Source of the DNA: Candidatus Bathyarchaeota archaeon
Lineage (GTDB): Archaea; Thermoproteota; Bathyarchaeia; Bathyarchaeales; Bathycorpusculaceae
Assembly: GCA_003165195.1 (NCBI GenBank)
Contig: PLSP01000077.1
Span: 1-50,166 of the forward strand
Reading direction: 5' to 3'
Length of the DNA stretch: 50,166 nt
Shown here: in pieces, positions 1 through 50,166 of the stretch
Layout: the number at the start of each line of letters is the position of its first letter
Numbering within the stretch: position 1 is the stretch's first letter
The notes under the pieces: model-generated
The model's input: the letters and a program-made list of their open reading frames with translations, nothing else
The model's database searches: none
Told to the model about the DNA's origin: nothing
Program-made: the position numbers and the translations under genes

Positions 1-153
1 AGTGAAGCAGCAGCAAAAGAACTTGCAAAAGCCCTTGAAGAAATCGGGATCAAAATCGCAAAAGAAGCGCTTGATTTTGCTATGCATGCTGGAAGAAAAA
101 CTATCAAAGCGGAAGATATTGAGATCGCCGCTAGAAAAGTAATGGGAAAATAG
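1..153 (+). CDS. Archaeal histone, C-terminal part (5' end outside window)
   Basis: The frame is open from base 1 to a TAG at 151-153 and gives 50 residues. The sequence ends with the typical histone-fold alpha2-loop-alpha3 segment of archaeal histones, with the run [20 protein letters not shown]. Archaeal histones are about 65-70 residues, so roughly the first 15-20 residues lie before the window. The protein wraps DNA as dimers that stack into longer particles. A T-rich tract follows directly. The assignment rests on this C-terminal half only. Confidence 0.9.
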
Positions 154-162
154 TAACCTTAT

Positions 163-205
163 AACATTCTTCCCTCCTTTCTTTTTGTTTTTTCTTTTTT
201 ATAGC
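163..205 (+). terminator. T-rich terminator after histone gene
   Basis: Several T runs (CTTTCTTTTTG, TTTTTTC, TTTTTTAT) follow within 50 bases of the histone stop. Archaeal RNA polymerase terminates at such T tracts without needing a hairpin. The oppositely oriented TrmB-like gene ends just beyond, at 230, so the tract separates two convergent genes. Confidence 0.6.
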
Positions 206-229
206 TAAAAAATTTTTTAGATACGTCTT

Positions 230-982
230 TTATGCCATTGCTGATGAATCCCACAAGAATTGAAAGTATTCGCGCGCAAAACCGACTAAGCCCACATGGT
301 TGCTCCAAATAACGAGGGTGGGTTTGTCTTCGCCTAAGAACAGCATGGCTTCTTTTCCGTCTGCTATTACGCCGCCGCCGAACATATGGTCACGAATTCG
401 CAGCTCATTTAACGTCGAATACTTTTTTAGAAAAAGCCAATCCTCCGCTTTGCCAGCGGCCATCAATTTTATGCTGACAGTTTTCTTTAGGCGGTTGCTC
501 AGCAGGGGTTCAGCCATGCTAATAACTGGTTTAGCAAATTCTGGGGCCGCTATCACAATTTCTTTGCTTGCTTTTGAGAGAACCTCTTCCAGTTTACCCA
601 AAATGGCTTGCTGCCCACGCAAAATCAGCATATCAGGGCGCTCAACCAGTTCATGCTTCTCGTATAGAGGCTGGAGCGTTTCTGAAACAGTGTTCTCCCA
701 GATAAGATATTTATCCTCGAGCCGCAACTTTGTGGAGCGTGTTGCTTCAATAGGTGGAGCAGGATAGTATTTGAAGGGGCGGCTCTCGCTGCTTTTAATC
801 CAACCCTTCTCTTTGAGCGAGTTGAGAACCTGATAGATTTTGCTGTAGGGAACTTTGGCTTCTCGGCTTATCTCCATAGCGGTCATTTGTTCGCCCTCTA
901 ACAAGGCAATATAAGCGTCAATTTCATAGGCGTTTAACCCCATTTCATGGAGTGCGTTTCTCGTGTTCTCGTTGATCGACAT
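230..982 (-). CDS. TrmB-family transcriptional regulator
   Basis: A 250-residue protein. Residues about 10-75 form a winged helix (LNAYEIDAYIALLEGE, then MEISREAKVPYSKIYQVLNSL and the wing GWIKSSESRPFKYYPAPP), the typical TrmB N-terminal DNA-binding domain. Residues about 110-250 resemble the phospholipase-D-like effector domain of TrmB proteins (DMLILRGQQAILGKLEEVL and a C-terminal LVIWSNHVGLVGFAREYF). TrmB proteins usually respond to sugars or other metabolites; the ligand here cannot be read from sequence. It starts with ATG at 982 and is divergent from the radical SAM gene at 1083, with about 100 bases between them, so it may control that gene. Confidence 0.85.
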   Translation of the reverse strand: MSINENTRNALHEMGLNAYEIDAYIALLEGEQMTAMEISREAKVPYSKIYQVLNSLKEKGWIKSSESRPFKYYPAPPIEATRSTKLRLEDKYLIWENTVSETLQPLYEKHELVERPDMLILRGQQAILGKLEEVLSKASKEIVIAAPEFAKPVISMAEPLLSNRLKKTVSIKLMAAGKAEDWLFLKKYSTLNELRIRDHMFGGGVIADGKEAMLFLGEDKPTLVIWSNHVGLVGFAREYFQFLWDSSAMA

Positions 983-1082
983 CTTTTCCCCTTAATCACC
1001 TTAGTAAACGTTTGGAAACCTTATTATCATCACTTTTGCTCTTAAGCCCTTCGCAACCTCTTAGATCTTGGAAGGCAACAGT

Positions 1083-2573
1083 ATGAAAGACATCAAACCT
1101 ACAAGAAGCATATGCCCTGAATGCCTCAAGGCAGTAGACGCCACAATCTACGAAGATGGCGGCAAAGTTTTCATCAAAAAGGACTGCTCTGAGCATGGGC
1201 ACTTTAACGAGCTTTACTGGTCAGACTATGACCAATATGTGCGTGCGGAGAAATATCGTTTTGACGGCGACGGAATTGCTAACCCTAGAACCGAAAAGAA
1301 AAATGGGTGCCCAAACGATTGCGGTATATGCCCAGAACATAAGTCTCACACAGCACTCGCAATAATAGATGTCACAAACAGGTGCAACTTAACCTGCCCC
1401 GTCTGCTTTGCCAATGCTGCTGCAGCAGGCTATGTTTATGAGCCCACAAAAGAGCAAATTATTGGTATGTTGGAGAACCTTCGAGCCAACAAGCCGGTGG
1501 CAGCCACGGCATTGCAGTTCAGCGGCGGAGAGCCAACTATACGCAAAGACCTTCCAGATTTTGTTAGAAAAGCGAAGGAGTTGGGCTTTGACCATATTGA
1601 AGTTAACACGAACGGGCTTCGTCTATCTCAGAGTGTTGAGTACTGCAGGCAACTCAAAGATGCCGGCGTAAGCACCATCTACCTTCAGTTCGACGGTTTA
1701 ACACCTGAAGTTTTCAAGTTTATCCGTGGCGTAGATCTGCTTGAAATAAAAATGAAAGCACTCGAAAACCTCCGAGAAGCAGGCTGGAACAGCGTCGTCT
1801 TGGTTGTAACACTTGTGAAAGGCGTTAACGACGGGCAGCTTGGCGATATCATCAATTTCGCAGCAAAAAATTTCGATGTAATTAGATGCATAAACGTTCA
1901 GCCAGTAAGCCTCTGTGGAAGGCTGCCCCAGAAAGACCGCGAAAACATGCGTATCACAATCCCAGACTTTATGAAGGCAGTCGAAGAGCAAACCGCAGGA
2001 ACAATCAAAGCCTCCGACTTCTACCCGGTGCCCACCGTTGTTCCAGTTTCCAAAGCCGTCGGCGCCCTAAAAGACAAACGTTACTTGGAGTTCACAGCTC
2101 ACCCGCACTGTGGCATGGCAACTTACCTGCTAATTGAAGACGGCAAAATTGTTCCCATCACTCGGTACGGTGATATAGAAAAATTCGTCAAAGTGCTAAA
2201 CAAAGTTTATCTGACAGCATCCAAGGGAAGCAAAACCAAAGCCAAACTACAATTGATTAGCTCTATGCGGCACGTCAAATTCGGATTCCTACGCAAATAC
2301 GTTCTTGGCGTGTTACTAAATGGCGATTACAAATCCCTTGGCGATCTTCAGCGCCAGTCAATTCTGCTTTCATCCATGCACTTTATGGATCCCTACAACT
2401 TTGACCTCGAACGTGTTCAACGCTGCCTAATCCACTACGCTGTCCCAGACGGACGCATAATTCCGTTCTGCACAATGAACTCAATACACCGCGTCGAAGT
2501 AGAAAAGAAACTTGGCGTTCCACTCAAAGATTGGAAAGCACAACATAAGGTTGAAATAAGCCAACCACAATAA
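1083..2573 (+). CDS. Radical SAM protein of the tetraether lipid synthase (Tes / GDGT-MAS) type
   Basis: A 496-residue protein. The radical SAM motif CNLTCPVC places Cys101, Cys105 and Cys108 to bind the catalytic [4Fe-4S] cluster. An N-terminal Cys-rich region has C11-x2-C14, Cys35 and C76-x3-C80-x2-C83. This arrangement, with a long C-terminal part ending in FCTMNSIHR, is what I know from the MJ0619-like family, which couples the two biphytanyl chains of archaeal lipids into tetraethers. The ATG at 1083 is preferred over an upstream TTG at 1068 because GGAAGG lies 7 bases ahead of it. Family membership is fairly secure; the lipid substrate is inferred. Other members of this radical SAM group have different substrates. 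Confidence 0.75.
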   Translation: MKDIKPTRSICPECLKAVDATIYEDGGKVFIKKDCSEHGHFNELYWSDYDQYVRAEKYRFDGDGIANPRTEKKNGCPNDCGICPEHKSHTALAIIDVTNRCNLTCPVCFANAAAAGYVYEPTKEQIIGMLENLRANKPVAATALQFSGGEPTIRKDLPDFVRKAKELGFDHIEVNTNGLRLSQSVEYCRQLKDAGVSTIYLQFDGLTPEVFKFIRGVDLLEIKMKALENLREAGWNSVVLVVTLVKGVNDGQLGDIINFAAKNFDVIRCINVQPVSLCGRLPQKDRENMRITIPDFMKAVEEQTAGTIKASDFYPVPTVVPVSKAVGALKDKRYLEFTAHPHCGMATYLLIEDGKIVPITRYGDIEKFVKVLNKVYLTASKGSKTKAKLQLISSMRHVKFGFLRKYVLGVLLNGDYKSLGDLQRQSILLSSMHFMDPYNFDLERVQRCLIHYAVPDGRIIPFCTMNSIHRVEVEKKLGVPLKDWKAQHKVEISQPQ

Positions 2574-2608
2574 AAATGCAGAACAAGAAAGAACTAAAGT
2601 GAAAAGTT

Positions 2609-2935
2609 ATGGGTGGAAAAAAGAAGCTCGGCATAAAGCAGATGGAGAAACAGCAGGTCAAAGAAGACGATTCTAAGACTGATAAGAAAAAAGAGAAAGC
2701 TGGTCCTCCGAAAGAACGCAAAACCGTCGGTATCATGCCTCCTGATGCAAAAGACGCTAAAATCGTCGCCGAAATCAAAAAAATGAGTGTTCTAACACCA
2801 TACGCAGTATCAACAAAGTACGGCGTGCGGATAAGTGCAGCTAAAGACTTCCTTGAAAATTTAGAAGCAAACGGTCAAGTGCAACTGATTTCTGGAAGCC
2901 ACAACATAAAAATCTACAAGCCTACAGCAGCATAG
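2609..2935 (+). CDS. 30S ribosomal protein S25e
   Basis: A 108-residue basic protein. A lysine-rich N-terminal tail (about residues 1-45) precedes a winged-helix core with KMSVLTPYAVSTKYGVRISA and the ending GSHNIKIYKPTAA, characteristic of S25e in archaea and eukaryotes. It is a small-subunit head protein. The gene follows the radical SAM gene by 35 bases on the same strand and may be cotranscribed, though a ribosomal gene here is more likely to have its own signal. Length is normal for archaeal S25e with an extended tail. Confidence 0.92.
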   Translation: MGGKKKLGIKQMEKQQVKEDDSKTDKKKEKAGPPKERKTVGIMPPDAKDAKIVAEIKKMSVLTPYAVSTKYGVRISAAKDFLENLEANGQVQLISGSHNIKIYKPTAA

Positions 2936-2990
2936 CTGCTCTAAGCTCAATTATTTTATAAAAAATTTTACTCGATGAGGTTGTTTTGTT

Positions 2991-3473
2991 TTGCCTGATT
3001 TTCCTGAAAGAGTCTATACTGCGGACGAAGTACAAGCCGCCAAGACGCTCGTTGAGCAAGGGTATAAACATAGTTTAACCGTAGAAGGCTCACCGGACTT
3101 TACCGCAAAAGTCAACAGCGCTCTTGAATTAGTTAAAACTGCTGGCTACAGCGACTTTTTGACCTCTTACATAAGAAAGATTCAGGAAATTGACGGCATA
3201 ACTCAGCTTCGTGAAACAGAAGTTTCGATCTGGGCAAACAAATTCGCAGTAGAAAACTACGTTGACTTCGCAAGCCTGCTAGTGCAGAAAGCTTACCACA
3301 TGAAAGAGTACCTGGAAGGCGAACTTTACTATGGTGGCAACGCTGAGAAACGTTCCGTTGCTAAACGAGTAGAGTTTCTAAACGAGTTACGACAAAAAAC
3401 CGTTGATGCCGAAGTGAAAGAAGAATGCGAGCGACTTCTCCAGATGTGGAAGGAAAGCTCGTTCGCTTTCTAA
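2991..3473 (+). CDS. Conserved-looking hypothetical protein, all alpha-helical
   Basis: A 160-residue acidic, helical protein that I do not recognise. The start is TTG at 2991 behind GATGAGG. It has no Cys pairs, signal peptide or membrane segment. The middle (EVSIWANKFAVENYVDFASLL) and the C-terminus (VEFLNELRQKTVDAEVKEE) look like amphipathic helices. It follows S25e by 55 bases and overlaps the convergent gene end at 3470 by 4 bases. A cytosolic structural or adaptor role is possible, but nothing in the sequence fixes a function. Confidence 0.6.
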   Translation: MPDFPERVYTADEVQAAKTLVEQGYKHSLTVEGSPDFTAKVNSALELVKTAGYSDFLTSYIRKIQEIDGITQLRETEVSIWANKFAVENYVDFASLLVQKAYHMKEYLEGELYYGGNAEKRSVAKRVEFLNELRQKTVDAEVKEECERLLQMWKESSFAF

Positions 3474-3856
3474 ACCGTTGATACGTAAACTCTTATTCGT
3501 GTTCCACTTTTAACTTGACGAAAAATTTCCAAGTTACTTGTAACTTTGCCAAGGATGCTCACTGGGCTGTAGGGCTGTGATTTCCCGTAGAACACACATA
3601 ATGCGCTGCCCATTGGCCAGAAAGCAATGGTGCCTGTTTCCACCGTTGGCTTCGCTTTTTCCTCACCCATCTTTATTGGGATTTCAAAGTAAACCTCCTC
3701 TTTCCAAATAGCTGCTCTGCCTTCAAGCGGAAACTTTCGTACCATCGTGTCGATGGTTCTTGGCGCCAGAAACCTTACTAATTCGCCTTCGGCCTCACCT
3801 AAGCCTTCAATGAAAAATTTTACTTTTATCCGCGAAATGTCTGTTTCATTACTCAC
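3470..3856 (-). CDS. Cyclophilin-like fold protein (DUF369 / COG2164 type)
   Basis: A beta-rich protein of about 128 residues. It has the pattern GEAEGELVRFLAPRTIDTMV, then GRAAIWKEEVYFEIPI and GTIAFWPMGSALCVFYG, ending in KSGTRIRVYVST. This is the small archaeal/Thermotoga cyclophilin-like family, which keeps the fold but is not shown to be a prolyl isomerase. I chose GTG at 3856, which has GGAG 10 bases ahead. A TTG at 3898 in the same frame would add 14 residues not typical of the family. Role unknown. Confidence 0.75.
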   Translation of the reverse strand: MSNETDISRIKVKFFIEGLGEAEGELVRFLAPRTIDTMVRKFPLEGRAAIWKEEVYFEIPIKMGEEKAKPTVETGTIAFWPMGSALCVFYGKSQPYSPVSILGKVTSNLEIFRQVKSGTRIRVYVSTV

Positions 3857-4022
3857 GTGCTTCGAGCTCCATAACGAAAACGAGTTTAGGCTAAACAAAA
3901 GGAGAAGTACGATTTAACTCTTACAGTTTATCAAGTTCTTGTTATTGCACAATGGCTAGCGTTGTACATTCACATAGGCTAATTAGAGTTCACTCTCTAA
4001 ATGCTCGGGAAGGTGAATTTGT

Positions 4023-4415
4023 ATGTCTTTGGACTTAATCGGAGAATTTACGGGGAAAAATACTGTTACCAGAGTTTTGCCGGATGGAAAAATCGAGGTC
4101 TCTAATCAAGGAATGGGACAAATCTTGGGAATTGATGCTTTCCTCATGTCCACAGCAGTAGGAACAATGGCAAACGGAATCTTTACTGGGGAAGTAAACA
4201 CGCTACTAACAACAATGGATGGGGCAACCATGAATATTAAAAGCAACGCAGTAAGTTGGCAAGACACTCAAGGAAAAGGCGGAATCACTCGCGCCGGTTC
4301 TATTCAAATGACGCAGTCCCAAAAACTCATTCAATTAAACACAGTCATATTGTTGCATGAATACGTCACCAACGAGCTCGGTGACTGGACTGGCAAAATC
4401 TGGGTTTGGAAATAG
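4023..4415 (+). CDS. Hypothetical beta-rich protein
   Basis: A 130-residue protein starting with ATG at 4023 behind a strong GGAAGGTGA. It alternates short beta strands with Gly/Thr turns (VTRVLPDGKIEVSNQGMGQI, GIFTGEVNTLLTTMDGATM) and ends in GDWTGKIWVWK. This periodicity fits a small beta barrel, such as the calycin or allene-oxide-cyclase-like shapes seen in archaeal unknowns. There is no signal peptide, Cys motif or catalytic signature. It stands alone, converging with the NAD-kinase-like gene 8 bases away. Function unknown. Confidence 0.65.
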   Translation: MSLDLIGEFTGKNTVTRVLPDGKIEVSNQGMGQILGIDAFLMSTAVGTMANGIFTGEVNTLLTTMDGATMNIKSNAVSWQDTQGKGGITRAGSIQMTQSQKLIQLNTVILLHEYVTNELGDWTGKIWVWK

Positions 4416-4422
4416 CCACTAG

Positions 4423-5550
4423 TTATTCTATATGCATTTCTTGCTCGGTTTTGTAGTCTATTATAACTTTGACTCCATGAGCCTTGAATTCGCGGTCAAG
4501 TTCAGGGTCGCCAGTGTCAACACGCAAACTTTTTAGTCTATCCAACTTGCCCTTGGTTGCAATTACAACGATGCTGTCTAGACCAACTTGACGGATTACC
4601 CTACTGCTTATCTGCTGATTTCCTCTGCCGAAAATAAATCCTTGCCCCCCAATAGGTGTAACAATTATCTTTGCAGCATTGCCTGAGATTGCTTTAAGGA
4701 TTTGTGTCTCATTTGCGTCGCCTAAAACTATTTTCTTGTTATCTATCAGGTCGACGCCCAGAAGGGTTTTCTTTTGATCTAAAAGGTCGCTGATAATGCG
4801 CGTGGTCGTTCCTGGACCAAGGATGTAGATAATGTTAGGCTGCATTTCTTCTATGATGTGGACAGCTATTGCTGCTTGGTTGCGCAGTTCGCTCTCAGTA
4901 GTTGGGCTCTCCATTTTGCCCTCTTGAATTAGATGGGGTTCGTAGGGGCTCAGCAAGTACCCATAGAGCTCAGCTGATAGGTGTCCTTTCCTAAAGGCCT
5001 CTTCATCCACATCCATCACTTCAGCTTCATGCAATGGCAGCGCACCCCACAGATAATTCGCTGCGACACGCGCAGCTGCTAGCGGACTCACAGCGAATAT
5101 GGCACTGTGCATTTTAACTCCTGTAGGAACACCCAGCACAGGGACCTTCGTGTCGACTGCTTTGAGCACGTCACGGGCGGTTCCGTCGCCCCCACAGAAA
5201 ACAAGCAAATCAACATCTGCCTTAACCATTTCATACGTGATTTCCTGCGTATCCTTCGAGGACGTTTCAGCCCTAGCTTCCCCTTTAACTTCAAAAGTGA
5301 AACCAAGTTTTTCAGCTTCGTCCTTCCCCATACTGCCAGCTCCTACCACCAACCGAAGGTCTTCTTTTCGGGGCGCCAATTGGAAAAGAAAGGTTTCTGC
5401 CCTCTGGGAAGCTATGGGCTGGGCTCCGAGGGCTTTGGCTTTTTCGAGGATTGCTTTGCCGTCTGTTCCTTTCAAACCCACGGCGCCGCCCATCCCAGCA
5501 ACTGGGTTAACGATGAACCCGATGGTTTTTACTTGACTTTTCTGGGTCAT
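4423..5550 (-). CDS. ATP-NAD kinase family protein (COG3199 type)
   Basis: A 375-residue protein. The N-terminal NPVAGMGG (residues 15-22) and GGDGT (120-124) are the hallmark nucleotide motifs shared by NAD kinases and diacylglycerol kinases. The later segment IIYILGPGTTTRIISDLL and the C-terminal GRGNQQISSRV mark the archaeal/bacterial COG3199 subfamily, longer than the classic roughly 275-residue NAD kinase. The expected reaction is ATP-dependent phosphorylation of NAD or a related nucleotide; which one is not settled for this subfamily. It begins 1 base after the purB stop, so the two genes are almost certainly cotranscribed. Confidence 0.82.
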   Translation of the reverse strand: MTQKSQVKTIGFIVNPVAGMGGAVGLKGTDGKAILEKAKALGAQPIASQRAETFLFQLAPRKEDLRLVVGAGSMGKDEAEKLGFTFEVKGEARAETSSKDTQEITYEMVKADVDLLVFCGGDGTARDVLKAVDTKVPVLGVPTGVKMHSAIFAVSPLAAARVAANYLWGALPLHEAEVMDVDEEAFRKGHLSAELYGYLLSPYEPHLIQEGKMESPTTESELRNQAAIAVHIIEEMQPNIIYILGPGTTTRIISDLLDQKKTLLGVDLIDNKKIVLGDANETQILKAISGNAAKIIVTPIGGQGFIFGRGNQQISSRVIRQVGLDSIVVIATKGKLDRLKSLRVDTGDPELDREFKAHGVKVIIDYKTEQEMHIE

Positions 5551-5551
5551 T

Positions 5552-6892
5552 TTATAACCTAGCTTGGGCGAACCTCTCGGCTTGCTTAACGGCCGTGCCC
5601 AAATAACTCTTCGGATTCAACGCCATATCAATTTCCTTCTCGGTTAATTTGATGCTTACCAGTTTATCCTGCAAAAGCACCTGTTTGAAATCTCGTTTTT
5701 CTTCCGCGCTTTGAATTGTTAATTTTCTTAAAAGTTCGTGAGCTTCTTGTCTGTTAACGCCCTTTTTGGTTAATGCCATCATAACGGATTCTGACATGGC
5801 TCGTCCCTGCGTTAGGCTTAGGTTATGTAGCATCCGTTCTTTATCTACCCGAATATTAGCGACTATGTTGCACATCAGGTTCAGGATGTAATCAAGGAGG
5901 ATATTTGATTCTGGCAGAATGAACCGTTCAGCTGATGACTGAGTTAAGTCACGTTCATGCCAAGTAACCATGTCTTCCAACGCTGGATTCGCGAGGCTCC
6001 GCACTATTCGGGCAAGTCCGCACACACGCTCACATGTCTCAGGATTCTGTTTATGCGGCATCGTAGAACTGCCGACCTGCTTAGAGGATTCAAAAGACTC
6101 GAAAACCTCAGCGATTTCAGGGCGTTGAAGTTCACGAATTTCGGTGGCGAAGTTCTCAAGTGAAGATGCAATCATGGCGTAGTTGCATACCAATTCCGCA
6201 TAGCGGTCTCTTTGCACAATCTGGGTTGAGATTTCGGTTGCTTTAAGCCCAAGCTGTTTCATCACAAGCAGCTGAATCTCCTCAGCGTGCTCGCCCAAAC
6301 CCGCCTGTGTTCCCACTGCACCGCTGACTTTCCCTGCAAGGACACGTTTTTTACACTCGTTTAATCGTTCAATGTGCCTGTTTACCTCATAGCCCCAAAC
6401 TGCAAATTTAAAGCCCAAAGTAATTGGCAAAGCATGTTGCCCATGAGTTCTGCCAATCATAACCGTATTCTCGTGGGCTGCTGCCTGCTTTTGCAGAACG
6501 GTTCTGAAATCTGCAAGCTTGCCCTCAATAATGCCCAAAGCGTATTTGAGTTGTAGGGCGTTTGCGGTGTCCACTATATCGTAGCTGGTTGCCCCCAAAT
6601 GTACGTAGGCGCCGCTTGAACCGCATACTTCGGAGAGCACGCGTACCAGCGATGCGATATCATGCTTTATTTCTTTCTCTATTGCTTTGACTCGTTCAAC
6701 CTTAACGTATTTGGTGTTTGCCATTGAGGCGATTTTTTCTGCGTCAGCCATTGGGAAGTCACCGACTTTTGCATGTGCCAAAGCCAATGCTGCCTCAACA
6801 TCGAGCAGTTTTTGCACCCGGTTTTCTTCCTCGAAGACTTTAAGCATTTCAGGCGTTCCATAACGACCTGTGTCTATGGGTAGGATAGGCAA
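5552..6892 (-). CDS. purB: Adenylosuccinate lyase
   Basis: A 446-residue member of the fumarase/aspartase superfamily. The signature GSSTMPHKQNPE is at residues 274-285, the catalytic-His segment RTHGQHA at about 148-154, and ATSYDIVDT at about 101. It cleaves SAICAR and adenylosuccinate to release fumarate in purine synthesis. Length matches archaeal PurB. It starts with ATG at 6892, and the downstream NAD-kinase-like gene follows almost without a gap. Confidence 0.95.
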   Translation of the reverse strand: MPILPIDTGRYGTPEMLKVFEEENRVQKLLDVEAALALAHAKVGDFPMADAEKIASMANTKYVKVERVKAIEKEIKHDIASLVRVLSEVCGSSGAYVHLGATSYDIVDTANALQLKYALGIIEGKLADFRTVLQKQAAAHENTVMIGRTHGQHALPITLGFKFAVWGYEVNRHIERLNECKKRVLAGKVSGAVGTQAGLGEHAEEIQLLVMKQLGLKATEISTQIVQRDRYAELVCNYAMIASSLENFATEIRELQRPEIAEVFESFESSKQVGSSTMPHKQNPETCERVCGLARIVRSLANPALEDMVTWHERDLTQSSAERFILPESNILLDYILNLMCNIVANIRVDKERMLHNLSLTQGRAMSESVMMALTKKGVNRQEAHELLRKLTIQSAEEKRDFKQVLLQDKLVSIKLTEKEIDMALNPKSYLGTAVKQAERFAQARL

Positions 6893-7287
6893 GTGATTTT
6901 CCTCAGAGGGAAGGATATGCCAGTTTAAAGATTAATGTTTTGCCAGTTAAAACACAAGCTTGCGTGTGATAAGCAGAGGAATTTGAGTTGGTTTGTGGTT
7001 GCTTCATAAGACATCACACCCTTTAGTCTCTGAGCGATGTGAACAGTTGTTTAAAAAAACATGTTGGGGTAGGGTCTTGAAGGTCAATTGAACCAAATGT
7101 GGAAAAGAACTTGCTAAAACCGACAGAAAAATCGAAAACTCCTGCTTCCATGTAGCACAGTACACCTGCTAAGTATGCGGAACAAAATTCAAAGTAACCT
7201 GCTGATAACGTAAAACCGCTCTTTAGGGATAAACTGATTAAAGACCACTGTTTTACCAATCTTATTACAAAACGCAAATAGTGCTTG
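6893..7287. other. Intergenic region between divergent purB and asparagine synthetase genes
   Basis: These 395 bases separate two divergent genes and must hold both promoters. On the purB side there is a T/A-rich stretch around 6925-6945. On the other side, AAACTGATTAAAGACC lies near 7225-7245. Frames that remain open here on the minus strand run into the N-terminal coding part of the next gene and have no start signal or recognisable protein. I see no tRNA or strong repeat. Confidence 0.4.
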
Positions 7288-8745
7288 GTGTGTGGGATGA
7301 AGGTAACCGTTGCCGTATTAGATAAAAAAGGTGATAACGTTGTTGACCGAACGCTTGGAGTCCTCAATGATTTAAGCGTCGGGCAGGTTTGCAATTTTGG
7401 GTTAATTTCTCCGAAGAAAGCTGTTTTCGAGAAAAATATTGGACTTTTGCGAAGGCAGGGTATTGATTCTTCAACTGCAACCGGCTTTGTTTCTTCCAAG
7501 CCTCGAGCGACAGGTTATGAGTTCTTACAGTTAGATGATGCCGCCCTTGTTTTTGAAGGCAGAGTCTACTCTCCCACGCCCAGAAAGGTTGTGATGGAGC
7601 AGGTTGCCAAAGAACCTCAGCATTGTGAGAGGTTGCTACAAACGTTGCTTTCAAACGCCGATGGTGACTACATGTTTCTGATGCTAAAAGAAGGCTGGAT
7701 TGCTGCCGGAAGAGACCCAGTTGGAGTGCAGCCCCTCTATTTTGGAGAAAACCAAGACGTTGCCGTTTTTGCAACAAATAAAGAGGCACTTTGGAAACTG
7801 GGTATAGAGAACCCCGGTTCTTTTCCGCCTGGAAACCTCGCGTACGTCAACTCTTCAGGCTTCCAATTCAAAGCTGTAAAAACGCTGCCTTATGCGGAGG
7901 TGACAGCTTTGACGTTGGATGAAGCGGCAAAAAAGCTGCAGCTTCTCTTGGAGGAGTCGATTCGACGGCGGACTCGCGATGTGAATGAAGTTGCGGTTGC
8001 TTTTTCGGGTGGTTTGGACAGCAGTTTGGTGGCTTACTTGGCTAGCAAACTTGGGTTGAAAGTTACTCTGCTGCATGTTAGCATGGAGAATCAGGCGGAG
8101 ACTGAGGAAGCTATCGTGGCATCAGACAAGCTGAATTTGCCAATTGAGATTGACTTGTTCAAGGACTCGGATGTTGAGATGGCGCTGCCCCAAGTGGTGG
8201 CGCTAATTGAGGAGGCTGACGCGGTCAAGGCGGCTGTTGGGTTGCCGTTTTATTGGACGGCGGAAAAGGCTGCTGAAGAAGGTTTGAATGTTATGTTGGC
8301 TGGGCAAGGTGCAGACGAACTATTCGGTGGGTACCAGCGTTATGTTGCTGAGCTTTGCAGGGATGGCGTGGAGGCTGTTCGCAAGACGATGTTTGGTGAT
8401 GTTGCTGGGATTCATATGAGCAACTTGGAGCGGGACCTGAAAATTACGGGTTGGTTTGATGTGGAGTTGCGTTTGCCGTTTGCGTGGGTTGATCTTGTCG
8501 AGTTCGCCTTGAACTTGCCGATTGAATGCAAAATTGAGCCGAAGGCGGATACGCTACGGAAGCTTGTGCTGCGGAAGGTGGCGTTAAACGTTGGCCTGCC
8601 ACTATCGATGGTTGATAAGCCCAAGAAGGCGGTGCAGTACTCGACAGGGATGAACAACGCCATCAAGCGGGTGGCTAAGAAACAAGGCAAAACAGCTAAC
8701 GAATATGTGAATGAACTTTTTCAATCTTTTAGAAACAAGCCCTAA
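7288..8745 (+). CDS. asnB: Glutamine-dependent asparagine synthetase
   Basis: A 485-residue protein with two domains. Residues 1 to about 185 are a class II glutamine amidotransferase with GDYMFLMLKEGWIAAGRDPVG. Residues about 215-485 are the synthetase domain with the PP-loop SGGLDSS at 240-246 and AGQGADELFGGYQRY. The GTG at 7288 is chosen because it gives M-C-G, making Cys2 the mature N-terminal nucleophile, as the family requires. A TTG at 7285 would bury it. It forms Asn from Asp, ATP and Gln. The glutaminase half is rather divergent at its start, so a related amidotransferase activity is possible. Confidence 0.86.
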   Translation: MCGMKVTVAVLDKKGDNVVDRTLGVLNDLSVGQVCNFGLISPKKAVFEKNIGLLRRQGIDSSTATGFVSSKPRATGYEFLQLDDAALVFEGRVYSPTPRKVVMEQVAKEPQHCERLLQTLLSNADGDYMFLMLKEGWIAAGRDPVGVQPLYFGENQDVAVFATNKEALWKLGIENPGSFPPGNLAYVNSSGFQFKAVKTLPYAEVTALTLDEAAKKLQLLLEESIRRRTRDVNEVAVAFSGGLDSSLVAYLASKLGLKVTLLHVSMENQAETEEAIVASDKLNLPIEIDLFKDSDVEMALPQVVALIEEADAVKAAVGLPFYWTAEKAAEEGLNVMLAGQGADELFGGYQRYVAELCRDGVEAVRKTMFGDVAGIHMSNLERDLKITGWFDVELRLPFAWVDLVEFALNLPIECKIEPKADTLRKLVLRKVALNVGLPLSMVDKPKKAVQYSTGMNNAIKRVAKKQGKTANEYVNELFQSFRNKP

Positions 8746-9038
8746 AACAGAAAAGCAACCCAAAACATCGTTTGCTATCCAGAAAGCAAAGCCTAACAGT
8801 TCTGCATGCAAAAAACCGTTTTCGCCCTTTGAATGGGAGGCATTAATAGGCGCTAAGAGGCGGGGAAAGGCGCAGGGCAACGGGAAAAAACATTTAGGCA
8901 CGCTACGGCACGGGAAAACACGCTAAAACATGCAACCTGCCAACGCCCCGAACGCCAAATCAAAAAAGCAACCCAAAACACAAGCAACAAAATTTTGGCT
9001 CTCGAAGTTACGGGTTTGTTTGCCTGACGTAGCACCGA

Positions 9039-9071
9039 ATAGAGGAGAGGGTAGGGGTCTACTATTTGTAA
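9039..9071 (+). repeat. Imperfect direct repeat, copy 1
   Basis: The copy begins ATAGAGGAGAGGG, continues AGGGGTCTACTATTTG and ends TAA. It aligns with the copy starting at 9122, with two small gaps and a few mismatches. GGGGTCTAC is identical in both. Confidence 0.5.
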
Positions 9072-9121
9072 CTGTTTTCTATAGTCAAATAGGCGGACTG
9101 AATTTGCCAACGCCCTGCCTC

Positions 9122-9150
9122 ATAGGAGGGAAGGGGTCTACAATTTACAA
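9122..9150 (+). repeat. Imperfect direct repeat, copy 2
   Basis: The copy begins ATAGGAGGG, continues AAGGGGTCTACAATTTAC and ends AA. It lies about 80 bases after copy 1. With only two copies and no further units, this does not meet the pattern of a CRISPR array. Confidence 0.5.
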
Positions 9151-9262
9151 TAGATTTCAATAGGTAAAATGTGAGTCTAAACAAGTCAACCTTAGTGGAG
9201 ACGAAGTAGGATAGACATCTCTGCTTTTTCCAACAAAAAACAGCTGTACAAAGGGATTTGCG

Positions 9263-10582
9263 CTATGGAGTTAACCTGACTCTGTCGCGAGGATACAACG
9301 TGACTTCGCGGATGTTCTTTTTCCCTGATAGAATCATAGTCAACCGTTCAAGACCGATTGCCCAGCCTGCGTGCGGTGGCATGCCGTAGTCGAAGGCTTG
9401 AAGATGATGCTTAAAAGATGCTGGGTTAAGCCCTTTCTCCTGCATCCGCTGCATCAACAGTTCTTTCTGGCTGATTCTTGTGCCGCCCGACACCACCTCG
9501 ATGTAGCGCCACATCAAATCAAAGCCCTCACAGACCTCAGGCTTGTCTTCGCGAGGTTTAATGTAGAAAGCCTTCGCATGGGTCGGCCACTCAGTTATGA
9601 AGTAGAAGAACGGGTATAGTTTACCTAAAGTGCGGAACGCTTCAGTTGGGATGTCTTCGCCCCAGGGAATGTTGACACCTTGAGCTTTGAGGTCGTCGAG
9701 TACCTGGCTGTAGGTTAATCGTTTAAACGGAACTTCAGGCGCGTCAAACTTGTATTTTAGCAGTGAAAGCTCAGTTGCACAGCTCTGTCTCACGGTAATG
9801 CATGCATGGTGGATAACTTGTTCAAGAAGCGCCATAACATCGTCTCCATTCGCGAAAGCCTGTTCGATATCAATTGAGGTGAACTCGCTAAGGTGCCTGC
9901 GTGTATGCGATTCTTCCGCCCTGAAGAAAGGTCCAACCTCAAAAACCTTCTCAAAACTTAGAGTTAACTCTTCTTTGTAGAGCTGCGGGCTCTGGGCAAG
10001 GTATGCTTTTTGACCAAAATAGTCAACACTGAAAAGCTCTGCTCCGCCTTCCGTCGCAGAAGCAATAATTCTGGGTGTATGAACTTCTAAGAAGCCTTTT
10101 TCAAAAAGAAAGCTTCGAATCGCGTTAAGCGCGGTGTGTTGAATTTTGAAGGCAGCGAGGCTTTTTTCCTGGGTAAGGTCTAGTGCTCTTGCGTCAAGTC
10201 GTGCTTCAATGTTGGCTGGCGTTTTACCCGTGATGTCGATAGGTAACTGCTCTGTAGCGATGCTTAAAATTTTTAGCGCGGAAGGTATGACTTCTATGCC
10301 TCTTGGGGTCATGTTTGTTTTCTTAACGTTTCCCCTGACTGCCAAGCTGAACCGCTTCTGCAATAAGTCTGATTTAGCTAAAACTTCAGGCGCAATTCGT
10401 TTCTTAGGAATCGTTATCTGAATTGTTCCTTCTCGATCATGCATAATGATGAAACGGATTCCGCCTAAATCGCGGATTTCCTGCACCCAACCAAAAAGAG
10501 TAACCTCTTGACCGTCGGCTTCTGGCGTCAAGTCGCAAGTATAGTGCGTTCTATTCCAGTCACCTATACCATCCAAGTTCAT
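9263..10582 (-). CDS. aspS: Aspartyl-tRNA synthetase, archaeal type
   Basis: A 439-residue class IIb synthetase. An OB-fold anticodon domain occupies about residues 1-110 (VTLFGWVQEIRDLGGIRFI). Motif 2 (FRAEESHTRRHLSEF) and motif 3 (GWAIGLERLTMIL) form the catalytic core. The short architecture without a bacterial insertion is archaeal/eukaryotic-like. It charges tRNA-Asp; many archaeal forms also charge tRNA-Asn, which cannot be decided here. The ATG at 10582 is preferred: it lies 13 bases after the stop of the upstream KH gene, while a TTG at 10612 would overlap that gene. Confidence 0.95.
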   Translation of the reverse strand: MNLDGIGDWNRTHYTCDLTPEADGQEVTLFGWVQEIRDLGGIRFIIMHDREGTIQITIPKKRIAPEVLAKSDLLQKRFSLAVRGNVKKTNMTPRGIEVIPSALKILSIATEQLPIDITGKTPANIEARLDARALDLTQEKSLAAFKIQHTALNAIRSFLFEKGFLEVHTPRIIASATEGGAELFSVDYFGQKAYLAQSPQLYKEELTLSFEKVFEVGPFFRAEESHTRRHLSEFTSIDIEQAFANGDDVMALLEQVIHHACITVRQSCATELSLLKYKFDAPEVPFKRLTYSQVLDDLKAQGVNIPWGEDIPTEAFRTLGKLYPFFYFITEWPTHAKAFYIKPREDKPEVCEGFDLMWRYIEVVSGGTRISQKELLMQRMQEKGLNPASFKHHLQAFDYGMPPHAGWAIGLERLTMILSGKKNIREVTLYPRDRVRLTP

Positions 10583-10595
10583 CGTTTCTCGCCAA

Positions 10596-11105
10596 CTAAT
10601 CTGCGATTTCAACGCGCAAAGACATTTTACGTACTTTGCTGGCGATTTCCTTTAAAGCTTTAAGGTCAAAAGGCAACTGTGCGCCTCGTTTTCGCTTGAG
10701 AATGACTCGGGTTTCAGTAGTTCCGTCTGGAAGCCAAATGGTGTTTATCGTCAGTATGCTGAAGGGTACAAAGAGGTCTTCTAGGAATTTGCGATCGTCT
10801 ACCCCGTGCTCTAAGACCTTAACGTTTTTACCGGTTTCATCGCCTATCGCTTTAACGATTTTGCCGCTGTAACCTAAAATCTTTGGAACGTCTCCATGCC
10901 CAACGATTATGGCTAAAGTTTTCTCTACATCAACTGCTTTGTAGAAGCAGACGTTTTGCAGGGAAGGGTACTTCTCCTCTAAGGACAGCAGTAAACGGGC
11001 TATTTTCAGGTCTAAGTCGCTGATTTCACCAGTTTTCACTTTGGCCGAACATTTTTGGCATAGTATGCCACTTTTTAGGCAGAAACTGCATAGTTCTGTT
11101 TTCAT
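10596..11105 (-). CDS. KH-domain RNA-binding protein with N-terminal zinc motif (NusA-like)
   Basis: A 169-residue protein. Four cysteines (C6, C9, C16, C19) form a compact zinc knuckle. Residues about 55-165 look like KH-type RNA-binding modules (AIIVGHGDVPKILGYSGKIV, GDETGKNVKVLEHG). Archaeal proteins of this kind are often annotated as transcription elongation factor NusA-like. The gene sits directly upstream of aspS and is probably cotranscribed, a pairing that suggests a translation- or tRNA-linked role. The exact RNA target is unknown. Confidence 0.75.
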   Translation of the reverse strand: MKTELCSFCLKSGILCQKCSAKVKTGEISDLDLKIARLLLSLEEKYPSLQNVCFYKAVDVEKTLAIIVGHGDVPKILGYSGKIVKAIGDETGKNVKVLEHGVDDRKFLEDLFVPFSILTINTIWLPDGTTETRVILKRKRGAQLPFDLKALKEIASKVRKMSLRVEIAD

Positions 11106-11153
11106 TTTGACGTCTTTTTTCCTGCAAAGTAAGGAGTTTTCGCTACTGCGTAA

Positions 11154-11432
11154 CTATTTAGCCAACGTTATCTCGATGGTGCTCACATTTGTCGTGGAGT
11201 CGCCCTCTTGCTCAGGCGACAGCTGATCAGTCCCTATTCCGATTTTTTTTATTTTAATCTCGGGAAGGAACCTGTGTCTGACGACTTCAGCGACGTCTAT
11301 TGCTCGGCTGATGGATCTTCCACGGGCTTTAATGCTTACTTCTTTTGCTCCGCCATGGAAGAAAGTGATGCATGCGAGGACATAGTTCATGATCGGTTTC
11401 TTTCCGATCAAGACTGCGTTGCACTCTGTCAC
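11154..11432 (-). CDS. albA: DNA/RNA-binding protein Alba
   Basis: A 92-residue Alba protein. The conserved core [19 protein letters not shown] and the following [20 protein letters not shown] are nearly diagnostic. It binds DNA and RNA as a dimer and organises archaeal chromatin; here it coexists with a histone gene at the window start. The start is GTG at 11432 with AGGAGTGA ahead of it. A TATA-like box lies about 55 bases upstream. Confidence 0.95.
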
Positions 11433-11485
11433 GCCTTCGCTTCACTCCTAGTTACTTTTTAAGTGGCTTCACTAAAGCCTTTTAT

Positions 11486-11497
11486 GTTTATAAATAC
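11486..11497 (-). promoter_or_regulatory. TATA box for the Alba gene
   Basis: Read on the minus strand, the 12 bases are GTATTTATAAAC, a good archaeal TATA element. They sit 54-65 bases before the GTG start, consistent with a short leader. Confidence 0.55.
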
Positions 11498-11809
11498 ATT
11501 GTGGTGTTAGCTTTCTTTTGTGGCTAAATGTCTGCAAATTATACCTCGATGGGTAATCTGTGAAACTTATCGGTAGAGCCGCATTATCGTTTGCTTCAGA
11601 CGCTATTTTCTTTTTTCTTAAAATCTCTACAACATGTTTAGCACAGGATTAGAATCCAAATTATAGATACAAGCTTAACGTCAAAAATGTAAGCTGCCAG
11701 TTTTTGTTTCTGAGCAGTAAACTTGTTATTTTCGGTTTTTTCGAGAACGTCAAATTCTTAAGCAACCTACACTATTGTAAAGGTTTAACTTAACAAAACA
11801 TTACACTAA
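11498..11809. other. Intergenic region between divergent alba and regulator genes
   Basis: About 310 AT-rich bases hold the promoter of the HTH gene at 11810. A weak TATA-like GTTTAACTTAA lies about 20-30 bases before its GTG. I see no tRNA, long repeat or credible short gene in it. Confidence 0.35.
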
Positions 11810-12277
11810 GTGACCCATTTGGAACCTCTAACTAAACGGTCGATCCAACTGCTAAAAACACTCTATGAAAAAGGCAAATCCACCAACACTTACACGCTTA
11901 GAGTAAAGCAAGACGAATTATCAAATCAGCTAGGCGTAAGCAGACAAGCATTGAACGTTCATTTGCGTAAACTAAAAAACCACGGATACATCCGCACAGG
12001 CAGAGGCTTCATTGACGTCACTGACAAAGGTTTAAGCGCCCTAGGGGTATCCACCACTCCAGCCTTTATCCTGCTTAAAGTTTCACCGATCAAACGAATA
12101 CACGTTTACGATCAAATCCGTGAGCTTGCAGTATCTAGAGCCTTCAGAATAGCTGGCGAAGTCGATGCCCTCATAATTGTTGAGAGAGACAACTTGGACG
12201 AAATTTTAAAGAAGCTTTATGGAATAGATGGCATAGAAGATACACGTTCTTATGTAACGATTGAAGAAATCAAATAA
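11810..12277 (+). CDS. Winged-helix regulator with Lrp/AsnC-type ligand domain
   Basis: A 155-residue protein starting with GTG at 11810. Residues about 5-75 form a winged helix (QDELSNQLGVSRQALNVHLR, then a wing NHGYIRTGRGFIDVTDKG). Residues about 85-155 resemble a compact RAM/AsnC effector domain (FRIAGEVDALIIVERDNLDE, then GIDGIEDTRSYVTIEEIK). Such proteins form dimers or octamers and respond to amino acids. It stands alone between Alba and L40e with intergenic space on both sides, so its target may be itself or a distant operon. Confidence 0.8.
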   Translation: MTHLEPLTKRSIQLLKTLYEKGKSTNTYTLRVKQDELSNQLGVSRQALNVHLRKLKNHGYIRTGRGFIDVTDKGLSALGVSTTPAFILLKVSPIKRIHVYDQIRELAVSRAFRIAGEVDALIIVERDNLDEILKKLYGIDGIEDTRSYVTIEEIK

Positions 12278-12387
12278 CCGATTTCCTGCCTCAAAATTTT
12301 TCTCTGATAAACTTTAAAGTTAAGACAAAAGGTATATTTGATACTTAATCATCAAAGACTTAGCCAAAACGGAAGGTTAACAGTAAA

Positions 12388-12549
12388 ATGCCCATATTAG
12401 ACCCAGTGAAAAAGGCAATAGCGCAAAAACACAGGTTATACATGAAAATCTGCAGAGATTGCGGCGCACGCAACGCTGAAACCGCTTTGAAATGTAGAAA
12501 ATGTAAAGGCAAAAATCTGCGCTGGAAGAAACGAGAAATAGTAAAGTAA
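12388..12549 (+). CDS. 50S ribosomal protein L40e
   Basis: A 53-residue protein. It reads MPILDPVKKAIAQKHR, then a zinc ribbon with C22-x2-C25 (ICRDCGARN) and C36-x2-C39 (KCRKCKGKN), ending LRWKKREIVK. This is the complete archaeal L40e, without the ubiquitin fusion of eukaryotes. The ATG at 12388 follows GGAAGGTTAACAGTAAA, with the Shine-Dalgarno about 10 bases away. A T-rich stretch (TTTTCTTTTATTT, near 12560) follows the stop and may terminate it. Confidence 0.93.
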   Translation: MPILDPVKKAIAQKHRLYMKICRDCGARNAETALKCRKCKGKNLRWKKREIVK

Positions 12550-12665
12550 TTCGCGATTACTTTTCTTTTATTTCCGACTTAAATCACATACTAAAGGGTA
12601 TTTACGCAAAAATATCTGGGTATCGTGATTCACCTAATTTATTGAATTAAGAATTATTTTTGTTA

Positions 12666-12787
12666 GCCGGTGACTTAGTTTAAGTCTAAGCGCTTTTGTC
12701 GGCAGTTCAACACTTTAGTTTGCCCTTAAGAGTTTTCGTCTTACGGAACCGCGGGTTCTGCAAACGGGGCCGTTTCAGTTTTCTACA
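12666..12787 (+). ncRNA. Possible structured RNA in the gap between convergent genes
   Basis: The 298-base gap between L40e and the convergent DUF116 gene carries three short foldable elements. GCCG at 12666 pairs with CGGC at 12700-12703 and encloses CTTAG/CTAAG. GAACC-GCG-GGTTC is at 12746-12758. AAACGG-GG-CCGTTT is at 12762-12775. An ACA follows at 12785-12787, as in H/ACA RNAs. The strand is uncertain. I could not find a guide target or a clear promoter, so this is only a candidate. Confidence 0.25.
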
Positions 12788-12847
12788 GAGAAATCTTGAT
12801 ACATTCGGCTTTTTCTTTGCAAAAGTGTTCCCGTAAACAGGGAATCA

Positions 12848-13462
12848 CTAAAGGGCGTTAGCAAGGGTCTCCATGTTAAAAATTGTGTTTGCACAGCCAT
12901 TTTTAATCAAAGGTATCGCTTGCCCTGAAACACCTAAGCTGTTCAAAAATGGCCCAAACAATTTAATTTCTTCCCCGCATGCTACTCCCACGACGCCTTC
13001 ATAATTTGTATTTTTCAAGATTTTGGGTATGCAGGAGCCGCCTGGCACAATGTAGACATCGTATCCTTTTGCCTGAGCGAATTTGCTTGATTGGTTAACT
13101 AGACACTCTTCGTCACAATGAGCACATGTGTACGATGGTATATCCGAATTAAAAGCAGCTTTGCAGCGGCTATCTAAATACTTTCTTGAACAATGTGACA
13201 GGAAAACCGCTCTTTTTTTGGTTTGCAGAAATTTGCCTCTCTCATTAGCGTTAACTGCTTGTAAATCGATAAAATCCTGTAAAAGAACAATAGCGTCAGA
13301 TAGGTTTAGTCCCGTAGCTTCTTGGATTCTGAATTTTATAATAATCCTCTGCAGCCTGCTAAGAAGCGACTTGGGCATGCCCTTTTGACAGCTTACCGTA
13401 GCGATTTCAGTGAAGAAAAAACGAGGCACCTTGGACAGGTCGAAGGTGAATTTATAGGGCAT
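12848..13462 (-). CDS. DUF116 family cysteine-rich protein
   Basis: A 204-residue protein with the cysteine pattern of DUF116: LSHCSRKYLDSRC, then TCAHCDEECL, GGSCIPK and GVACGEE, followed by a C-terminal NGCANT. The cysteines probably bind metal or an Fe-S cluster. In other prokaryotes DUF116 proteins often lie near cofactor or lipoate-related genes, but their activity is not known to me. It starts with ATG at 13462. The N-terminal 50 residues form a basic helical region without a signal peptide. It lies downstream of the coiled-coil/TFB genes with a 46-base gap. Confidence 0.78.
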   Translation of the reverse strand: MPYKFTFDLSKVPRFFFTEIATVSCQKGMPKSLLSRLQRIIIKFRIQEATGLNLSDAIVLLQDFIDLQAVNANERGKFLQTKKRAVFLSHCSRKYLDSRCKAAFNSDIPSYTCAHCDEECLVNQSSKFAQAKGYDVYIVPGGSCIPKILKNTNYEGVVGVACGEEIKLFGPFLNSLGVSGQAIPLIKNGCANTIFNMETLANAL

Positions 13463-13508
13463 GTGTTTAGCATAGATTAACCATACTTAAAAGAATAACT
13501 GTGTGAAA

Positions 13509-13811
13509 TTAATATCCGACAGGCTTATTTTCTTTGAACTTTAAATCTAAAAGTTCTTTTATTGACCTAAGTTCTTCACGTAGCTGCTTTACTTCTTCCT
13601 CAAGGCTGCTGGCACGAGACTCAGCTTCTTTCTTAAAAGACTCTATCCTAATCGAAAATTCAGGTCTCGAATAAACTTCCCCAAGTTTTAGATTTAGATT
13701 AACTAAATTCTCTCTTAACCCTAACTCAATTTCCTTAAGCTTAACAACTAACTGTTCAAGTGTTGCCGCTTTGGAGCTTTTTTCGCTAGGTTTGGCTATT
13801 TTGCGATCCAT
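13509..13811 (-). CDS. Small coiled-coil protein
   Basis: A 100-residue highly charged protein. Residues about 15-90 have heptad-like Leu spacing (LEQLVVKLKEIELGLRENL, ASSLEEEVKQLREELRSIK), giving one long coiled coil. There is no enzymatic motif. It begins 27 bases after the TFB stop on the same strand, so it is probably part of the gar1-tfb transcript. I do not recognise a family; an adaptor or scaffold role is possible. Confidence 0.6.
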   Translation of the reverse strand: MDRKIAKPSEKSSKAATLEQLVVKLKEIELGLRENLVNLNLKLGEVYSRPEFSIRIESFKKEAESRASSLEEEVKQLREELRSIKELLDLKFKENKPVGY

Positions 13812-13838
13812 TGCAAATAAAAAGGGTGAAACGGTTAA

Positions 13839-14804
13839 TTAAATGCTTATTTCAAACATTAACCGTTCAACAAGCTCCTTATACCTGTTCCTTATGGTTA
13901 CTTCTGTTACCTGGGCAATCTCGGCGATTTCCCTTTGGGTTTTCCGTTCACCCGTTAAGACTGACGCAACGTAGCTTGCCGCGGCCGCTATCCCGGTTGG
14001 GCCTCTGCCTGACGTTAGTTTCAGTTCTTTTGCAGCTGCTAAGATTTTATGTGCGATTTCCTCAACTTTTCCTTGCATGGTTAACTGGTTTGAAAATTTT
14101 GTTATGTATTGGCTTGGTCGCAGCGGCGGTATGGAGTAGTTTAGTTCTCTGATTAGGAAACGATAGCTTCTGCCGACTTCTTTCTTGTTTACAGTCGACG
14201 CTTGCGCAATCTCGTCTAATGTGCGGGGTAACCCGCATTGCCTGCACGCCAAATAAAGTGCTGCTGAAGTGACGCCTTGAATAGATCTTCCTCTTATTAG
14301 GCGTTCTTTTACGGCTTTTCTGTAAATTACTGAGGCGGTTTCGAGAATGTTTTTTGGCAGATTCAAATTATTGGAAATCTTTGTGATTTCTGAAAGTGCA
14401 AACGCCAAGTTGCGTTCTGTAGCGTCTGAAACTCTGATGCGTCTTTGCCATTTTCGCAAGCGATAAACTTGCGCTTTCTGCCCTGGCGAGAGACTTTTTC
14501 CAAATATGTCTCGGTCATGCCAGTCGATAGTTGTTGATAAGCCTTTATCATGGATTGTAAAGGTTAAAGGTGCTCCAACGCGGGTTCGCTTTGACCGCTG
14601 CTCATCGTCGAATGCTCGCCACTCGGGTCCTCGATCAGCTAATTTCTGCTGCACTACGATTCCGCAATCCATGCAAACTATTTCAGCTTGTTCATAATCC
14701 CGCATTAGTCGGGTGCTACCGCATTCTGGGCAGACTTGTATTTTGGGTGGTTCTGTTTTTACAGTTTGATCCACTTCTTCATGTAACTTGCTGTCTCTGC
14801 TCAT
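13839..14804 (-). CDS. tfb: Transcription initiation factor IIB (TFB)
   Basis: A 321-residue protein. An N-terminal zinc ribbon binds metal through C25, C28, C44 and C47. The B-reader/linker region ([20 protein letters not shown]) follows, then two cyclin repeats of about 90 residues each (from [19 protein letters not shown] and from the segment with [18 protein letters not shown]). It recruits RNA polymerase to TATA-bound TBP. It lies 5 bases after gar1, a pairing common in archaea. Confidence 0.96.
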
Positions 14805-14809
14805 TCAAC

Positions 14810-15055
14810 TTAACCCCTTTTCTTAGTTTTCGAGAGAAGCAAGTATACTGGTTTATTCAACAACTTAGCGGGTTCATTAACAGACGGCTTAACGACTGCA
14901 TATGGCGCCGACACTGGACCTATGATGTCAAAAACTCTGCCTATAACCTTTAAGTTTTCATCAACAACATCCAAGCCCACTTTGGGCGCTTCCTCGCTTT
15001 TAACAATCAAGTTTTTAGACGGAGTTAACGCCCGCACTTTGCCCAATTTCTGCAA
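14810..15055 (-). CDS. gar1: H/ACA RNP component Gar1
   Basis: An 81-residue Gar1: a small beta barrel with LGKVRALTPSKNLIVKSEE, VIGRVFDIIGPVSAPYAVV and KPVYLLL. It binds Cbf5 and helps release substrate RNA in guide-directed pseudouridylation. The start is TTG at 15055 behind GGGGGGATTAGGCG. The TFB gene follows immediately, and the promoter faces that of the L7Ae operon, another H/ACA component. Confidence 0.9.
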   Translation of the reverse strand: MQKLGKVRALTPSKNLIVKSEEAPKVGLDVVDENLKVIGRVFDIIGPVSAPYAVVKPSVNEPAKLLNKPVYLLLSKTKKRG

Positions 15056-15100
15056 ACGCCTAATCCCCCCTCTCGAAAAACATGTACGTGACCGTAGATG

Positions 15101-15110
15101 CGTATTTAAA
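15101..15110 (-). promoter_or_regulatory. TATA box for gar1-tfb
   Basis: On the minus strand the sequence reads TTTAAATACG, within GCTTTAAATACGC. It is 46-55 bases before the TTG start of gar1. Confidence 0.6.
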
Positions 15111-15168
15111 GCTTTCTAAGCCCTTTAAAAGGCTAAAGTTGTGTTTGACATTTTATAGTCGAAAGATT

Positions 15169-15178
15169 CTTAAATAAG
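15169..15178 (+). promoter_or_regulatory. TATA box for the L7Ae-S28e-L24e operon
   Basis: CTTAAATAAG lies about 41 bases before the L7Ae ATG, leaving a leader of roughly 15-20 bases that includes AAAGGGTGAGG as ribosome-binding site. Confidence 0.65.
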
Positions 15179-15218
15179 ATGTGTGGATAAGACTGTGCCT
15201 TAAAAGGGTGAGGCTAAT

Positions 15219-15599
15219 ATGTCAAAACCATTTTATGTAAAATATGAAGTACCGAAAGAAATCGTAGATGCAGCCTATGAAGCCCTAACTATTGCTTCTA
15301 AATCAGGCGCAGTTAGGAAAGGAACAAACGAAGCAACAAAAGCTGTTGAACGATCACAAGCAAAACTAGTAGTAATAGCTGAAGATGTTGATCCTCCAGA
15401 AGTGATAGCACATTTACCGCTTCTCTGTGACGAAAGAAAAATTCCATACGTGTTTGTTCCCAGCAAAGAACAACTCGGCAAATCCATCGGCATAGACGTT
15501 CCATGCGCTGCAGCATGCATCTTACGAGAAGGCGAAGCAGCAGGACTAATAAAAGAAATCGTCACGCGTATCGACCAGGTTAAACGAGGCTCTCAGTAA
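15219..15599 (+). CDS. rpl7ae: Ribosomal protein L7Ae
   Basis: A 126-residue protein with the L7Ae kink-turn-binding signature: [40 protein letters not shown] and VPCAAACI. It is a ribosomal protein and also the core protein of C/D and H/ACA RNPs and of RNase P in archaea. First gene of a three-gene ribosomal operon; its TAA overlaps the ATG of S28e. Confidence 0.97.
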
Positions 15600-15817
15600 T
15601 GAGCAAGGAAGCAGCAGAAGAACCAATCCCTTCAGAAGTCATCCAAGTCATCGGCCGAACAGGAGTAACAGGCGAAATCACTCAAGTCCGAGTTCGCATT
15701 ATGGACGGCAAAGATAAAGGCAGAATCATAACACGCAACGTTAAAGGACCCGTACGAGTTCAAGATATTCTGATGCTGCGAGAAACAGAAAGAGAAGCAA
15801 AGAAAATCACAAGATAA
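15599..15817 (+). CDS. rps28e: 30S ribosomal protein S28e
   Basis: A 72-residue S28e with [34 protein letters not shown] and the conserved C-terminal [15 protein letters not shown]. It is an OB-fold protein of the small subunit near the mRNA exit. The ATG overlaps the L7Ae stop (TAATG), indicating translational coupling. Confidence 0.96.
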
Positions 15818-15838
15818 GCTGTTTAGGAGAAAATTGTC

Positions 15839-16036
15839 ATGCCAAAAAATCGTAAATGCTCGTTCTGTGGTGCTGATTTCCCAGCTGGCACAGGCATGAT
15901 GTTCGTCAAAAACGATGGTTCAGTTCTTTGGTTTGATTCTGGCAAATGCAAGAAAAGTTCGCTTCAATTCAAACGAGATGCTCGTAAACTAAAGTGGACC
16001 AAGTACTTCGGTAAAGAAGAGAAAGGTAAAGGTTAA
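15839..16036 (+). CDS. rpl24e: 50S ribosomal protein L24e with an altered zinc motif
   Basis: A 65-residue L24e ([20 protein letters not shown], then [13 protein letters not shown]). The usual ligands are C-x2-C followed by C-x3-C. Here C7, C10 and C37 are present, but the third ligand is Asp33 (codon GAT), so the zinc site is Cys3Asp or lost. Length and context after S28e are typical. GGAGAAAATTGTC precedes the ATG. Confidence 0.94.
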
Positions 16037-16044
16037 AAACCAAA

Positions 16045-16082
16045 TCTTTCTCAGTTTTCTAACCCATTTTTTCATTTTTCCA
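16045..16082 (+). terminator. T-rich terminator of the L7Ae-S28e-L24e operon
   Basis: T runs (TTTCTC, GTTTTC, ATTTTTTC, ATTTTTCC) begin 10 bases after the L24e stop. Confidence 0.55.
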
Positions 16083-16159
16083 AATTAGATATCCGACTTT
16101 TGACCGAATCCTTATGTTTTCTATTTGCTTTATTTCTGAATTCAGGTTGTCGTCTAAAC

Positions 16160-16462
16160 TTGCCAGTTTTCCGTACAAAGAAAGAAGCTTTCCAATGGTT
16201 AAGCACAGGCAAAAAAACAATTGATATCCGAAAAGGTAAACCCCACCGGGGCGAGATAGCAGTGTACCTTTCAGGTCGCAACGTTTTGCGGATGAAGGTG
16301 ATAAAAAAGGAAACTGGCGCACTGACGGAGGTTTTGCGTTCGGACAATTTTAGATTGGTTATCCCTTCCGCTTCCGTAGTTGAGGTTGCTGTTGCTTATT
16401 TGCTGCGGCTCTACGATGGTTACGACGGGCTTTTTACTGCTTATTATGTTGATCCTTTGTAA
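16160..16462 (+). CDS. ASCH-like domain protein
   Basis: About 100 residues. The start LPVFRTKKEAFQWLSTGKKT followed by IDIRKGKPHRGEIAVYLSGR matches the small beta-barrel ASCH/PUA-like pattern, in which a W..(T/S)GKKT motif and a following charged strand form the putative nucleic-acid-binding groove. I chose TTG at 16160 behind AGGTTG. An ATG at 16100 in frame would add 20 hydrophobic residues that overlap the T-rich terminator. ASCH proteins are thought to bind RNA, and its place after three ribosomal genes fits that, but this is inference. Confidence 0.65.
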   Translation: MPVFRTKKEAFQWLSTGKKTIDIRKGKPHRGEIAVYLSGRNVLRMKVIKKETGALTEVLRSDNFRLVIPSASVVEVAVAYLLRLYDGYDGLFTAYYVDPL

Positions 16463-16559
16463 TTTGATTTTTTTAACATTCTTAAGTTAAGGCATGTTGG
16501 TTGTTGTTTATCTGCTTCTCTTATACGCTTTTAGTAAAAAAAATAATGAAAACGTAAAA

Positions 16560-16568
16560 CTTAAATAG
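16560..16568 (+). promoter_or_regulatory. TATA box for the lysine operon
   Basis: CTTAAATAG lies about 45 bases before the dapA ATG. A ribosome-binding GAGGAA is 7-12 bases before the ATG. Confidence 0.6.
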
Positions 16569-16612
16569 AATAAATGCGATTATTCGTGTTACCAGTAAAT
16601 GAGGAATAAAGA

Positions 16613-17647
16613 ATGGTGAAATTTAGCGGTTGCTATACTGCACTAATAACGCCCATGACCCGTAATCGCCATGTCGATTACGAAGGTTTACAACAATTGA
16701 TCGATTTCCAAATAGAAAACGGCGTAAAAGGAATTCTTGCAATGGGAACAACTGGTGAGAGCCCCACGCTGGACTGGCTTGAACACAATAAGGTTATTGA
16801 GAAAAGCCATGAGTTTGCCTGCAAAGTCTTAACCATCGCTGGGACAGGAAGCAACTCAACCCAGGAAACACTCGAAGCCACCGCGCATGCGCAAAACGAG
16901 GGTATAAATTGCGTCTTACTTGTCGATCCCTACTACAATGGGCCAAGCTCAATGGAGATACGAAGAGAATACGTCGAGCCCGTAGCAAACAAGTTCCCTG
17001 AAATACAAGTAATCCCCTACGTTATCCCTGGCAGAACCGGAACTCAACTTTTTCCCCAAGACATAGCTATCCTGCATCAGCAGTATCCAAACGTTCGCAG
17101 TGTAAAAGAAGCCACAGGCGACTTGAAAAACATGGAATTAACAAGGCAGCTTTGCGGGAAAGACTTTGACATCTTAAGCGGCGATGACGACAAAACTTAC
17201 ACAATGATGCTTTCACCTGACATCCAAGCCAGTGGAGTTATTTCCGTCATCGCAAACGTCGCTCCCGGCTCGGTCGTCGACATGGTTCACTACATGCTAG
17301 AAGGCAATGAGGAAGCAGCTAGCGTAATCTCCCAGGCACTACAGCCGCTTTTCAATCTTGTCACTGTCAAAACACAGGAGCAGACGCCGTTTGGGCCTGT
17401 TGCATGCAAAGCGAGGAATCCCTTGGCCTACAAGACGCTTATGAACGTGCTTGGCATGCCCTCGGGACCTTGCAGGCAACCATTAGGAAAAATGACGCGT
17501 GCCGGTTTAGAACTAGTACTTACAAATGTGCGGAAAGTCTATGAATCCAACCCGCAAATTCTCCAGCCAGTCGCCGATACCTTTGGCGTAGATCTCAAAG
17601 ACCGACTATACAACGAGAAGTATCTGGAAGGACTCTACTATGCTTAA
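16613..17647 (+). CDS. dapA: 4-hydroxy-tetrahydrodipicolinate synthase
   Basis: A 344-residue class I aldolase. The Schiff-base lysine is K165 in SVKEATGD, Y136 lies in PYVIPGRTG, and T46-T47 are in GTTGESPT. It condenses pyruvate with aspartate semialdehyde. The family is usually about 290-300 residues; here the C-terminus runs about 45 residues longer (VADTFGVDLKDRLYNEKYL). It is the first gene of a six-gene lysine operon and overlaps dapB by 8 bases. The operon context makes DapA much more likely than another aldolase of this fold. Confidence 0.92.
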   Translation: MVKFSGCYTALITPMTRNRHVDYEGLQQLIDFQIENGVKGILAMGTTGESPTLDWLEHNKVIEKSHEFACKVLTIAGTGSNSTQETLEATAHAQNEGINCVLLVDPYYNGPSSMEIRREYVEPVANKFPEIQVIPYVIPGRTGTQLFPQDIAILHQQYPNVRSVKEATGDLKNMELTRQLCGKDFDILSGDDDKTYTMMLSPDIQASGVISVIANVAPGSVVDMVHYMLEGNEEAASVISQALQPLFNLVTVKTQEQTPFGPVACKARNPLAYKTLMNVLGMPSGPCRQPLGKMTRAGLELVLTNVRKVYESNPQILQPVADTFGVDLKDRLYNEKYLEGLYYA

Positions 17648-18434
17648 GCTATGTGTAGCAGGCGCTGTTGGTAGAATGGGTAACGCCATAATCCAAGAAG
17701 CTACCGCAAAGGGTCACCAAATCGCCAGTGCCATTGAAGCCCCAAACAGTCCATCAATAGGAAAAACACTGCGTGAACTCGGCATAGCCAATTCCGACAC
17801 AATCATCCTGAGTTCCGACAGATTAAGCGAAGCCTTAGATGATGCCGACACTTACGTTAGTTTTACGGCGCCAGCCGCCGAAGTAGTTAATATACCCATA
17901 GTCGCTAAGGCTGGAAAACGCATAGTACTTGGCACTACAGGGTTTACTCCAGAACAGAACCGACAAGTTGTTGCCGACATGACGGGAAAAGTGCCCGCGG
18001 TCTTTTCTCCCAACTACTCAGTTGGCGTAAATATACTCTTCAAGATTGCAGAATCGCTGAAGGCATTCCCATCTGGATATGATTTTAGCATAAATGAAAT
18101 TCATCACACAGGCAAGAAAGACGCGCCAAGCGGAACCGCAAAGAAACTTGGTGACATAGTCTCAAACGCTCGTGGCTATTCAAAGATCGTTTCAGGTAGA
18201 GAAGGCATTAGCCCAAGGCAAGTCGGCGAACTTGAAGTCACCTCTCTGCGAGCAGGCGGCGTTCCAGGAATCCATGATCTCATCGTTGCAGGACCTTATG
18301 AGATGCTGAGAATAGAACACATTGCTTTTTCAAGGAATGTCTTTGCACAGGGAGCTGTTTTCGCTGCTGAATGGCTAAGCAGGCAAACTAAGCCTGAAGT
18401 GTACAGCATGGCGGACGTTTTAGGCTTATCTTAA
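17640..18434 (+). CDS. dapB: 4-hydroxy-tetrahydrodipicolinate reductase
   Basis: A 264-residue reductase with the N-terminal Rossmann motif VAGAVGRMG and the signature EIHHTGKKDAPSGTA at 153-167, where H155 and K159 are catalytic. It reduces the DapA product with NAD(P)H. The ATG overlaps the end of dapA. Length is standard. Confidence 0.95.
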   Translation: MLKLCVAGAVGRMGNAIIQEATAKGHQIASAIEAPNSPSIGKTLRELGIANSDTIILSSDRLSEALDDADTYVSFTAPAAEVVNIPIVAKAGKRIVLGTTGFTPEQNRQVVADMTGKVPAVFSPNYSVGVNILFKIAESLKAFPSGYDFSINEIHHTGKKDAPSGTAKKLGDIVSNARGYSKIVSGREGISPRQVGELEVTSLRAGGVPGIHDLIVAGPYEMLRIEHIAFSRNVFAQGAVFAAEWLSRQTKPEVYSMADVLGLS

Positions 18435-18505
18435 CTGCCGAAAACTAGCCATTAACTTTTTTATCAAGGAAAACCAACACAGATCAGCAAAGGAGTAAAC
18501 AATCA

Positions 18506-19564
18506 GTGTCAAACAAGCGTAAAGTAGCAATCCTAGGCGCAACCGGAGCCGTTGGCCAAAGGTTCATTCAACTCTTACAAGGGCACCCTTGGTTTGAAAT
18601 TGAGGTGCTTGCTGCTTCAGAGCGATCAGCGGGCAAAAAATACGGCGAAGCCTGCAACTGGGTTATGGAGACGAACCTGCCCCCGGAAATTGCTGAAATG
18701 CCAGTGGCTAATGCTGACGTTGCTTCGGTGGAGAAGGCAGGCGATGTTGATATTGTCTTTTCCAGTTTGCCAGGTGATTTGGCTGGTCCAGTTGAAGCTG
18801 AATTTGCGGCTCTCTACCCTGTTTTCAGCAAAGCTAGTGCTCACCGCATGGAGAAGGATGTTCCTCTGGTTATTCCAGAAATCAATCCGGACCATACTGA
18901 CCTCATTAAGATTCAACAGAAGCAGCGGGGCTGGAAAGGCTTTATCACAACAGACCCCAACTGCAGCACCATCCAACTTGCAATCTCACTCAAACCTTTG
19001 ATGCAGTTTGGACTCAACCAAATTATCGTGAATACTATGCAGGCGCTTAGCGGTGCAGGCTACCCGGGTGTCGCGTCGTTAGATATAATCGATAACGTTG
19101 TTCCCTTCATTTCAGGAGAGGAAGAAAAGATGGAGCAGGAATCGCTTAAGATCCTTGGCAGCTTCAACGGTAAATCCGTCCAGAACGCTGACTTTCAGAT
19201 TAGCGCAAGCTGCAACCGAGTCCAAGTCAAAGACGGACATTTAGAGTCAGTTTTCGTTAAGCTAAATGAGGATCCGTCATTGGATGAGATAGAGGCTGCC
19301 TTTACCAAGTTCAAAGGTGAACCCCAAAAGCTAAAGTTGCCCTCTGCGCCAGTGAACCCCATAGTTGTTCGCCATGAGAAAAACCGTCCACAGCCACGTT
19401 TCGATCGCGATACGGGCTGCGGAATGAGCGTTGTGGTAGGCAGGATACGCAAGGATCCGATTATGTCTTTTAAGTATATATGTCTTGGACACAACACCGT
19501 TCGTGGAGCAGCAGGCGGAGGCATACTTAGTGCGGAGTTGTACGTTGCGAAAGGCTTGGCCTAA
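18506..19564 (+). CDS. asd: Aspartate-semialdehyde dehydrogenase
   Basis: A 352-residue protein. The NADP-binding motif is GATGAVGQRF at 11-20 and the catalytic Cys153 is in DPNCSTI. Also seen are ALSGAGYPG and the C-terminal CLGHNTVRGAAGGG, typical of the archaeal/fungal type. It makes aspartate semialdehyde for lysine, threonine and methionine. The start is GTG at 18506 with AAAGGAG 10 bases ahead. Confidence 0.96.
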   Translation: MSNKRKVAILGATGAVGQRFIQLLQGHPWFEIEVLAASERSAGKKYGEACNWVMETNLPPEIAEMPVANADVASVEKAGDVDIVFSSLPGDLAGPVEAEFAALYPVFSKASAHRMEKDVPLVIPEINPDHTDLIKIQQKQRGWKGFITTDPNCSTIQLAISLKPLMQFGLNQIIVNTMQALSGAGYPGVASLDIIDNVVPFISGEEEKMEQESLKILGSFNGKSVQNADFQISASCNRVQVKDGHLESVFVKLNEDPSLDEIEAAFTKFKGEPQKLKLPSAPVNPIVVRHEKNRPQPRFDRDTGCGMSVVVGRIRKDPIMSFKYICLGHNTVRGAAGGGILSAELYVAKGLA

Positions 19565-19605
19565 GCCTTCTTTGCATTAATAATTTAGGCAGGGGAAGAA
19601 AAGGG

Positions 19606-20898
19606 ATGGTTAAATTAAGAAAGCTGCATGAACCTTTAGAAGACCGAAAAGGCAGTTTGTATTTTGATGGCTGTTCAGTTAAGGAATTGGCGGAGAAATA
19701 TGATACTCCATTATATGTTGTGAGTGAGAAGCGGATAAGAGACAACTATAATCATCTCCATGATGCGTTGATTCGAATTTACAAATACGTGCGGGTCTAT
19801 TACGCTGCGAAAGCCAACAGTAATCTCACCGTGCTTAAAATTCTGCACTCGCAAGGCGCATACCTTGACACTGTGAGCCCAGGAGAAGTTTTCATGGGGT
19901 TAATAACTGGGTACACTCAGGACCGCATAATGTATACTGGAACCAGCGTGAGAAACGACGAACTCAAAATGCTCGTAGACGCCAATATAACCGTAAACAT
20001 CGATTCCCAATCAGAACTAGATAGGCTGCTAAAAATCTCTGTACCCCAGATTATTTCCGTGCGTGTTAACCCAGAAATCGGAGCTGGTCATCACAGCCAC
20101 TGTGTTACTGCTGGTCCTGACTCAAAGTTTGGGCTTTGGGAGGAAGAGGCGATTCAAGCTTACGCGATTGCGCAGAGAGCAAGGGTTGAACATTTCGGTA
20201 TCCATATGCATATTGGCTCAGGAATCCTGGAGGTGGAACCCTATGTGGCAGCGGTCGAGAAGCTGTTGAGCATAGCAAAAAGGGTTCATGACGAAGTGGG
20301 AATAAATTTTGAGTTCATTGACATCGGCGGAGGCTTCGGTGTTCCGTATAAGCCAGAGGACAAAGAGTTCGATTGGGGTGAATTTGCTAGCAAAGTAGTC
20401 GCGCCTTTCAAGAACAAAATTTCCGAGTACGGGCTTGGCAAGCCGTTCCTCTGTGTTGAACCAGGCAGATATCTTGTCGCCGACGCAAGCATTCTGCTCA
20501 CAACAGTTAACACAGTTAAAGTGACACCTGCAAAGAAATTCGTAGGCGTCGACGCTGGCTTCAACACACTGGTAAGGCCAACAATGTACGGCTCATATCA
20601 CCCCATATTGGTCGCTAACAAACTTGACAAGCCAGAGACAGAAACCTATGATGTGGTAGGACCAATCTGTGAGTCAGGCGACGCACTAGCAAAAGATCGC
20701 GCGCTCCCCGAGGTCGCGGAAGGTGATTTGCTTGCAGTTCTAAACGCAGGAGCCTACGGTTTTAGCATGAGCAGCCAATACAATGCTCGTCCCAGAGCTG
20801 CGGAGGTCCTCATCAGACAAGGCAAATCCTTTGTTATTCGCGGACGGGAACAACTTGACAATTTGACAGCCAACCAAAAAGTACAGGTTGACCTTTAA
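19606..20898 (+). CDS. lysA: Diaminopimelate decarboxylase
   Basis: A 430-residue fold-type III PLP enzyme. The cofactor lysine is K69 in YYAAKANSN, the glycine-rich phosphate site is IDIGGGFGVPY, and the catalytic Cys is in GPICESGD. EPGRYLVADA is also conserved. It decarboxylates meso-diaminopimelate to lysine. Its stop overlaps the dapF start by one base. Confidence 0.96.
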   Translation: MVKLRKLHEPLEDRKGSLYFDGCSVKELAEKYDTPLYVVSEKRIRDNYNHLHDALIRIYKYVRVYYAAKANSNLTVLKILHSQGAYLDTVSPGEVFMGLITGYTQDRIMYTGTSVRNDELKMLVDANITVNIDSQSELDRLLKISVPQIISVRVNPEIGAGHHSHCVTAGPDSKFGLWEEEAIQAYAIAQRARVEHFGIHMHIGSGILEVEPYVAAVEKLLSIAKRVHDEVGINFEFIDIGGGFGVPYKPEDKEFDWGEFASKVVAPFKNKISEYGLGKPFLCVEPGRYLVADASILLTTVNTVKVTPAKKFVGVDAGFNTLVRPTMYGSYHPILVANKLDKPETETYDVVGPICESGDALAKDRALPEVAEGDLLAVLNAGAYGFSMSSQYNARPRAAEVLIRQGKSFVIRGREQLDNLTANQKVQVDL

Positions 20899-21743
20899 TG
20901 CGTTTTTGGAAAATGCATGGATTAGGTAACGATTATATCGTTATCGACAATCGTAACCAAGAAATCAGCGGCAAGCAGGCTGCACAGTTGACTAAGAGGC
21001 TTTGTGAGAGACGTTTTTCGGTTGGGGCAGACGGAATGTTGCTTGTTTCACGTTCCAAGGTGGCTGAGGTCAAGATGCGGATTTTCAACGCAGACGGTAG
21101 CGAAGCTGAAATGTGCGGCAACGGTATACGTTGTTTCTCCAAGTACTGCTACGAAAATGGCATCACAAAGAAGCATGAGTTCACGGTTGAGACGCTTTCA
21201 GGCCTAAAGTCTGTTTGGCTTACCCTTAGCAGTCAAGATGTAGTCTCTGTTAAGGTGGATATGGGTGCGCCGAATTGGGAGCGGAGCAGCATTCCCATGA
21301 CGGGGGAAGGCACCTGTATCAATCAGGATTTAGATGTCAACGGTGAAGTCTTCAAGGTAACTTGCCTCTCAATGGGTAACCCACACTGCGTAATTTTCGT
21401 TGATTGCATCGATTGTTTCCCAGTGGAGGAAATAGGCGCAAAAATTGAAAACCACAAAGCGTTCCCCAAACGAACGAACGTTGGCTTCGTCGAAGTCTTA
21501 AACAAAAGTGAATTAAATGTTCGTGTTTGGGAGAGAGGTTGCGGCGAAACGCTGGCGTGTGGCACTGGAACCTGCGCTGCTGTAGCTGCCGCAAACAAGC
21601 TTGGGCTCGTCGGAGACAAGATTACTGTTCATGTTTTGGGCGGCGACTTGCAAGTTGAAGTTGCTGAGAGCTTGTTTTTGAGTGGGGCAGCTGAGAAAGT
21701 TTTTGAGGGAACGCTGTTTGGAGGACCGCAAAATGTCGTTTGA
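20898..21743 (+). CDS. dapF: Diaminopimelate epimerase
   Basis: A 281-residue cofactor-independent epimerase with both catalytic cysteines: C73 in EMCGNGIRC and the partner in LACGTGTCAA near residue 220. The N-terminus FWKMHGLGNDYIVID is standard. It converts LL- to meso-diaminopimelate, the step needed between DapL and LysA. The ATG overlaps the lysA stop. Confidence 0.96.
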   Translation: MRFWKMHGLGNDYIVIDNRNQEISGKQAAQLTKRLCERRFSVGADGMLLVSRSKVAEVKMRIFNADGSEAEMCGNGIRCFSKYCYENGITKKHEFTVETLSGLKSVWLTLSSQDVVSVKVDMGAPNWERSSIPMTGEGTCINQDLDVNGEVFKVTCLSMGNPHCVIFVDCIDCFPVEEIGAKIENHKAFPKRTNVGFVEVLNKSELNVRVWERGCGETLACGTGTCAAVAAANKLGLVGDKITVHVLGGDLQVEVAESLFLSGAAEKVFEGTLFGGPQNVV

Positions 21744-22893
21744 GTATGCTGATAGGATTAATCGGTTGCCGCCATACCTGTTTGCTGAAATCGAGAAGAT
21801 CATTAAGGAGAAGAAGTCGCAGGGCGTCGACTTGATTTCGCTTAGCATTGGCGATCCTGACCTTCCACCGCCGTCGTTCATCTTGGAGACGCTAAAGAGG
21901 GAAGCTTCAGATCCTAAAAACCACAATTACTCATTTAGCCAAGGTGAACCTGACTTCCGTGAGGCAGTTGTTGGCTGGTATAAGACCCGCTTCAACGTTG
22001 ACCTGCAACAGGACCAAGTGGTGGCGCTTTTAGGTTCTAAAGAAGGTTTAGCAAACATTGCCCGTGCATTCATCAACCCATCTGACCATGTTCTGGTCCC
22101 TGATCCAGCTTACCCAGTATATGCGAACGGCAGCACAATTCTCTGCGACGGCATGGCGGTGCCCATGCCCCTTCTGGAGGAGAACGGTTTTCTACCCAAC
22201 TTTGAAGCCATTGATGCCCGGCAGGTCAAGATGATGTTTCTTAACTACCCGAACAACCCCACTGCCGCAACCATCGATAAGAAGCACCTTAAGCAAGCTG
22301 TCGATTTCGCCAAAGATAACAGAATAGTACTTTGTTACGACAACGCTTACTCAGAAATCACCTATGACGGCTACCAAGCACCAAGCATCTTGGAGATAGA
22401 CGGAGCCATGGATGTGGCTGTTGAATTCCACTCGCTTTCAAAGACTTTTAACATGACCGGTGACCGCATCGGTTTTGCTGTTGGCAACAAGCAACTTGTC
22501 GCTGGATTGACGAAAATTAAGTCGCAAATTGATTCGGGACCGCCCGTTTATACTCAAAAAGTCGCTGTCAAAGCACTTTCAAACTATACTGGCCATCAGC
22601 CGCCCGAGTTCCTGCAAAGAAACAACCAAATTCTCCAAGAACGCCGCGACCTCCTGGTCAACACCCTCTGCCAAATCGGCTACAAATGTGATAAGCCCAA
22701 GGCAACGTTCTATGTCTGGGTTAACTGCAGAGGCGATTCCATGAAGTTCGCAACCAGGTTGTTGGATGTCGGTGTGGCTGTGACGCCGGGCGTAGGCTTC
22801 GGCAAATATGGGGAAGGTTACGCACGCATAACCTTCACTCAGCCCAAAGAACGAATAGCAGAAGCTTGCCAAAGAATAGCCAGTGCCTTCTAG
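21733..22893 (+). CDS. dapL: LL-diaminopimelate aminotransferase
   Basis: A 386-residue fold-type I PLP aminotransferase. The cofactor lysine is K237 in SLSKTFNMTGDRIGFA. Also seen are ISLSIGDPDLPPP and NYPNNPTAA. It converts tetrahydrodipicolinate directly to LL-diaminopimelate, bypassing the succinyl or acetyl steps. The ATG at 21733 is chosen because GAGGAC lies upstream; it overlaps dapF by 11 bases. A start at 21682 would overlap dapF by over 60 bases. No dapD, dapC or dapE is present, which supports the DapL role. Confidence 0.93.
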   Translation: MSFEYADRINRLPPYLFAEIEKIIKEKKSQGVDLISLSIGDPDLPPPSFILETLKREASDPKNHNYSFSQGEPDFREAVVGWYKTRFNVDLQQDQVVALLGSKEGLANIARAFINPSDHVLVPDPAYPVYANGSTILCDGMAVPMPLLEENGFLPNFEAIDARQVKMMFLNYPNNPTAATIDKKHLKQAVDFAKDNRIVLCYDNAYSEITYDGYQAPSILEIDGAMDVAVEFHSLSKTFNMTGDRIGFAVGNKQLVAGLTKIKSQIDSGPPVYTQKVAVKALSNYTGHQPPEFLQRNNQILQERRDLLVNTLCQIGYKCDKPKATFYVWVNCRGDSMKFATRLLDVGVAVTPGVGFGKYGEGYARITFTQPKERIAEACQRIASAF

Positions 22894-22906
22894 TCTCTTT
22901 CTTACC

Positions 22907-23008
22907 CTTTTTGTTGCATTTTTTTCAAAAATGAGGATACTCTATTGGGTTAGTGTTCTATTTTTGAGCATTTGCCTTATTTTTTGTTTTGGCGTTTGAT
23001 TTTTTTGG
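22907..23008 (+). terminator. T-rich terminator region after the lysine operon
   Basis: Repeated T runs (CCCTTTTTG, CATTTTTTTC, CTATTTTTG, TTATTTTTTG, GATTTTTTTGG) follow the dapL stop over about 100 bases, enough for strong archaeal termination. Confidence 0.55.
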
Positions 23009-23089
23009 TTGTGGGTTTAATCTGCAGTGTTGGGCAGGAAGGTGCTTGCAGTGGATGGCTGATGTGTCTGGAGATTCCGCGTGTTAATA

Positions 23090-23103
23090 TTGTATATATA
23101 CAA
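23090..23103 (+). promoter_or_regulatory. Palindrome overlapping the TATA region of the PhoU-like gene
   Basis: TTGTATATATACAA is a perfect 14-base palindrome 42-55 bases before the ATG. It overlaps the only TATA-like element, so a protein bound here would block TBP. Autoregulation by the AbrB-like domain of the downstream gene is one possibility. Confidence 0.5.
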
Positions 23104-23144
23104 ATATGTGTTGTATTAAGAGATTAATACAGCGAGGAAAAATT

Positions 23145-24158
23145 ATGGAACGCAGAATAATGTCATTAGGCAGATCCTCAATGGTAATTTCTCTTCCCAA
23201 AAACTGGATGCAACTTAACGCACTAAACAAAGGCGATGTCGTCTCCTTTGCCATCCAACGCGACCGCTCACTGGTAGTCTACCCGAGAGCTGAAAAAAAA
23301 CCCACACCTGAAGAAATAACCATAAAAATAGGCCAAAACGACGACGAAACACTTGTCACACAAAAAATCATCGGAGCATTCCTAAACGGATATTCAGGAA
23401 TCACACTCCTCGGAGAAAAAACCCTCTCCGTCCCCCAACGCAAAGCCATACGCCTCATAACAGGTCGGCTATACATGCGAATCATGGAATCGGACTCCAA
23501 AGGAGTCTACTTGCAAACTTTAACAGACGAGTCAAAAGCCTCGCTTGACCAAGCCATACAAAGAATGCACTTAATTTCATATTCTATGTGTGAAGATGTT
23601 TTTAATGCGTTAAAAAACAACGATATTTCCTTAGCCAAGTCTGTTTTTTCTCAAGACGATGATATTGATCAATTCTACTTTTTTATCTTGAGGATTCTTA
23701 GAAGCGCAGCTCAAGGTCCAATATTGGCTAATGAATTACGTATAGATCCGCTTGACTGTATGGATTACCAGAGCCTCGCGATACTGATAGAGCATGCCGC
23801 TGACTATGTGGCCGACATTGCAAAACATATTGTTATGATTGATGGAATTGGCGAAAAAATCCCTGCTGAGTTGCTTGATCTCATGTTCGATGAAGGCATG
23901 GAAGTTGTTGATTTATACGTTAAAGCGGTCAACGCCTTTTTCCAACGTGACGTCAACTTGTCGGTTGAAATAATCAAACAAATACAACGGATAGAAAAGT
24001 TAGATCAAGAAATAGCTAGCACCACATTTATGAATAAGAAAAAACCGGAGTTAATCTGTGCAGTCTGTTCAATGAGAGAAGATATAAAAAAAATTGCTGT
24101 CTATGCAGCAAATATTTCGGAAGTTACTGTTAATCGTTCCTTTAAGCTTTCTAGTTAG
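23145..24158 (+). CDS. AbrB-PhoU domain regulator
   Basis: A 337-residue protein. Residues about 1-50 are a SpoVT/AbrB-type swapped-hairpin DNA-binding domain (RRIMSLGRSSMVISLPKNW, LNALNKGDVVSFAIQ). Residues about 115-335 hold two PhoU-like helical repeats. This arrangement occurs in archaeal phosphate-linked regulators. No phosphate transporter is nearby, so its signal may differ. The ATG at 23145 is preferred, with AGCGAGG upstream. It converges with the fused dehydrogenase gene, overlapping by 8 bases. Confidence 0.85.
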   Translation: MERRIMSLGRSSMVISLPKNWMQLNALNKGDVVSFAIQRDRSLVVYPRAEKKPTPEEITIKIGQNDDETLVTQKIIGAFLNGYSGITLLGEKTLSVPQRKAIRLITGRLYMRIMESDSKGVYLQTLTDESKASLDQAIQRMHLISYSMCEDVFNALKNNDISLAKSVFSQDDDIDQFYFFILRILRSAAQGPILANELRIDPLDCMDYQSLAILIEHAADYVADIAKHIVMIDGIGEKIPAELLDLMFDEGMEVVDLYVKAVNAFFQRDVNLSVEIIKQIQRIEKLDQEIASTTFMNKKKPELICAVCSMREDIKKIAVYAANISEVTVNRSFKLSS

Positions 24159-25866
24159 ATTTCTTTGCTGGCTGATAGCTTAAAGTCATTGCAAGCTTGC
24201 CCGGTAGCATATCTTTTTCCAGCATTTTTCTTGCCATTGGAAGTGCGGTGTTGTAGTTGTATATTTCTTTGCCGTTGCTTCTTGAGTCGCGGAGAATTTC
24301 TTTTTCAGTTTTGTGTTTTATGTCGCCAACTGTTAATGCGCCGATTACGAATATGCCTGGAAGCATTTCTCTCATGTCGTCTTTAAGTTCGATTCCTTCT
24401 ACGCCGAATGGTGGGACAGCGTTTATGTCTAGAAGGACTTTCATGTTTTTGACGCCGTTTAGCATTTCTTTGTCGATGATTCGGACTCCTTTGACTCCTG
24501 CACACATAATTACGTCTGCTTTGTTGATGATATCAATTTTTGACTGTGGGGTTGGTGCAAATATGCCTTGTACTTGTACGCCATGGTCTTTGGCTAAGAG
24601 TTTGCCTATGCTTTCTGCATGTTCTTTTCCATCTATACGTTTTGGATTTAGGCTGGCAATCATTACTTTGCATCCGAGTTTAGCTAGAAGGACAGCTGCG
24701 ATTTGACCTACTGCACCTGTTCCCATTATTGCGCATGTTTTATCTTTTAGCTCTCCAAGTTTGTTTGCGACTAATGCTGCTTCTGCTTTTGCTACCATGG
24801 CTGCTGCCGTGGTATAGGAGCCCGCTGGGTCAATTATTATGCTTGTTTTGAAGGGTGGGAACATTGAATCTTTTACCGCTTGGAAGACTTCTTCGGCTCT
24901 TTCAGCATTTTTTCCTCCGATTAGGAAGGCAGTGTGCTTAACGCCTTTTGGTCCTCTCGAGAGTAGTGCATCTTGGGTGATGTTTTTTGCATCTTCAGGA
25001 TTTACATCTTGATAGGGGATAACTGCGTCGTAACCTGCATCGTATGCCATGCAAATGTCGAAAGGACTTGCTTTTGCGTCTGTGTCAATGTAAAATAGCA
25101 AGTAAGGTGCTTCTTCTACGCCTTTTCCCATAACTGGTTTAACTTGAATCTGGATTGACTGCAACCAGTTTTCCATTTCAGCTGAGGAAGGAACTTCTGC
25201 GCTGGCTGCAATAACTTTCTTTGAGAGCTTTGCAGTCTCAACTTTGGCATTGAGTGATTCTAACAATTTTTTTGTCCCTGCCATGTGTTCTGGACTGCAG
25301 ATGTGGAGGCAGGTTATTTCTTCTTTTCCCTTAATTTCTCTGGCATGGTTCATGATACCCATGGCTATCCAGCTTTCTCTTATCGAGAAGTTGACTTCCT
25401 GTTGGTGGTCTTCGATTTCAGATTGTAAGCTTTGCCCCAAAGCAATCATGTATTCTTGTTCAATTGTAGTGTCTTCTCGTTTTGATAGGCTGTCTAATGC
25501 TTTTACAACATCATTTCTTTGTTTGATTTTTTTGGCTAAGGCATCGCCGATGTAAGCTTTAGCGTTTGCGTCTATATCGACTCCGAAGTATGGAATGTTG
25601 CTTTTGTGGAATACTTCTGCGATTGCGTCGTTTTGGAAGTCTTGCTGAGAGCGCATGCCCATCTCATCAGTTGTGTAATCTACGTTAACTTTGGATACTA
25701 GGTTTTCCACGAATCTATAGAAGCCTATGGATGATTTTTGCAGTGCTTTAAGTTCGTTTGCGTTTGTTGGTGGCTCGTTAACGTAGAATGGTTCGTTATA
25801 TTCTTTTTCAAGAAGTAAGACGTTGAGTTTCTTTTTCTCTAATGGTTTAAGTTCTAAGGTTTCCAT
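24151..25866 (-). CDS. NAD(P)-dependent methylene-H4MPT dehydrogenase (MtdA/MtdB-like) fused to an unassigned N-terminal domain
   Basis: A 571-residue protein. Residues about 253-571 match the MtdA/MtdB family: YIDTDAKASPFDICMAYDAG, then SIIIDPAGSYTTAAA and the Rossmann motif GTGAVGQIAAVLL (382-394). Those enzymes oxidise methylene-H4MPT (or H4F) with NAD(P). Residues 1 to about 245 are extra. They are helical and acidic, with VDYTTDEMGMRSQQDF, IPYFGVDID and RESWIAMG followed by CLHICSPEHMAGTKKLL, which faintly resembles TraB/ChaN-like domains. Normal MtdA/B proteins are about 290 residues, so this is a true fusion in one frame. It lies downstream of mtd, with operator-like repeats upstream. 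Confidence 0.78.
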   Translation of the reverse strand: METLELKPLEKKKLNVLLLEKEYNEPFYVNEPPTNANELKALQKSSIGFYRFVENLVSKVNVDYTTDEMGMRSQQDFQNDAIAEVFHKSNIPYFGVDIDANAKAYIGDALAKKIKQRNDVVKALDSLSKREDTTIEQEYMIALGQSLQSEIEDHQQEVNFSIRESWIAMGIMNHAREIKGKEEITCLHICSPEHMAGTKKLLESLNAKVETAKLSKKVIAASAEVPSSAEMENWLQSIQIQVKPVMGKGVEEAPYLLFYIDTDAKASPFDICMAYDAGYDAVIPYQDVNPEDAKNITQDALLSRGPKGVKHTAFLIGGKNAERAEEVFQAVKDSMFPPFKTSIIIDPAGSYTTAAAMVAKAEAALVANKLGELKDKTCAIMGTGAVGQIAAVLLAKLGCKVMIASLNPKRIDGKEHAESIGKLLAKDHGVQVQGIFAPTPQSKIDIINKADVIMCAGVKGVRIIDKEMLNGVKNMKVLLDINAVPPFGVEGIELKDDMREMLPGIFVIGALTVGDIKHKTEKEILRDSRSNGKEIYNYNTALPMARKMLEKDMLPGKLAMTLSYQPAKKSN

Positions 25867-25921
25867 TTTGCTAACCTCTGATCTCTGACAATAGCTGATC
25901 TCGAATATATATTTGGTCGAA

Positions 25922-25954
25922 ATACCTTATGTAAAGGTATATATGGTATATACC
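25922..25954 (-). promoter_or_regulatory. Inverted repeats upstream of the fused dehydrogenase gene
   Basis: ATACCTT-ATGTA-AAGGTAT (25922-25940) is a perfect 7-base inverted repeat. GGTATATACC (25945-25954) is a 10-base palindrome five bases on. They lie 56-88 bases before the ATG at 25866 and contain the TATA-like element, so they are probably promoter plus operator and give this gene a separate control from mtd. Confidence 0.5.
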
Positions 25955-25990
25955 AGAGGTTGGTAAAAGATAAAAAAATACGAAAAATGG

Positions 25991-26869
25991 CTAAATATTC
26001 ATTTGAGCGTAGGTTTCTTCATCAAATGTCGGCTGCAGCATCAATCTATTCTTTGTTTTCAATCTGCCATCCTTTGCATGAGGCTTCCGCAAAAGACTAT
26101 CGTTGTATTTTTCGATTTCACGCGCTTCTTCCGCAAGACGAGCAGCTGCCTGAGCGATTTCATGGGCGGCGGCGACAAGCGGAATATACTTTTCGCTCTC
26201 TTTTTCGATAAAACACGCCTGCGTATTGATTTCCGCAACTTTTTCCGCCATTCCGTAGGCCGCGATTGCTTTTGCTCTAGCATATGGGTTGACAAAGAAG
26301 GGTTGGTCACGAATAGTTGTGATGTCAATGATCATCTTTGGCAGTATTGGAGGTTCCCCAGCTTCAAGGGAGTAAACGACCTTGTCAATTTCCTGGTAAA
26401 CAATTCGGTAAACGCCCGTGATCGCTAGTACCTTGTTGATGTTAGAGTTAAAGAGCGCCATTTCAATGGGGTCTAGAAATTCTTTGCGAGCGCCTATTAA
26501 CGGGTCGCCTGTGATTATGAGGTAGCCTAAACCCTGTTTTTCGATGTCTGCTTTGACGCGTTTGCCAGGCGAATCAGTTATGACTATGCCTGGTATTTTT
26601 CTGCTTGACACTGCCTCTCTAGCTGTTGCTGGACCCGGCAACGCAGTATTTGGTGAAATGATGACTGCAATGTCGGGGTTAAACTCAAAGAATTTGGGCA
26701 AGGCTTCCTGGACATCTTCTGCTCCCATTTTTGAACCCGTAGTTACCACTCGAACTTTAATGTCTTTACGGTCAGCCAATTCATCCAAAAGTAACTCGAG
26801 ATTTGGTGATGTGCCTATATTTCCTGCTTTAAAGATTCCAATCTTTTTAGGTGCAACTTGTTCTGCCAA
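25991..26869 (-). CDS. mtd: F420-dependent methylene-H4MPT dehydrogenase
   Basis: A 292-residue protein that matches Mtd along its length: KIGIFKAGNIGTSPNLELLL at the N-terminus, VVTTGSKMGAEDVQ, IISPNTALPGPATAREA, ITGDPLIGARKEFLDPIEM, and FVNPYARAKAIAAYGMAEK. It reduces methenyl-H4MPT with reduced F420. It has no sequence relation to the MtdA/B-type enzyme encoded next to it, although both act at the same C1 oxidation level. It starts with ATG at 26869, 115 bases after the FrhB-like gene. Confidence 0.95.
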   Translation of the reverse strand: MAEQVAPKKIGIFKAGNIGTSPNLELLLDELADRKDIKVRVVTTGSKMGAEDVQEALPKFFEFNPDIAVIISPNTALPGPATAREAVSSRKIPGIVITDSPGKRVKADIEKQGLGYLIITGDPLIGARKEFLDPIEMALFNSNINKVLAITGVYRIVYQEIDKVVYSLEAGEPPILPKMIIDITTIRDQPFFVNPYARAKAIAAYGMAEKVAEINTQACFIEKESEKYIPLVAAAHEIAQAAARLAEEAREIEKYNDSLLRKPHAKDGRLKTKNRLMLQPTFDEETYAQMNI

Positions 26870-26984
26870 ATAAACTCGCTCCGTAACACATTAGGGGAAT
26901 CTTTTTGCTTTTAAAAGTTGCCTAACTTTAGATACAACAAATTTCGTTATACCGCCGCGGATAGATGACTGTTTTTCAGTTATC

Positions 26985-28040
26985 CTATGGCTGAGGTTGA
27001 GTAGTTTTTTTGGTGTCTCTTTTTTTCTTCGTAAGCTTGAGCAACAGACCTTTTGAGAAAGCCGATTCTTCTATCGGTTTTGATTCTAAGAATCCTGTTT
27101 TTTCAGCGTTTGTGAATAGTTCTTCGCCTTTTTCGGTTCGGATAATCGTGAAAGTCCATCCATCCAGTCCTAACCCGCCGACTGAAACATCCGCAAGCTC
27201 AGAGCTGAAGTCTTCACATACACTGCAGCTTGTTCTAACGTACGGTTTTATGTCAGCTAACGGGATGGCTGTGGTTCCAGCGGGCGTCGTCACAAGCATT
27301 TTTCCTTTGATGTTCATTTTTGTTATGTCGCTTAGGTTGATGCCGAGTTTGCCTTTAATGTGGGTTTCCATTAAGCCCTCATAATCAAAGCATTCAGAGC
27401 ACATGAGCCCCACCAAGTACTTTACTGGTGTGCTGAACTTCTTGACAGCGCCCATCTGCATTTTCCTAACGGCGTGAATTTGACATGGTGTGCCTACAAA
27501 GGCAATCTTAGTCTTTTTCTGCTTTATGGCTTCAGGCAAAGCTAGAAGCGCAGAAGAACAGGTATATTTTGTTCCAGCGGATTCAGTAATTTCCTCCAGC
27601 GTCGTTGCGAGAACTGGAATAGGTAAGAACGGTTTGTCTTGGTTTTTTCCAGAGACAACAGCCCCGTCTATCAAGCCACCCTTTAGGGCAGCCACGAGCA
27701 TCGCAGTTGTCGCTCCGCCGTCCTGGCGCGCTTTCAGGATGTCGACAGGTTTAGCCTGCGCAGCAGCTATTCGGCGGTAGACTCCGAATTCTTCCTGCGG
27801 GTTTCTTATTCTACCATAAATGAAGTCTTCGGCTTTATCCATCGCCCACTTGTATCTTGGACAGACTTGGCCACATATGCCGCAGACCTTGCACTCTTTT
27901 ATCAAGCCCGGTTTGCCCTGAGCAAGTTCGAGGCAACCAAAAGGGCAATTGACTACGCACGACCCGCAACTGGCGCATTTTCCAGTTTTCACAACTTCTG
28001 TTAATAATGAGTTTTCAAAACTAGTTTTTTGGGCGCTCAT
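26985..28040 (-). CDS. FrhB-family F420-linked iron-sulfur flavoprotein
   Basis: A 351-residue protein. An N-terminal ferredoxin domain has two [4Fe-4S] motifs (C22, C25, C28, C32 and C50, C53, C56, C60). The FrhB/FdhB domain follows, with RQDGGATTAMLVAALKGGLI, KYTCSSALLAL, FVGTPCQIHAVRKMQ and MCSECFDYEGL. The family oxidises or reduces F420 using FAD and passes electrons to hydrogenase, formate dehydrogenase, Fpo or ferredoxin. No partner subunit is adjacent. It lies upstream of mtd, so F420 cycling for the C1 pathway is the likely role. Confidence 0.88.
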   Translation of the reverse strand: MSAQKTSFENSLLTEVVKTGKCASCGSCVVNCPFGCLELAQGKPGLIKECKVCGICGQVCPRYKWAMDKAEDFIYGRIRNPQEEFGVYRRIAAAQAKPVDILKARQDGGATTAMLVAALKGGLIDGAVVSGKNQDKPFLPIPVLATTLEEITESAGTKYTCSSALLALPEAIKQKKTKIAFVGTPCQIHAVRKMQMGAVKKFSTPVKYLVGLMCSECFDYEGLMETHIKGKLGINLSDITKMNIKGKMLVTTPAGTTAIPLADIKPYVRTSCSVCEDFSSELADVSVGGLGLDGWTFTIIRTEKGEELFTNAEKTGFLESKPIEESAFSKGLLLKLTKKKRDTKKTTQPQP

Positions 28041-28061
28041 AATTTATCCTATTTATGTACA

Positions 28062-28073
28062 CGGTATTTAAGC
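28062..28073 (-). promoter_or_regulatory. TATA box for the FrhB-like gene
   Basis: Minus strand GGCTTAAATACC lies 22-33 bases before the ATG at 28040, implying a very short leader or a leaderless transcript. Confidence 0.6.
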
Positions 28074-28120
28074 CTTGACTGATTCGCTGTTTTATTTTTT
28101 AAAGTGTAGGGCGTCCTGTA

Positions 28121-28261
28121 ATGAATTCAAACAAAGAACTGATTAAATATCATCTTAGTAAACGGCCAACTCAGTCTTCCATCACAGCCCAACGTCGGGG
28201 TCCGTCGCCAGCACCCAAAGAAGTCGCACAGCTAACGATGCGCCGGACTAATAAGGCTTAA
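28121..28261 (+). CDS. Possible 46-residue basic peptide
   Basis: ATG at 28121 to TAA at 28259-28261 gives 46 residues rich in Arg, Lys, Ser and Pro (KYHLSKRPTQSSITAQRRGP). There is no good Shine-Dalgarno (GGGCGTCCTGTA lies before it). It fills much of a 316-base gap between the FrhB-like gene and the M42 peptidase. It may be random; I include it only because the gap is otherwise empty. Confidence 0.2.
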   Translation: MNSNKELIKYHLSKRPTQSSITAQRRGPSPAPKEVAQLTMRRTNKA

Positions 28262-28356
28262 CGCTGAGTCGTCTAAGCACCTATGTTTTGCACCGCAATT
28301 GTTAATAAGTTATAGTCTTCAGAGTTCTAGTCGTAAACTTTCAAGAGGCATAATGA

Positions 28357-29400
28357 TTGTCGATAAACGAGAATTTGGAGAAGCTCTCAAACGCTTGTGG
28401 AGTGACAGGCAGAGAAAACGAAGCTAGAGAATTGATGATTAGGCTCATGACCCCCTATGCAGACGAAATAAGGGTGGATAGACTTGAAAACGTTATAGCT
28501 GTCAAGAAAGGTAAAGAAAATGCGCCGAAAATTATGCTGGCTGCCCACATGGATGAAGTAGGGTTAATGGTAAAAACCATCAATAAAGAAGGCTTTTTGC
28601 AGTTCGCAAAAATGGGCGGTATTGACGACCGCATCCTGCCTGCACAGAAAGTAACAGTATTTTCGAGAAAGGGTCCATTCCCAGGGGTAGTTGGTTCCAA
28701 GCCGCCTCATATTCAGAAAGAGGAAGAACGAAAAAAAGTCCTAACTTCAGACGACCTCTTCATTGACATAGGTGCAGAAAACAAGGAAGCCGCCTTGGCG
28801 ATGGGTGTGGCACCAGGAGACCCAGTGGTTTTTGACGTGAAATATGCGTCGCTTGGCAAAGACGTGGTTATGGGGAAAGCTTTCGATAATCGTGCTGGCT
28901 GCGTTACAATGATTGAAGCGCTTAAGTTGATGGAGAAAACTGAATATACAATCTATGCAGTCGGGACTGTTCAAGAAGAGGTTGGGTTGCGTGGTGCTGG
29001 AGCAGCCGCTTTCGGTGTTGATCCAGACCTTGCAATAGCGCTTGATGTAACCATCGCTGGGGACACTCCGGGCGTACGTGAATTTGACACCACCGTTAAG
29101 ATGGGCAAGGGGGCAGCTCTCACAATCAGTGATTCGGGTCTCATTACTTCGTCAAAGATTTTGCGCTGGCTAATAGATTCAGCCGAAGAAGAAAAAATCC
29201 CCTACCAAATCGAAACAGGCTTAATGGGTTCAACTGATGCAGCTCGCATTTCCCTAACACGCCAAGGCATCCCATGTGGCAATGTATCTATACCTACACG
29301 TTACATCCATAGCCCAGTGGGCATCCTAAGTCTAAAAGACATCGAGAACTCCGCCAAACTCACCGTAGCGGCAATAAAAAGAGTCTCAAAGTATTTCTAG
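28357..29400 (+). CDS. M42 family metallo-aminopeptidase
   Basis: A 347-residue protein with all metal ligands of the TET/M42 family: AAHMDEVGLMV, KAFDNRAGC, VQEEVGLRGA, ALDVT and the C-terminal RYIHSPVGILSLKD. It is a dinuclear-metal peptidase, usually a dodecameric TET particle that trims peptides from the proteasome. Some members are labelled endoglucanase in error. The start is TTG at 28357, with AGAGGC 10 bases before. The redox gene follows 14 bases later. Confidence 0.92.
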   Translation: MSINENLEKLSNACGVTGRENEARELMIRLMTPYADEIRVDRLENVIAVKKGKENAPKIMLAAHMDEVGLMVKTINKEGFLQFAKMGGIDDRILPAQKVTVFSRKGPFPGVVGSKPPHIQKEEERKKVLTSDDLFIDIGAENKEAALAMGVAPGDPVVFDVKYASLGKDVVMGKAFDNRAGCVTMIEALKLMEKTEYTIYAVGTVQEEVGLRGAGAAAFGVDPDLAIALDVTIAGDTPGVREFDTTVKMGKGAALTISDSGLITSSKILRWLIDSAEEEKIPYQIETGLMGSTDAARISLTRQGIPCGNVSIPTRYIHSPVGILSLKDIENSAKLTVAAIKRVSKYF

Positions 29401-29414
29401 GAAGGTTAAGACAC

Positions 29415-29867
29415 TTGTCAGCTGAAGAAGTTATTAAACAAGCAATCAAACATAACCAAAGTGGCTACAACTGCGCGCAGAGTATATTGCTTGCATTGTA
29501 TGAGCATTTAGAGCCTGGATGCGAAAACGAGGCAATTCCAAAAATAGCAGCTGGATTCGGCGGCGGCATCGGGCAATGCGGTTCGGTATGTGGTGCCTTA
29601 ACAGGTAGCATAATGGCAGTTGGAGTCAGGGATGCGCCAAACGAGCCTGGTCCTGAAAAACGTGCAAAAGGCAATGCAGACGCAAAAACGCTACTCAAAC
29701 TTTTCGAAAAGCAACAAGGAACCACTTTCTGCAGAGACCTGCTCAAATATGACTTGTCTAATCCTGAAGAGGCAGCAAAAGCAAAGAAGGAAGGCGCATT
29801 TGGGAAAGTTTGTCCCAGCCTGATTAAGGCAGCTGTTGAAAACTTTCTTGCCCTTTCAGGCAAGTAA
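29415..29867 (+). CDS. C_GCAxxG_C_C family redox protein
   Basis: A 150-residue protein with the named motif series: GYNCAQSILLAL, GFGGGIGQCGSVCGALTG, then TFCRDLLKYDL and KVCPSLI. The conserved cysteines and Gly-rich stretch give the family its name; a redox-active or metal-binding role is assumed, but the substrate is unknown. The start is TTG at 29415 with AGGAAGG upstream. It is probably cotranscribed with the M42 peptidase. Confidence 0.88.
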   Translation: MSAEEVIKQAIKHNQSGYNCAQSILLALYEHLEPGCENEAIPKIAAGFGGGIGQCGSVCGALTGSIMAVGVRDAPNEPGPEKRAKGNADAKTLLKLFEKQQGTTFCRDLLKYDLSNPEEAAKAKKEGAFGKVCPSLIKAAVENFLALSGK

Positions 29868-29937
29868 AACCGTTTTCTTTCTTTTTATTTTAAATAAATA
29901 GCGAAAGTGTTTTTAGAACATACCTCTCACTTACCTG

Positions 29938-30405
29938 TTGAGGCTTACTGCATTGAGCAAAGATGAAGCAAAATTTGAGGGCAAATTTGAGTTTTTGGAA
30001 CATACCGCTGACGTTTACGTTCGGACACATGGCCAATCAATGGAGGAAGCCTACGAGAACGCTGCCTTATCAATGTTTGAGACGATGACGGACACCGATA
30101 AAATAGGTCAGAACCAAGAAGAAACAGTAGAGGTTGAAGCTGAAGACCAATATGCGCTTCTCTATAATTGGCTAGAAGCTTTGCTCGTTAAATCTGAAAC
30201 TGAAGGCATTCTTTACTCAAAATTCAAAATAGGCAACTGGAAAGAAACCGATGACGGATTCAAGTTTAAAGCGAAGGTTTGGGGTGAAAAATTCGACGCT
30301 CAAAAGCACCCGCAGAAAGTCGCAGTTAAAGCTGTGACTTACCATAGAATGGTGATTATAAGGGAAAAAGACCGTGTGGTCTTAGAGTTCATACTTGATA
30401 TTTAG
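29938..30405 (+). CDS. Archease
   Basis: A protein of about 150 residues with the archease pattern: FEFLEHTADVYVRTHGQSME, then EDQYALLYNWLEALLVKSE and a C-terminal KAVTYHRMVI. Archease activates RtcB for RNA ligation and broadens its nucleotide use; an rtcB gene lies 2.5 kb downstream. The first start is TTG at 29938. A TTG at 29953 with TTGAGG ahead is equally plausible and would trim five residues. The end overlaps the convergent adk by 4 bases. Confidence 0.93.
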   Translation: MRLTALSKDEAKFEGKFEFLEHTADVYVRTHGQSMEEAYENAALSMFETMTDTDKIGQNQEETVEVEAEDQYALLYNWLEALLVKSETEGILYSKFKIGNWKETDDGFKFKAKVWGEKFDAQKHPQKVAVKAVTYHRMVIIREKDRVVLEFILDI

Positions 30406-31085
30406 GCTAACTTTTGTTTTTTGAGGTCTTCTATTAGTTCGTCAACGATTGGTTCGGGCTTCTGTTCAATTCTTTTGGTTGTTGCAGTGATAATTGGCAA
30501 TTTCTTTTTCTTATAATATTCTAGCAGTGGTTCTGTCTGCTCTTGGTAAACCTGCAATCTCTTAGTTATGACTTCTGGGTTGTCGTCGGATCGTTGGTAG
30601 AGTGGTCCACCACATTTGTCGCATAAGCCTTCCACTTTAGGTTTTAAGAATCGAATATTATAGACTGTTCCGCAGTTTCGGCAGATTCTGCGTGACGATA
30701 GCCGCTCGATTATTATTTGGTCAGGGACGTCTAACAAAAGTATAACGTCGATTTTGGTGATTCCTTCAAGAGTTTTTGCTTGTTCAAGTGTTCGTGGGAA
30801 ACCGTCTAAGATGAAACCTTTGCCCTCTGGTATGTCGCTTAGTCGCTGCTTTAAGATTTCTACAACAACTTCGTCTGGAACAAGTAGACCTTTTTCTACG
30901 AAACCTTTGACTTTTTTGCCTAATTCAGAGTTATCCTTCATTAACTCTCGGAAGATATCTCCAGTGGCGATTACTTCAACGCCAAGTTTTTCTTTAAGCC
31001 TTGAACCGTAGGTGCCTTTTCCAGCGCCTGGGGCTCCAAAGATAATTGCCTTCACGTGTTTTTGCCGCCTATCCGCTTCTTCCAT
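30402..31085 (-). CDS. adk: Adenylate kinase with zinc-binding lid
   Basis: A 227-residue kinase with P-loop GAPGAGKGT at 17-25, NMP-binding segment ATGDIFRELM, DGFPRT, and a LID with two Cys pairs (CRNCG and CDKCG) that bind zinc, as in the long bacterial-type enzyme. It interconverts ATP, ADP and AMP. This is the AdkA-like long form rather than the short trimeric archaeal one. It starts with ATG at 31085. Confidence 0.95.
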   Translation of the reverse strand: MEEADRRQKHVKAIIFGAPGAGKGTYGSRLKEKLGVEVIATGDIFRELMKDNSELGKKVKGFVEKGLLVPDEVVVEILKQRLSDIPEGKGFILDGFPRTLEQAKTLEGITKIDVILLLDVPDQIIIERLSSRRICRNCGTVYNIRFLKPKVEGLCDKCGGPLYQRSDDNPEVITKRLQVYQEQTEPLLEYYKKKKLPIITATTKRIEQKPEPIVDELIEDLKKQKLA

Positions 31086-31167
31086 AGAAACTATGGATAA
31101 TTAAACTTTTATGCATAAAGAACATCGCCGAATTTCTGTTTATACTTATCCTTCTAGGATTGCCCGA

Positions 31168-31815
31168 TTATGGCAGCATCGATGCTCCGATGTATGTTGC
31201 TGCTATGTTAAAGTGGTCGATGTCCTGTCTTGAAGTCGCCAAATAAATTGTTAAGGTTGTGTTTTCGCCGCTGTTTAAGAACGTGTTTGCGCCTCCGTTG
31301 GTAAATCCATAGGGCGGTGTTACATCAGTCGCGGCGATGACGTTTCCATGTTTATCGTAGATTTGGGCTGTGAGATAAACGTAGACATGTGAGTAATTGG
31401 TGGTGTAGGTTTCGCCATTTGGCAAAATCATTGTCGGTTGATTCGGGGGGAGGTTCTGGTCCGTGTAATCGTTTCTTATTGTAACGTTTACAATAAAGCA
31501 GGAATCTCCTCTTTCGATAACCGGCGTTGGGACTGGCCCATTTGGTGAGCCTAATGGAGAAGCTGATGCAAAAGGGTAGGTGCCATATGCTGAGGTTACG
31601 GTTGTCACGAGGATTTTGCTATCTCCTCCAGAAGGCAACGGCAGATAATAGGGTGTAACTTGAGAGCTGGCTGCTCCCGAGGGCACTGTTGGAATATGAT
31701 TCGCTGACGAGGAAAGAACTATGAAAACCAAAACTCCAGAAACTACCAACGCCATCAAAACTGCACTAAGCAGAAGCTTTTTCTTTTTGCTTTTTGGCTG
31801 ATTCTCAGTCGCCAT
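31168..31815 (-). CDS. Membrane-anchored extracellular protein
   Basis: A 215-residue protein starting with ATG at 31815 behind AAGGAGAG. Residues about 8-30 are a basic stretch followed by a single membrane segment (LLLSAVLMALVVSGVLVFIV). The rest is Thr/Pro/Asn-rich and beta-like (FIVNVTIRNDYTDQNLPPNQ), as in immunoglobulin-like archaeal surface domains such as the DUF4352 type. The fold is inferred. Most of the protein should face outside. Confidence 0.7.
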   Translation of the reverse strand: MATENQPKSKKKKLLLSAVLMALVVSGVLVFIVLSSSANHIPTVPSGAASSQVTPYYLPLPSGGDSKILVTTVTSAYGTYPFASASPLGSPNGPVPTPVIERGDSCFIVNVTIRNDYTDQNLPPNQPTMILPNGETYTTNYSHVYVYLTAQIYDKHGNVIAATDVTPPYGFTNGGANTFLNSGENTTLTIYLATSRQDIDHFNIAATYIGASMLP

Positions 31816-31952
31816 TTCCCGTCTCTCCTTGGGCAAAATAGCGTCTCTATGTCTTAAGCCTATTCTTTAGCGCTCATGCAAAAGAGGAATTATCAGTTTT
31901 TGCTGAAGCAAAGCTTATGGATGCCACCGCAGTAACCTCATAGGCGATTCAC

Positions 31953-32876
31953 GTGCATACGCGGGAAATTGCAAAAAACCTCTATTTAATCGAGTTGGAG
32001 ACTGGCGGCTTCAAGAATCTTATCTGCAGCTACGTAATTAAAGGCGCTAAAACCACGCTTGTAGAATCCGGTCCCACCTCTTCAGTACCACGGTTGCTTG
32101 ACGGCTTAGACGAGCTCAAAGTAAAGCATGAGGATGTAGAGTATGTTGCCATTACGCATGTTCATCTAGACCACGGCGGAGGCGCTGGCACTTTGCTAAA
32201 GTCATTGCCGAACGCTAAAGTCATCGTACATCCTCGAGGCATGCCTCACTTGGTTGATCCACAGCGGCTTTGGGCTTCAGCGCAGCTAGTTTTGGGGTTC
32301 GTCAGCAGTATCTTTGGCCAACCTGAGCCAGTTCCAAAAGAACGAATAGTCACCGCAACTGAAGGCATTTTTAATTTGGGCGATGGCGCCAAATTGACCG
32401 TTACGGAAACAGTTGGCCATGCTTCGCACAACCTTAGCTTCAAAGAGTCATTCAACAACGGGGTTTTCCCAGGAGACGCAGCTGGCACATATTTACCTGA
32501 ATTCGATGCGGTTGTGCCGACAACTCCGCCACCATTCCATCTTGAATCGGCTTTGTCGTCTTTAGATAAGCTAATTGCTCTTGACCCGACGGCACTGTAC
32601 TACAGCCATTTCGGCAAAGCATCAAACGGAATTCAACTTCTCATCGACTATAAAGTGCAATTAAAGCTTTGGGCAAAAATCGTGGCGGAAGGCGTAAAAG
32701 CAGATCAGACTTCAGAGCAGATAAGCGAGAGAATTCTTGCCGAGGACAAAGTTATGTGCAAGTACGCTGATTATTTCAGGAGCCACCCCATCTACTCTAG
32801 AACTGTGATTATCAACAGCTTGCAAGGCTTTATCGAATACGCCAAGCAAACGCAGACCCCTGCTTCTCCTTCATAA
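31953..32876 (+). CDS. MBL-fold metallo-hydrolase
   Basis: A 307-residue protein with the metallo-beta-lactamase motif THVHLDHGGGAG, a downstream ETVGHASHNLSF histidine, and FPGDAAGTYLPEF with the bridging Asp. A final YYSHFG supplies the last His. The fold binds two metals and hydrolyses thioesters, phosphoesters or lactones; the substrate is not indicated. The start is GTG at 31953. RtcB follows 67 bases later. Confidence 0.88.
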   Translation: MHTREIAKNLYLIELETGGFKNLICSYVIKGAKTTLVESGPTSSVPRLLDGLDELKVKHEDVEYVAITHVHLDHGGGAGTLLKSLPNAKVIVHPRGMPHLVDPQRLWASAQLVLGFVSSIFGQPEPVPKERIVTATEGIFNLGDGAKLTVTETVGHASHNLSFKESFNNGVFPGDAAGTYLPEFDAVVPTTPPPFHLESALSSLDKLIALDPTALYYSHFGKASNGIQLLIDYKVQLKLWAKIVAEGVKADQTSEQISERILAEDKVMCKYADYFRSHPIYSRTVIINSLQGFIEYAKQTQTPASPS

Positions 32877-32943
32877 ATGTTTAATAGTGTACTTTTTCTT
32901 TTCCAGTCATGGTGAAGTGGTTTTGGGTGAAAGTGAAAGTAGA

Positions 32944-34401
32944 ATGGCGCCAGAACAAGTTCCGCTTGAGAAAGTAAACGATTACGTTTGGCGCATCCCA
33001 AAGTATAAGTCTGCTATGCGTGTGCCAGGTATGGTTTTTGCTAACGAAGTGTTGATTGAGAAAATGAAGACTGACCGCACGCTTTGGCAATGCTCAAACG
33101 TGGCGCAGCTACCTGGCATTTACAAGTACGCAGTTACATTACCTGATGGACATGAAGGCTACGGTTTTCCAATAGGCGGCGTCGCTGCAACCGACTACGA
33201 CAATGGCGTCATTAGCCCGGGCGGCGTAGGATACGACATCAACTGCGGAGTGCGCCTCCTAGCAACTACCCTTACAGAAGCTGAAATTCGCCCTAAACTT
33301 GCCCCATTGGCCGAAACAATCTTCCGCAACGTGCCCTCAGGGCTTGGAAGCCGCAGAAAAGACCTATCTATATCCTCATCTGACCTTGACCATTTGGCAG
33401 TTGAAGGCGTACAGTGGCTAATCAAACGCGGATTCGGCTGGCCAGAAGACGCAGAACACTGCGAAGAACAAGGTGCCATGCCCAACGCGGACCCAAGCAA
33501 AGTTTCAAATACCGCTAAAAGCCGTGGATTAACTCAGATTGGAACGTTGGGTTCAGGAAACCACTTCTTAGAAATCCAAAAAGTTGATAAAATCTACAAT
33601 CCTAAAACCGCGAAAACTTTCGGAATAACGCAGGAAGGCCAAGTAACAGTCATGATTCATTGCGGTTCAAGAGGATATGGGCATCAAGTTTGTAGCGACT
33701 ATCTCAGAGTCATGGAGCGTGCAGTCGAAAAATACAAGATAACCTTGCCTGACCGCGAATTAGCCTGTGCCCCGGGAAACAGCAATGAAGCCCGCGATTA
33801 TTTCCAAGCAATGGCTTGCGCAGTTAATTACGCATTTTGTAATCGTCATGCAATCATGCATTGGGTGCGACAAAGCTTTCAGCAAGTATTTCAACAGGCC
33901 CCCGAAAACTTCGGTCTAAAACTTGTTTACGACGTAACACATAACATTGCCAAAGTAGAAACTCACAATATTGACGGTGTGGAAAAGAAGGTTTGGGTTC
34001 ACCGCAAAGGAGCAACACGTGCTTTTCCACCAGGACATCCTGATATTCCGGCTGATTATCGTAGTGAAGGGCAACCCGTCCTTATCCCTGGAAGCATGGG
34101 CACAAGCTCTTGGGTTCTGGCAGGTTCACAGAAAGCAATGGAATTAACTTTTGGTTCTACAGCGCATGGTGCAGGTAGAATGATGAGTCGTTCCGCAGCA
34201 AAGCGGCAATTTTGGGGCGGCGACATCAAGGCCGGTTTGGAGAAGCGCGGTATAGTTGTGCGCGCTGCGAGTACATCGGTTTTAGCTGAGGAAGCAGACC
34301 CAGCATACAAAAATGTGGATATAGTTGCTGATGTCAGTGATAAAGTAGGAATCGCCACTAAAGTTGCAAGACTTGTTCCATTGGCTGTTGTAAAAGGATA
34401 A
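32944..34401 (+). CDS. rtcB: RNA-splicing ligase RtcB
   Basis: A 485-residue RtcB with the metal-binding GVGYDINCGVR (D98, C101), GSGNHFLEIQ, HCGSRGYGHQV and GSTAHGAGRMMSR, which carries the histidine that is guanylylated. It joins 2',3'-cyclic phosphate and 5'-OH RNA ends, for example in tRNA splicing. No intein is present, unlike some archaeal copies. The ATG at 32944 is preferred because the family begins near this point. Archease lies upstream. Confidence 0.96.
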   Translation: MAPEQVPLEKVNDYVWRIPKYKSAMRVPGMVFANEVLIEKMKTDRTLWQCSNVAQLPGIYKYAVTLPDGHEGYGFPIGGVAATDYDNGVISPGGVGYDINCGVRLLATTLTEAEIRPKLAPLAETIFRNVPSGLGSRRKDLSISSSDLDHLAVEGVQWLIKRGFGWPEDAEHCEEQGAMPNADPSKVSNTAKSRGLTQIGTLGSGNHFLEIQKVDKIYNPKTAKTFGITQEGQVTVMIHCGSRGYGHQVCSDYLRVMERAVEKYKITLPDRELACAPGNSNEARDYFQAMACAVNYAFCNRHAIMHWVRQSFQQVFQQAPENFGLKLVYDVTHNIAKVETHNIDGVEKKVWVHRKGATRAFPPGHPDIPADYRSEGQPVLIPGSMGTSSWVLAGSQKAMELTFGSTAHGAGRMMSRSAAKRQFWGGDIKAGLEKRGIVVRAASTSVLAEEADPAYKNVDIVADVSDKVGIATKVARLVPLAVVKG

Positions 34402-34408
34402 GTTTTTC

Positions 34409-34444
34409 AGCATTTTTCTTTTTTTAGTTTTTGTATATTTTTTA
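34409..34444 (+). terminator. T-rich terminator after rtcB
   Basis: T runs (CATTTTTCTTTTTTTAG, GTTTTTG, ATTTTTTATG) start within 10 bases of the rtcB stop. Confidence 0.55.
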
Positions 34445-34531
34445 TGTAATGAATTGGGAAATTGTATATCTAAAAGCTTAACAATGGCACTACTCACTTA
34501 AACGCAAAAGAAAAAGTGGGATTATGTTCAT

Positions 34532-36073
34532 TTGACTAAACAGCAACTGAGGCTTCGCTACAGCGGATTCATAGTTTTCAGTGTCCAAATATTTAGCCTC
34601 ATAACTGGACTAATCTTCACATTGCTGCTTACCCGCAATATGACTACCCCTCAGTATGGCATCTGGACAAACATCTTTGATTATGTTGGCTACTTCACGA
34701 TTTTCAGTGGTATGCTGCCGTTTTGGACTATTCGTTTCGTAGCAAGAGGCAAAGAAGGAACCGTTAGAACCAGCACTCTAGCCCAACTGGCAATTGCATT
34801 GGCTTCGATGATTATGTATTTTCCAGCGATAGTTCTGATTTCAAGAGCAATCGGAACAACAAATTACTTGCCTATTTACCTAATCGCGGGCAGCTACATT
34901 ATAACCGCTCACTTAATTGTTCTCTTTGAAAGTATACTTCAATCAACCCGCCCGCAGGCTGTAGGCTACGGTTTGTTGATTGAAGAAATTGTCAAAGTCT
35001 CAGTTGCTTTAGTTTTGATTCTGGGGTTTCATGAATTGTTTTTGGGAGCAGTGTTGGGTTTGGTGCTTTCCTGCTTTGTCCAAGTCTTCTATTATGTTTA
35101 CCTTTTGAGGCATAGATTTAGAGAGAAGGTACATTGGGGTTTACTCAAAGAGTGGCTTAAAGGTTCAACAGTGATTCTCTACAACATTGTTGGCACCCAA
35201 CTGATGGCTTTTGCGTTAATTCTGCTTTTCCTCTATGGTAGTTCAGACGCCAGAGCCTACTATCAGGCAGCTTTGAGTTTCGCAACAATCGTTGGATACG
35301 CCTCTTCTTTATCTTTTACTCTCTATCCTAAACTGTTAGCCAAGACTTGTTCAGATGAGCAAGTGGGGCTTTCGTTCCAGACTGTGATGATGCTTGCAAT
35401 TCCATTTTCTGCCCTCATCATGGTTATGTCGTTTTCTTTTCTGACCGTTCTCAACACCACATACGGTGTCGCATGGCCTGTACTAGTAGCGTTAACTATT
35501 GACGCCTTAGTCAGCCTTCTCATAACATTCTATAACAACTGCCTTATGGGAGCCGAACACTTCGATGCTGAAGGCAAAATTTCAATTCGCCAACTCCTAA
35601 AAAGCAAAATCTTCAAAGTATTTAGTGTGCCCTACGTTCAAGCGGCAGTTGCATTGCCTTTGATATATTTTGTCCTAACTACCTTGCCGCTGGGCGGGGC
35701 TGTCCAAGCTGCATTATACGTTATAACTATACTTATCGGCGTTCACCTTTCAAGCTTTGTGGGGCTATATCTGTTTATGCGCCGTTCAGTCAAATTACCT
35801 GTCGCGTGGAAAAACATAGTAAAATACGTCCTTGCCTCAGCTGCAATGGCGGCCGTATTGTTTCTGGTTCCAACAACTACAACTTTGCTCTCAACAATAG
35901 CTAAAGCAATTGTTGGATTTTTGATTTACGTAGGCTTGCTGCTGGTTATTGACTCGCAGGCAAGGCACCTGATAGGATTGATATGGGACGAAATCAAAGG
36001 CAGCTTGCAGATGCTTACTTCCAAAAACAGCAGCGACTCTAGTGAAGACGATATAGTGGCAAGTGAAAATTAA
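34532..36073 (+). CDS. Polysaccharide flippase (Wzx/MATE-like)
   Basis: A 513-residue integral membrane protein with about 12-14 hydrophobic segments, starting near residue 8 (FIVFSVQIFSLITGLIFTLL, then LTRNMTTPQYGIWTNIFDY). This N-terminus and overall layout match flippases that move lipid-linked sugars across the membrane. It is likely used for S-layer glycosylation or exopolysaccharide, but no glycosyltransferase sits next to it. The start is TTG at 34532: an ATG at 34524 meets a stop at once. The acidic C-terminal tail (SSDSSEDDIVASEN) is cytosolic. Confidence 0.82.
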   Translation: MTKQQLRLRYSGFIVFSVQIFSLITGLIFTLLLTRNMTTPQYGIWTNIFDYVGYFTIFSGMLPFWTIRFVARGKEGTVRTSTLAQLAIALASMIMYFPAIVLISRAIGTTNYLPIYLIAGSYIITAHLIVLFESILQSTRPQAVGYGLLIEEIVKVSVALVLILGFHELFLGAVLGLVLSCFVQVFYYVYLLRHRFREKVHWGLLKEWLKGSTVILYNIVGTQLMAFALILLFLYGSSDARAYYQAALSFATIVGYASSLSFTLYPKLLAKTCSDEQVGLSFQTVMMLAIPFSALIMVMSFSFLTVLNTTYGVAWPVLVALTIDALVSLLITFYNNCLMGAEHFDAEGKISIRQLLKSKIFKVFSVPYVQAAVALPLIYFVLTTLPLGGAVQAALYVITILIGVHLSSFVGLYLFMRRSVKLPVAWKNIVKYVLASAAMAAVLFLVPTTTTLLSTIAKAIVGFLIYVGLLLVIDSQARHLIGLIWDEIKGSLQMLTSKNSSDSSEDDIVASEN

Positions 36074-36142
36074 TATGTATACTCAAAGCAGTGTATTTTC
36101 AGCGATTCTTGTGTTCGCTAAGCAAAAAGGCTGGCTAATGCA

Positions 36143-36409
36143 GTGAAGGATGAATGTGGTATCTGTAAAAGAGTTCTAAGAGTAGCGTACATGCGTAAAT
36201 GTCAACGGTGCCAGAAACTGTATTGCCGTGACTGCATGGTGCCTGACGTCGCCACTGGCGACCCAAATGCGATGCTATGTTTGCATTGCGCAAGACGAGT
36301 GGTCGCACCCACCCCAAAAAGCAAGTACGATGGACTTGAAAACCACCTAAAATTCCGCGCTGCTTTCACAAGCCAAATAAAGCTTCACTCGCCCGAATCG
36401 ACGGCTTAA
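36143..36409 (+). CDS. Small protein with FYVE-like double zinc finger
   Basis: An 88-residue protein with eight cysteines in four CxxC pairs: C5-C8, C20-C23, C28-C31 and C46-C49. The spacings between pairs (11, 4 and 14 residues) match the cross-brace pattern of FYVE-type fingers, though the basic RRHHC motif that binds phosphoinositide is replaced by RKCQRCQ. The C-terminal 35 residues are basic and unstructured. It starts with GTG at 36143. A protein- or nucleic-acid-binding role is likely; lipid binding is not supported. Confidence 0.65.
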   Translation: MKDECGICKRVLRVAYMRKCQRCQKLYCRDCMVPDVATGDPNAMLCLHCARRVVAPTPKSKYDGLENHLKFRAAFTSQIKLHSPESTA

Positions 36410-36426
36410 TCGGCACCAACCTTCCA

Positions 36427-36762
36427 ATGAATGCCTACAGAGATCCAACGTGGTGGAGTAACTCTTCATCCACCGCCCATGCAAAAGCTTGGCTGGAAGC
36501 AGGCTGGGAAGTGGAGGGGGTAAATCTCAAAGAAGGCTATGCCGTCTTCAAAAAAGTTCGAGACGTCCGTCTAAAGAAAAGTAGTCGTCGGAAGCTTGAG
36601 ATTACCAAGCCTTTTACGCCCGTGCCGGTTCATATTCCCAGATCGAAGGTGCCTTCTAAAACCAAGGTGTCAAAGCTTTATGCCAGAATCAAAAACATGG
36701 AGCGGAACCGTGCTGCTGAGCGTCGTCAAATTCGAGGGTTTAAGGCTAAGCCTCGACATTAG
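36427..36762 (+). CDS. Basic hypothetical protein
   Basis: A 111-residue protein. Residues about 1-45 (DPTWWSNSSSTAHAKAWLEA, GWEVEGVNLKEGYAVFKKV) look like a small folded domain. Residues about 50-111 are strongly basic (RDVRLKKSSRRKLEITKPF and a C-terminal Arg/Lys-rich tail), as expected for nucleic-acid binding. It is 17 bases downstream of the zinc-finger gene in another frame and may be cotranscribed. Family not recognised. Confidence 0.55.
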   Translation: MNAYRDPTWWSNSSSTAHAKAWLEAGWEVEGVNLKEGYAVFKKVRDVRLKKSSRRKLEITKPFTPVPVHIPRSKVPSKTKVSKLYARIKNMERNRAAERRQIRGFKAKPRH

Positions 36763-36812
36763 AAGAAGCTTTTTAGGTTAATGGAAAACCACTATAGCAT
36801 TGTGGTACAGAC

Positions 36813-37343
36813 TTGCTTGAGCGAACAGTCCCATTAGAAATCGACAAGGCGTACGCAGATTTGAAAAAGGCTCTTTTGGCTAAGGACAGCAAATTAATCT
36901 CTGAAGAGGTGCCAAACCAAATTGTGGTTAAGCAGGGTTCACTGTGGGGAATATCGCCAGCGAGCGCAAAGAAAACCGTTAAAACGAACTTGACAAAGAT
37001 CGATTCAGCAACAAAAGTAACTTGTACAACACAGCTTAGTTCAGACTGGAAAAACATAACAATTATCGGCTGCGTGTTTGCGGCAGTTCTTGTAGCGATC
37101 TGCCTTTGGATAACCTTTGACTTGAACACATTCATGGTTACTCATAGCGTGAGTTTTTGGAGTTGGCTAATAACCACAAATGGCGCCGCAGATTTTCAGA
37201 TAGGGACAGCCTTTATAGGATTAACAAAGGCTCTTGCGCTTTTCCTCTCGGTAATCATAGTCGTTGAAATTGCCATTTTCGTTTACGTTAAAGCAAAAAT
37301 TGATAGCTTTGCACAGGATGTGCTCAATTGTTTTGTTGGCTGA
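36813..37343 (+). CDS. Hypothetical membrane protein with two helices
   Basis: A 176-residue protein starting with TTG at 36813. Residues about 1-78 form a soluble alpha/beta domain (EIDKAYADLKKALLAKDSKL, VVKQGSLWGISPASAKKTV). Two membrane segments follow (ITIIGCVFAAVLVAICLWI and ALALFLSVIIVVEIAIFVYV) with a loop of about 40 residues. No enzyme motif. It converges with the transglutaminase-like gene 3 bases away. Confidence 0.6.
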   Translation: MLERTVPLEIDKAYADLKKALLAKDSKLISEEVPNQIVVKQGSLWGISPASAKKTVKTNLTKIDSATKVTCTTQLSSDWKNITIIGCVFAAVLVAICLWITFDLNTFMVTHSVSFWSWLITTNGAADFQIGTAFIGLTKALALFLSVIIVVEIAIFVYVKAKIDSFAQDVLNCFVG

Positions 37344-37345
37344 TT

Positions 37346-38428
37346 TTAACCTATCTTTTTCCCGCATGTCTCGCAGTAAACGGCAAACGATTTGTTACTT
37401 GCGCCACAATAAATGCAGAATTTGCTGCTTTCAACCGCGGAGTTCGACTCTGATGGTAGAGTTCGCGGTTGCCTTGCGTTTTTTGCTGACATTACAGTAA
37501 CTGCGATAGCGGCTCCAATTGCAATAATGATAACGGTAAAGAGAAGGGGATCTTTCGAAATTAAGTCAAGTGATATAGGCGCGATAGGTACAGCGTTTGG
37601 CCCTTCTGCTCCAGGCGTAGGAGTTGGATTATTACTATTTGTATTGGGATCGATAGTTGGGTTAGGTTGACCATAAGAATTTGATTGAAGATCAACTATG
37701 TACTGTAGTGTTGTATCAATGCCGTAAGCATAAGCACTTTGACCATTGAACTCGGTTGGGAGCTGGCCAATCGTAAAGCCGCTTCCTGTGGTCTCACAGT
37801 AATAGTAGTTTTGGTTTTGGTATGTCCAGTAGGTTCCTGAAAGATTGTCTCCCAATATTCCTACAGCTAGGTGGTCTGGCGGATTAATGAATATGGCCCC
37901 GTAACCAAGCATGATACTTAAAGTTGCAAACAGCACTGAGTGGCTTTTGCAGTCGCCTATGTCGTCAACTAACGTTTCAACTGGAAACCTTGGGTAATCC
38001 TGATAGCCTGTGCTGTTTGCGTCAGTTGCATATGGTATGCTCTGTACAAAGGATAAGACAAAATTCAATTCATCTAACGAACTGTATCCATATTGATGGG
38101 CGGTGCTGTTTAGGTTTTGAGCTAACTGCTGCATAAAAGAATCGCTTGTCGTGGTGAAGTAACCAAACCTTGAAAGTGGTATTTGAGTGCGTACGTCGTC
38201 CTGAACTGATTGGTAAGCATTGAAGAGGTTTGCTGGAATACTTAGATTCCATACCCAGTGATGTCCGCCGTAATCCCAAACGAATTGCTTATCGTATTGT
38301 TGACTATTATTTGTGCTTTGAGCAGAAACTGTTTGGAATGGTCGAGTCATTGGTGACAGAACAACCATTGCCAATGTAAAGATAAGCAGCAGCTTAACGG
38401 GTTTGCTGTTCAGCAATAATCTGCTCAT
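37346..38428 (-). CDS. Exported transglutaminase-like protein with C-terminal zinc ribbon
   Basis: A 360-residue protein. A signal peptide is at residues about 1-33 (LLLIFTLAMVVLSPMT, then TVSAQS). The middle is a transglutaminase-like cysteine-protease fold with DDIGDCKSHSVLFATLSIM (catalytic Cys) and NPPDHLAVGI (catalytic His). Near the end there is one membrane helix (LFTVIIIAIGAAIAVTVM) and a zinc ribbon (FCIYCGAS, CETCGKKIG). The enzyme domain should lie outside and the ribbon inside. ATG at 38428 is preferred over 38485 because it gives a proper signal peptide. Confidence 0.8.
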   Translation of the reverse strand: MSRLLLNSKPVKLLLIFTLAMVVLSPMTRPFQTVSAQSTNNSQQYDKQFVWDYGGHHWVWNLSIPANLFNAYQSVQDDVRTQIPLSRFGYFTTTSDSFMQQLAQNLNSTAHQYGYSSLDELNFVLSFVQSIPYATDANSTGYQDYPRFPVETLVDDIGDCKSHSVLFATLSIMLGYGAIFINPPDHLAVGILGDNLSGTYWTYQNQNYYYCETTGSGFTIGQLPTEFNGQSAYAYGIDTTLQYIVDLQSNSYGQPNPTIDPNTNSNNPTPTPGAEGPNAVPIAPISLDLISKDPLLFTVIIIAIGAAIAVTVMSAKNARQPRTLPSESNSAVESSKFCIYCGASNKSFAVYCETCGKKIG

Positions 38429-38567
38429 GAGGGGTTTTTCACCATTCGGTATTTGGTGCACCCAAGCGTTTAAAACTTCCCCCAAATCTTATCCAAAGCT
38501 CTGCTGTCCAGCAATTGATCAGCAATTAAAGTTAAGCAACATTGCTTAAACCGGCGTTTTGAAGACG

Positions 38568-38852
38568 TTATTTTTGTTTGATTATTCCGTAGCTTTGTTT
38601 TTTCCAAGCGTCTCTGAACTTATTATAGTAGTCGACGGGCTGAAAAACAGGTGCGTATGTTAGCGGCCATTCAAGGCCACAGTTTTTGCATGCTGCGTAA
38701 ACCTTCTTGTTTTTAAGGTCTGCTAGTATCTGCAGCGTTTCTCGTCGGCATTTGGGGCAATAATATGGGCCGTTGACCATTTGCTTTGCGTCTTTAGTTA
38801 AAACCTTAATTTTGCTGCTTGGAACCCTGCGAGCTTCCTTACCCAAACTCAT
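38568..38852 (-). CDS. Elf1-like transcription elongation factor
   Basis: A 94-residue protein with a basic N-terminus (about residues 1-28) and a zinc ribbon (C32-x2-C35, C55-x2-C58). It then has QPVDYYNKFRDAWKK, which mirrors the PVDVY...W motif of eukaryotic Elf1/ELOF1. Elf1 binds RNA polymerase near downstream DNA during elongation through chromatin. ATG at 38852 gives the expected N-terminus; an upstream start at 38921 adds 23 non-conserved residues. Archaeal Elf1 has a patchy distribution, and this organism has histones. Confidence 0.78.
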   Translation of the reverse strand: MSLGKEARRVPSSKIKVLTKDAKQMVNGPYYCPKCRRETLQILADLKNKKVYAACKNCGLEWPLTYAPVFQPVDYYNKFRDAWKKQSYGIIKQK

Positions 38853-38937
38853 CTTCCGATCCAATCCAACTTGAGTATGTAGCTTGCACAAAGATATAGT
38901 CTTCCATGTAAACAGCAACAAAATCAGGTAGTTTACG

Positions 38938-39300
38938 TCAACCGGTGGAGTTTTCTTTTACCCTAAAATTAACAATATCCTTTACCAAACCAGAGGGAAT
39001 TGGTTCTTCCAACGGAAATCTTATTGTTCCTTTGCTCGTTTCATAAGCGGATAATCTGTTTTTGAAATGCTCAATGGCTGATGCTTTGGGGAAAAAACCT
39101 ATGTGATTTTTGTATGCTGCAAACCAAACCAAGATCCCGTTTTGTTTGAATGCTGGCATCTGATAACTAATTGTCTCTTCCGCTTGAGGCGCCGCTTCCC
39201 TAATAGCTTGCCTCAGTTCCTGCAAAATGCACTGGATATTCTCAGGAAAAGCTGAGATGTATTCATCTACAGTTTCGGGTTTTTTGGATGCCATACTCAT
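38938..39300 (-). CDS. DUF1801 family protein
   Basis: A 120-residue protein with the DUF1801 pattern: TVDEYISAFPENIQCILQEL, then AEETISYQMPAFKQNGILVW, KNHIGFFPKASAIEHF and the C-terminal GTIRFPLEEPIPSGLVKDI. Related bacterial proteins are annotated as YdhG-like iron chaperones, but the activity is poorly established. It starts with ATG at 39300 or 39294. It lies upstream of the Elf1-like gene by about 85 bases. Confidence 0.85.
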   Translation of the reverse strand: MSMASKKPETVDEYISAFPENIQCILQELRQAIREAAPQAEETISYQMPAFKQNGILVWFAAYKNHIGFFPKASAIEHFKNRLSAYETSKGTIRFPLEEPIPSGLVKDIVNFRVKENSTG

Positions 39301-39471
39301 TCACGAATGCCATGTTAAAAATAAAACTCTTCATTTGAGCAATACAGTGCGTAAAGCAATAATTATAATCTTCTGCTCCAAGCATTACCATCCAAAAATC
39401 TTACAATGTTTTTTCTAAAACTGTTAATAGGTTTTGAAGGGAATTCCATTTTGCAAGAAATATCATTATTT

Positions 39472-39849
39472 TTAAGTTGTTGGTGTCTTAAAACAATAGT
39501 TTCCAAAGTTTTTATCGGTGTAGGCCTGGAAGGTTCTTTTCATTAATTCATATTCATTCTTAAACACAAAATTATTTTGTGTCATATGTAAAACTAAATG
39601 TCCCAATGCAACTCTTAAGTAATCAGTAAGTATTTGATTATTCGCTGAACCACTTTTTTCTACGACTAAAGTGTTTATCTTAAGAATTGTGTCCGGATTT
39701 GCGTCTGTAGTTTGATTGTTTTGTGGTGATAAGAAAGTGTCCATCCAATCATGTACAACCGAATAGTCTTTTTCACTGACAATTCCTTGTGTCTTAAGCA
39801 AGCTATCAAAGTTTAGAAACGTTTTTCTCTCCGGCATTCGTAAACACAT
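39472..39849 (-). CDS. Hypothetical protein
   Basis: A 125-residue soluble protein with several helices (VSEKDYSVVHDWMDTFLS, ILTDYLRVALGHLVLHM, NEYELMKRTFQAYTDKN). There is no cysteine motif, signal peptide or recognised family. It starts with ATG at 39849 (or 39837). The flanking DNA is AT-rich and holds a pseudogene, so this may be accessory sequence. Confidence 0.5.
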   Translation of the reverse strand: MCLRMPERKTFLNFDSLLKTQGIVSEKDYSVVHDWMDTFLSPQNNQTTDANPDTILKINTLVVEKSGSANNQILTDYLRVALGHLVLHMTQNNFVFKNEYELMKRTFQAYTDKNFGNYCFKTPTT

Positions 39850-40078
39850 CGTGATAAAATATTTCTGAATTTTTAGAATTTAAGCATTTCCCCAAATTGG
39901 ATGTTTTATATAAATTGAAATAGAGTATATTTTATATATTTTATATGGAAAAGAGTAAAAAGCTAAGTTAGTTATTGCAGTTATTTCTAAAAAATATCGC
40001 AGCAAATCTTTTCCAGATATTCCTTTGGAGGAGTGTAAAATAGTTCAGCTAAACAAAATATTATTCATTCGTAACAGA

Positions 40079-40809
40079 TTACGTGTTAGTGCATGTTCTT
40101 GTTTTCTTCTTTAAACTGGGTATTGCTGCGAAGGGAAACTCTGGTACAGTTGGTGTTGAAGCGGGTACTTGTGATGATGTTGGGCTTGGTGAAGGAGAGG
40201 TAGAACTTGCAGGGATGGTTATGGTTTGTCTGTTACTCCAACTGCTTGATGATTCAGCAGTGAAAACCTGAGTTGCGCCATAGGGAAATTCCGAACCTTG
40301 CAGTATAAGGGGGATCTCCTTGAAATATCCGAACTGGGCTTCAATTTGAAAATCAATTTGTGCCCCTCAGGAAACTGGAATACATTGGGTCCTATTTGAA
40401 ACTGGTAATTACCGTAGTTGTGAATATACCTTATAGTTGTGAAGTTAGAGTTTGACTGAGTTGGATACACTAAGCCTTGGTAGATGTGTGTCCAGTTTTC
40501 TTCATAATGTCATTTCATTCTGACATTATAATATAATGCATTGCCATTTGAAGGCTGATTGGTTATAATTAATTGAATACTGCTATTATCTGCAGCATAA
40601 CTTGGCGTAGTTTCGTTCTGTTCAGTATAGGGATTAATCGAGTGGGTTGCACCTATTTCATAAGATGACACAACAAACCTCGCAGTGAATTCTGTAGTAG
40701 AAGGTGTAGGTGCTTGTGCAACTGCAGGGTTAACCATTAGCAGACTTAGGCTTGAACTAGCCATCAATAGAATTAGAGTTAATGCCCAACTCTTGCTTGC
40801 CATAGTCAT
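40079..40809 (-). pseudogene. Decayed secreted-protein gene
   Basis: A signal peptide (LTLILLMASSSLSLLMVNP, then AVAQAP) begins a typical archaeal exported beta-sandwich protein. An in-frame TGA at 40510-40512 ends it after residue 99, but the same frame continues (HYEENWTHIYQGLVYPTQSN) to a C run at 40363-40366, where one missing base shifts the frame. The shifted frame then reads QIDFQIEAQFGYFKEIP and a Ser/Thr/Pro linker to TVPEFPFAAIPSLKKKTRT. The usual C-terminal membrane helix between IPS and KKK is missing. Three lesions make this a pseudogene unless the base calls are wrong. Confidence 0.75.
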
Positions 40810-41250
40810 TATTACAAACTGCTTTTGATTAAAAGGCTATTCGTAAAAAATTCTTGACTAATTCAAGTAAAGATTTCTTTACTAAGCCACCACTTTGCTA
40901 TACACTCCAAAATCAATCCTGGATGCCATTTATATCCTAACTTGAACTGCCTGGGCTCCAAGCCTAAAGGAAGCCTTAGAATGAAAATTAAATGTGTAAA
41001 GTTGTTGTGCATATGCAAAAAAAACAGGACTATCTCAAGTATTCTTAAACAGCGCTGGAGCCATTAAGTATGCAAGGATTCGTCCCTATTCTCATAGTGA
41101 TAAAACTTTCATAAGCCCAAGTTTACTTACTGCAAGATAGAGGACTTAGGTGCGCTGAAAACTTTATTATTTACTCAGGGTATCTCTCTGAATACTGAAA
41201 AGGCAATAAGTGGTCAAGTAGGTCAAAGCCAAAGTACAGAAGTATGTGAC
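40810..41250. other. Gene-free region upstream of tRNA-Gly
   Basis: About 440 bases between the start of the pseudogene and the tRNA promoter. I find no open frame with a start signal, no second tRNA and no strong repeat. The first 60 bases probably held the pseudogene's promoter. Confidence 0.4.
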
Positions 41251-41258
41251 CTTAAAAG
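41251..41258 (+). promoter_or_regulatory. TATA box for tRNA-Gly
   Basis: CTTAAAAG lies 33-40 bases before the mature tRNA start, suitable for a short 5' leader. Confidence 0.45.
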
Positions 41259-41290
41259 CCAAAGGGAAAGTCTTGTTCAGCAAAACATGA

Positions 41291-41366
41291 GCGGTTGTCG
41301 TCTAGTCTGGTTTAGGACTTTAGCCTTCCAAGCTAATGATCCCGGGTTCAAATCCCGGCGACCGCA
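41291..41366 (+). tRNA. tRNA-Gly (anticodon UCC)
   Basis: A full cloverleaf. Acceptor stem GCGGTTG pairs with CGACCGC with one G-U pair. The D arm holds GG (GTCTAGTCTGGTTTAGGAC). The anticodon stem TTAGC/GCTAA encloses CTTCCAA, giving UCC. The T arm is CCGGG-TTCAAAT-CCCGG. The discriminator A is at 41366 and an encoded CCA at 41367-41369. No intron. A degraded second copy lies at 42107. Confidence 0.95.
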
Positions 41367-41393
41367 CCAACATTATCTTTCGGCAGTTTGTCG

Positions 41394-41789
41394 CTATATC
41401 CATTTAGTTTTAACGCCTAATGTCTTAAAGTGCAAGTCATCTGTAACTACGTATTCTGCTTCTCCGTTTTTTACAAAGGAAGCGATTAAGGCGTCAGTAA
41501 TGGGCACGTTTCGGTTTGCAAGGAGAAGGCTTCCTGCCATTAGGGCGGTTTTTTCATTTAATGGGACTATTCTTAATCCCTTCTCCTTCAGTACCCTTAG
41601 CCTTGTCCTAGTAGCTTCTTCCCCAATTCTTGCCCCTGCATATTTGATAAATTCAGTTAGAACAATTGAGGGTGCAAACAGTTGTCTTGCGATTTCTTTT
41701 TCAACAAAACTCTCAACCTTTGCACCAAGAGCTTCGGTTGGCGGAAACTCCAGCGTAAGCAGCAGACGTGTATCGGCAACGCTTGTCAA
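41394..41789 (-). CDS. vapC: VapC-type PIN-domain toxin
   Basis: A 131-residue PIN domain with the acidic active-site residues D6 (SVADTRLL), E46 (LTEFIKYAG), D99 (PITDALIASF) and D117/D118 (VVTDDLHF). PIN toxins are RNases that cut tRNA or rRNA. It overlaps the antitoxin gene by 4 bases (ATGA), the usual arrangement. The gene pair lies between the intact tRNA-Gly and its broken copy, and its stop is only 28 bases from the tRNA. Confidence 0.9.
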   Translation of the reverse strand: MTSVADTRLLLTLEFPPTEALGAKVESFVEKEIARQLFAPSIVLTEFIKYAGARIGEEATRTRLRVLKEKGLRIVPLNEKTALMAGSLLLANRNVPITDALIASFVKNGEAEYVVTDDLHFKTLGVKTKWI

Positions 41790-42022
41790 CGCCAGTTTCT
41801 CCGGCCTTCATCAAGGTCATCGATGATTTTCTTGTATTCTTCTTCTCCTACCGCTTTGCCCGCCTTCAATCTGGGAGTGGGCTTCAGCGTGATTGTTCCT
41901 TCTTCTTCTTTAATCTCTAAAAGGGCGCCCTCCTCTATGCCGAGCTTTGACCGTAGGTCTGAGGGAATAGTAACTTGCCCTTTCCGTTTAACTCTAACAT
42001 GGGACGACTTTTGCATATTCAT
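41786..42022 (-). CDS. vapB: VapB-type AbrB-fold antitoxin
   Basis: A 78-residue protein. Residues about 5-50 are a SpoVT/AbrB domain (VRVKRKGQVTIPSDLRSKLG, LLEIKEEEGTITLKPTP). The C-terminal 25 residues (EEEYKKIIDDLDEGRRNWR) form the toxin-binding tail. The dimer usually binds its own promoter and neutralises VapC. It starts with ATG at 42022, about 90 bases from the broken tRNA copy. Confidence 0.9.
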   Translation of the reverse strand: MNMQKSSHVRVKRKGQVTIPSDLRSKLGIEEGALLEIKEEEGTITLKPTPRLKAGKAVGEEEYKKIIDDLDEGRRNWR

Positions 42023-42106
42023 ACTGAGATATGGTCATACATAAGAAAGTTTTGATTAAGAGGCCTGCCCATAAGCATGTCCCAATCTATCTCTCATTGC
42101 TGAAAT

Positions 42107-42183
42107 GCAGGCGTCGTCTAGTCTGGTTTAGGACTTTGTCTTCCAAGCTAATGATCCCGGGTCAAATCCCGGCGACCGCGCCA
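42107..42183 (+). pseudogene. Degraded copy of tRNA-Gly (UCC)
   Basis: The sequence repeats most of the tRNA at 41291, with an identical 25-base block (41297-41321 and 42113-42137) and identical downstream parts. It carries damage. The 5' acceptor strand is shortened and changed. The anticodon stem reads TTGTC with a base lost, so it cannot pair with GCTAA. The T loop lacks one T (GGGTCAAAT). A CGACCGC-G-CCA end is kept. It cannot make a functional tRNA. Confidence 0.85.
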
Positions 42184-42283
42184 ATTCATCTTTTAGAAAT
42201 TTCAAGCTCATTAATTATTCATCGATTTTTTTGATACTTTATACCTAAAATGCTATAATTCTATCCCAAAAGAATGATTGGAA

Positions 42284-42760
42284 CTAGGGGCAACACTTGC
42301 CTTTCGGGATCGCGTTTCCATGAGGACAGTACCTTGGGTGTTTCAATAGCGTGCATAATGCATCCATAAATTCCTCGTCCATGTGATGTTCCATGCCACA
42401 AACTGTTTCTTCTCGAATGTCTGTTTTGAGGGTTTCTTTCATCATTACTTCAGTCAATCTGTGGGCCCGAATAATTCTTTGAGCTATTATTCTTCCCTTT
42501 TCAGTGAGTTCGATCCCCTGTCTTGCTTTGTAAACAACATAACCTTCTTTCTCTAACTTCTTAAGCATCTCTAAGGCGCTTGGGGCTGCAACTCCTAGGT
42601 GATCAGCCACCCAGGTTAAATGAGCTATTTTTTCGCCCCTTTCTTCTGATATCAAAAGTGCTTCTAAATATTCTTCAACGCTTTCCGAGGCTGGCATAAA
42701 CGCTTTTAAAAAAGCTTTCTTTTTTTCAACTAATTGTCCAAGCTTGCCTTCGGCCGTCAT
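42284..42760 (-). CDS. DtxR/MntR-family metal-dependent regulator
   Basis: A 158-residue protein. A winged helix covers about residues 25-90 (VEEYLEALLISEERGEKIAH, TWVADHLGVAAPSALEMLKK, then the GYVVYKARQGIELTEKG wing). The metal-binding dimerisation domain follows, with TVCGMEHHMDEEFMDAL and the conserved CPHGNAIPKG. These proteins repress metal-uptake genes when bound to Mn or Fe. No transporter is adjacent, so the target is elsewhere or is its own gene. Confidence 0.92.
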   Translation of the reverse strand: MTAEGKLGQLVEKKKAFLKAFMPASESVEEYLEALLISEERGEKIAHLTWVADHLGVAAPSALEMLKKLEKEGYVVYKARQGIELTEKGRIIAQRIIRAHRLTEVMMKETLKTDIREETVCGMEHHMDEEFMDALCTLLKHPRYCPHGNAIPKGKCCP

Positions 42761-43082
42761 GGATTTATCATCACATTATCGTTAATCTGCTGCTGTCTTA
42801 GAAATAATGTTTGTTTAAGGAATTAAGAGTTTGTTCTATTTGTTTACACTAACTAAGCGAATGTGAATTGCGACGTTAATTAGTAAATTGTTTCCAACTC
42901 AATTGGCAAGTCTTAGCAACTATCCTTTCTCTTTTTACTAACTCTATAGCTTACCTTTCATCTTGATGCCTTGGGTTGACTTGTGGTCACGGTAAAGCTA
43001 AGATAAAAGAGAGTAGCACGTCTTTCTGGTATGGGTTCGGAGCGAAAAGGTGAAAAGCTACAACACTGTAATAGACCGAAAT
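42761..43082. other. Intergenic region between DtxR-type gene and small protein gene
   Basis: About 320 AT-rich bases between divergent genes. No tRNA, repeat or credible gene is visible. It must carry both promoters. Confidence 0.35.
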
Positions 43083-43097
43083 AAGGAGACCCTAAAA

Positions 43098-43298
43098 ATG
43101 AGTGATCAACCAAACATGGCAAGCATCCAATTAAACGGTGATAAACAAAACTTCATTATCGATAAGAAAGATTTCAAAACTGGTAGCAGAGGATACTACG
43201 GAACCGGCAAGATGGTGGCTGGGGGAAAAAAGTACCAGATAAGCATTCAAGTTGTGGAAATCGGTTCAAAGCCCAAAGAAGAAAAGAAAGAAAAGTAA
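43098..43298 (+). CDS. Small conserved-looking archaeal protein
   Basis: A 66-residue protein that reads as a compact beta-rich core (ASIQLNGDKQNFIIDKKDF, TGSRGYYGTGKMVAGGKKY, QISIQVVEIGS) with a Lys/Glu-rich tail. I recall similar short proteins in other archaea but no assigned function. The ATG at 43098 is fixed by AAGGAG at 43083-43088. A GTG at 43050 in the same frame lacks such support. Expression is probably good given this site. A T-rich terminator follows. Confidence 0.65.
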   Translation: MSDQPNMASIQLNGDKQNFIIDKKDFKTGSRGYYGTGKMVAGGKKYQISIQVVEIGSKPKEEKKEK

Positions 43299-43324
43299 CT
43301 AAAAGTTTTTTCAATTTTTATTTT

Positions 43325-43858
43325 TTACGCCACAATTGATGCACTAATTATTGTAACGTTTGTAATCGGTTTGTCGTTTGAGTTCGTCTTTACTTTAGCG
43401 ATTGCGTCTACAACTTCCATTCCAGATACGACTTTGCCGAATGCTGGATGTTTGGGGTCTAAGAAATTGTTGTTCACTTGGTTTATGAAGAATTGGCTGC
43501 TTCCTGTGTTTGGACCTGCATTCGCCATTGCAATGGTGCCTCTGTCGTTGCGGTTGTTGGTTTTGAATTCGTCTCTAATCTCGTGTATTGACGGGTCACC
43601 GTATCCAGTTCCTGTTGGGTCCCCACCTTGAATCATGAAGCCGGCGATGACTCGGTGGAAGATTGTGTCGTTGAATGTTCCCTTTTCCACTAAAGACTTG
43701 AAGTTGTTGGTGGTTATTGGCATGTCATTGCGAAGTTGGATCGTTATGTCCCCCATGTTGGTGTGAAGTAAAACTTTTACTCCGTTGATGTATTCTCTGG
43801 GAATTGAAAAGGAACTAGGCGTTTCTTTTGAGGGTTGGTTTGCTGTCTTTCCTGACAT
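43325..43858 (-). CDS. Cyclophilin-type peptidyl-prolyl isomerase
   Basis: A 177-residue protein with the cyclophilin active-site motifs FHRVIAGFMIQGGDPTGTGYG, split as FHRVIAGFMIQGGD and TGTGYG, and GTIAMANAGPNTGSSQFFI, then FGKVVSGMEVVDAI. The catalytic Arg is in FHRV. It speeds proline isomerisation during protein folding. No signal peptide, so it is cytosolic. ATG at 43858 is preferred, with GAGG 9 bases upstream. Confidence 0.94.
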   Translation of the reverse strand: MSGKTANQPSKETPSSFSIPREYINGVKVLLHTNMGDITIQLRNDMPITTNNFKSLVEKGTFNDTIFHRVIAGFMIQGGDPTGTGYGDPSIHEIRDEFKTNNRNDRGTIAMANAGPNTGSSQFFINQVNNNFLDPKHPAFGKVVSGMEVVDAIAKVKTNSNDKPITNVTIISASIVA

Positions 43859-44031
43859 AAATAGAACCTCGTAAACCAATTAGGTTTATGCCTATTATGC
43901 CTATTGCAATTTATTTTTCCAGTTCATCTCCAAGAGGCTGAACTGGAAAGCTTTCGTTTTGGCTTTTTGCCGCTAAAATGCAAAATTAGAAATAATGGAC
44001 GCTCGTGATATTGGAGTTTGAGGCAAGTTTT

Positions 44032-45579
44032 ATGACGGATGTAGTTTTCACTTTTGAGGTTCATCAGCCCCATAGGCTCAAGCGAAGGCTGTTTTGGGAA
44101 GGCAAAGTCTTCCGACGCCTAAGCGAAAAAGAGCTTTTCAACTACTATTTTGACAATGACGCTGACCGAGAAATTTTCAAGCGTGCCGCACGCAAATGCT
44201 ATTATCCTTCAAACCAGATTCTGCTTGACTCAATAGACCGTCATAAACGTGACCGTAGCCAGGCAAAGTTTGCTTTCAGCATTTCTGGGGTTTTTCTTGA
44301 GCAATGCGAGATGTTTGAAAAAGATCTTCTAGAAAGCTTTAAGCAACTGTCGGAAACTGGCCGCGTCGAGTTCCTCAACCAAACATACTATCACTCCGTT
44401 GCAAGCCTGTACCCAGACAAAGAAGAGTTTATTGCCCAGGCAAAACTGCATCGTCAAACCGTAATAGAGCTTCTCGGTTACACACCTACCGTTTTTGAGA
44501 ACACTGAGCTCCTTTACAACAACACCATAGCAAAAATCGTTGAATCTCTTGGGTATAAGGGTATATTCACCGAAGGCGTAGAAAAAATCCTCGGCGAAAA
44601 ATCCCCAAACTACCTCTACACACCCAAAGATAGCAAAAAAATCCGAGTGCTCCTGCGCAACTATAAACTAACAGATGATGTTGGCTTCCGCTTTTCATCA
44701 CATTTTTGGCCTGAATGGCCTCTGACCGCAGACAAATATGCGGGTTGGCTGTCGGAGACGCCTGGGGAAGTCATCAACATTTTCCCCGACTACGAAACCT
44801 TCGGAGAACACCATTGGCCAGAAACAGGAATCCTTGACTTTCTGGCACATTTGCCGGACGAGATATTGAAGCACGAGAACCTGCAGATGGCAACCCCCTC
44901 TGAAACAGTAGCCACGCATGAGTCAAAAGGCGAAATCGATGTTCCCGAAGCAGGCGGTACCGTGTCATGGGCTGATGTGCAAAGAGACCAAAGCGGATGG
45001 CTTGGCAATGTGATGCAGTGGGCTTACTACAATACGCTGCGGCGGCTAGAACCATTCATCAAAGAAGCGGGTGATCCAGAGCTTCTTAGGCTTTGGCGTG
45101 ACTTCCAAATAAGCGATCACCTCTATTACATGTTCACTGCAGGCGGCGCTTCAGGTGAAGTTCACTCCTACTTTAGTCCATTCGAGTCACCCATGGATGC
45201 ATTTGTGGTAGCCCAAACGCTGCTAAACGACTTCGAAGCAAGGGTTAGGCTGGCGGTCTCAACGGCAAATGAGCCTTTCCTATTTTACACTGGTATTGGC
45301 AAAGAGTTTTACACAGGAACAATGGCGTGGAGTCTTAAGGGCTTCTGTGAAGCACTCGAAAAAGTTGATGTCAAAGCGGTTGAGTTTCATGTTCACAATG
45401 GGGACTTTGGCAGCTGGGTGGAAAACTCGCTTAAAGATCAAATCCTTGCTTCCGAGATAAAGAACCTTACGGAAACAGAAGAAAACGGAGAAACACTAAG
45501 AACAAATATACTTGCCTTAGCGAAAAAACGGTTTGACAAGTTAAGCAAGCAAACACAAGAGACCACTCAGCTCTTCTGA
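44032..45579 (+). CDS. GH57 family alpha-amylase-like glycoside hydrolase
   Basis: A 515-residue protein with GH57 motifs in order: HQPHR at 11-15, FLNQTYYHS near 114-122, FENTELLYNN at 155-164, GIFTEG near 177-182, and FPDYETFGEHHW at 251-262, where D253 is the likely acid/base. GH57 enzymes are retaining amylases, branching enzymes or 4-alpha-glucanotransferases. This length and pattern fit the archaeal amylase-like group. ATG at 44032 gives the HQPHR start; TTGAGG precedes it. It leads an alpha-glucan operon. Confidence 0.9.
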   Translation: MTDVVFTFEVHQPHRLKRRLFWEGKVFRRLSEKELFNYYFDNDADREIFKRAARKCYYPSNQILLDSIDRHKRDRSQAKFAFSISGVFLEQCEMFEKDLLESFKQLSETGRVEFLNQTYYHSVASLYPDKEEFIAQAKLHRQTVIELLGYTPTVFENTELLYNNTIAKIVESLGYKGIFTEGVEKILGEKSPNYLYTPKDSKKIRVLLRNYKLTDDVGFRFSSHFWPEWPLTADKYAGWLSETPGEVINIFPDYETFGEHHWPETGILDFLAHLPDEILKHENLQMATPSETVATHESKGEIDVPEAGGTVSWADVQRDQSGWLGNVMQWAYYNTLRRLEPFIKEAGDPELLRLWRDFQISDHLYYMFTAGGASGEVHSYFSPFESPMDAFVVAQTLLNDFEARVRLAVSTANEPFLFYTGIGKEFYTGTMAWSLKGFCEALEKVDVKAVEFHVHNGDFGSWVENSLKDQILASEIKNLTETEENGETLRTNILALAKKRFDKLSKQTQETTQLF

Positions 45580-45608
45580 GAATTGCGTTTATAAGAGATG
45601 TCGCCCTA

Positions 45609-45881
45609 GTGTTGACTGGTGCATTATCGATGAGAGATGAGCTCCCATTCCCAGACAAAGTTTTACAGACCCTTCACAACCTTTGCGCTACAGCCGCTGA
45701 TTTGGCGCGGCGAGGAGACGAAGTAGCAAGACTCATGCAGAAAGACCCAGCAGAAATCGAGGGCATCTTGGATCGGTATAAGTCAGAAGGGTTTGCTGAA
45801 AGCTTTTTTGATAATGAAGGGAAAAAACGGTACTACCTAAATGCACGTGGAATAATTAAGGTGTGTTCACTTTTTACATAA
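45609..45881 (+). CDS. Small winged-helix-like protein
   Basis: A protein of 83-90 residues (GTG at 45609 or ATG at 45630). It looks like a helix-turn-helix with wing: VLQTLHNLCATAADLARRGD, then EIEGILDRYKSEGF and a wing of NEGKKRYYLNARGIIKV. It lies between the GH57 gene and the half-glycosyltransferase; its stop is directly followed by the next start. It may regulate the operon, but the DNA-binding assignment is tentative. Confidence 0.55.
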   Translation: MLTGALSMRDELPFPDKVLQTLHNLCATAADLARRGDEVARLMQKDPAEIEGILDRYKSEGFAESFFDNEGKKRYYLNARGIIKVCSLFT

Positions 45882-46517
45882 GTGAAAAATATGCGGGTTA
45901 TCATTTTTTCCTGGGAGTATCCCCCACGAGTTGTGGGTAAACTATCTGACTATGTGAAAGTCCTTTCGGCCCAGCTTTCCGCTAAAGAAATAGATGTTAA
46001 TGTTGTAACATATGGGGACACTTTAACGGGGACCGAACAGGAATCCACTGGAGTCACAACGGTTAGAGTGTCAAACCCTGTTCGCACCCACATAGGGGTT
46101 TTGACTTGGGTCTTAACGTTAAATCAGGAAGTAGAAAGAGCTGCAGCTAACATTTACTATCTAGCCAAAAACCAAATTGACCTTTTAGACGTTTATGATT
46201 GGCATTTTATTCCAGCTGCTGTTACGCTTAAAAGCGGCTTGGGTATACCGTTTATTTACTCCGTTGAAAGTTTAGAAGACCACCGATCACAAGCTCAGAA
46301 TACACCCTATAATATGGCCATCAAAAGTATTGAGTGGCTTGGCTTTTATGAGTCGGCCGTGGTCAGCGTCAGATCCGAGTGGATGCGCGACGAAATTATC
46401 AGACTTTATCAGGTTCCTAAAGAAAAGATAATCGTTATTTCCACCGCTCCCAATGTTTGGCTTCCTGATATGCTCAAACTATACAGCAATGTAGCTGAAG
46501 GTGCAAAAAGTAGTTGA
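45882..46517 (+). CDS. Glycosyltransferase N-terminal half only (GT-B acceptor domain)
   Basis: A 211-residue protein that matches only the N-terminal Rossmann domain of the full glycosyltransferase encoded next: VIIFSWEYPPRVVGKLSDYV against VMMLSWEYPPRVIGGISPHV. It ends at the equivalent of the interdomain linker (KIIVISTAPNVW), so the whole nucleotide-sugar-binding C-terminal domain is absent. The GG loop is changed to GK. The frame is intact with a natural stop, and the TGA overlaps the next TTG (TTGA). It starts with GTG at 45882 or ATG at 45891. It may be a non-catalytic partner. Confidence 0.8.
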   Translation: MKNMRVIIFSWEYPPRVVGKLSDYVKVLSAQLSAKEIDVNVVTYGDTLTGTEQESTGVTTVRVSNPVRTHIGVLTWVLTLNQEVERAAANIYYLAKNQIDLLDVYDWHFIPAAVTLKSGLGIPFIYSVESLEDHRSQAQNTPYNMAIKSIEWLGFYESAVVSVRSEWMRDEIIRLYQVPKEKIIVISTAPNVWLPDMLKLYSNVAEGAKSS

Positions 46518-47719
46518 AAGACGACTTAACCGTGATGATGCTTAGTTGGGAGTACCCGCCTAGAGTAATCGGGGGAATATCGCCACACGTTTACTTTTTG
46601 TCCAAGCATTTAGTCAAGCAAGGCGTAAAAGTGTACGTTATCACATGTGATTTTCCAGATACACCCACCCATGAAGTTATTGATGGCGTAGAGGTTTACC
46701 GCATCGACTCATACAAGAATCCCGCCCCAGACTTTTCAAGTTGGGTTTATCTGATGAACCTAAATATGCAGAAAGAAACAGCGGCGTTAACAAAGAAAAT
46801 CGGCGGTAAAATCGACGTTTTCCATGCGCACGACTGGTTAGTGGCAAACGCAGGCATAGGGCTAAAACATGTTTTCCGAAAACCTCTGCTTGTAACAATG
46901 CATTCAACTGAGATAGGCAGAAGAGACGGATTACACAATACCACCGAAAAAATGATTCATGAAACGGAAGCTTGGTTAACTTATGAGGCTTGGAGGGTAA
47001 TCTGCTGCAGCAACTACATGATTTCGCATGTTAAGTGGGCTTTTGGGCTTCCAAACGACAAATTAGTTATGGTCCCAAACGGGGTAAACACCAGCAGCTA
47101 TGACGACCTTGACGTTGACCTTAAAGAGTTCCGCAGCAAGTTTGCGCTTCCGGAAGAAAAAATCGTGCTCTTCGTAGGTAGGCTAGTTTACGAGAAAGGC
47201 GTCCAAATACTCATAAATGCTGCCCCAAAAATCCTGAGCAAAGTCGATGCCAAATTCATAATTGTAGGCAGCGGCTACATGAAGGAGCAACTCCTAAACA
47301 TTGTACGCAGCATGGGTCTTGAGCACAAAGTTCTCTTCGAAGGTTTCCTTGATGAGACAACATTGCTTAAGCTTCAAAAATGCGCTGATGTATCTGTTGT
47401 GCCCTCGCTTTTCGAACCGTTCGGTATAGTAGCGTTAGAGGCTATGGCGGCTAAAAGCCCCGTAGTGGCATCTGACACTGGCGGTTTATCAGAAATTATA
47501 CAGCATGACGTTACAGGCGTCAAAGTTTTCCCAAACAATACAGAATCATTAGCTTGGGGAATAACCAAGGTACTGTTAGACGAAGGGTACAGCCAATATC
47601 TGCGGGAAAACGCTTACAAGAAAATCTTGGAAATATACGATTGGGAAAAAATCGCTCAGGAAACCAAAGGCATATACGAGGGCGTTTTAGGCGAGTACTC
47701 CAAGAGTTTCTGGGCGTAA
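46514..47719 (+). CDS. GT4/GT5-type glycosyltransferase (glycogen synthase-like)
   Basis: A 401-residue GT-B enzyme. N-terminal domain: SWEYPPRVIGGISPHV and HAHDWLVANAG. C-terminal domain: LFVGRLVYEKGVQILINA and the donor-binding PSLFEPFGIVALEAMAAKSP with E-x7-E. Closest in type to archaeal glycogen/alpha-glucan synthases that use ADP- or UDP-glucose. It starts with TTG at 46514, overlapping the half-gene by 4 bases, so the two proteins are probably made in fixed ratio. The nearby GH57 gene supports an alpha-glucan role. Confidence 0.9.
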   Translation: MKDDLTVMMLSWEYPPRVIGGISPHVYFLSKHLVKQGVKVYVITCDFPDTPTHEVIDGVEVYRIDSYKNPAPDFSSWVYLMNLNMQKETAALTKKIGGKIDVFHAHDWLVANAGIGLKHVFRKPLLVTMHSTEIGRRDGLHNTTEKMIHETEAWLTYEAWRVICCSNYMISHVKWAFGLPNDKLVMVPNGVNTSSYDDLDVDLKEFRSKFALPEEKIVLFVGRLVYEKGVQILINAAPKILSKVDAKFIIVGSGYMKEQLLNIVRSMGLEHKVLFEGFLDETTLLKLQKCADVSVVPSLFEPFGIVALEAMAAKSPVVASDTGGLSEIIQHDVTGVKVFPNNTESLAWGITKVLLDEGYSQYLRENAYKKILEIYDWEKIAQETKGIYEGVLGEYSKSFWA

Positions 47720-47724
47720 CAGCG

Positions 47725-49065
47725 CTATTTCGCAACTACCCTCACGTTTTCAACTTCAATCCATGGTGCAATCAACTGGCCCATCTGCCTCTCGTTGCTG
47801 CCAACTGTACTGACGTTTTTTAGTACTTCAAAGATGTTGCCCGCTAACATTACGCCTCGGCTGCAATGCACAATTTCCCCGTTCTTTATTTTCCAAGCTG
47901 GAGTAGCCACTACAGAGAATTCGCCGCTAACGGGATTGCTGCTGTGGGCGCCCTGCAGGTAATATATTATTAAGCCGTCTTCGACTTGGCTAAGCATCTG
48001 CTCAGCGGTTTTGTTTCCAGGTATTATGTGGAAGTTTGTGGTGTCGATGCCTGGTGTTGAGAGATATCCTGCTCTGGAAGCGTTCCCAGTGCTTTCTTTC
48101 CCCTCTTTCTTTGCCGAGTAGTTATCATATAGAAAACTTCTTAGTACACCGTTCTCTATGACTGTTGTCTTCTGATGTGGCACTCCTTCACCGTCAAAGG
48201 CCCATGTGCGTAGTCCACCAGCAAATAGGCCGTCATCGTAAACTGTGAGGTTTTCAGCTGCAACTTTTTGCCCAAGTTTATCTTTAAAGGGTGACTGATT
48301 TCTCTGCACGTTGTCAGCTCTAACAGCATTGATCACTGTGTACGATAAAAGGTCCTGCAACGCAAACTGCGTAAGGATGAGCGTGCTTGATTTGCTTTCA
48401 ACTGATTTGGTTTTTAGGGTTGAAACTGAAAGTTTTGCTGCTTCTCTGCCGACCCACTCGGGGTCAAGATCATAGCTTCTTGAGGCGTTAAACTCAAAAC
48501 ACACTGGTGTTATAGTGCCATTTTCCTTTGCCATTGTTGCTATGCTGCATTCAATCACTGTTCCTTTGTCGAAACCTGAAACTCCGTTTGAATTAGCGAT
48601 AGCGTTTGAAATGTAAGCGCCGCCTATTCCACCTTCAACGGGTATTACTCGTTTGTCAACTTGGCTTGCAGCATCCAGCATCCGTGCAGCCACATTCACC
48701 AGTTCCTCTGAACTCAACTCGACAATTTTGTCATCAAAAGTTTTCTGCAGTGAAGCATAAGGCTTCTGGGCTGGAAGACTTTTCCAGTCCGGGTCAAATT
48801 TACTTGCCCTCGCTGCGCTTAAAGCGTTCGAGATAACGTTTTCAACAGCTTTCTGCTCATCAATGATGTTGGTGTAAGCAAACCCCACCGCTTTTTCGAC
48901 GATAACTCTTATGCCTAAGCCGCGGTCAATTATGCGGTTGGTTTTGCTAATTTGCCCCAGCTCGATGCCGATGTTAGTTGCTTGTCCTTCGTAAACGTAA
49001 GCTTCAGCCTCCGAAGCGCCCTTACCTAGAGCCACCTTAACGGTGTTTTCAGCCAAACTAATCAT
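47725..49065 (-). CDS. TldE/PmbA-family protein
   Basis: A 446-residue protein of the TldD/TldE family (PmbA-like subunit). Seen: [51 protein letters not shown], and the C-terminal [20 protein letters not shown]. It lacks the HExxxH metal site, which is normal for TldE. With TldD it forms a heterodimeric metalloprotease acting on unfolded peptides. ATG at 49065 lies 10 bases after the tldD stop. A start at 49095 would overlap tldD. Confidence 0.92.
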
Positions 49066-49075
49066 AATATCTTTC

Positions 49076-50166
49076 TTAAGCACTGCCACCAACAATAACC
49101 TCCTTAACCATTATGTGCGGGCCACCGTCACCAATAAACGCTGTTTGCCCCTTACCGCATCTGCCAGGGTCAAGCTGGAAGTCCTTGCCTACAGCATTAA
49201 CTTTATGCAACGTTTCTAATGTGTTGCCGCTAATTGATGCATCGCGTACAGGTTCGCCGACTTCGCCGTTCACTATTTCGTAGCCTTCTTGGATGCCTAC
49301 TTGGAAGGTACCGTCAAGATTTGCTTGCCCACCCCTGAAACTCTTGAAGTAGTAGCCACGCTTGACTTTCTCAATTAATTCCTCAAAACTGTGGTCTCTG
49401 GGCTGCATGTAAGTGCACCGCATACGAATGATTGGTTCCACACGGAAATCCTCCGCTCGTGCGTTACCAGTTGGTTGAGCATTAAATTTTTCTGCAGTTT
49501 CACGGTTATGCATCAAACCTGCTACGACGCCGTCTTTTATGAGCAGAGTTTTCTCTGTTTTCACTCCTTCGTCGTCATATTTGAAGGCGCCAAAGGAACC
49601 TTCAATTGTGCCGTCATCGTAAAATGTCACGAGGTCTGAACCGATTTTTTTGCCCATGTTTTCAGATAACACCCCGCCTGAAAGCGCCAAGTCAGCCTCT
49701 GCTAGATGCCCAAAGGCTTCATGGACAAAAACGCCTACAACGTTTGGTCCCAAAACAACAGGGAATGTTCCGCCCTTCAAAGGTTTAGCTTTAAGCTGCT
49801 CCACCGCTCGCTTAGCAACTTTTTCGCCCAGCACCTCAGGGACTTGCTCATCGAATAATTCGTAACCTGCTGTAGACCCGATTTCTTCGCGGCTAAACGT
49901 GTAAACTCCCTCATTCTGTGCTGAGGCGGTTATTCTTCCCCAAACATACAGTTTATCCTGCTCTATGCTGCTGCCCTCACTGTTAACAAAGTAATTGGTG
50001 CCTGTCAAGTCAAAGTAGTCCATTGTGCAGCTTTTGACTCGTTCATCAAAACCCAACCCCGCCCTGTTTACTAAAAGCGCTGTTTTGATTTTGTCCTCCA
50101 TCAATATATCCGCTGGGTTCTTTTTTGGTTTGGCTTCAACGCGGTCGACTACAACTTTGGATTTGG
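49076..50166 (-). CDS. tldD: TldD-family metalloprotease (5' end outside window)
   Basis: The frame is open to the window edge (363 residues seen) and the upstream residues ([18 protein letters not shown]) fit the normal TldD sequence, so the start lies outside. The metal site HEAFGH is in [18 protein letters not shown]. Also seen: GGGTFPVV-like [14 protein letters not shown] and [16 protein letters not shown]. TldD carries the catalytic zinc and works with TldE. A TTG/ATG near 50104 is unlikely to be the true start. Confidence 0.93.

Follow-up and report, generated by a model that had tools for sequence, protein, structure and literature searches.

Anoxic sediment harbours abundant Bathyarchaeia, and to our knowledge it is unsettled in the field how their H4MPT-dependent C1 pathway is linked to NAD(P), F420 and ferredoxin. 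Methylene-H4MPT is handled by two unrelated dehydrogenase families, the F420-dependent Mtd of methanogens (1qv9) and the MtdA/MtdB proteins of methylotrophic bacteria (1lu9, 6tlk, 6tge), which consist of a single domain of approximately 290 aa. Fno/NpdG, the F420H2:NADP+ oxidoreductase, is one protein that transfers hydride directly. An MtdB-type enzyme in Bathyarchaeia has already been published; according to the available excerpt of that report, the enzyme in the subgroup Bathy-6 is related more closely to the NADH-dependent homologue found in methylotrophic bacteria (PMC7886697). The short MtdB proteins described below are probably the same as these Bathy-6 proteins. A CODH subunit of an ethane oxidizer (8riu) combines an N-terminal ferredoxin domain with an F420-reductase domain, as stated in the excerpted text of PMC11493965. 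Among the papers listed by our searches of the PMC literature, we recognized no description of a 571-aa MtdB or of an archaeal Mtd/MtdB pair.

The window, a 50,166-nt stretch of contig PLSP01000077.1 from Candidatus Bathyarchaeota archaeon (genome G000), contains members of both dehydrogenase families beside an FrhB-like protein (Table 1). The initial annotation had placed these three ORFs in a row and had assigned the dehydrogenases to unrelated families; the ORFs lie where it had put them, and our family-profile matches agree with the assignment. It made no mention of the N-terminal domain of the long MtdA/MtdB-type protein (here called MtdBx), the linked PhoU-like gene, the exchange with short MtdB, or the gap in CofH. 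As the bin has a contamination of 5.49%, we considered whether the contig is foreign. Eleven flanking genes share 66-88% protein identity with a genome of the same genus (G085), and another genome of that genus (G096) carries the same Mtd/MtdBx pair, which makes a foreign contig unlikely; a foreign origin would in any case leave the class-wide result unaltered.

Table 1. Features of the Mtd/MtdBx locus and its flanks in the window
Feature	Coordinates	Strand	Basis
LL-diaminopimelate aminotransferase-like, syntenic anchor	21682..22893	+	family match, synteny
PhoU-like protein, AbrB/MazE-type N-terminal domain	23106..24158	+	PF04014, PF01895
MtdBx (label coined here), long MtdA/MtdB-type protein, 571 aa, two parts	24151..25866	-	PF09176
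MtdBx MtdA-fold part, residues 251-571 + stop	24151..25116	-	Foldseek 6tlk_B, alignment
MtdBx N-terminal domain, residues 1-250	25117..25866	-	undescribed; AF2 model
Mtd, F420-dependent methylene-H4MPT dehydrogenase family, 292 aa	25991..26869	-	PF01993, NF002162, 1qv9
FrhB-like F420 oxidoreductase, 351 aa	26985..28040	-	PF04432, PF04422
M42 peptidase, syntenic anchor	28357..29400	+	family match, synteny

Mtd matched PF01993 over nearly its full length (381.5 bits; cut-off, 25) and the NCBIfam equivalog for F420-dependent Mtd, NF002162 (376.5 bits; cut-off, 297), and the solved Mtd 1qv9 aligned with its residues 12-280 of 292 (E 2.4e-79). Scores above both cut-offs are consistent with the F420-type Mtd predicted earlier, and family membership suggests that the protein uses F420. 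Unlike its methanogen homologue, it neighbours an NAD(P)-type isoenzyme.

Named genomes of bacteria and archaea, scanned with patterns from one sequence and thus for close relatives only, yielded 21 relatives of MtdBx, all in Bathyarchaeota. In 20 of these 21 named loci, the homology is almost full-length; L019, an apparent scaffold join, matches at residues 235-571 alone. The Mpt_N domain (PF09176) was detected at 99.4 bits (cut-off, 27) in residues 268-348 only, structures of M. extorquens MtdA aligned with residues 255-549, and Foldseek matched the C-terminal part to 6tlk_B with an E-value of 2.6e-23 and a target TM of 0.93. MtdBx therefore shares with MtdA/MtdB the fold, Mpt_N, a glycine-rich motif (GTGAVG) and a lysine, Lys517, which was invariant in all 21 named loci and aligned with MtdA Lys256, presumably a catalytic residue. 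It differs from these single-domain enzymes in its unrelated N-terminal domain and in its nucleotide loop. By analogy with Rossmann enzymes generally, the GRK loop that follows the second Rossmann strand of MtdA would contact the phosphate of NADP. The long forms in alignment A1 have S-x-N-P-x-R instead of this loop (the window reads SLNPKR; Ser405, Asn407, Pro408 and Arg410 were invariant in 21/21), so both NAD and NADP are conceivable for MtdBx. The family and the glycine-rich motif point to NAD(P) use. Of the earlier description as an NAD(P)-using MtdA/MtdB-type enzyme, the type is borne out by Mpt_N and the fold, whereas the nucleotide is a prediction for a protein in which the GRK loop is absent. 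An NCBIfam match to HemA, far below the cut-off, was rejected as a Rossmann cross-match.

The AF2 model (mean pLDDT, 90.0) showed residues 1-250 of MtdBx as a mixed alpha/beta domain with two long helices. In the window, this domain matched no Pfam family up to E 10. A fold search against the PDB gave no match at E<=0.001, and since the best one (E 0.061) had a TM below 0.3, no fold was assigned; a profile search against the PDB returned three matches, the best at E 0.18. When 37 members of the domain were scanned against Pfam with E up to 10, 63 families appeared, and each of the best 25 of these occurred in at most 7 of the 37 members. These matches, including those to RdRP (best, 9.3e-5) and glutaredoxin (0.011), were taken as chance, and PF01963 was absent among these best 25 families.

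Some likeness to the TraB/PrgY/TIKI family (PF01963) was nevertheless suggested by the order of elements, as judged by eye, by an HVxGxKKLL-like motif, and by an hhalign comparison of the N-domain with a profile of only three TraB-like proteins (probability 70, E 3.9e-5, 45 columns); the score was 39.7, whereas none of 60 column-shuffled decoys exceeded 23.1. Two of the three TraB-like proteins, those of G191 and G026, scored above the PF01963 cut-off, and that of G025 did not. PF01963 matched one genome among 41 relatives and two among 101 genomes of the phylum. The GTxH motif has a role in the first strand of the TraB family; the window domain lacks it, as it lacks a Pfam match, and has EKEYNEPF instead, whereas GTAH was seen in L114, L116 and L117. 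We therefore regard the resemblance as a weak profile similarity. The N-terminal domain of MtdBx is an undescribed domain that tracks Mtd across the class.

The flavoprotein upstream of Mtd contains FrhB_FdhB_N and FrhB_FdhB_C above cut-off and a weak Fer4_9 match (20 bits; cut-off, 27) at its ferredoxin-like N-terminus. Because it scored 225.7 against the frhB equivalog, below the cut-off of 331.5, "FrhB-like", the term chosen in the initial annotation, is correct and "FrhB" would be wrong. Its closest solved relative was the ethane-oxidizer subunit 8riu_B (E 5.7e-58); the window protein is instead linked to Mtd, and FrhB-like genes also adjoin Mtd in three loci in which we detected no gene with Mpt_N (L059, L063 and L067). 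The PhoU-like gene is convergent with that of MtdBx, overlaps it by 8 nt, and lies beside it in 19/21 named loci; it is in pieces in L019, and none was seen in L001, where the contig runs on for only approximately 0.8 kb. We consider its product a candidate regulator. The order FrhB-Mtd-MtdBx-PhoU is repeated in another genus (L127).

To compare the two forms across the class, we surveyed 256 genomes and defined as long a frame of at least 560 aa (39 genomes) and as short only frames below 400 aa (67 genomes). The mid-length frames of G182 (locus L031, the same join as L019, labelled short in our tree) and G183 were rejected as scaffold joins with N runs in or beside the frame, and these 2 of 108 genomes, both with Mtd, were dropped. 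Alignment to the N-domain was seen for long frames other than those of G111 and G135, which were classed by frame length alone, and of G144 (see below); the short-only genomes include three with N-less genes of the long lineage (G064, G065 and G068) and two with partial frames (G091 and G139). Mtd was found in 36/39 long-frame genomes and was missing in 66/67 short-only genomes, counts that are uncorrected for relatedness, so that we put no weight on a p-value from them, and in which absences from incomplete genomes may be gaps. The long-frame genomes in which Mtd was unmatched were G154 (76% complete), G158 (98%) and G165 (95%), and in G068 an Mtd interrupted by scaffold gaps occurs together with a long-lineage protein that lacks the N-domain. 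Within five genera containing both forms (g1, g9, g17, g31 and g38), Mtd occurred in 9/10 long-frame and 0/38 short-frame genomes. Mtd without an Mpt_N match was present in 85 genomes of the survey.

The two genes were adjacent on one contig in 30 of the 36 long-frame genomes with Mtd and on different contigs in the other six. They were also adjacent in 17/21 named loci (15 co-directional and 2 divergent, with a deviating orientation in L017 and L018), a count that is not independent of the former because the named loci overlap the class genomes, several contigs being shared. The pairing thus goes beyond a chance arrangement and recurs in other Bathyarchaeia, where the initial annotation had proposed to look for it. 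The co-occurrence spans several families of one order, plus G208 outside that order. In G144 (L043), Mtd and the MtdB part are fused in a single ORF of 590 aa from which the N-domain is missing; excluding this genome, 35/38 genomes with the N-domain form have Mtd. We set G144 aside as fusion evidence for an interaction, since it is a single case with a shared-looking short junction and a PhoU-like match in three pieces, and a decaying locus or an assembly error is possible.

The site of the cluster is occupied differently in close relatives. Between the M42 peptidase and the aminotransferase, the window carries the cluster and G085 one short MtdB; in genus g9, the cluster of G113 and the short MtdB of G116 each lie near the M42 peptidase. 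Of the short-form loci examined, 6/8 are near this peptidase. The short proteins, mostly frames of 300-360 aa with an SR-type loop in those aligned, share their family and this location with MtdBx. They differ in having no N-domain and, with the one exception above, no Mtd in the genome.

We propose that the locus encodes a module that routes electrons at the level of methenyl/methylene-H4MPT, a reading to which we give even chances. The FrhB-like protein would exchange electrons between ferredoxin and F420, Mtd would exchange hydride between F420 and the H4MPT-bound C1 unit, and MtdBx would exchange hydride between that same unit and NAD(P), forming a route from ferredoxin through F420 and methylene-H4MPT to NAD(P) that perhaps replaces Fno. 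In cells that lack Fno, catalytic amounts of methylene/methenyl-H4MPT could then bring F420H2 and NAD(P)H into equilibrium. Whether the putative direction is oxidation of methyl groups or reduction of CO2, the cell could pick the pool that takes or gives the electrons. The N-domain would most likely serve in docking or regulation, working with Mtd, and the PhoU-like protein may regulate the module. Fno would do the same net job; the proposed scheme differs in using Mtd and MtdBx via a C1 carrier. Fno was not found above cut-off in any of the 39 long-frame genomes (the best match in G000 was weak, 6.0e-6); as only 42/256 genomes of the class have it, this absence lends weak support. The F420/NAD(P) bridge suggested in the initial annotation is compatible, at the level of gene content, with this absence and with the co-occurrence. 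Genome G000 also encodes Mch, CdhC and an FwdB-family protein, in keeping with the module. Speaking against it are the three long-frame genomes in which Mtd was unmatched, the six with the two genes on different contigs, the combination in G068, the 85 genomes with Mtd but no Mpt_N match, and the loss of the GRK loop. A bolder version, in which Mtd and MtdBx are a physical pair held by a possibly TraB-derived domain and act as a C1-carrier F420:NAD(P) transhydrogenase, passing methenyl/methylene-H4MPT between active sites and fed by ferredoxin through the FrhB-like protein, seems to us rather unlikely; we know of no precedent for such a C1-carrier-based enzyme.

The supply of F420 bears directly on the routing module. 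G000 yielded no CofH match at E<=0.001, which makes cofactor backup the main rival and a serious one, possible but doubtful in our judgement: without de novo F420 synthesis, Mtd would operate on scavenged FO/F420 and MtdBx would be its NAD(P)-dependent substitute, both running in the same direction with no exchange between pools. CofH exceeded the cut-off in 1/46 genomes (G208; 1/39 long-frame genomes), compared with 3/14 control genomes, but sub-cut-off matches in 29/45 other genomes, with a strong but partial one in G158 (8.7e-19), mean that its absence from those genomes is not certain. CofD was found in G000 and was unmatched in 22/39 long-frame genomes. These gaps make the F420 supply doubtful, and F420 may be salvaged. 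The excerpted literature points both ways, reporting a cultured Bathyarchaeia MAG without F420 synthesis (PMC10989822) and F420 biosynthesis genes in Bathy-6 (PMC7886697). That short-MtdB genomes manage without Mtd also fits a backup; however, a short MtdB would then suffice, and an extra domain that tracks Mtd would be superfluous.

The large additional domain, the SxNPxR loop in place of GRK and the frequent PhoU/AbrB-like neighbour could instead mean that the long form now serves another purpose, for instance by acting on a different pterin or folate or through a regulatory N-domain, and stands beside Mtd for coordinated regulation only. MtdA is reported to react with H4F or H4MPT in the excerpt of PMC9012536, which would suit a change of substrate, but the retained core of the C-terminal part, with the Lys256 equivalent and a fold matching so closely, and the strong association of the long form with Mtd render such drift improbable. 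A transferred cassette, its genes linked without functional coupling, would account for a site that in one genus holds either the cluster or a short MtdB; we consider it very improbable, as both genes are retained even when on different contigs, their orientation deviates in two loci, and the co-occurrence extends over several families and to G208.

As an electron-routing module, the locus offers a specific, testable answer to how the H4MPT C1 pathway of Bathyarchaeia is linked to NAD(P), F420 and ferredoxin, and the alternation at one site would be a natural swap, within a genus, of an F420-plus-NAD(P) module for one short enzyme of the NAD(P) type. Plain annotation of Mtd or MtdBx as "methylene-H4MPT dehydrogenase" masks this choice.

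The three ORFs that the initial annotation had assigned to an FrhB-like protein, Mtd and an MtdA/MtdB-type enzyme were recovered at exactly the coordinates it gave, all on the minus strand. Family profiles and a match to a solved structure placed the middle ORF in the F420-dependent Mtd family. The ORF upstream of Mtd encodes an F420 oxidoreductase with a ferredoxin-like N-terminus, which scored below the frhB equivalog cut-off; its closest solved relative is 8riu_B, a CODH subunit from an ethane oxidiser that carries ferredoxin and F420-reductase domains (PMC11493965). The third protein, MtdBx, was correctly assigned to its family but is far longer than had been stated, and the MtdA/MtdB match is limited to residues 255-549.

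Coordinates of the cluster, other window features and ORFs in fetched loci
Feature	Position	Strand	Remarks
Radical SAM protein with HMPTM zinc ribbon	window 1068-2573	+	same contig as cluster; presumably the pterin methylase of methanopterin synthesis
PhoU-like gene, AbrB/MazE-type N-terminus	window 23106-24158	+	overlaps MtdBx end by 8 nt
MtdBx	window 24151-25866	-	571 aa
Mtd	window 25991-26869	-	
FrhB-like	window 26985-28040	-	
ORF	window 31171-31836	-	no Pfam match at E 0.001
ORF	window 36813-37343	+	no Pfam match at E 0.001
ORF	window 37349-38485	-	no Pfam match at E 0.001
Separate N-domain ORF (G208)	L082 4464-5204		247 aa
Mtd::MtdB ORF (G144)	L043 646-2418; L123		590 aa
MtdB of long lineage without N-domain (G068)	L089 5392-7376		overlaps next ORF by 4 nt

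The predicted structure of the C-terminal part (C-part) of MtdBx matched MtdA of M. extorquens with a target TM of 0.93, and in the alignment it keeps the glycine-rich motif as well as a lysine at the position of MtdA Lys256. MtdA has a GRK loop that, judged from other Rossmann enzymes, should bind the phosphate of NADP; the window protein has SLNPKR in its place, and Ser405, Asn407, Pro408 and Arg410 were invariant in 21/21 sequences. The nucleotide loop is SRS in the copy of G208, the earliest branch of the long clade, and of SR type in the aligned short forms. Given the retained motif and lysine, the altered GRK loop and the SRS and SR-type loops elsewhere, MtdBx is likely an NAD(P) enzyme, which may use either NAD or NADP.

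The N-terminal domain (N-domain, residues 1-250) was predicted to adopt a confident fold (mean pLDDT 90.0; model from 37 sequences). A structure search of the PDB returned 0 matches at E <=0.001 and 324 at E <=10, PDB sequence relatives were no better than E 0.18, and the window's copy matched no Pfam family. Its profile matched 14 of 398 phylum genomes (an even draw that included members of the window's class), every one in the window's own order. Against three TraB-like proteins from genomes in this class, the profile scored 39.7 (E 3.9e-5) over 45 columns, and 60 shuffled decoys scored 23.1 or less. The GTxH motif of the TraB-like proteins is absent from the N-domain, which is possibly, on this weak similarity, TraB/TIKI-derived and non-catalytic. 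The separate N-domain ORF of G208 lies directly before, and overlaps, a full-length MtdBx ORF.

Among 256 genomes of the class, Mpt_N was matched in 108 and Mtd in 124, and 85 carried Mtd with no Mpt_N match. Counting frames of 560 aa or more as long and those under 400 aa as short, and leaving out two genomes with chimeric mid-length frames (both with Mtd), we found Mtd in 36/39 long-frame genomes and in 1/67 genomes with short frames only. After removal of G144, whose Mtd::MtdB frame lacks the N-domain, the N-domain form was paired with Mtd in 35/38. The long-frame genomes without Mtd were G154, G158 and G165 (76%, 98% and 95% complete); the sole short-frame genome with Mtd, G068, holds an N-less long-lineage protein, and scaffold gaps split its Mtd. 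Because relatedness inflates any p-value, the comparison was made inside genera: in the five with both states, Mtd was present in 9/10 long-frame and 0/38 short-frame genomes. In a tree of 53 C-parts, nine short forms made up one clade and the long forms another, with N-less copies inside the long clade from G064 and G065 (no Mtd) and G068 (Mtd present). The N-domain form thus tracks Mtd, apart from the exceptions just listed.

G065 (L024) and G064 (L042) each have two MtdB-type genes back to back: a short form, and a long-lineage copy that lacks the N-domain and has an acidic residue at the nucleotide loop (AEPNP); the class-wide Mtd search gave no match in either genome. DVMM_5 has two long MtdBx copies (L001, L002), one of which adjoins Mtd; the other, on a 4.4-kb contig, has no Mtd beside it.

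Mtd adjoined the long form in 17/21 named-contig loci (15 co-directional, 2 divergent), and the 36 class genomes with both genes gave 30 adjacent matches and 6 on different contigs, these two sets being overlapping samples. Two of the loci with the pair, L017 and L018, are titled Candidatus Bathyarchaeum sp., a genus for which an enrichment has been published (PMC10477458). The PhoU-like gene was beside the long form in 19/21 named loci and fragmented in a 20th. Eight short-form loci (L090-L095, L101 and L125; 8/67 genomes) gave no PhoU-like, Mtd or FrhB-like match, and 6/8 had the same M42 peptidase <=2 kb away. In G085, from the window's genus, a single short MtdB lies between the M42 peptidase and an aminotransferase, at the site occupied in the window by FrhB-Mtd-MtdBx-PhoU, an order found again in another genus (L127). 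FrhB-like genes also adjoin Mtd where the genome gave no match to Mpt_N (L059, L063, L067); in 30 Mtd loci of such genomes, the 1.5-kb flanks contained an FrhB-like gene in 5 and a PhoU-like gene in none. The cluster thus looks like an FrhB-Mtd unit joined to an MtdBx-PhoU unit. An MtdB-type enzyme in Bathyarchaeia has already been published (PMC7886697); in the PMC papers searched we found no description of the long MtdB, of its N-domain, of the association with Mtd or of the exchange at one site, all of which appear new.

Profile matches indicated that the window's genome encodes Mch, CdhC, a FwdB-family protein and CofD; Mer gave only a match far under the cut-off. The FO synthase CofH had no match there at E 0.001 and exceeded the cut-off in 1/46 genomes searched (G208), with matches below it in 29 others, strong but partial in G158 (8.7e-19) and <26 bits in the rest. 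CofD was matched in 17/39 long-frame genomes. Mtd was found in many class genomes without a CofD match. Given these CofH and CofD results, the cells may salvage F420; CofD without CofH in the window's genome and Mtd without CofD elsewhere suggest salvage or an unrecognised FO route. F420 synthesis is reportedly missing from one cultured Bathyarchaeia MAG (PMC10989822), whereas F420 genes are reported for Bathy-6 (PMC7886697), and NAD+ and ferredoxin reduction by methylene oxidation is inferred by the authors for Bathyarchaeum tardum (PMC10477458).

The initial annotation had proposed that electrons are exchanged between F420 and NAD(P) through methylene-H4MPT, a reading to which we give an even chance. 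It fits the shared fate of the Mtd and MtdBx genes and the absence of F420H2:NADP+ oxidoreductase (Fno), which was above cut-off in 42/256 class genomes and 0/39 long-frame genomes. Mtd would work reductively and MtdBx oxidatively, carrying electrons from F420H2 via the C1 carrier to NADP+. The potentials are about -350 mV for F420, -320 mV for NADP and about -390 mV for methenyl/methylene-H4MPT, on which such a flow would be feasible overall. When methyl groups are burnt, both enzymes would run oxidatively. The doubts over F420 supply also fit a reading of MtdBx as an F420-free substitute for Mtd; however, a cell that needs an F420-free route alone has the short MtdB, which replaces the entire cluster. 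This speaks for electron exchange between the two cofactors, which we favour; substitution is less likely but the main alternative.

In the G144 ORF, Mtd runs straight into the MtdB part with no N-domain between them, and the neighbouring PhoU-like match is in three pieces; this may be a real fusion, decay or an assembly error. In G068, the ORF overlapping the MtdB gene appeared by eye to be malate/lactate dehydrogenase-like, an apparently different operon.
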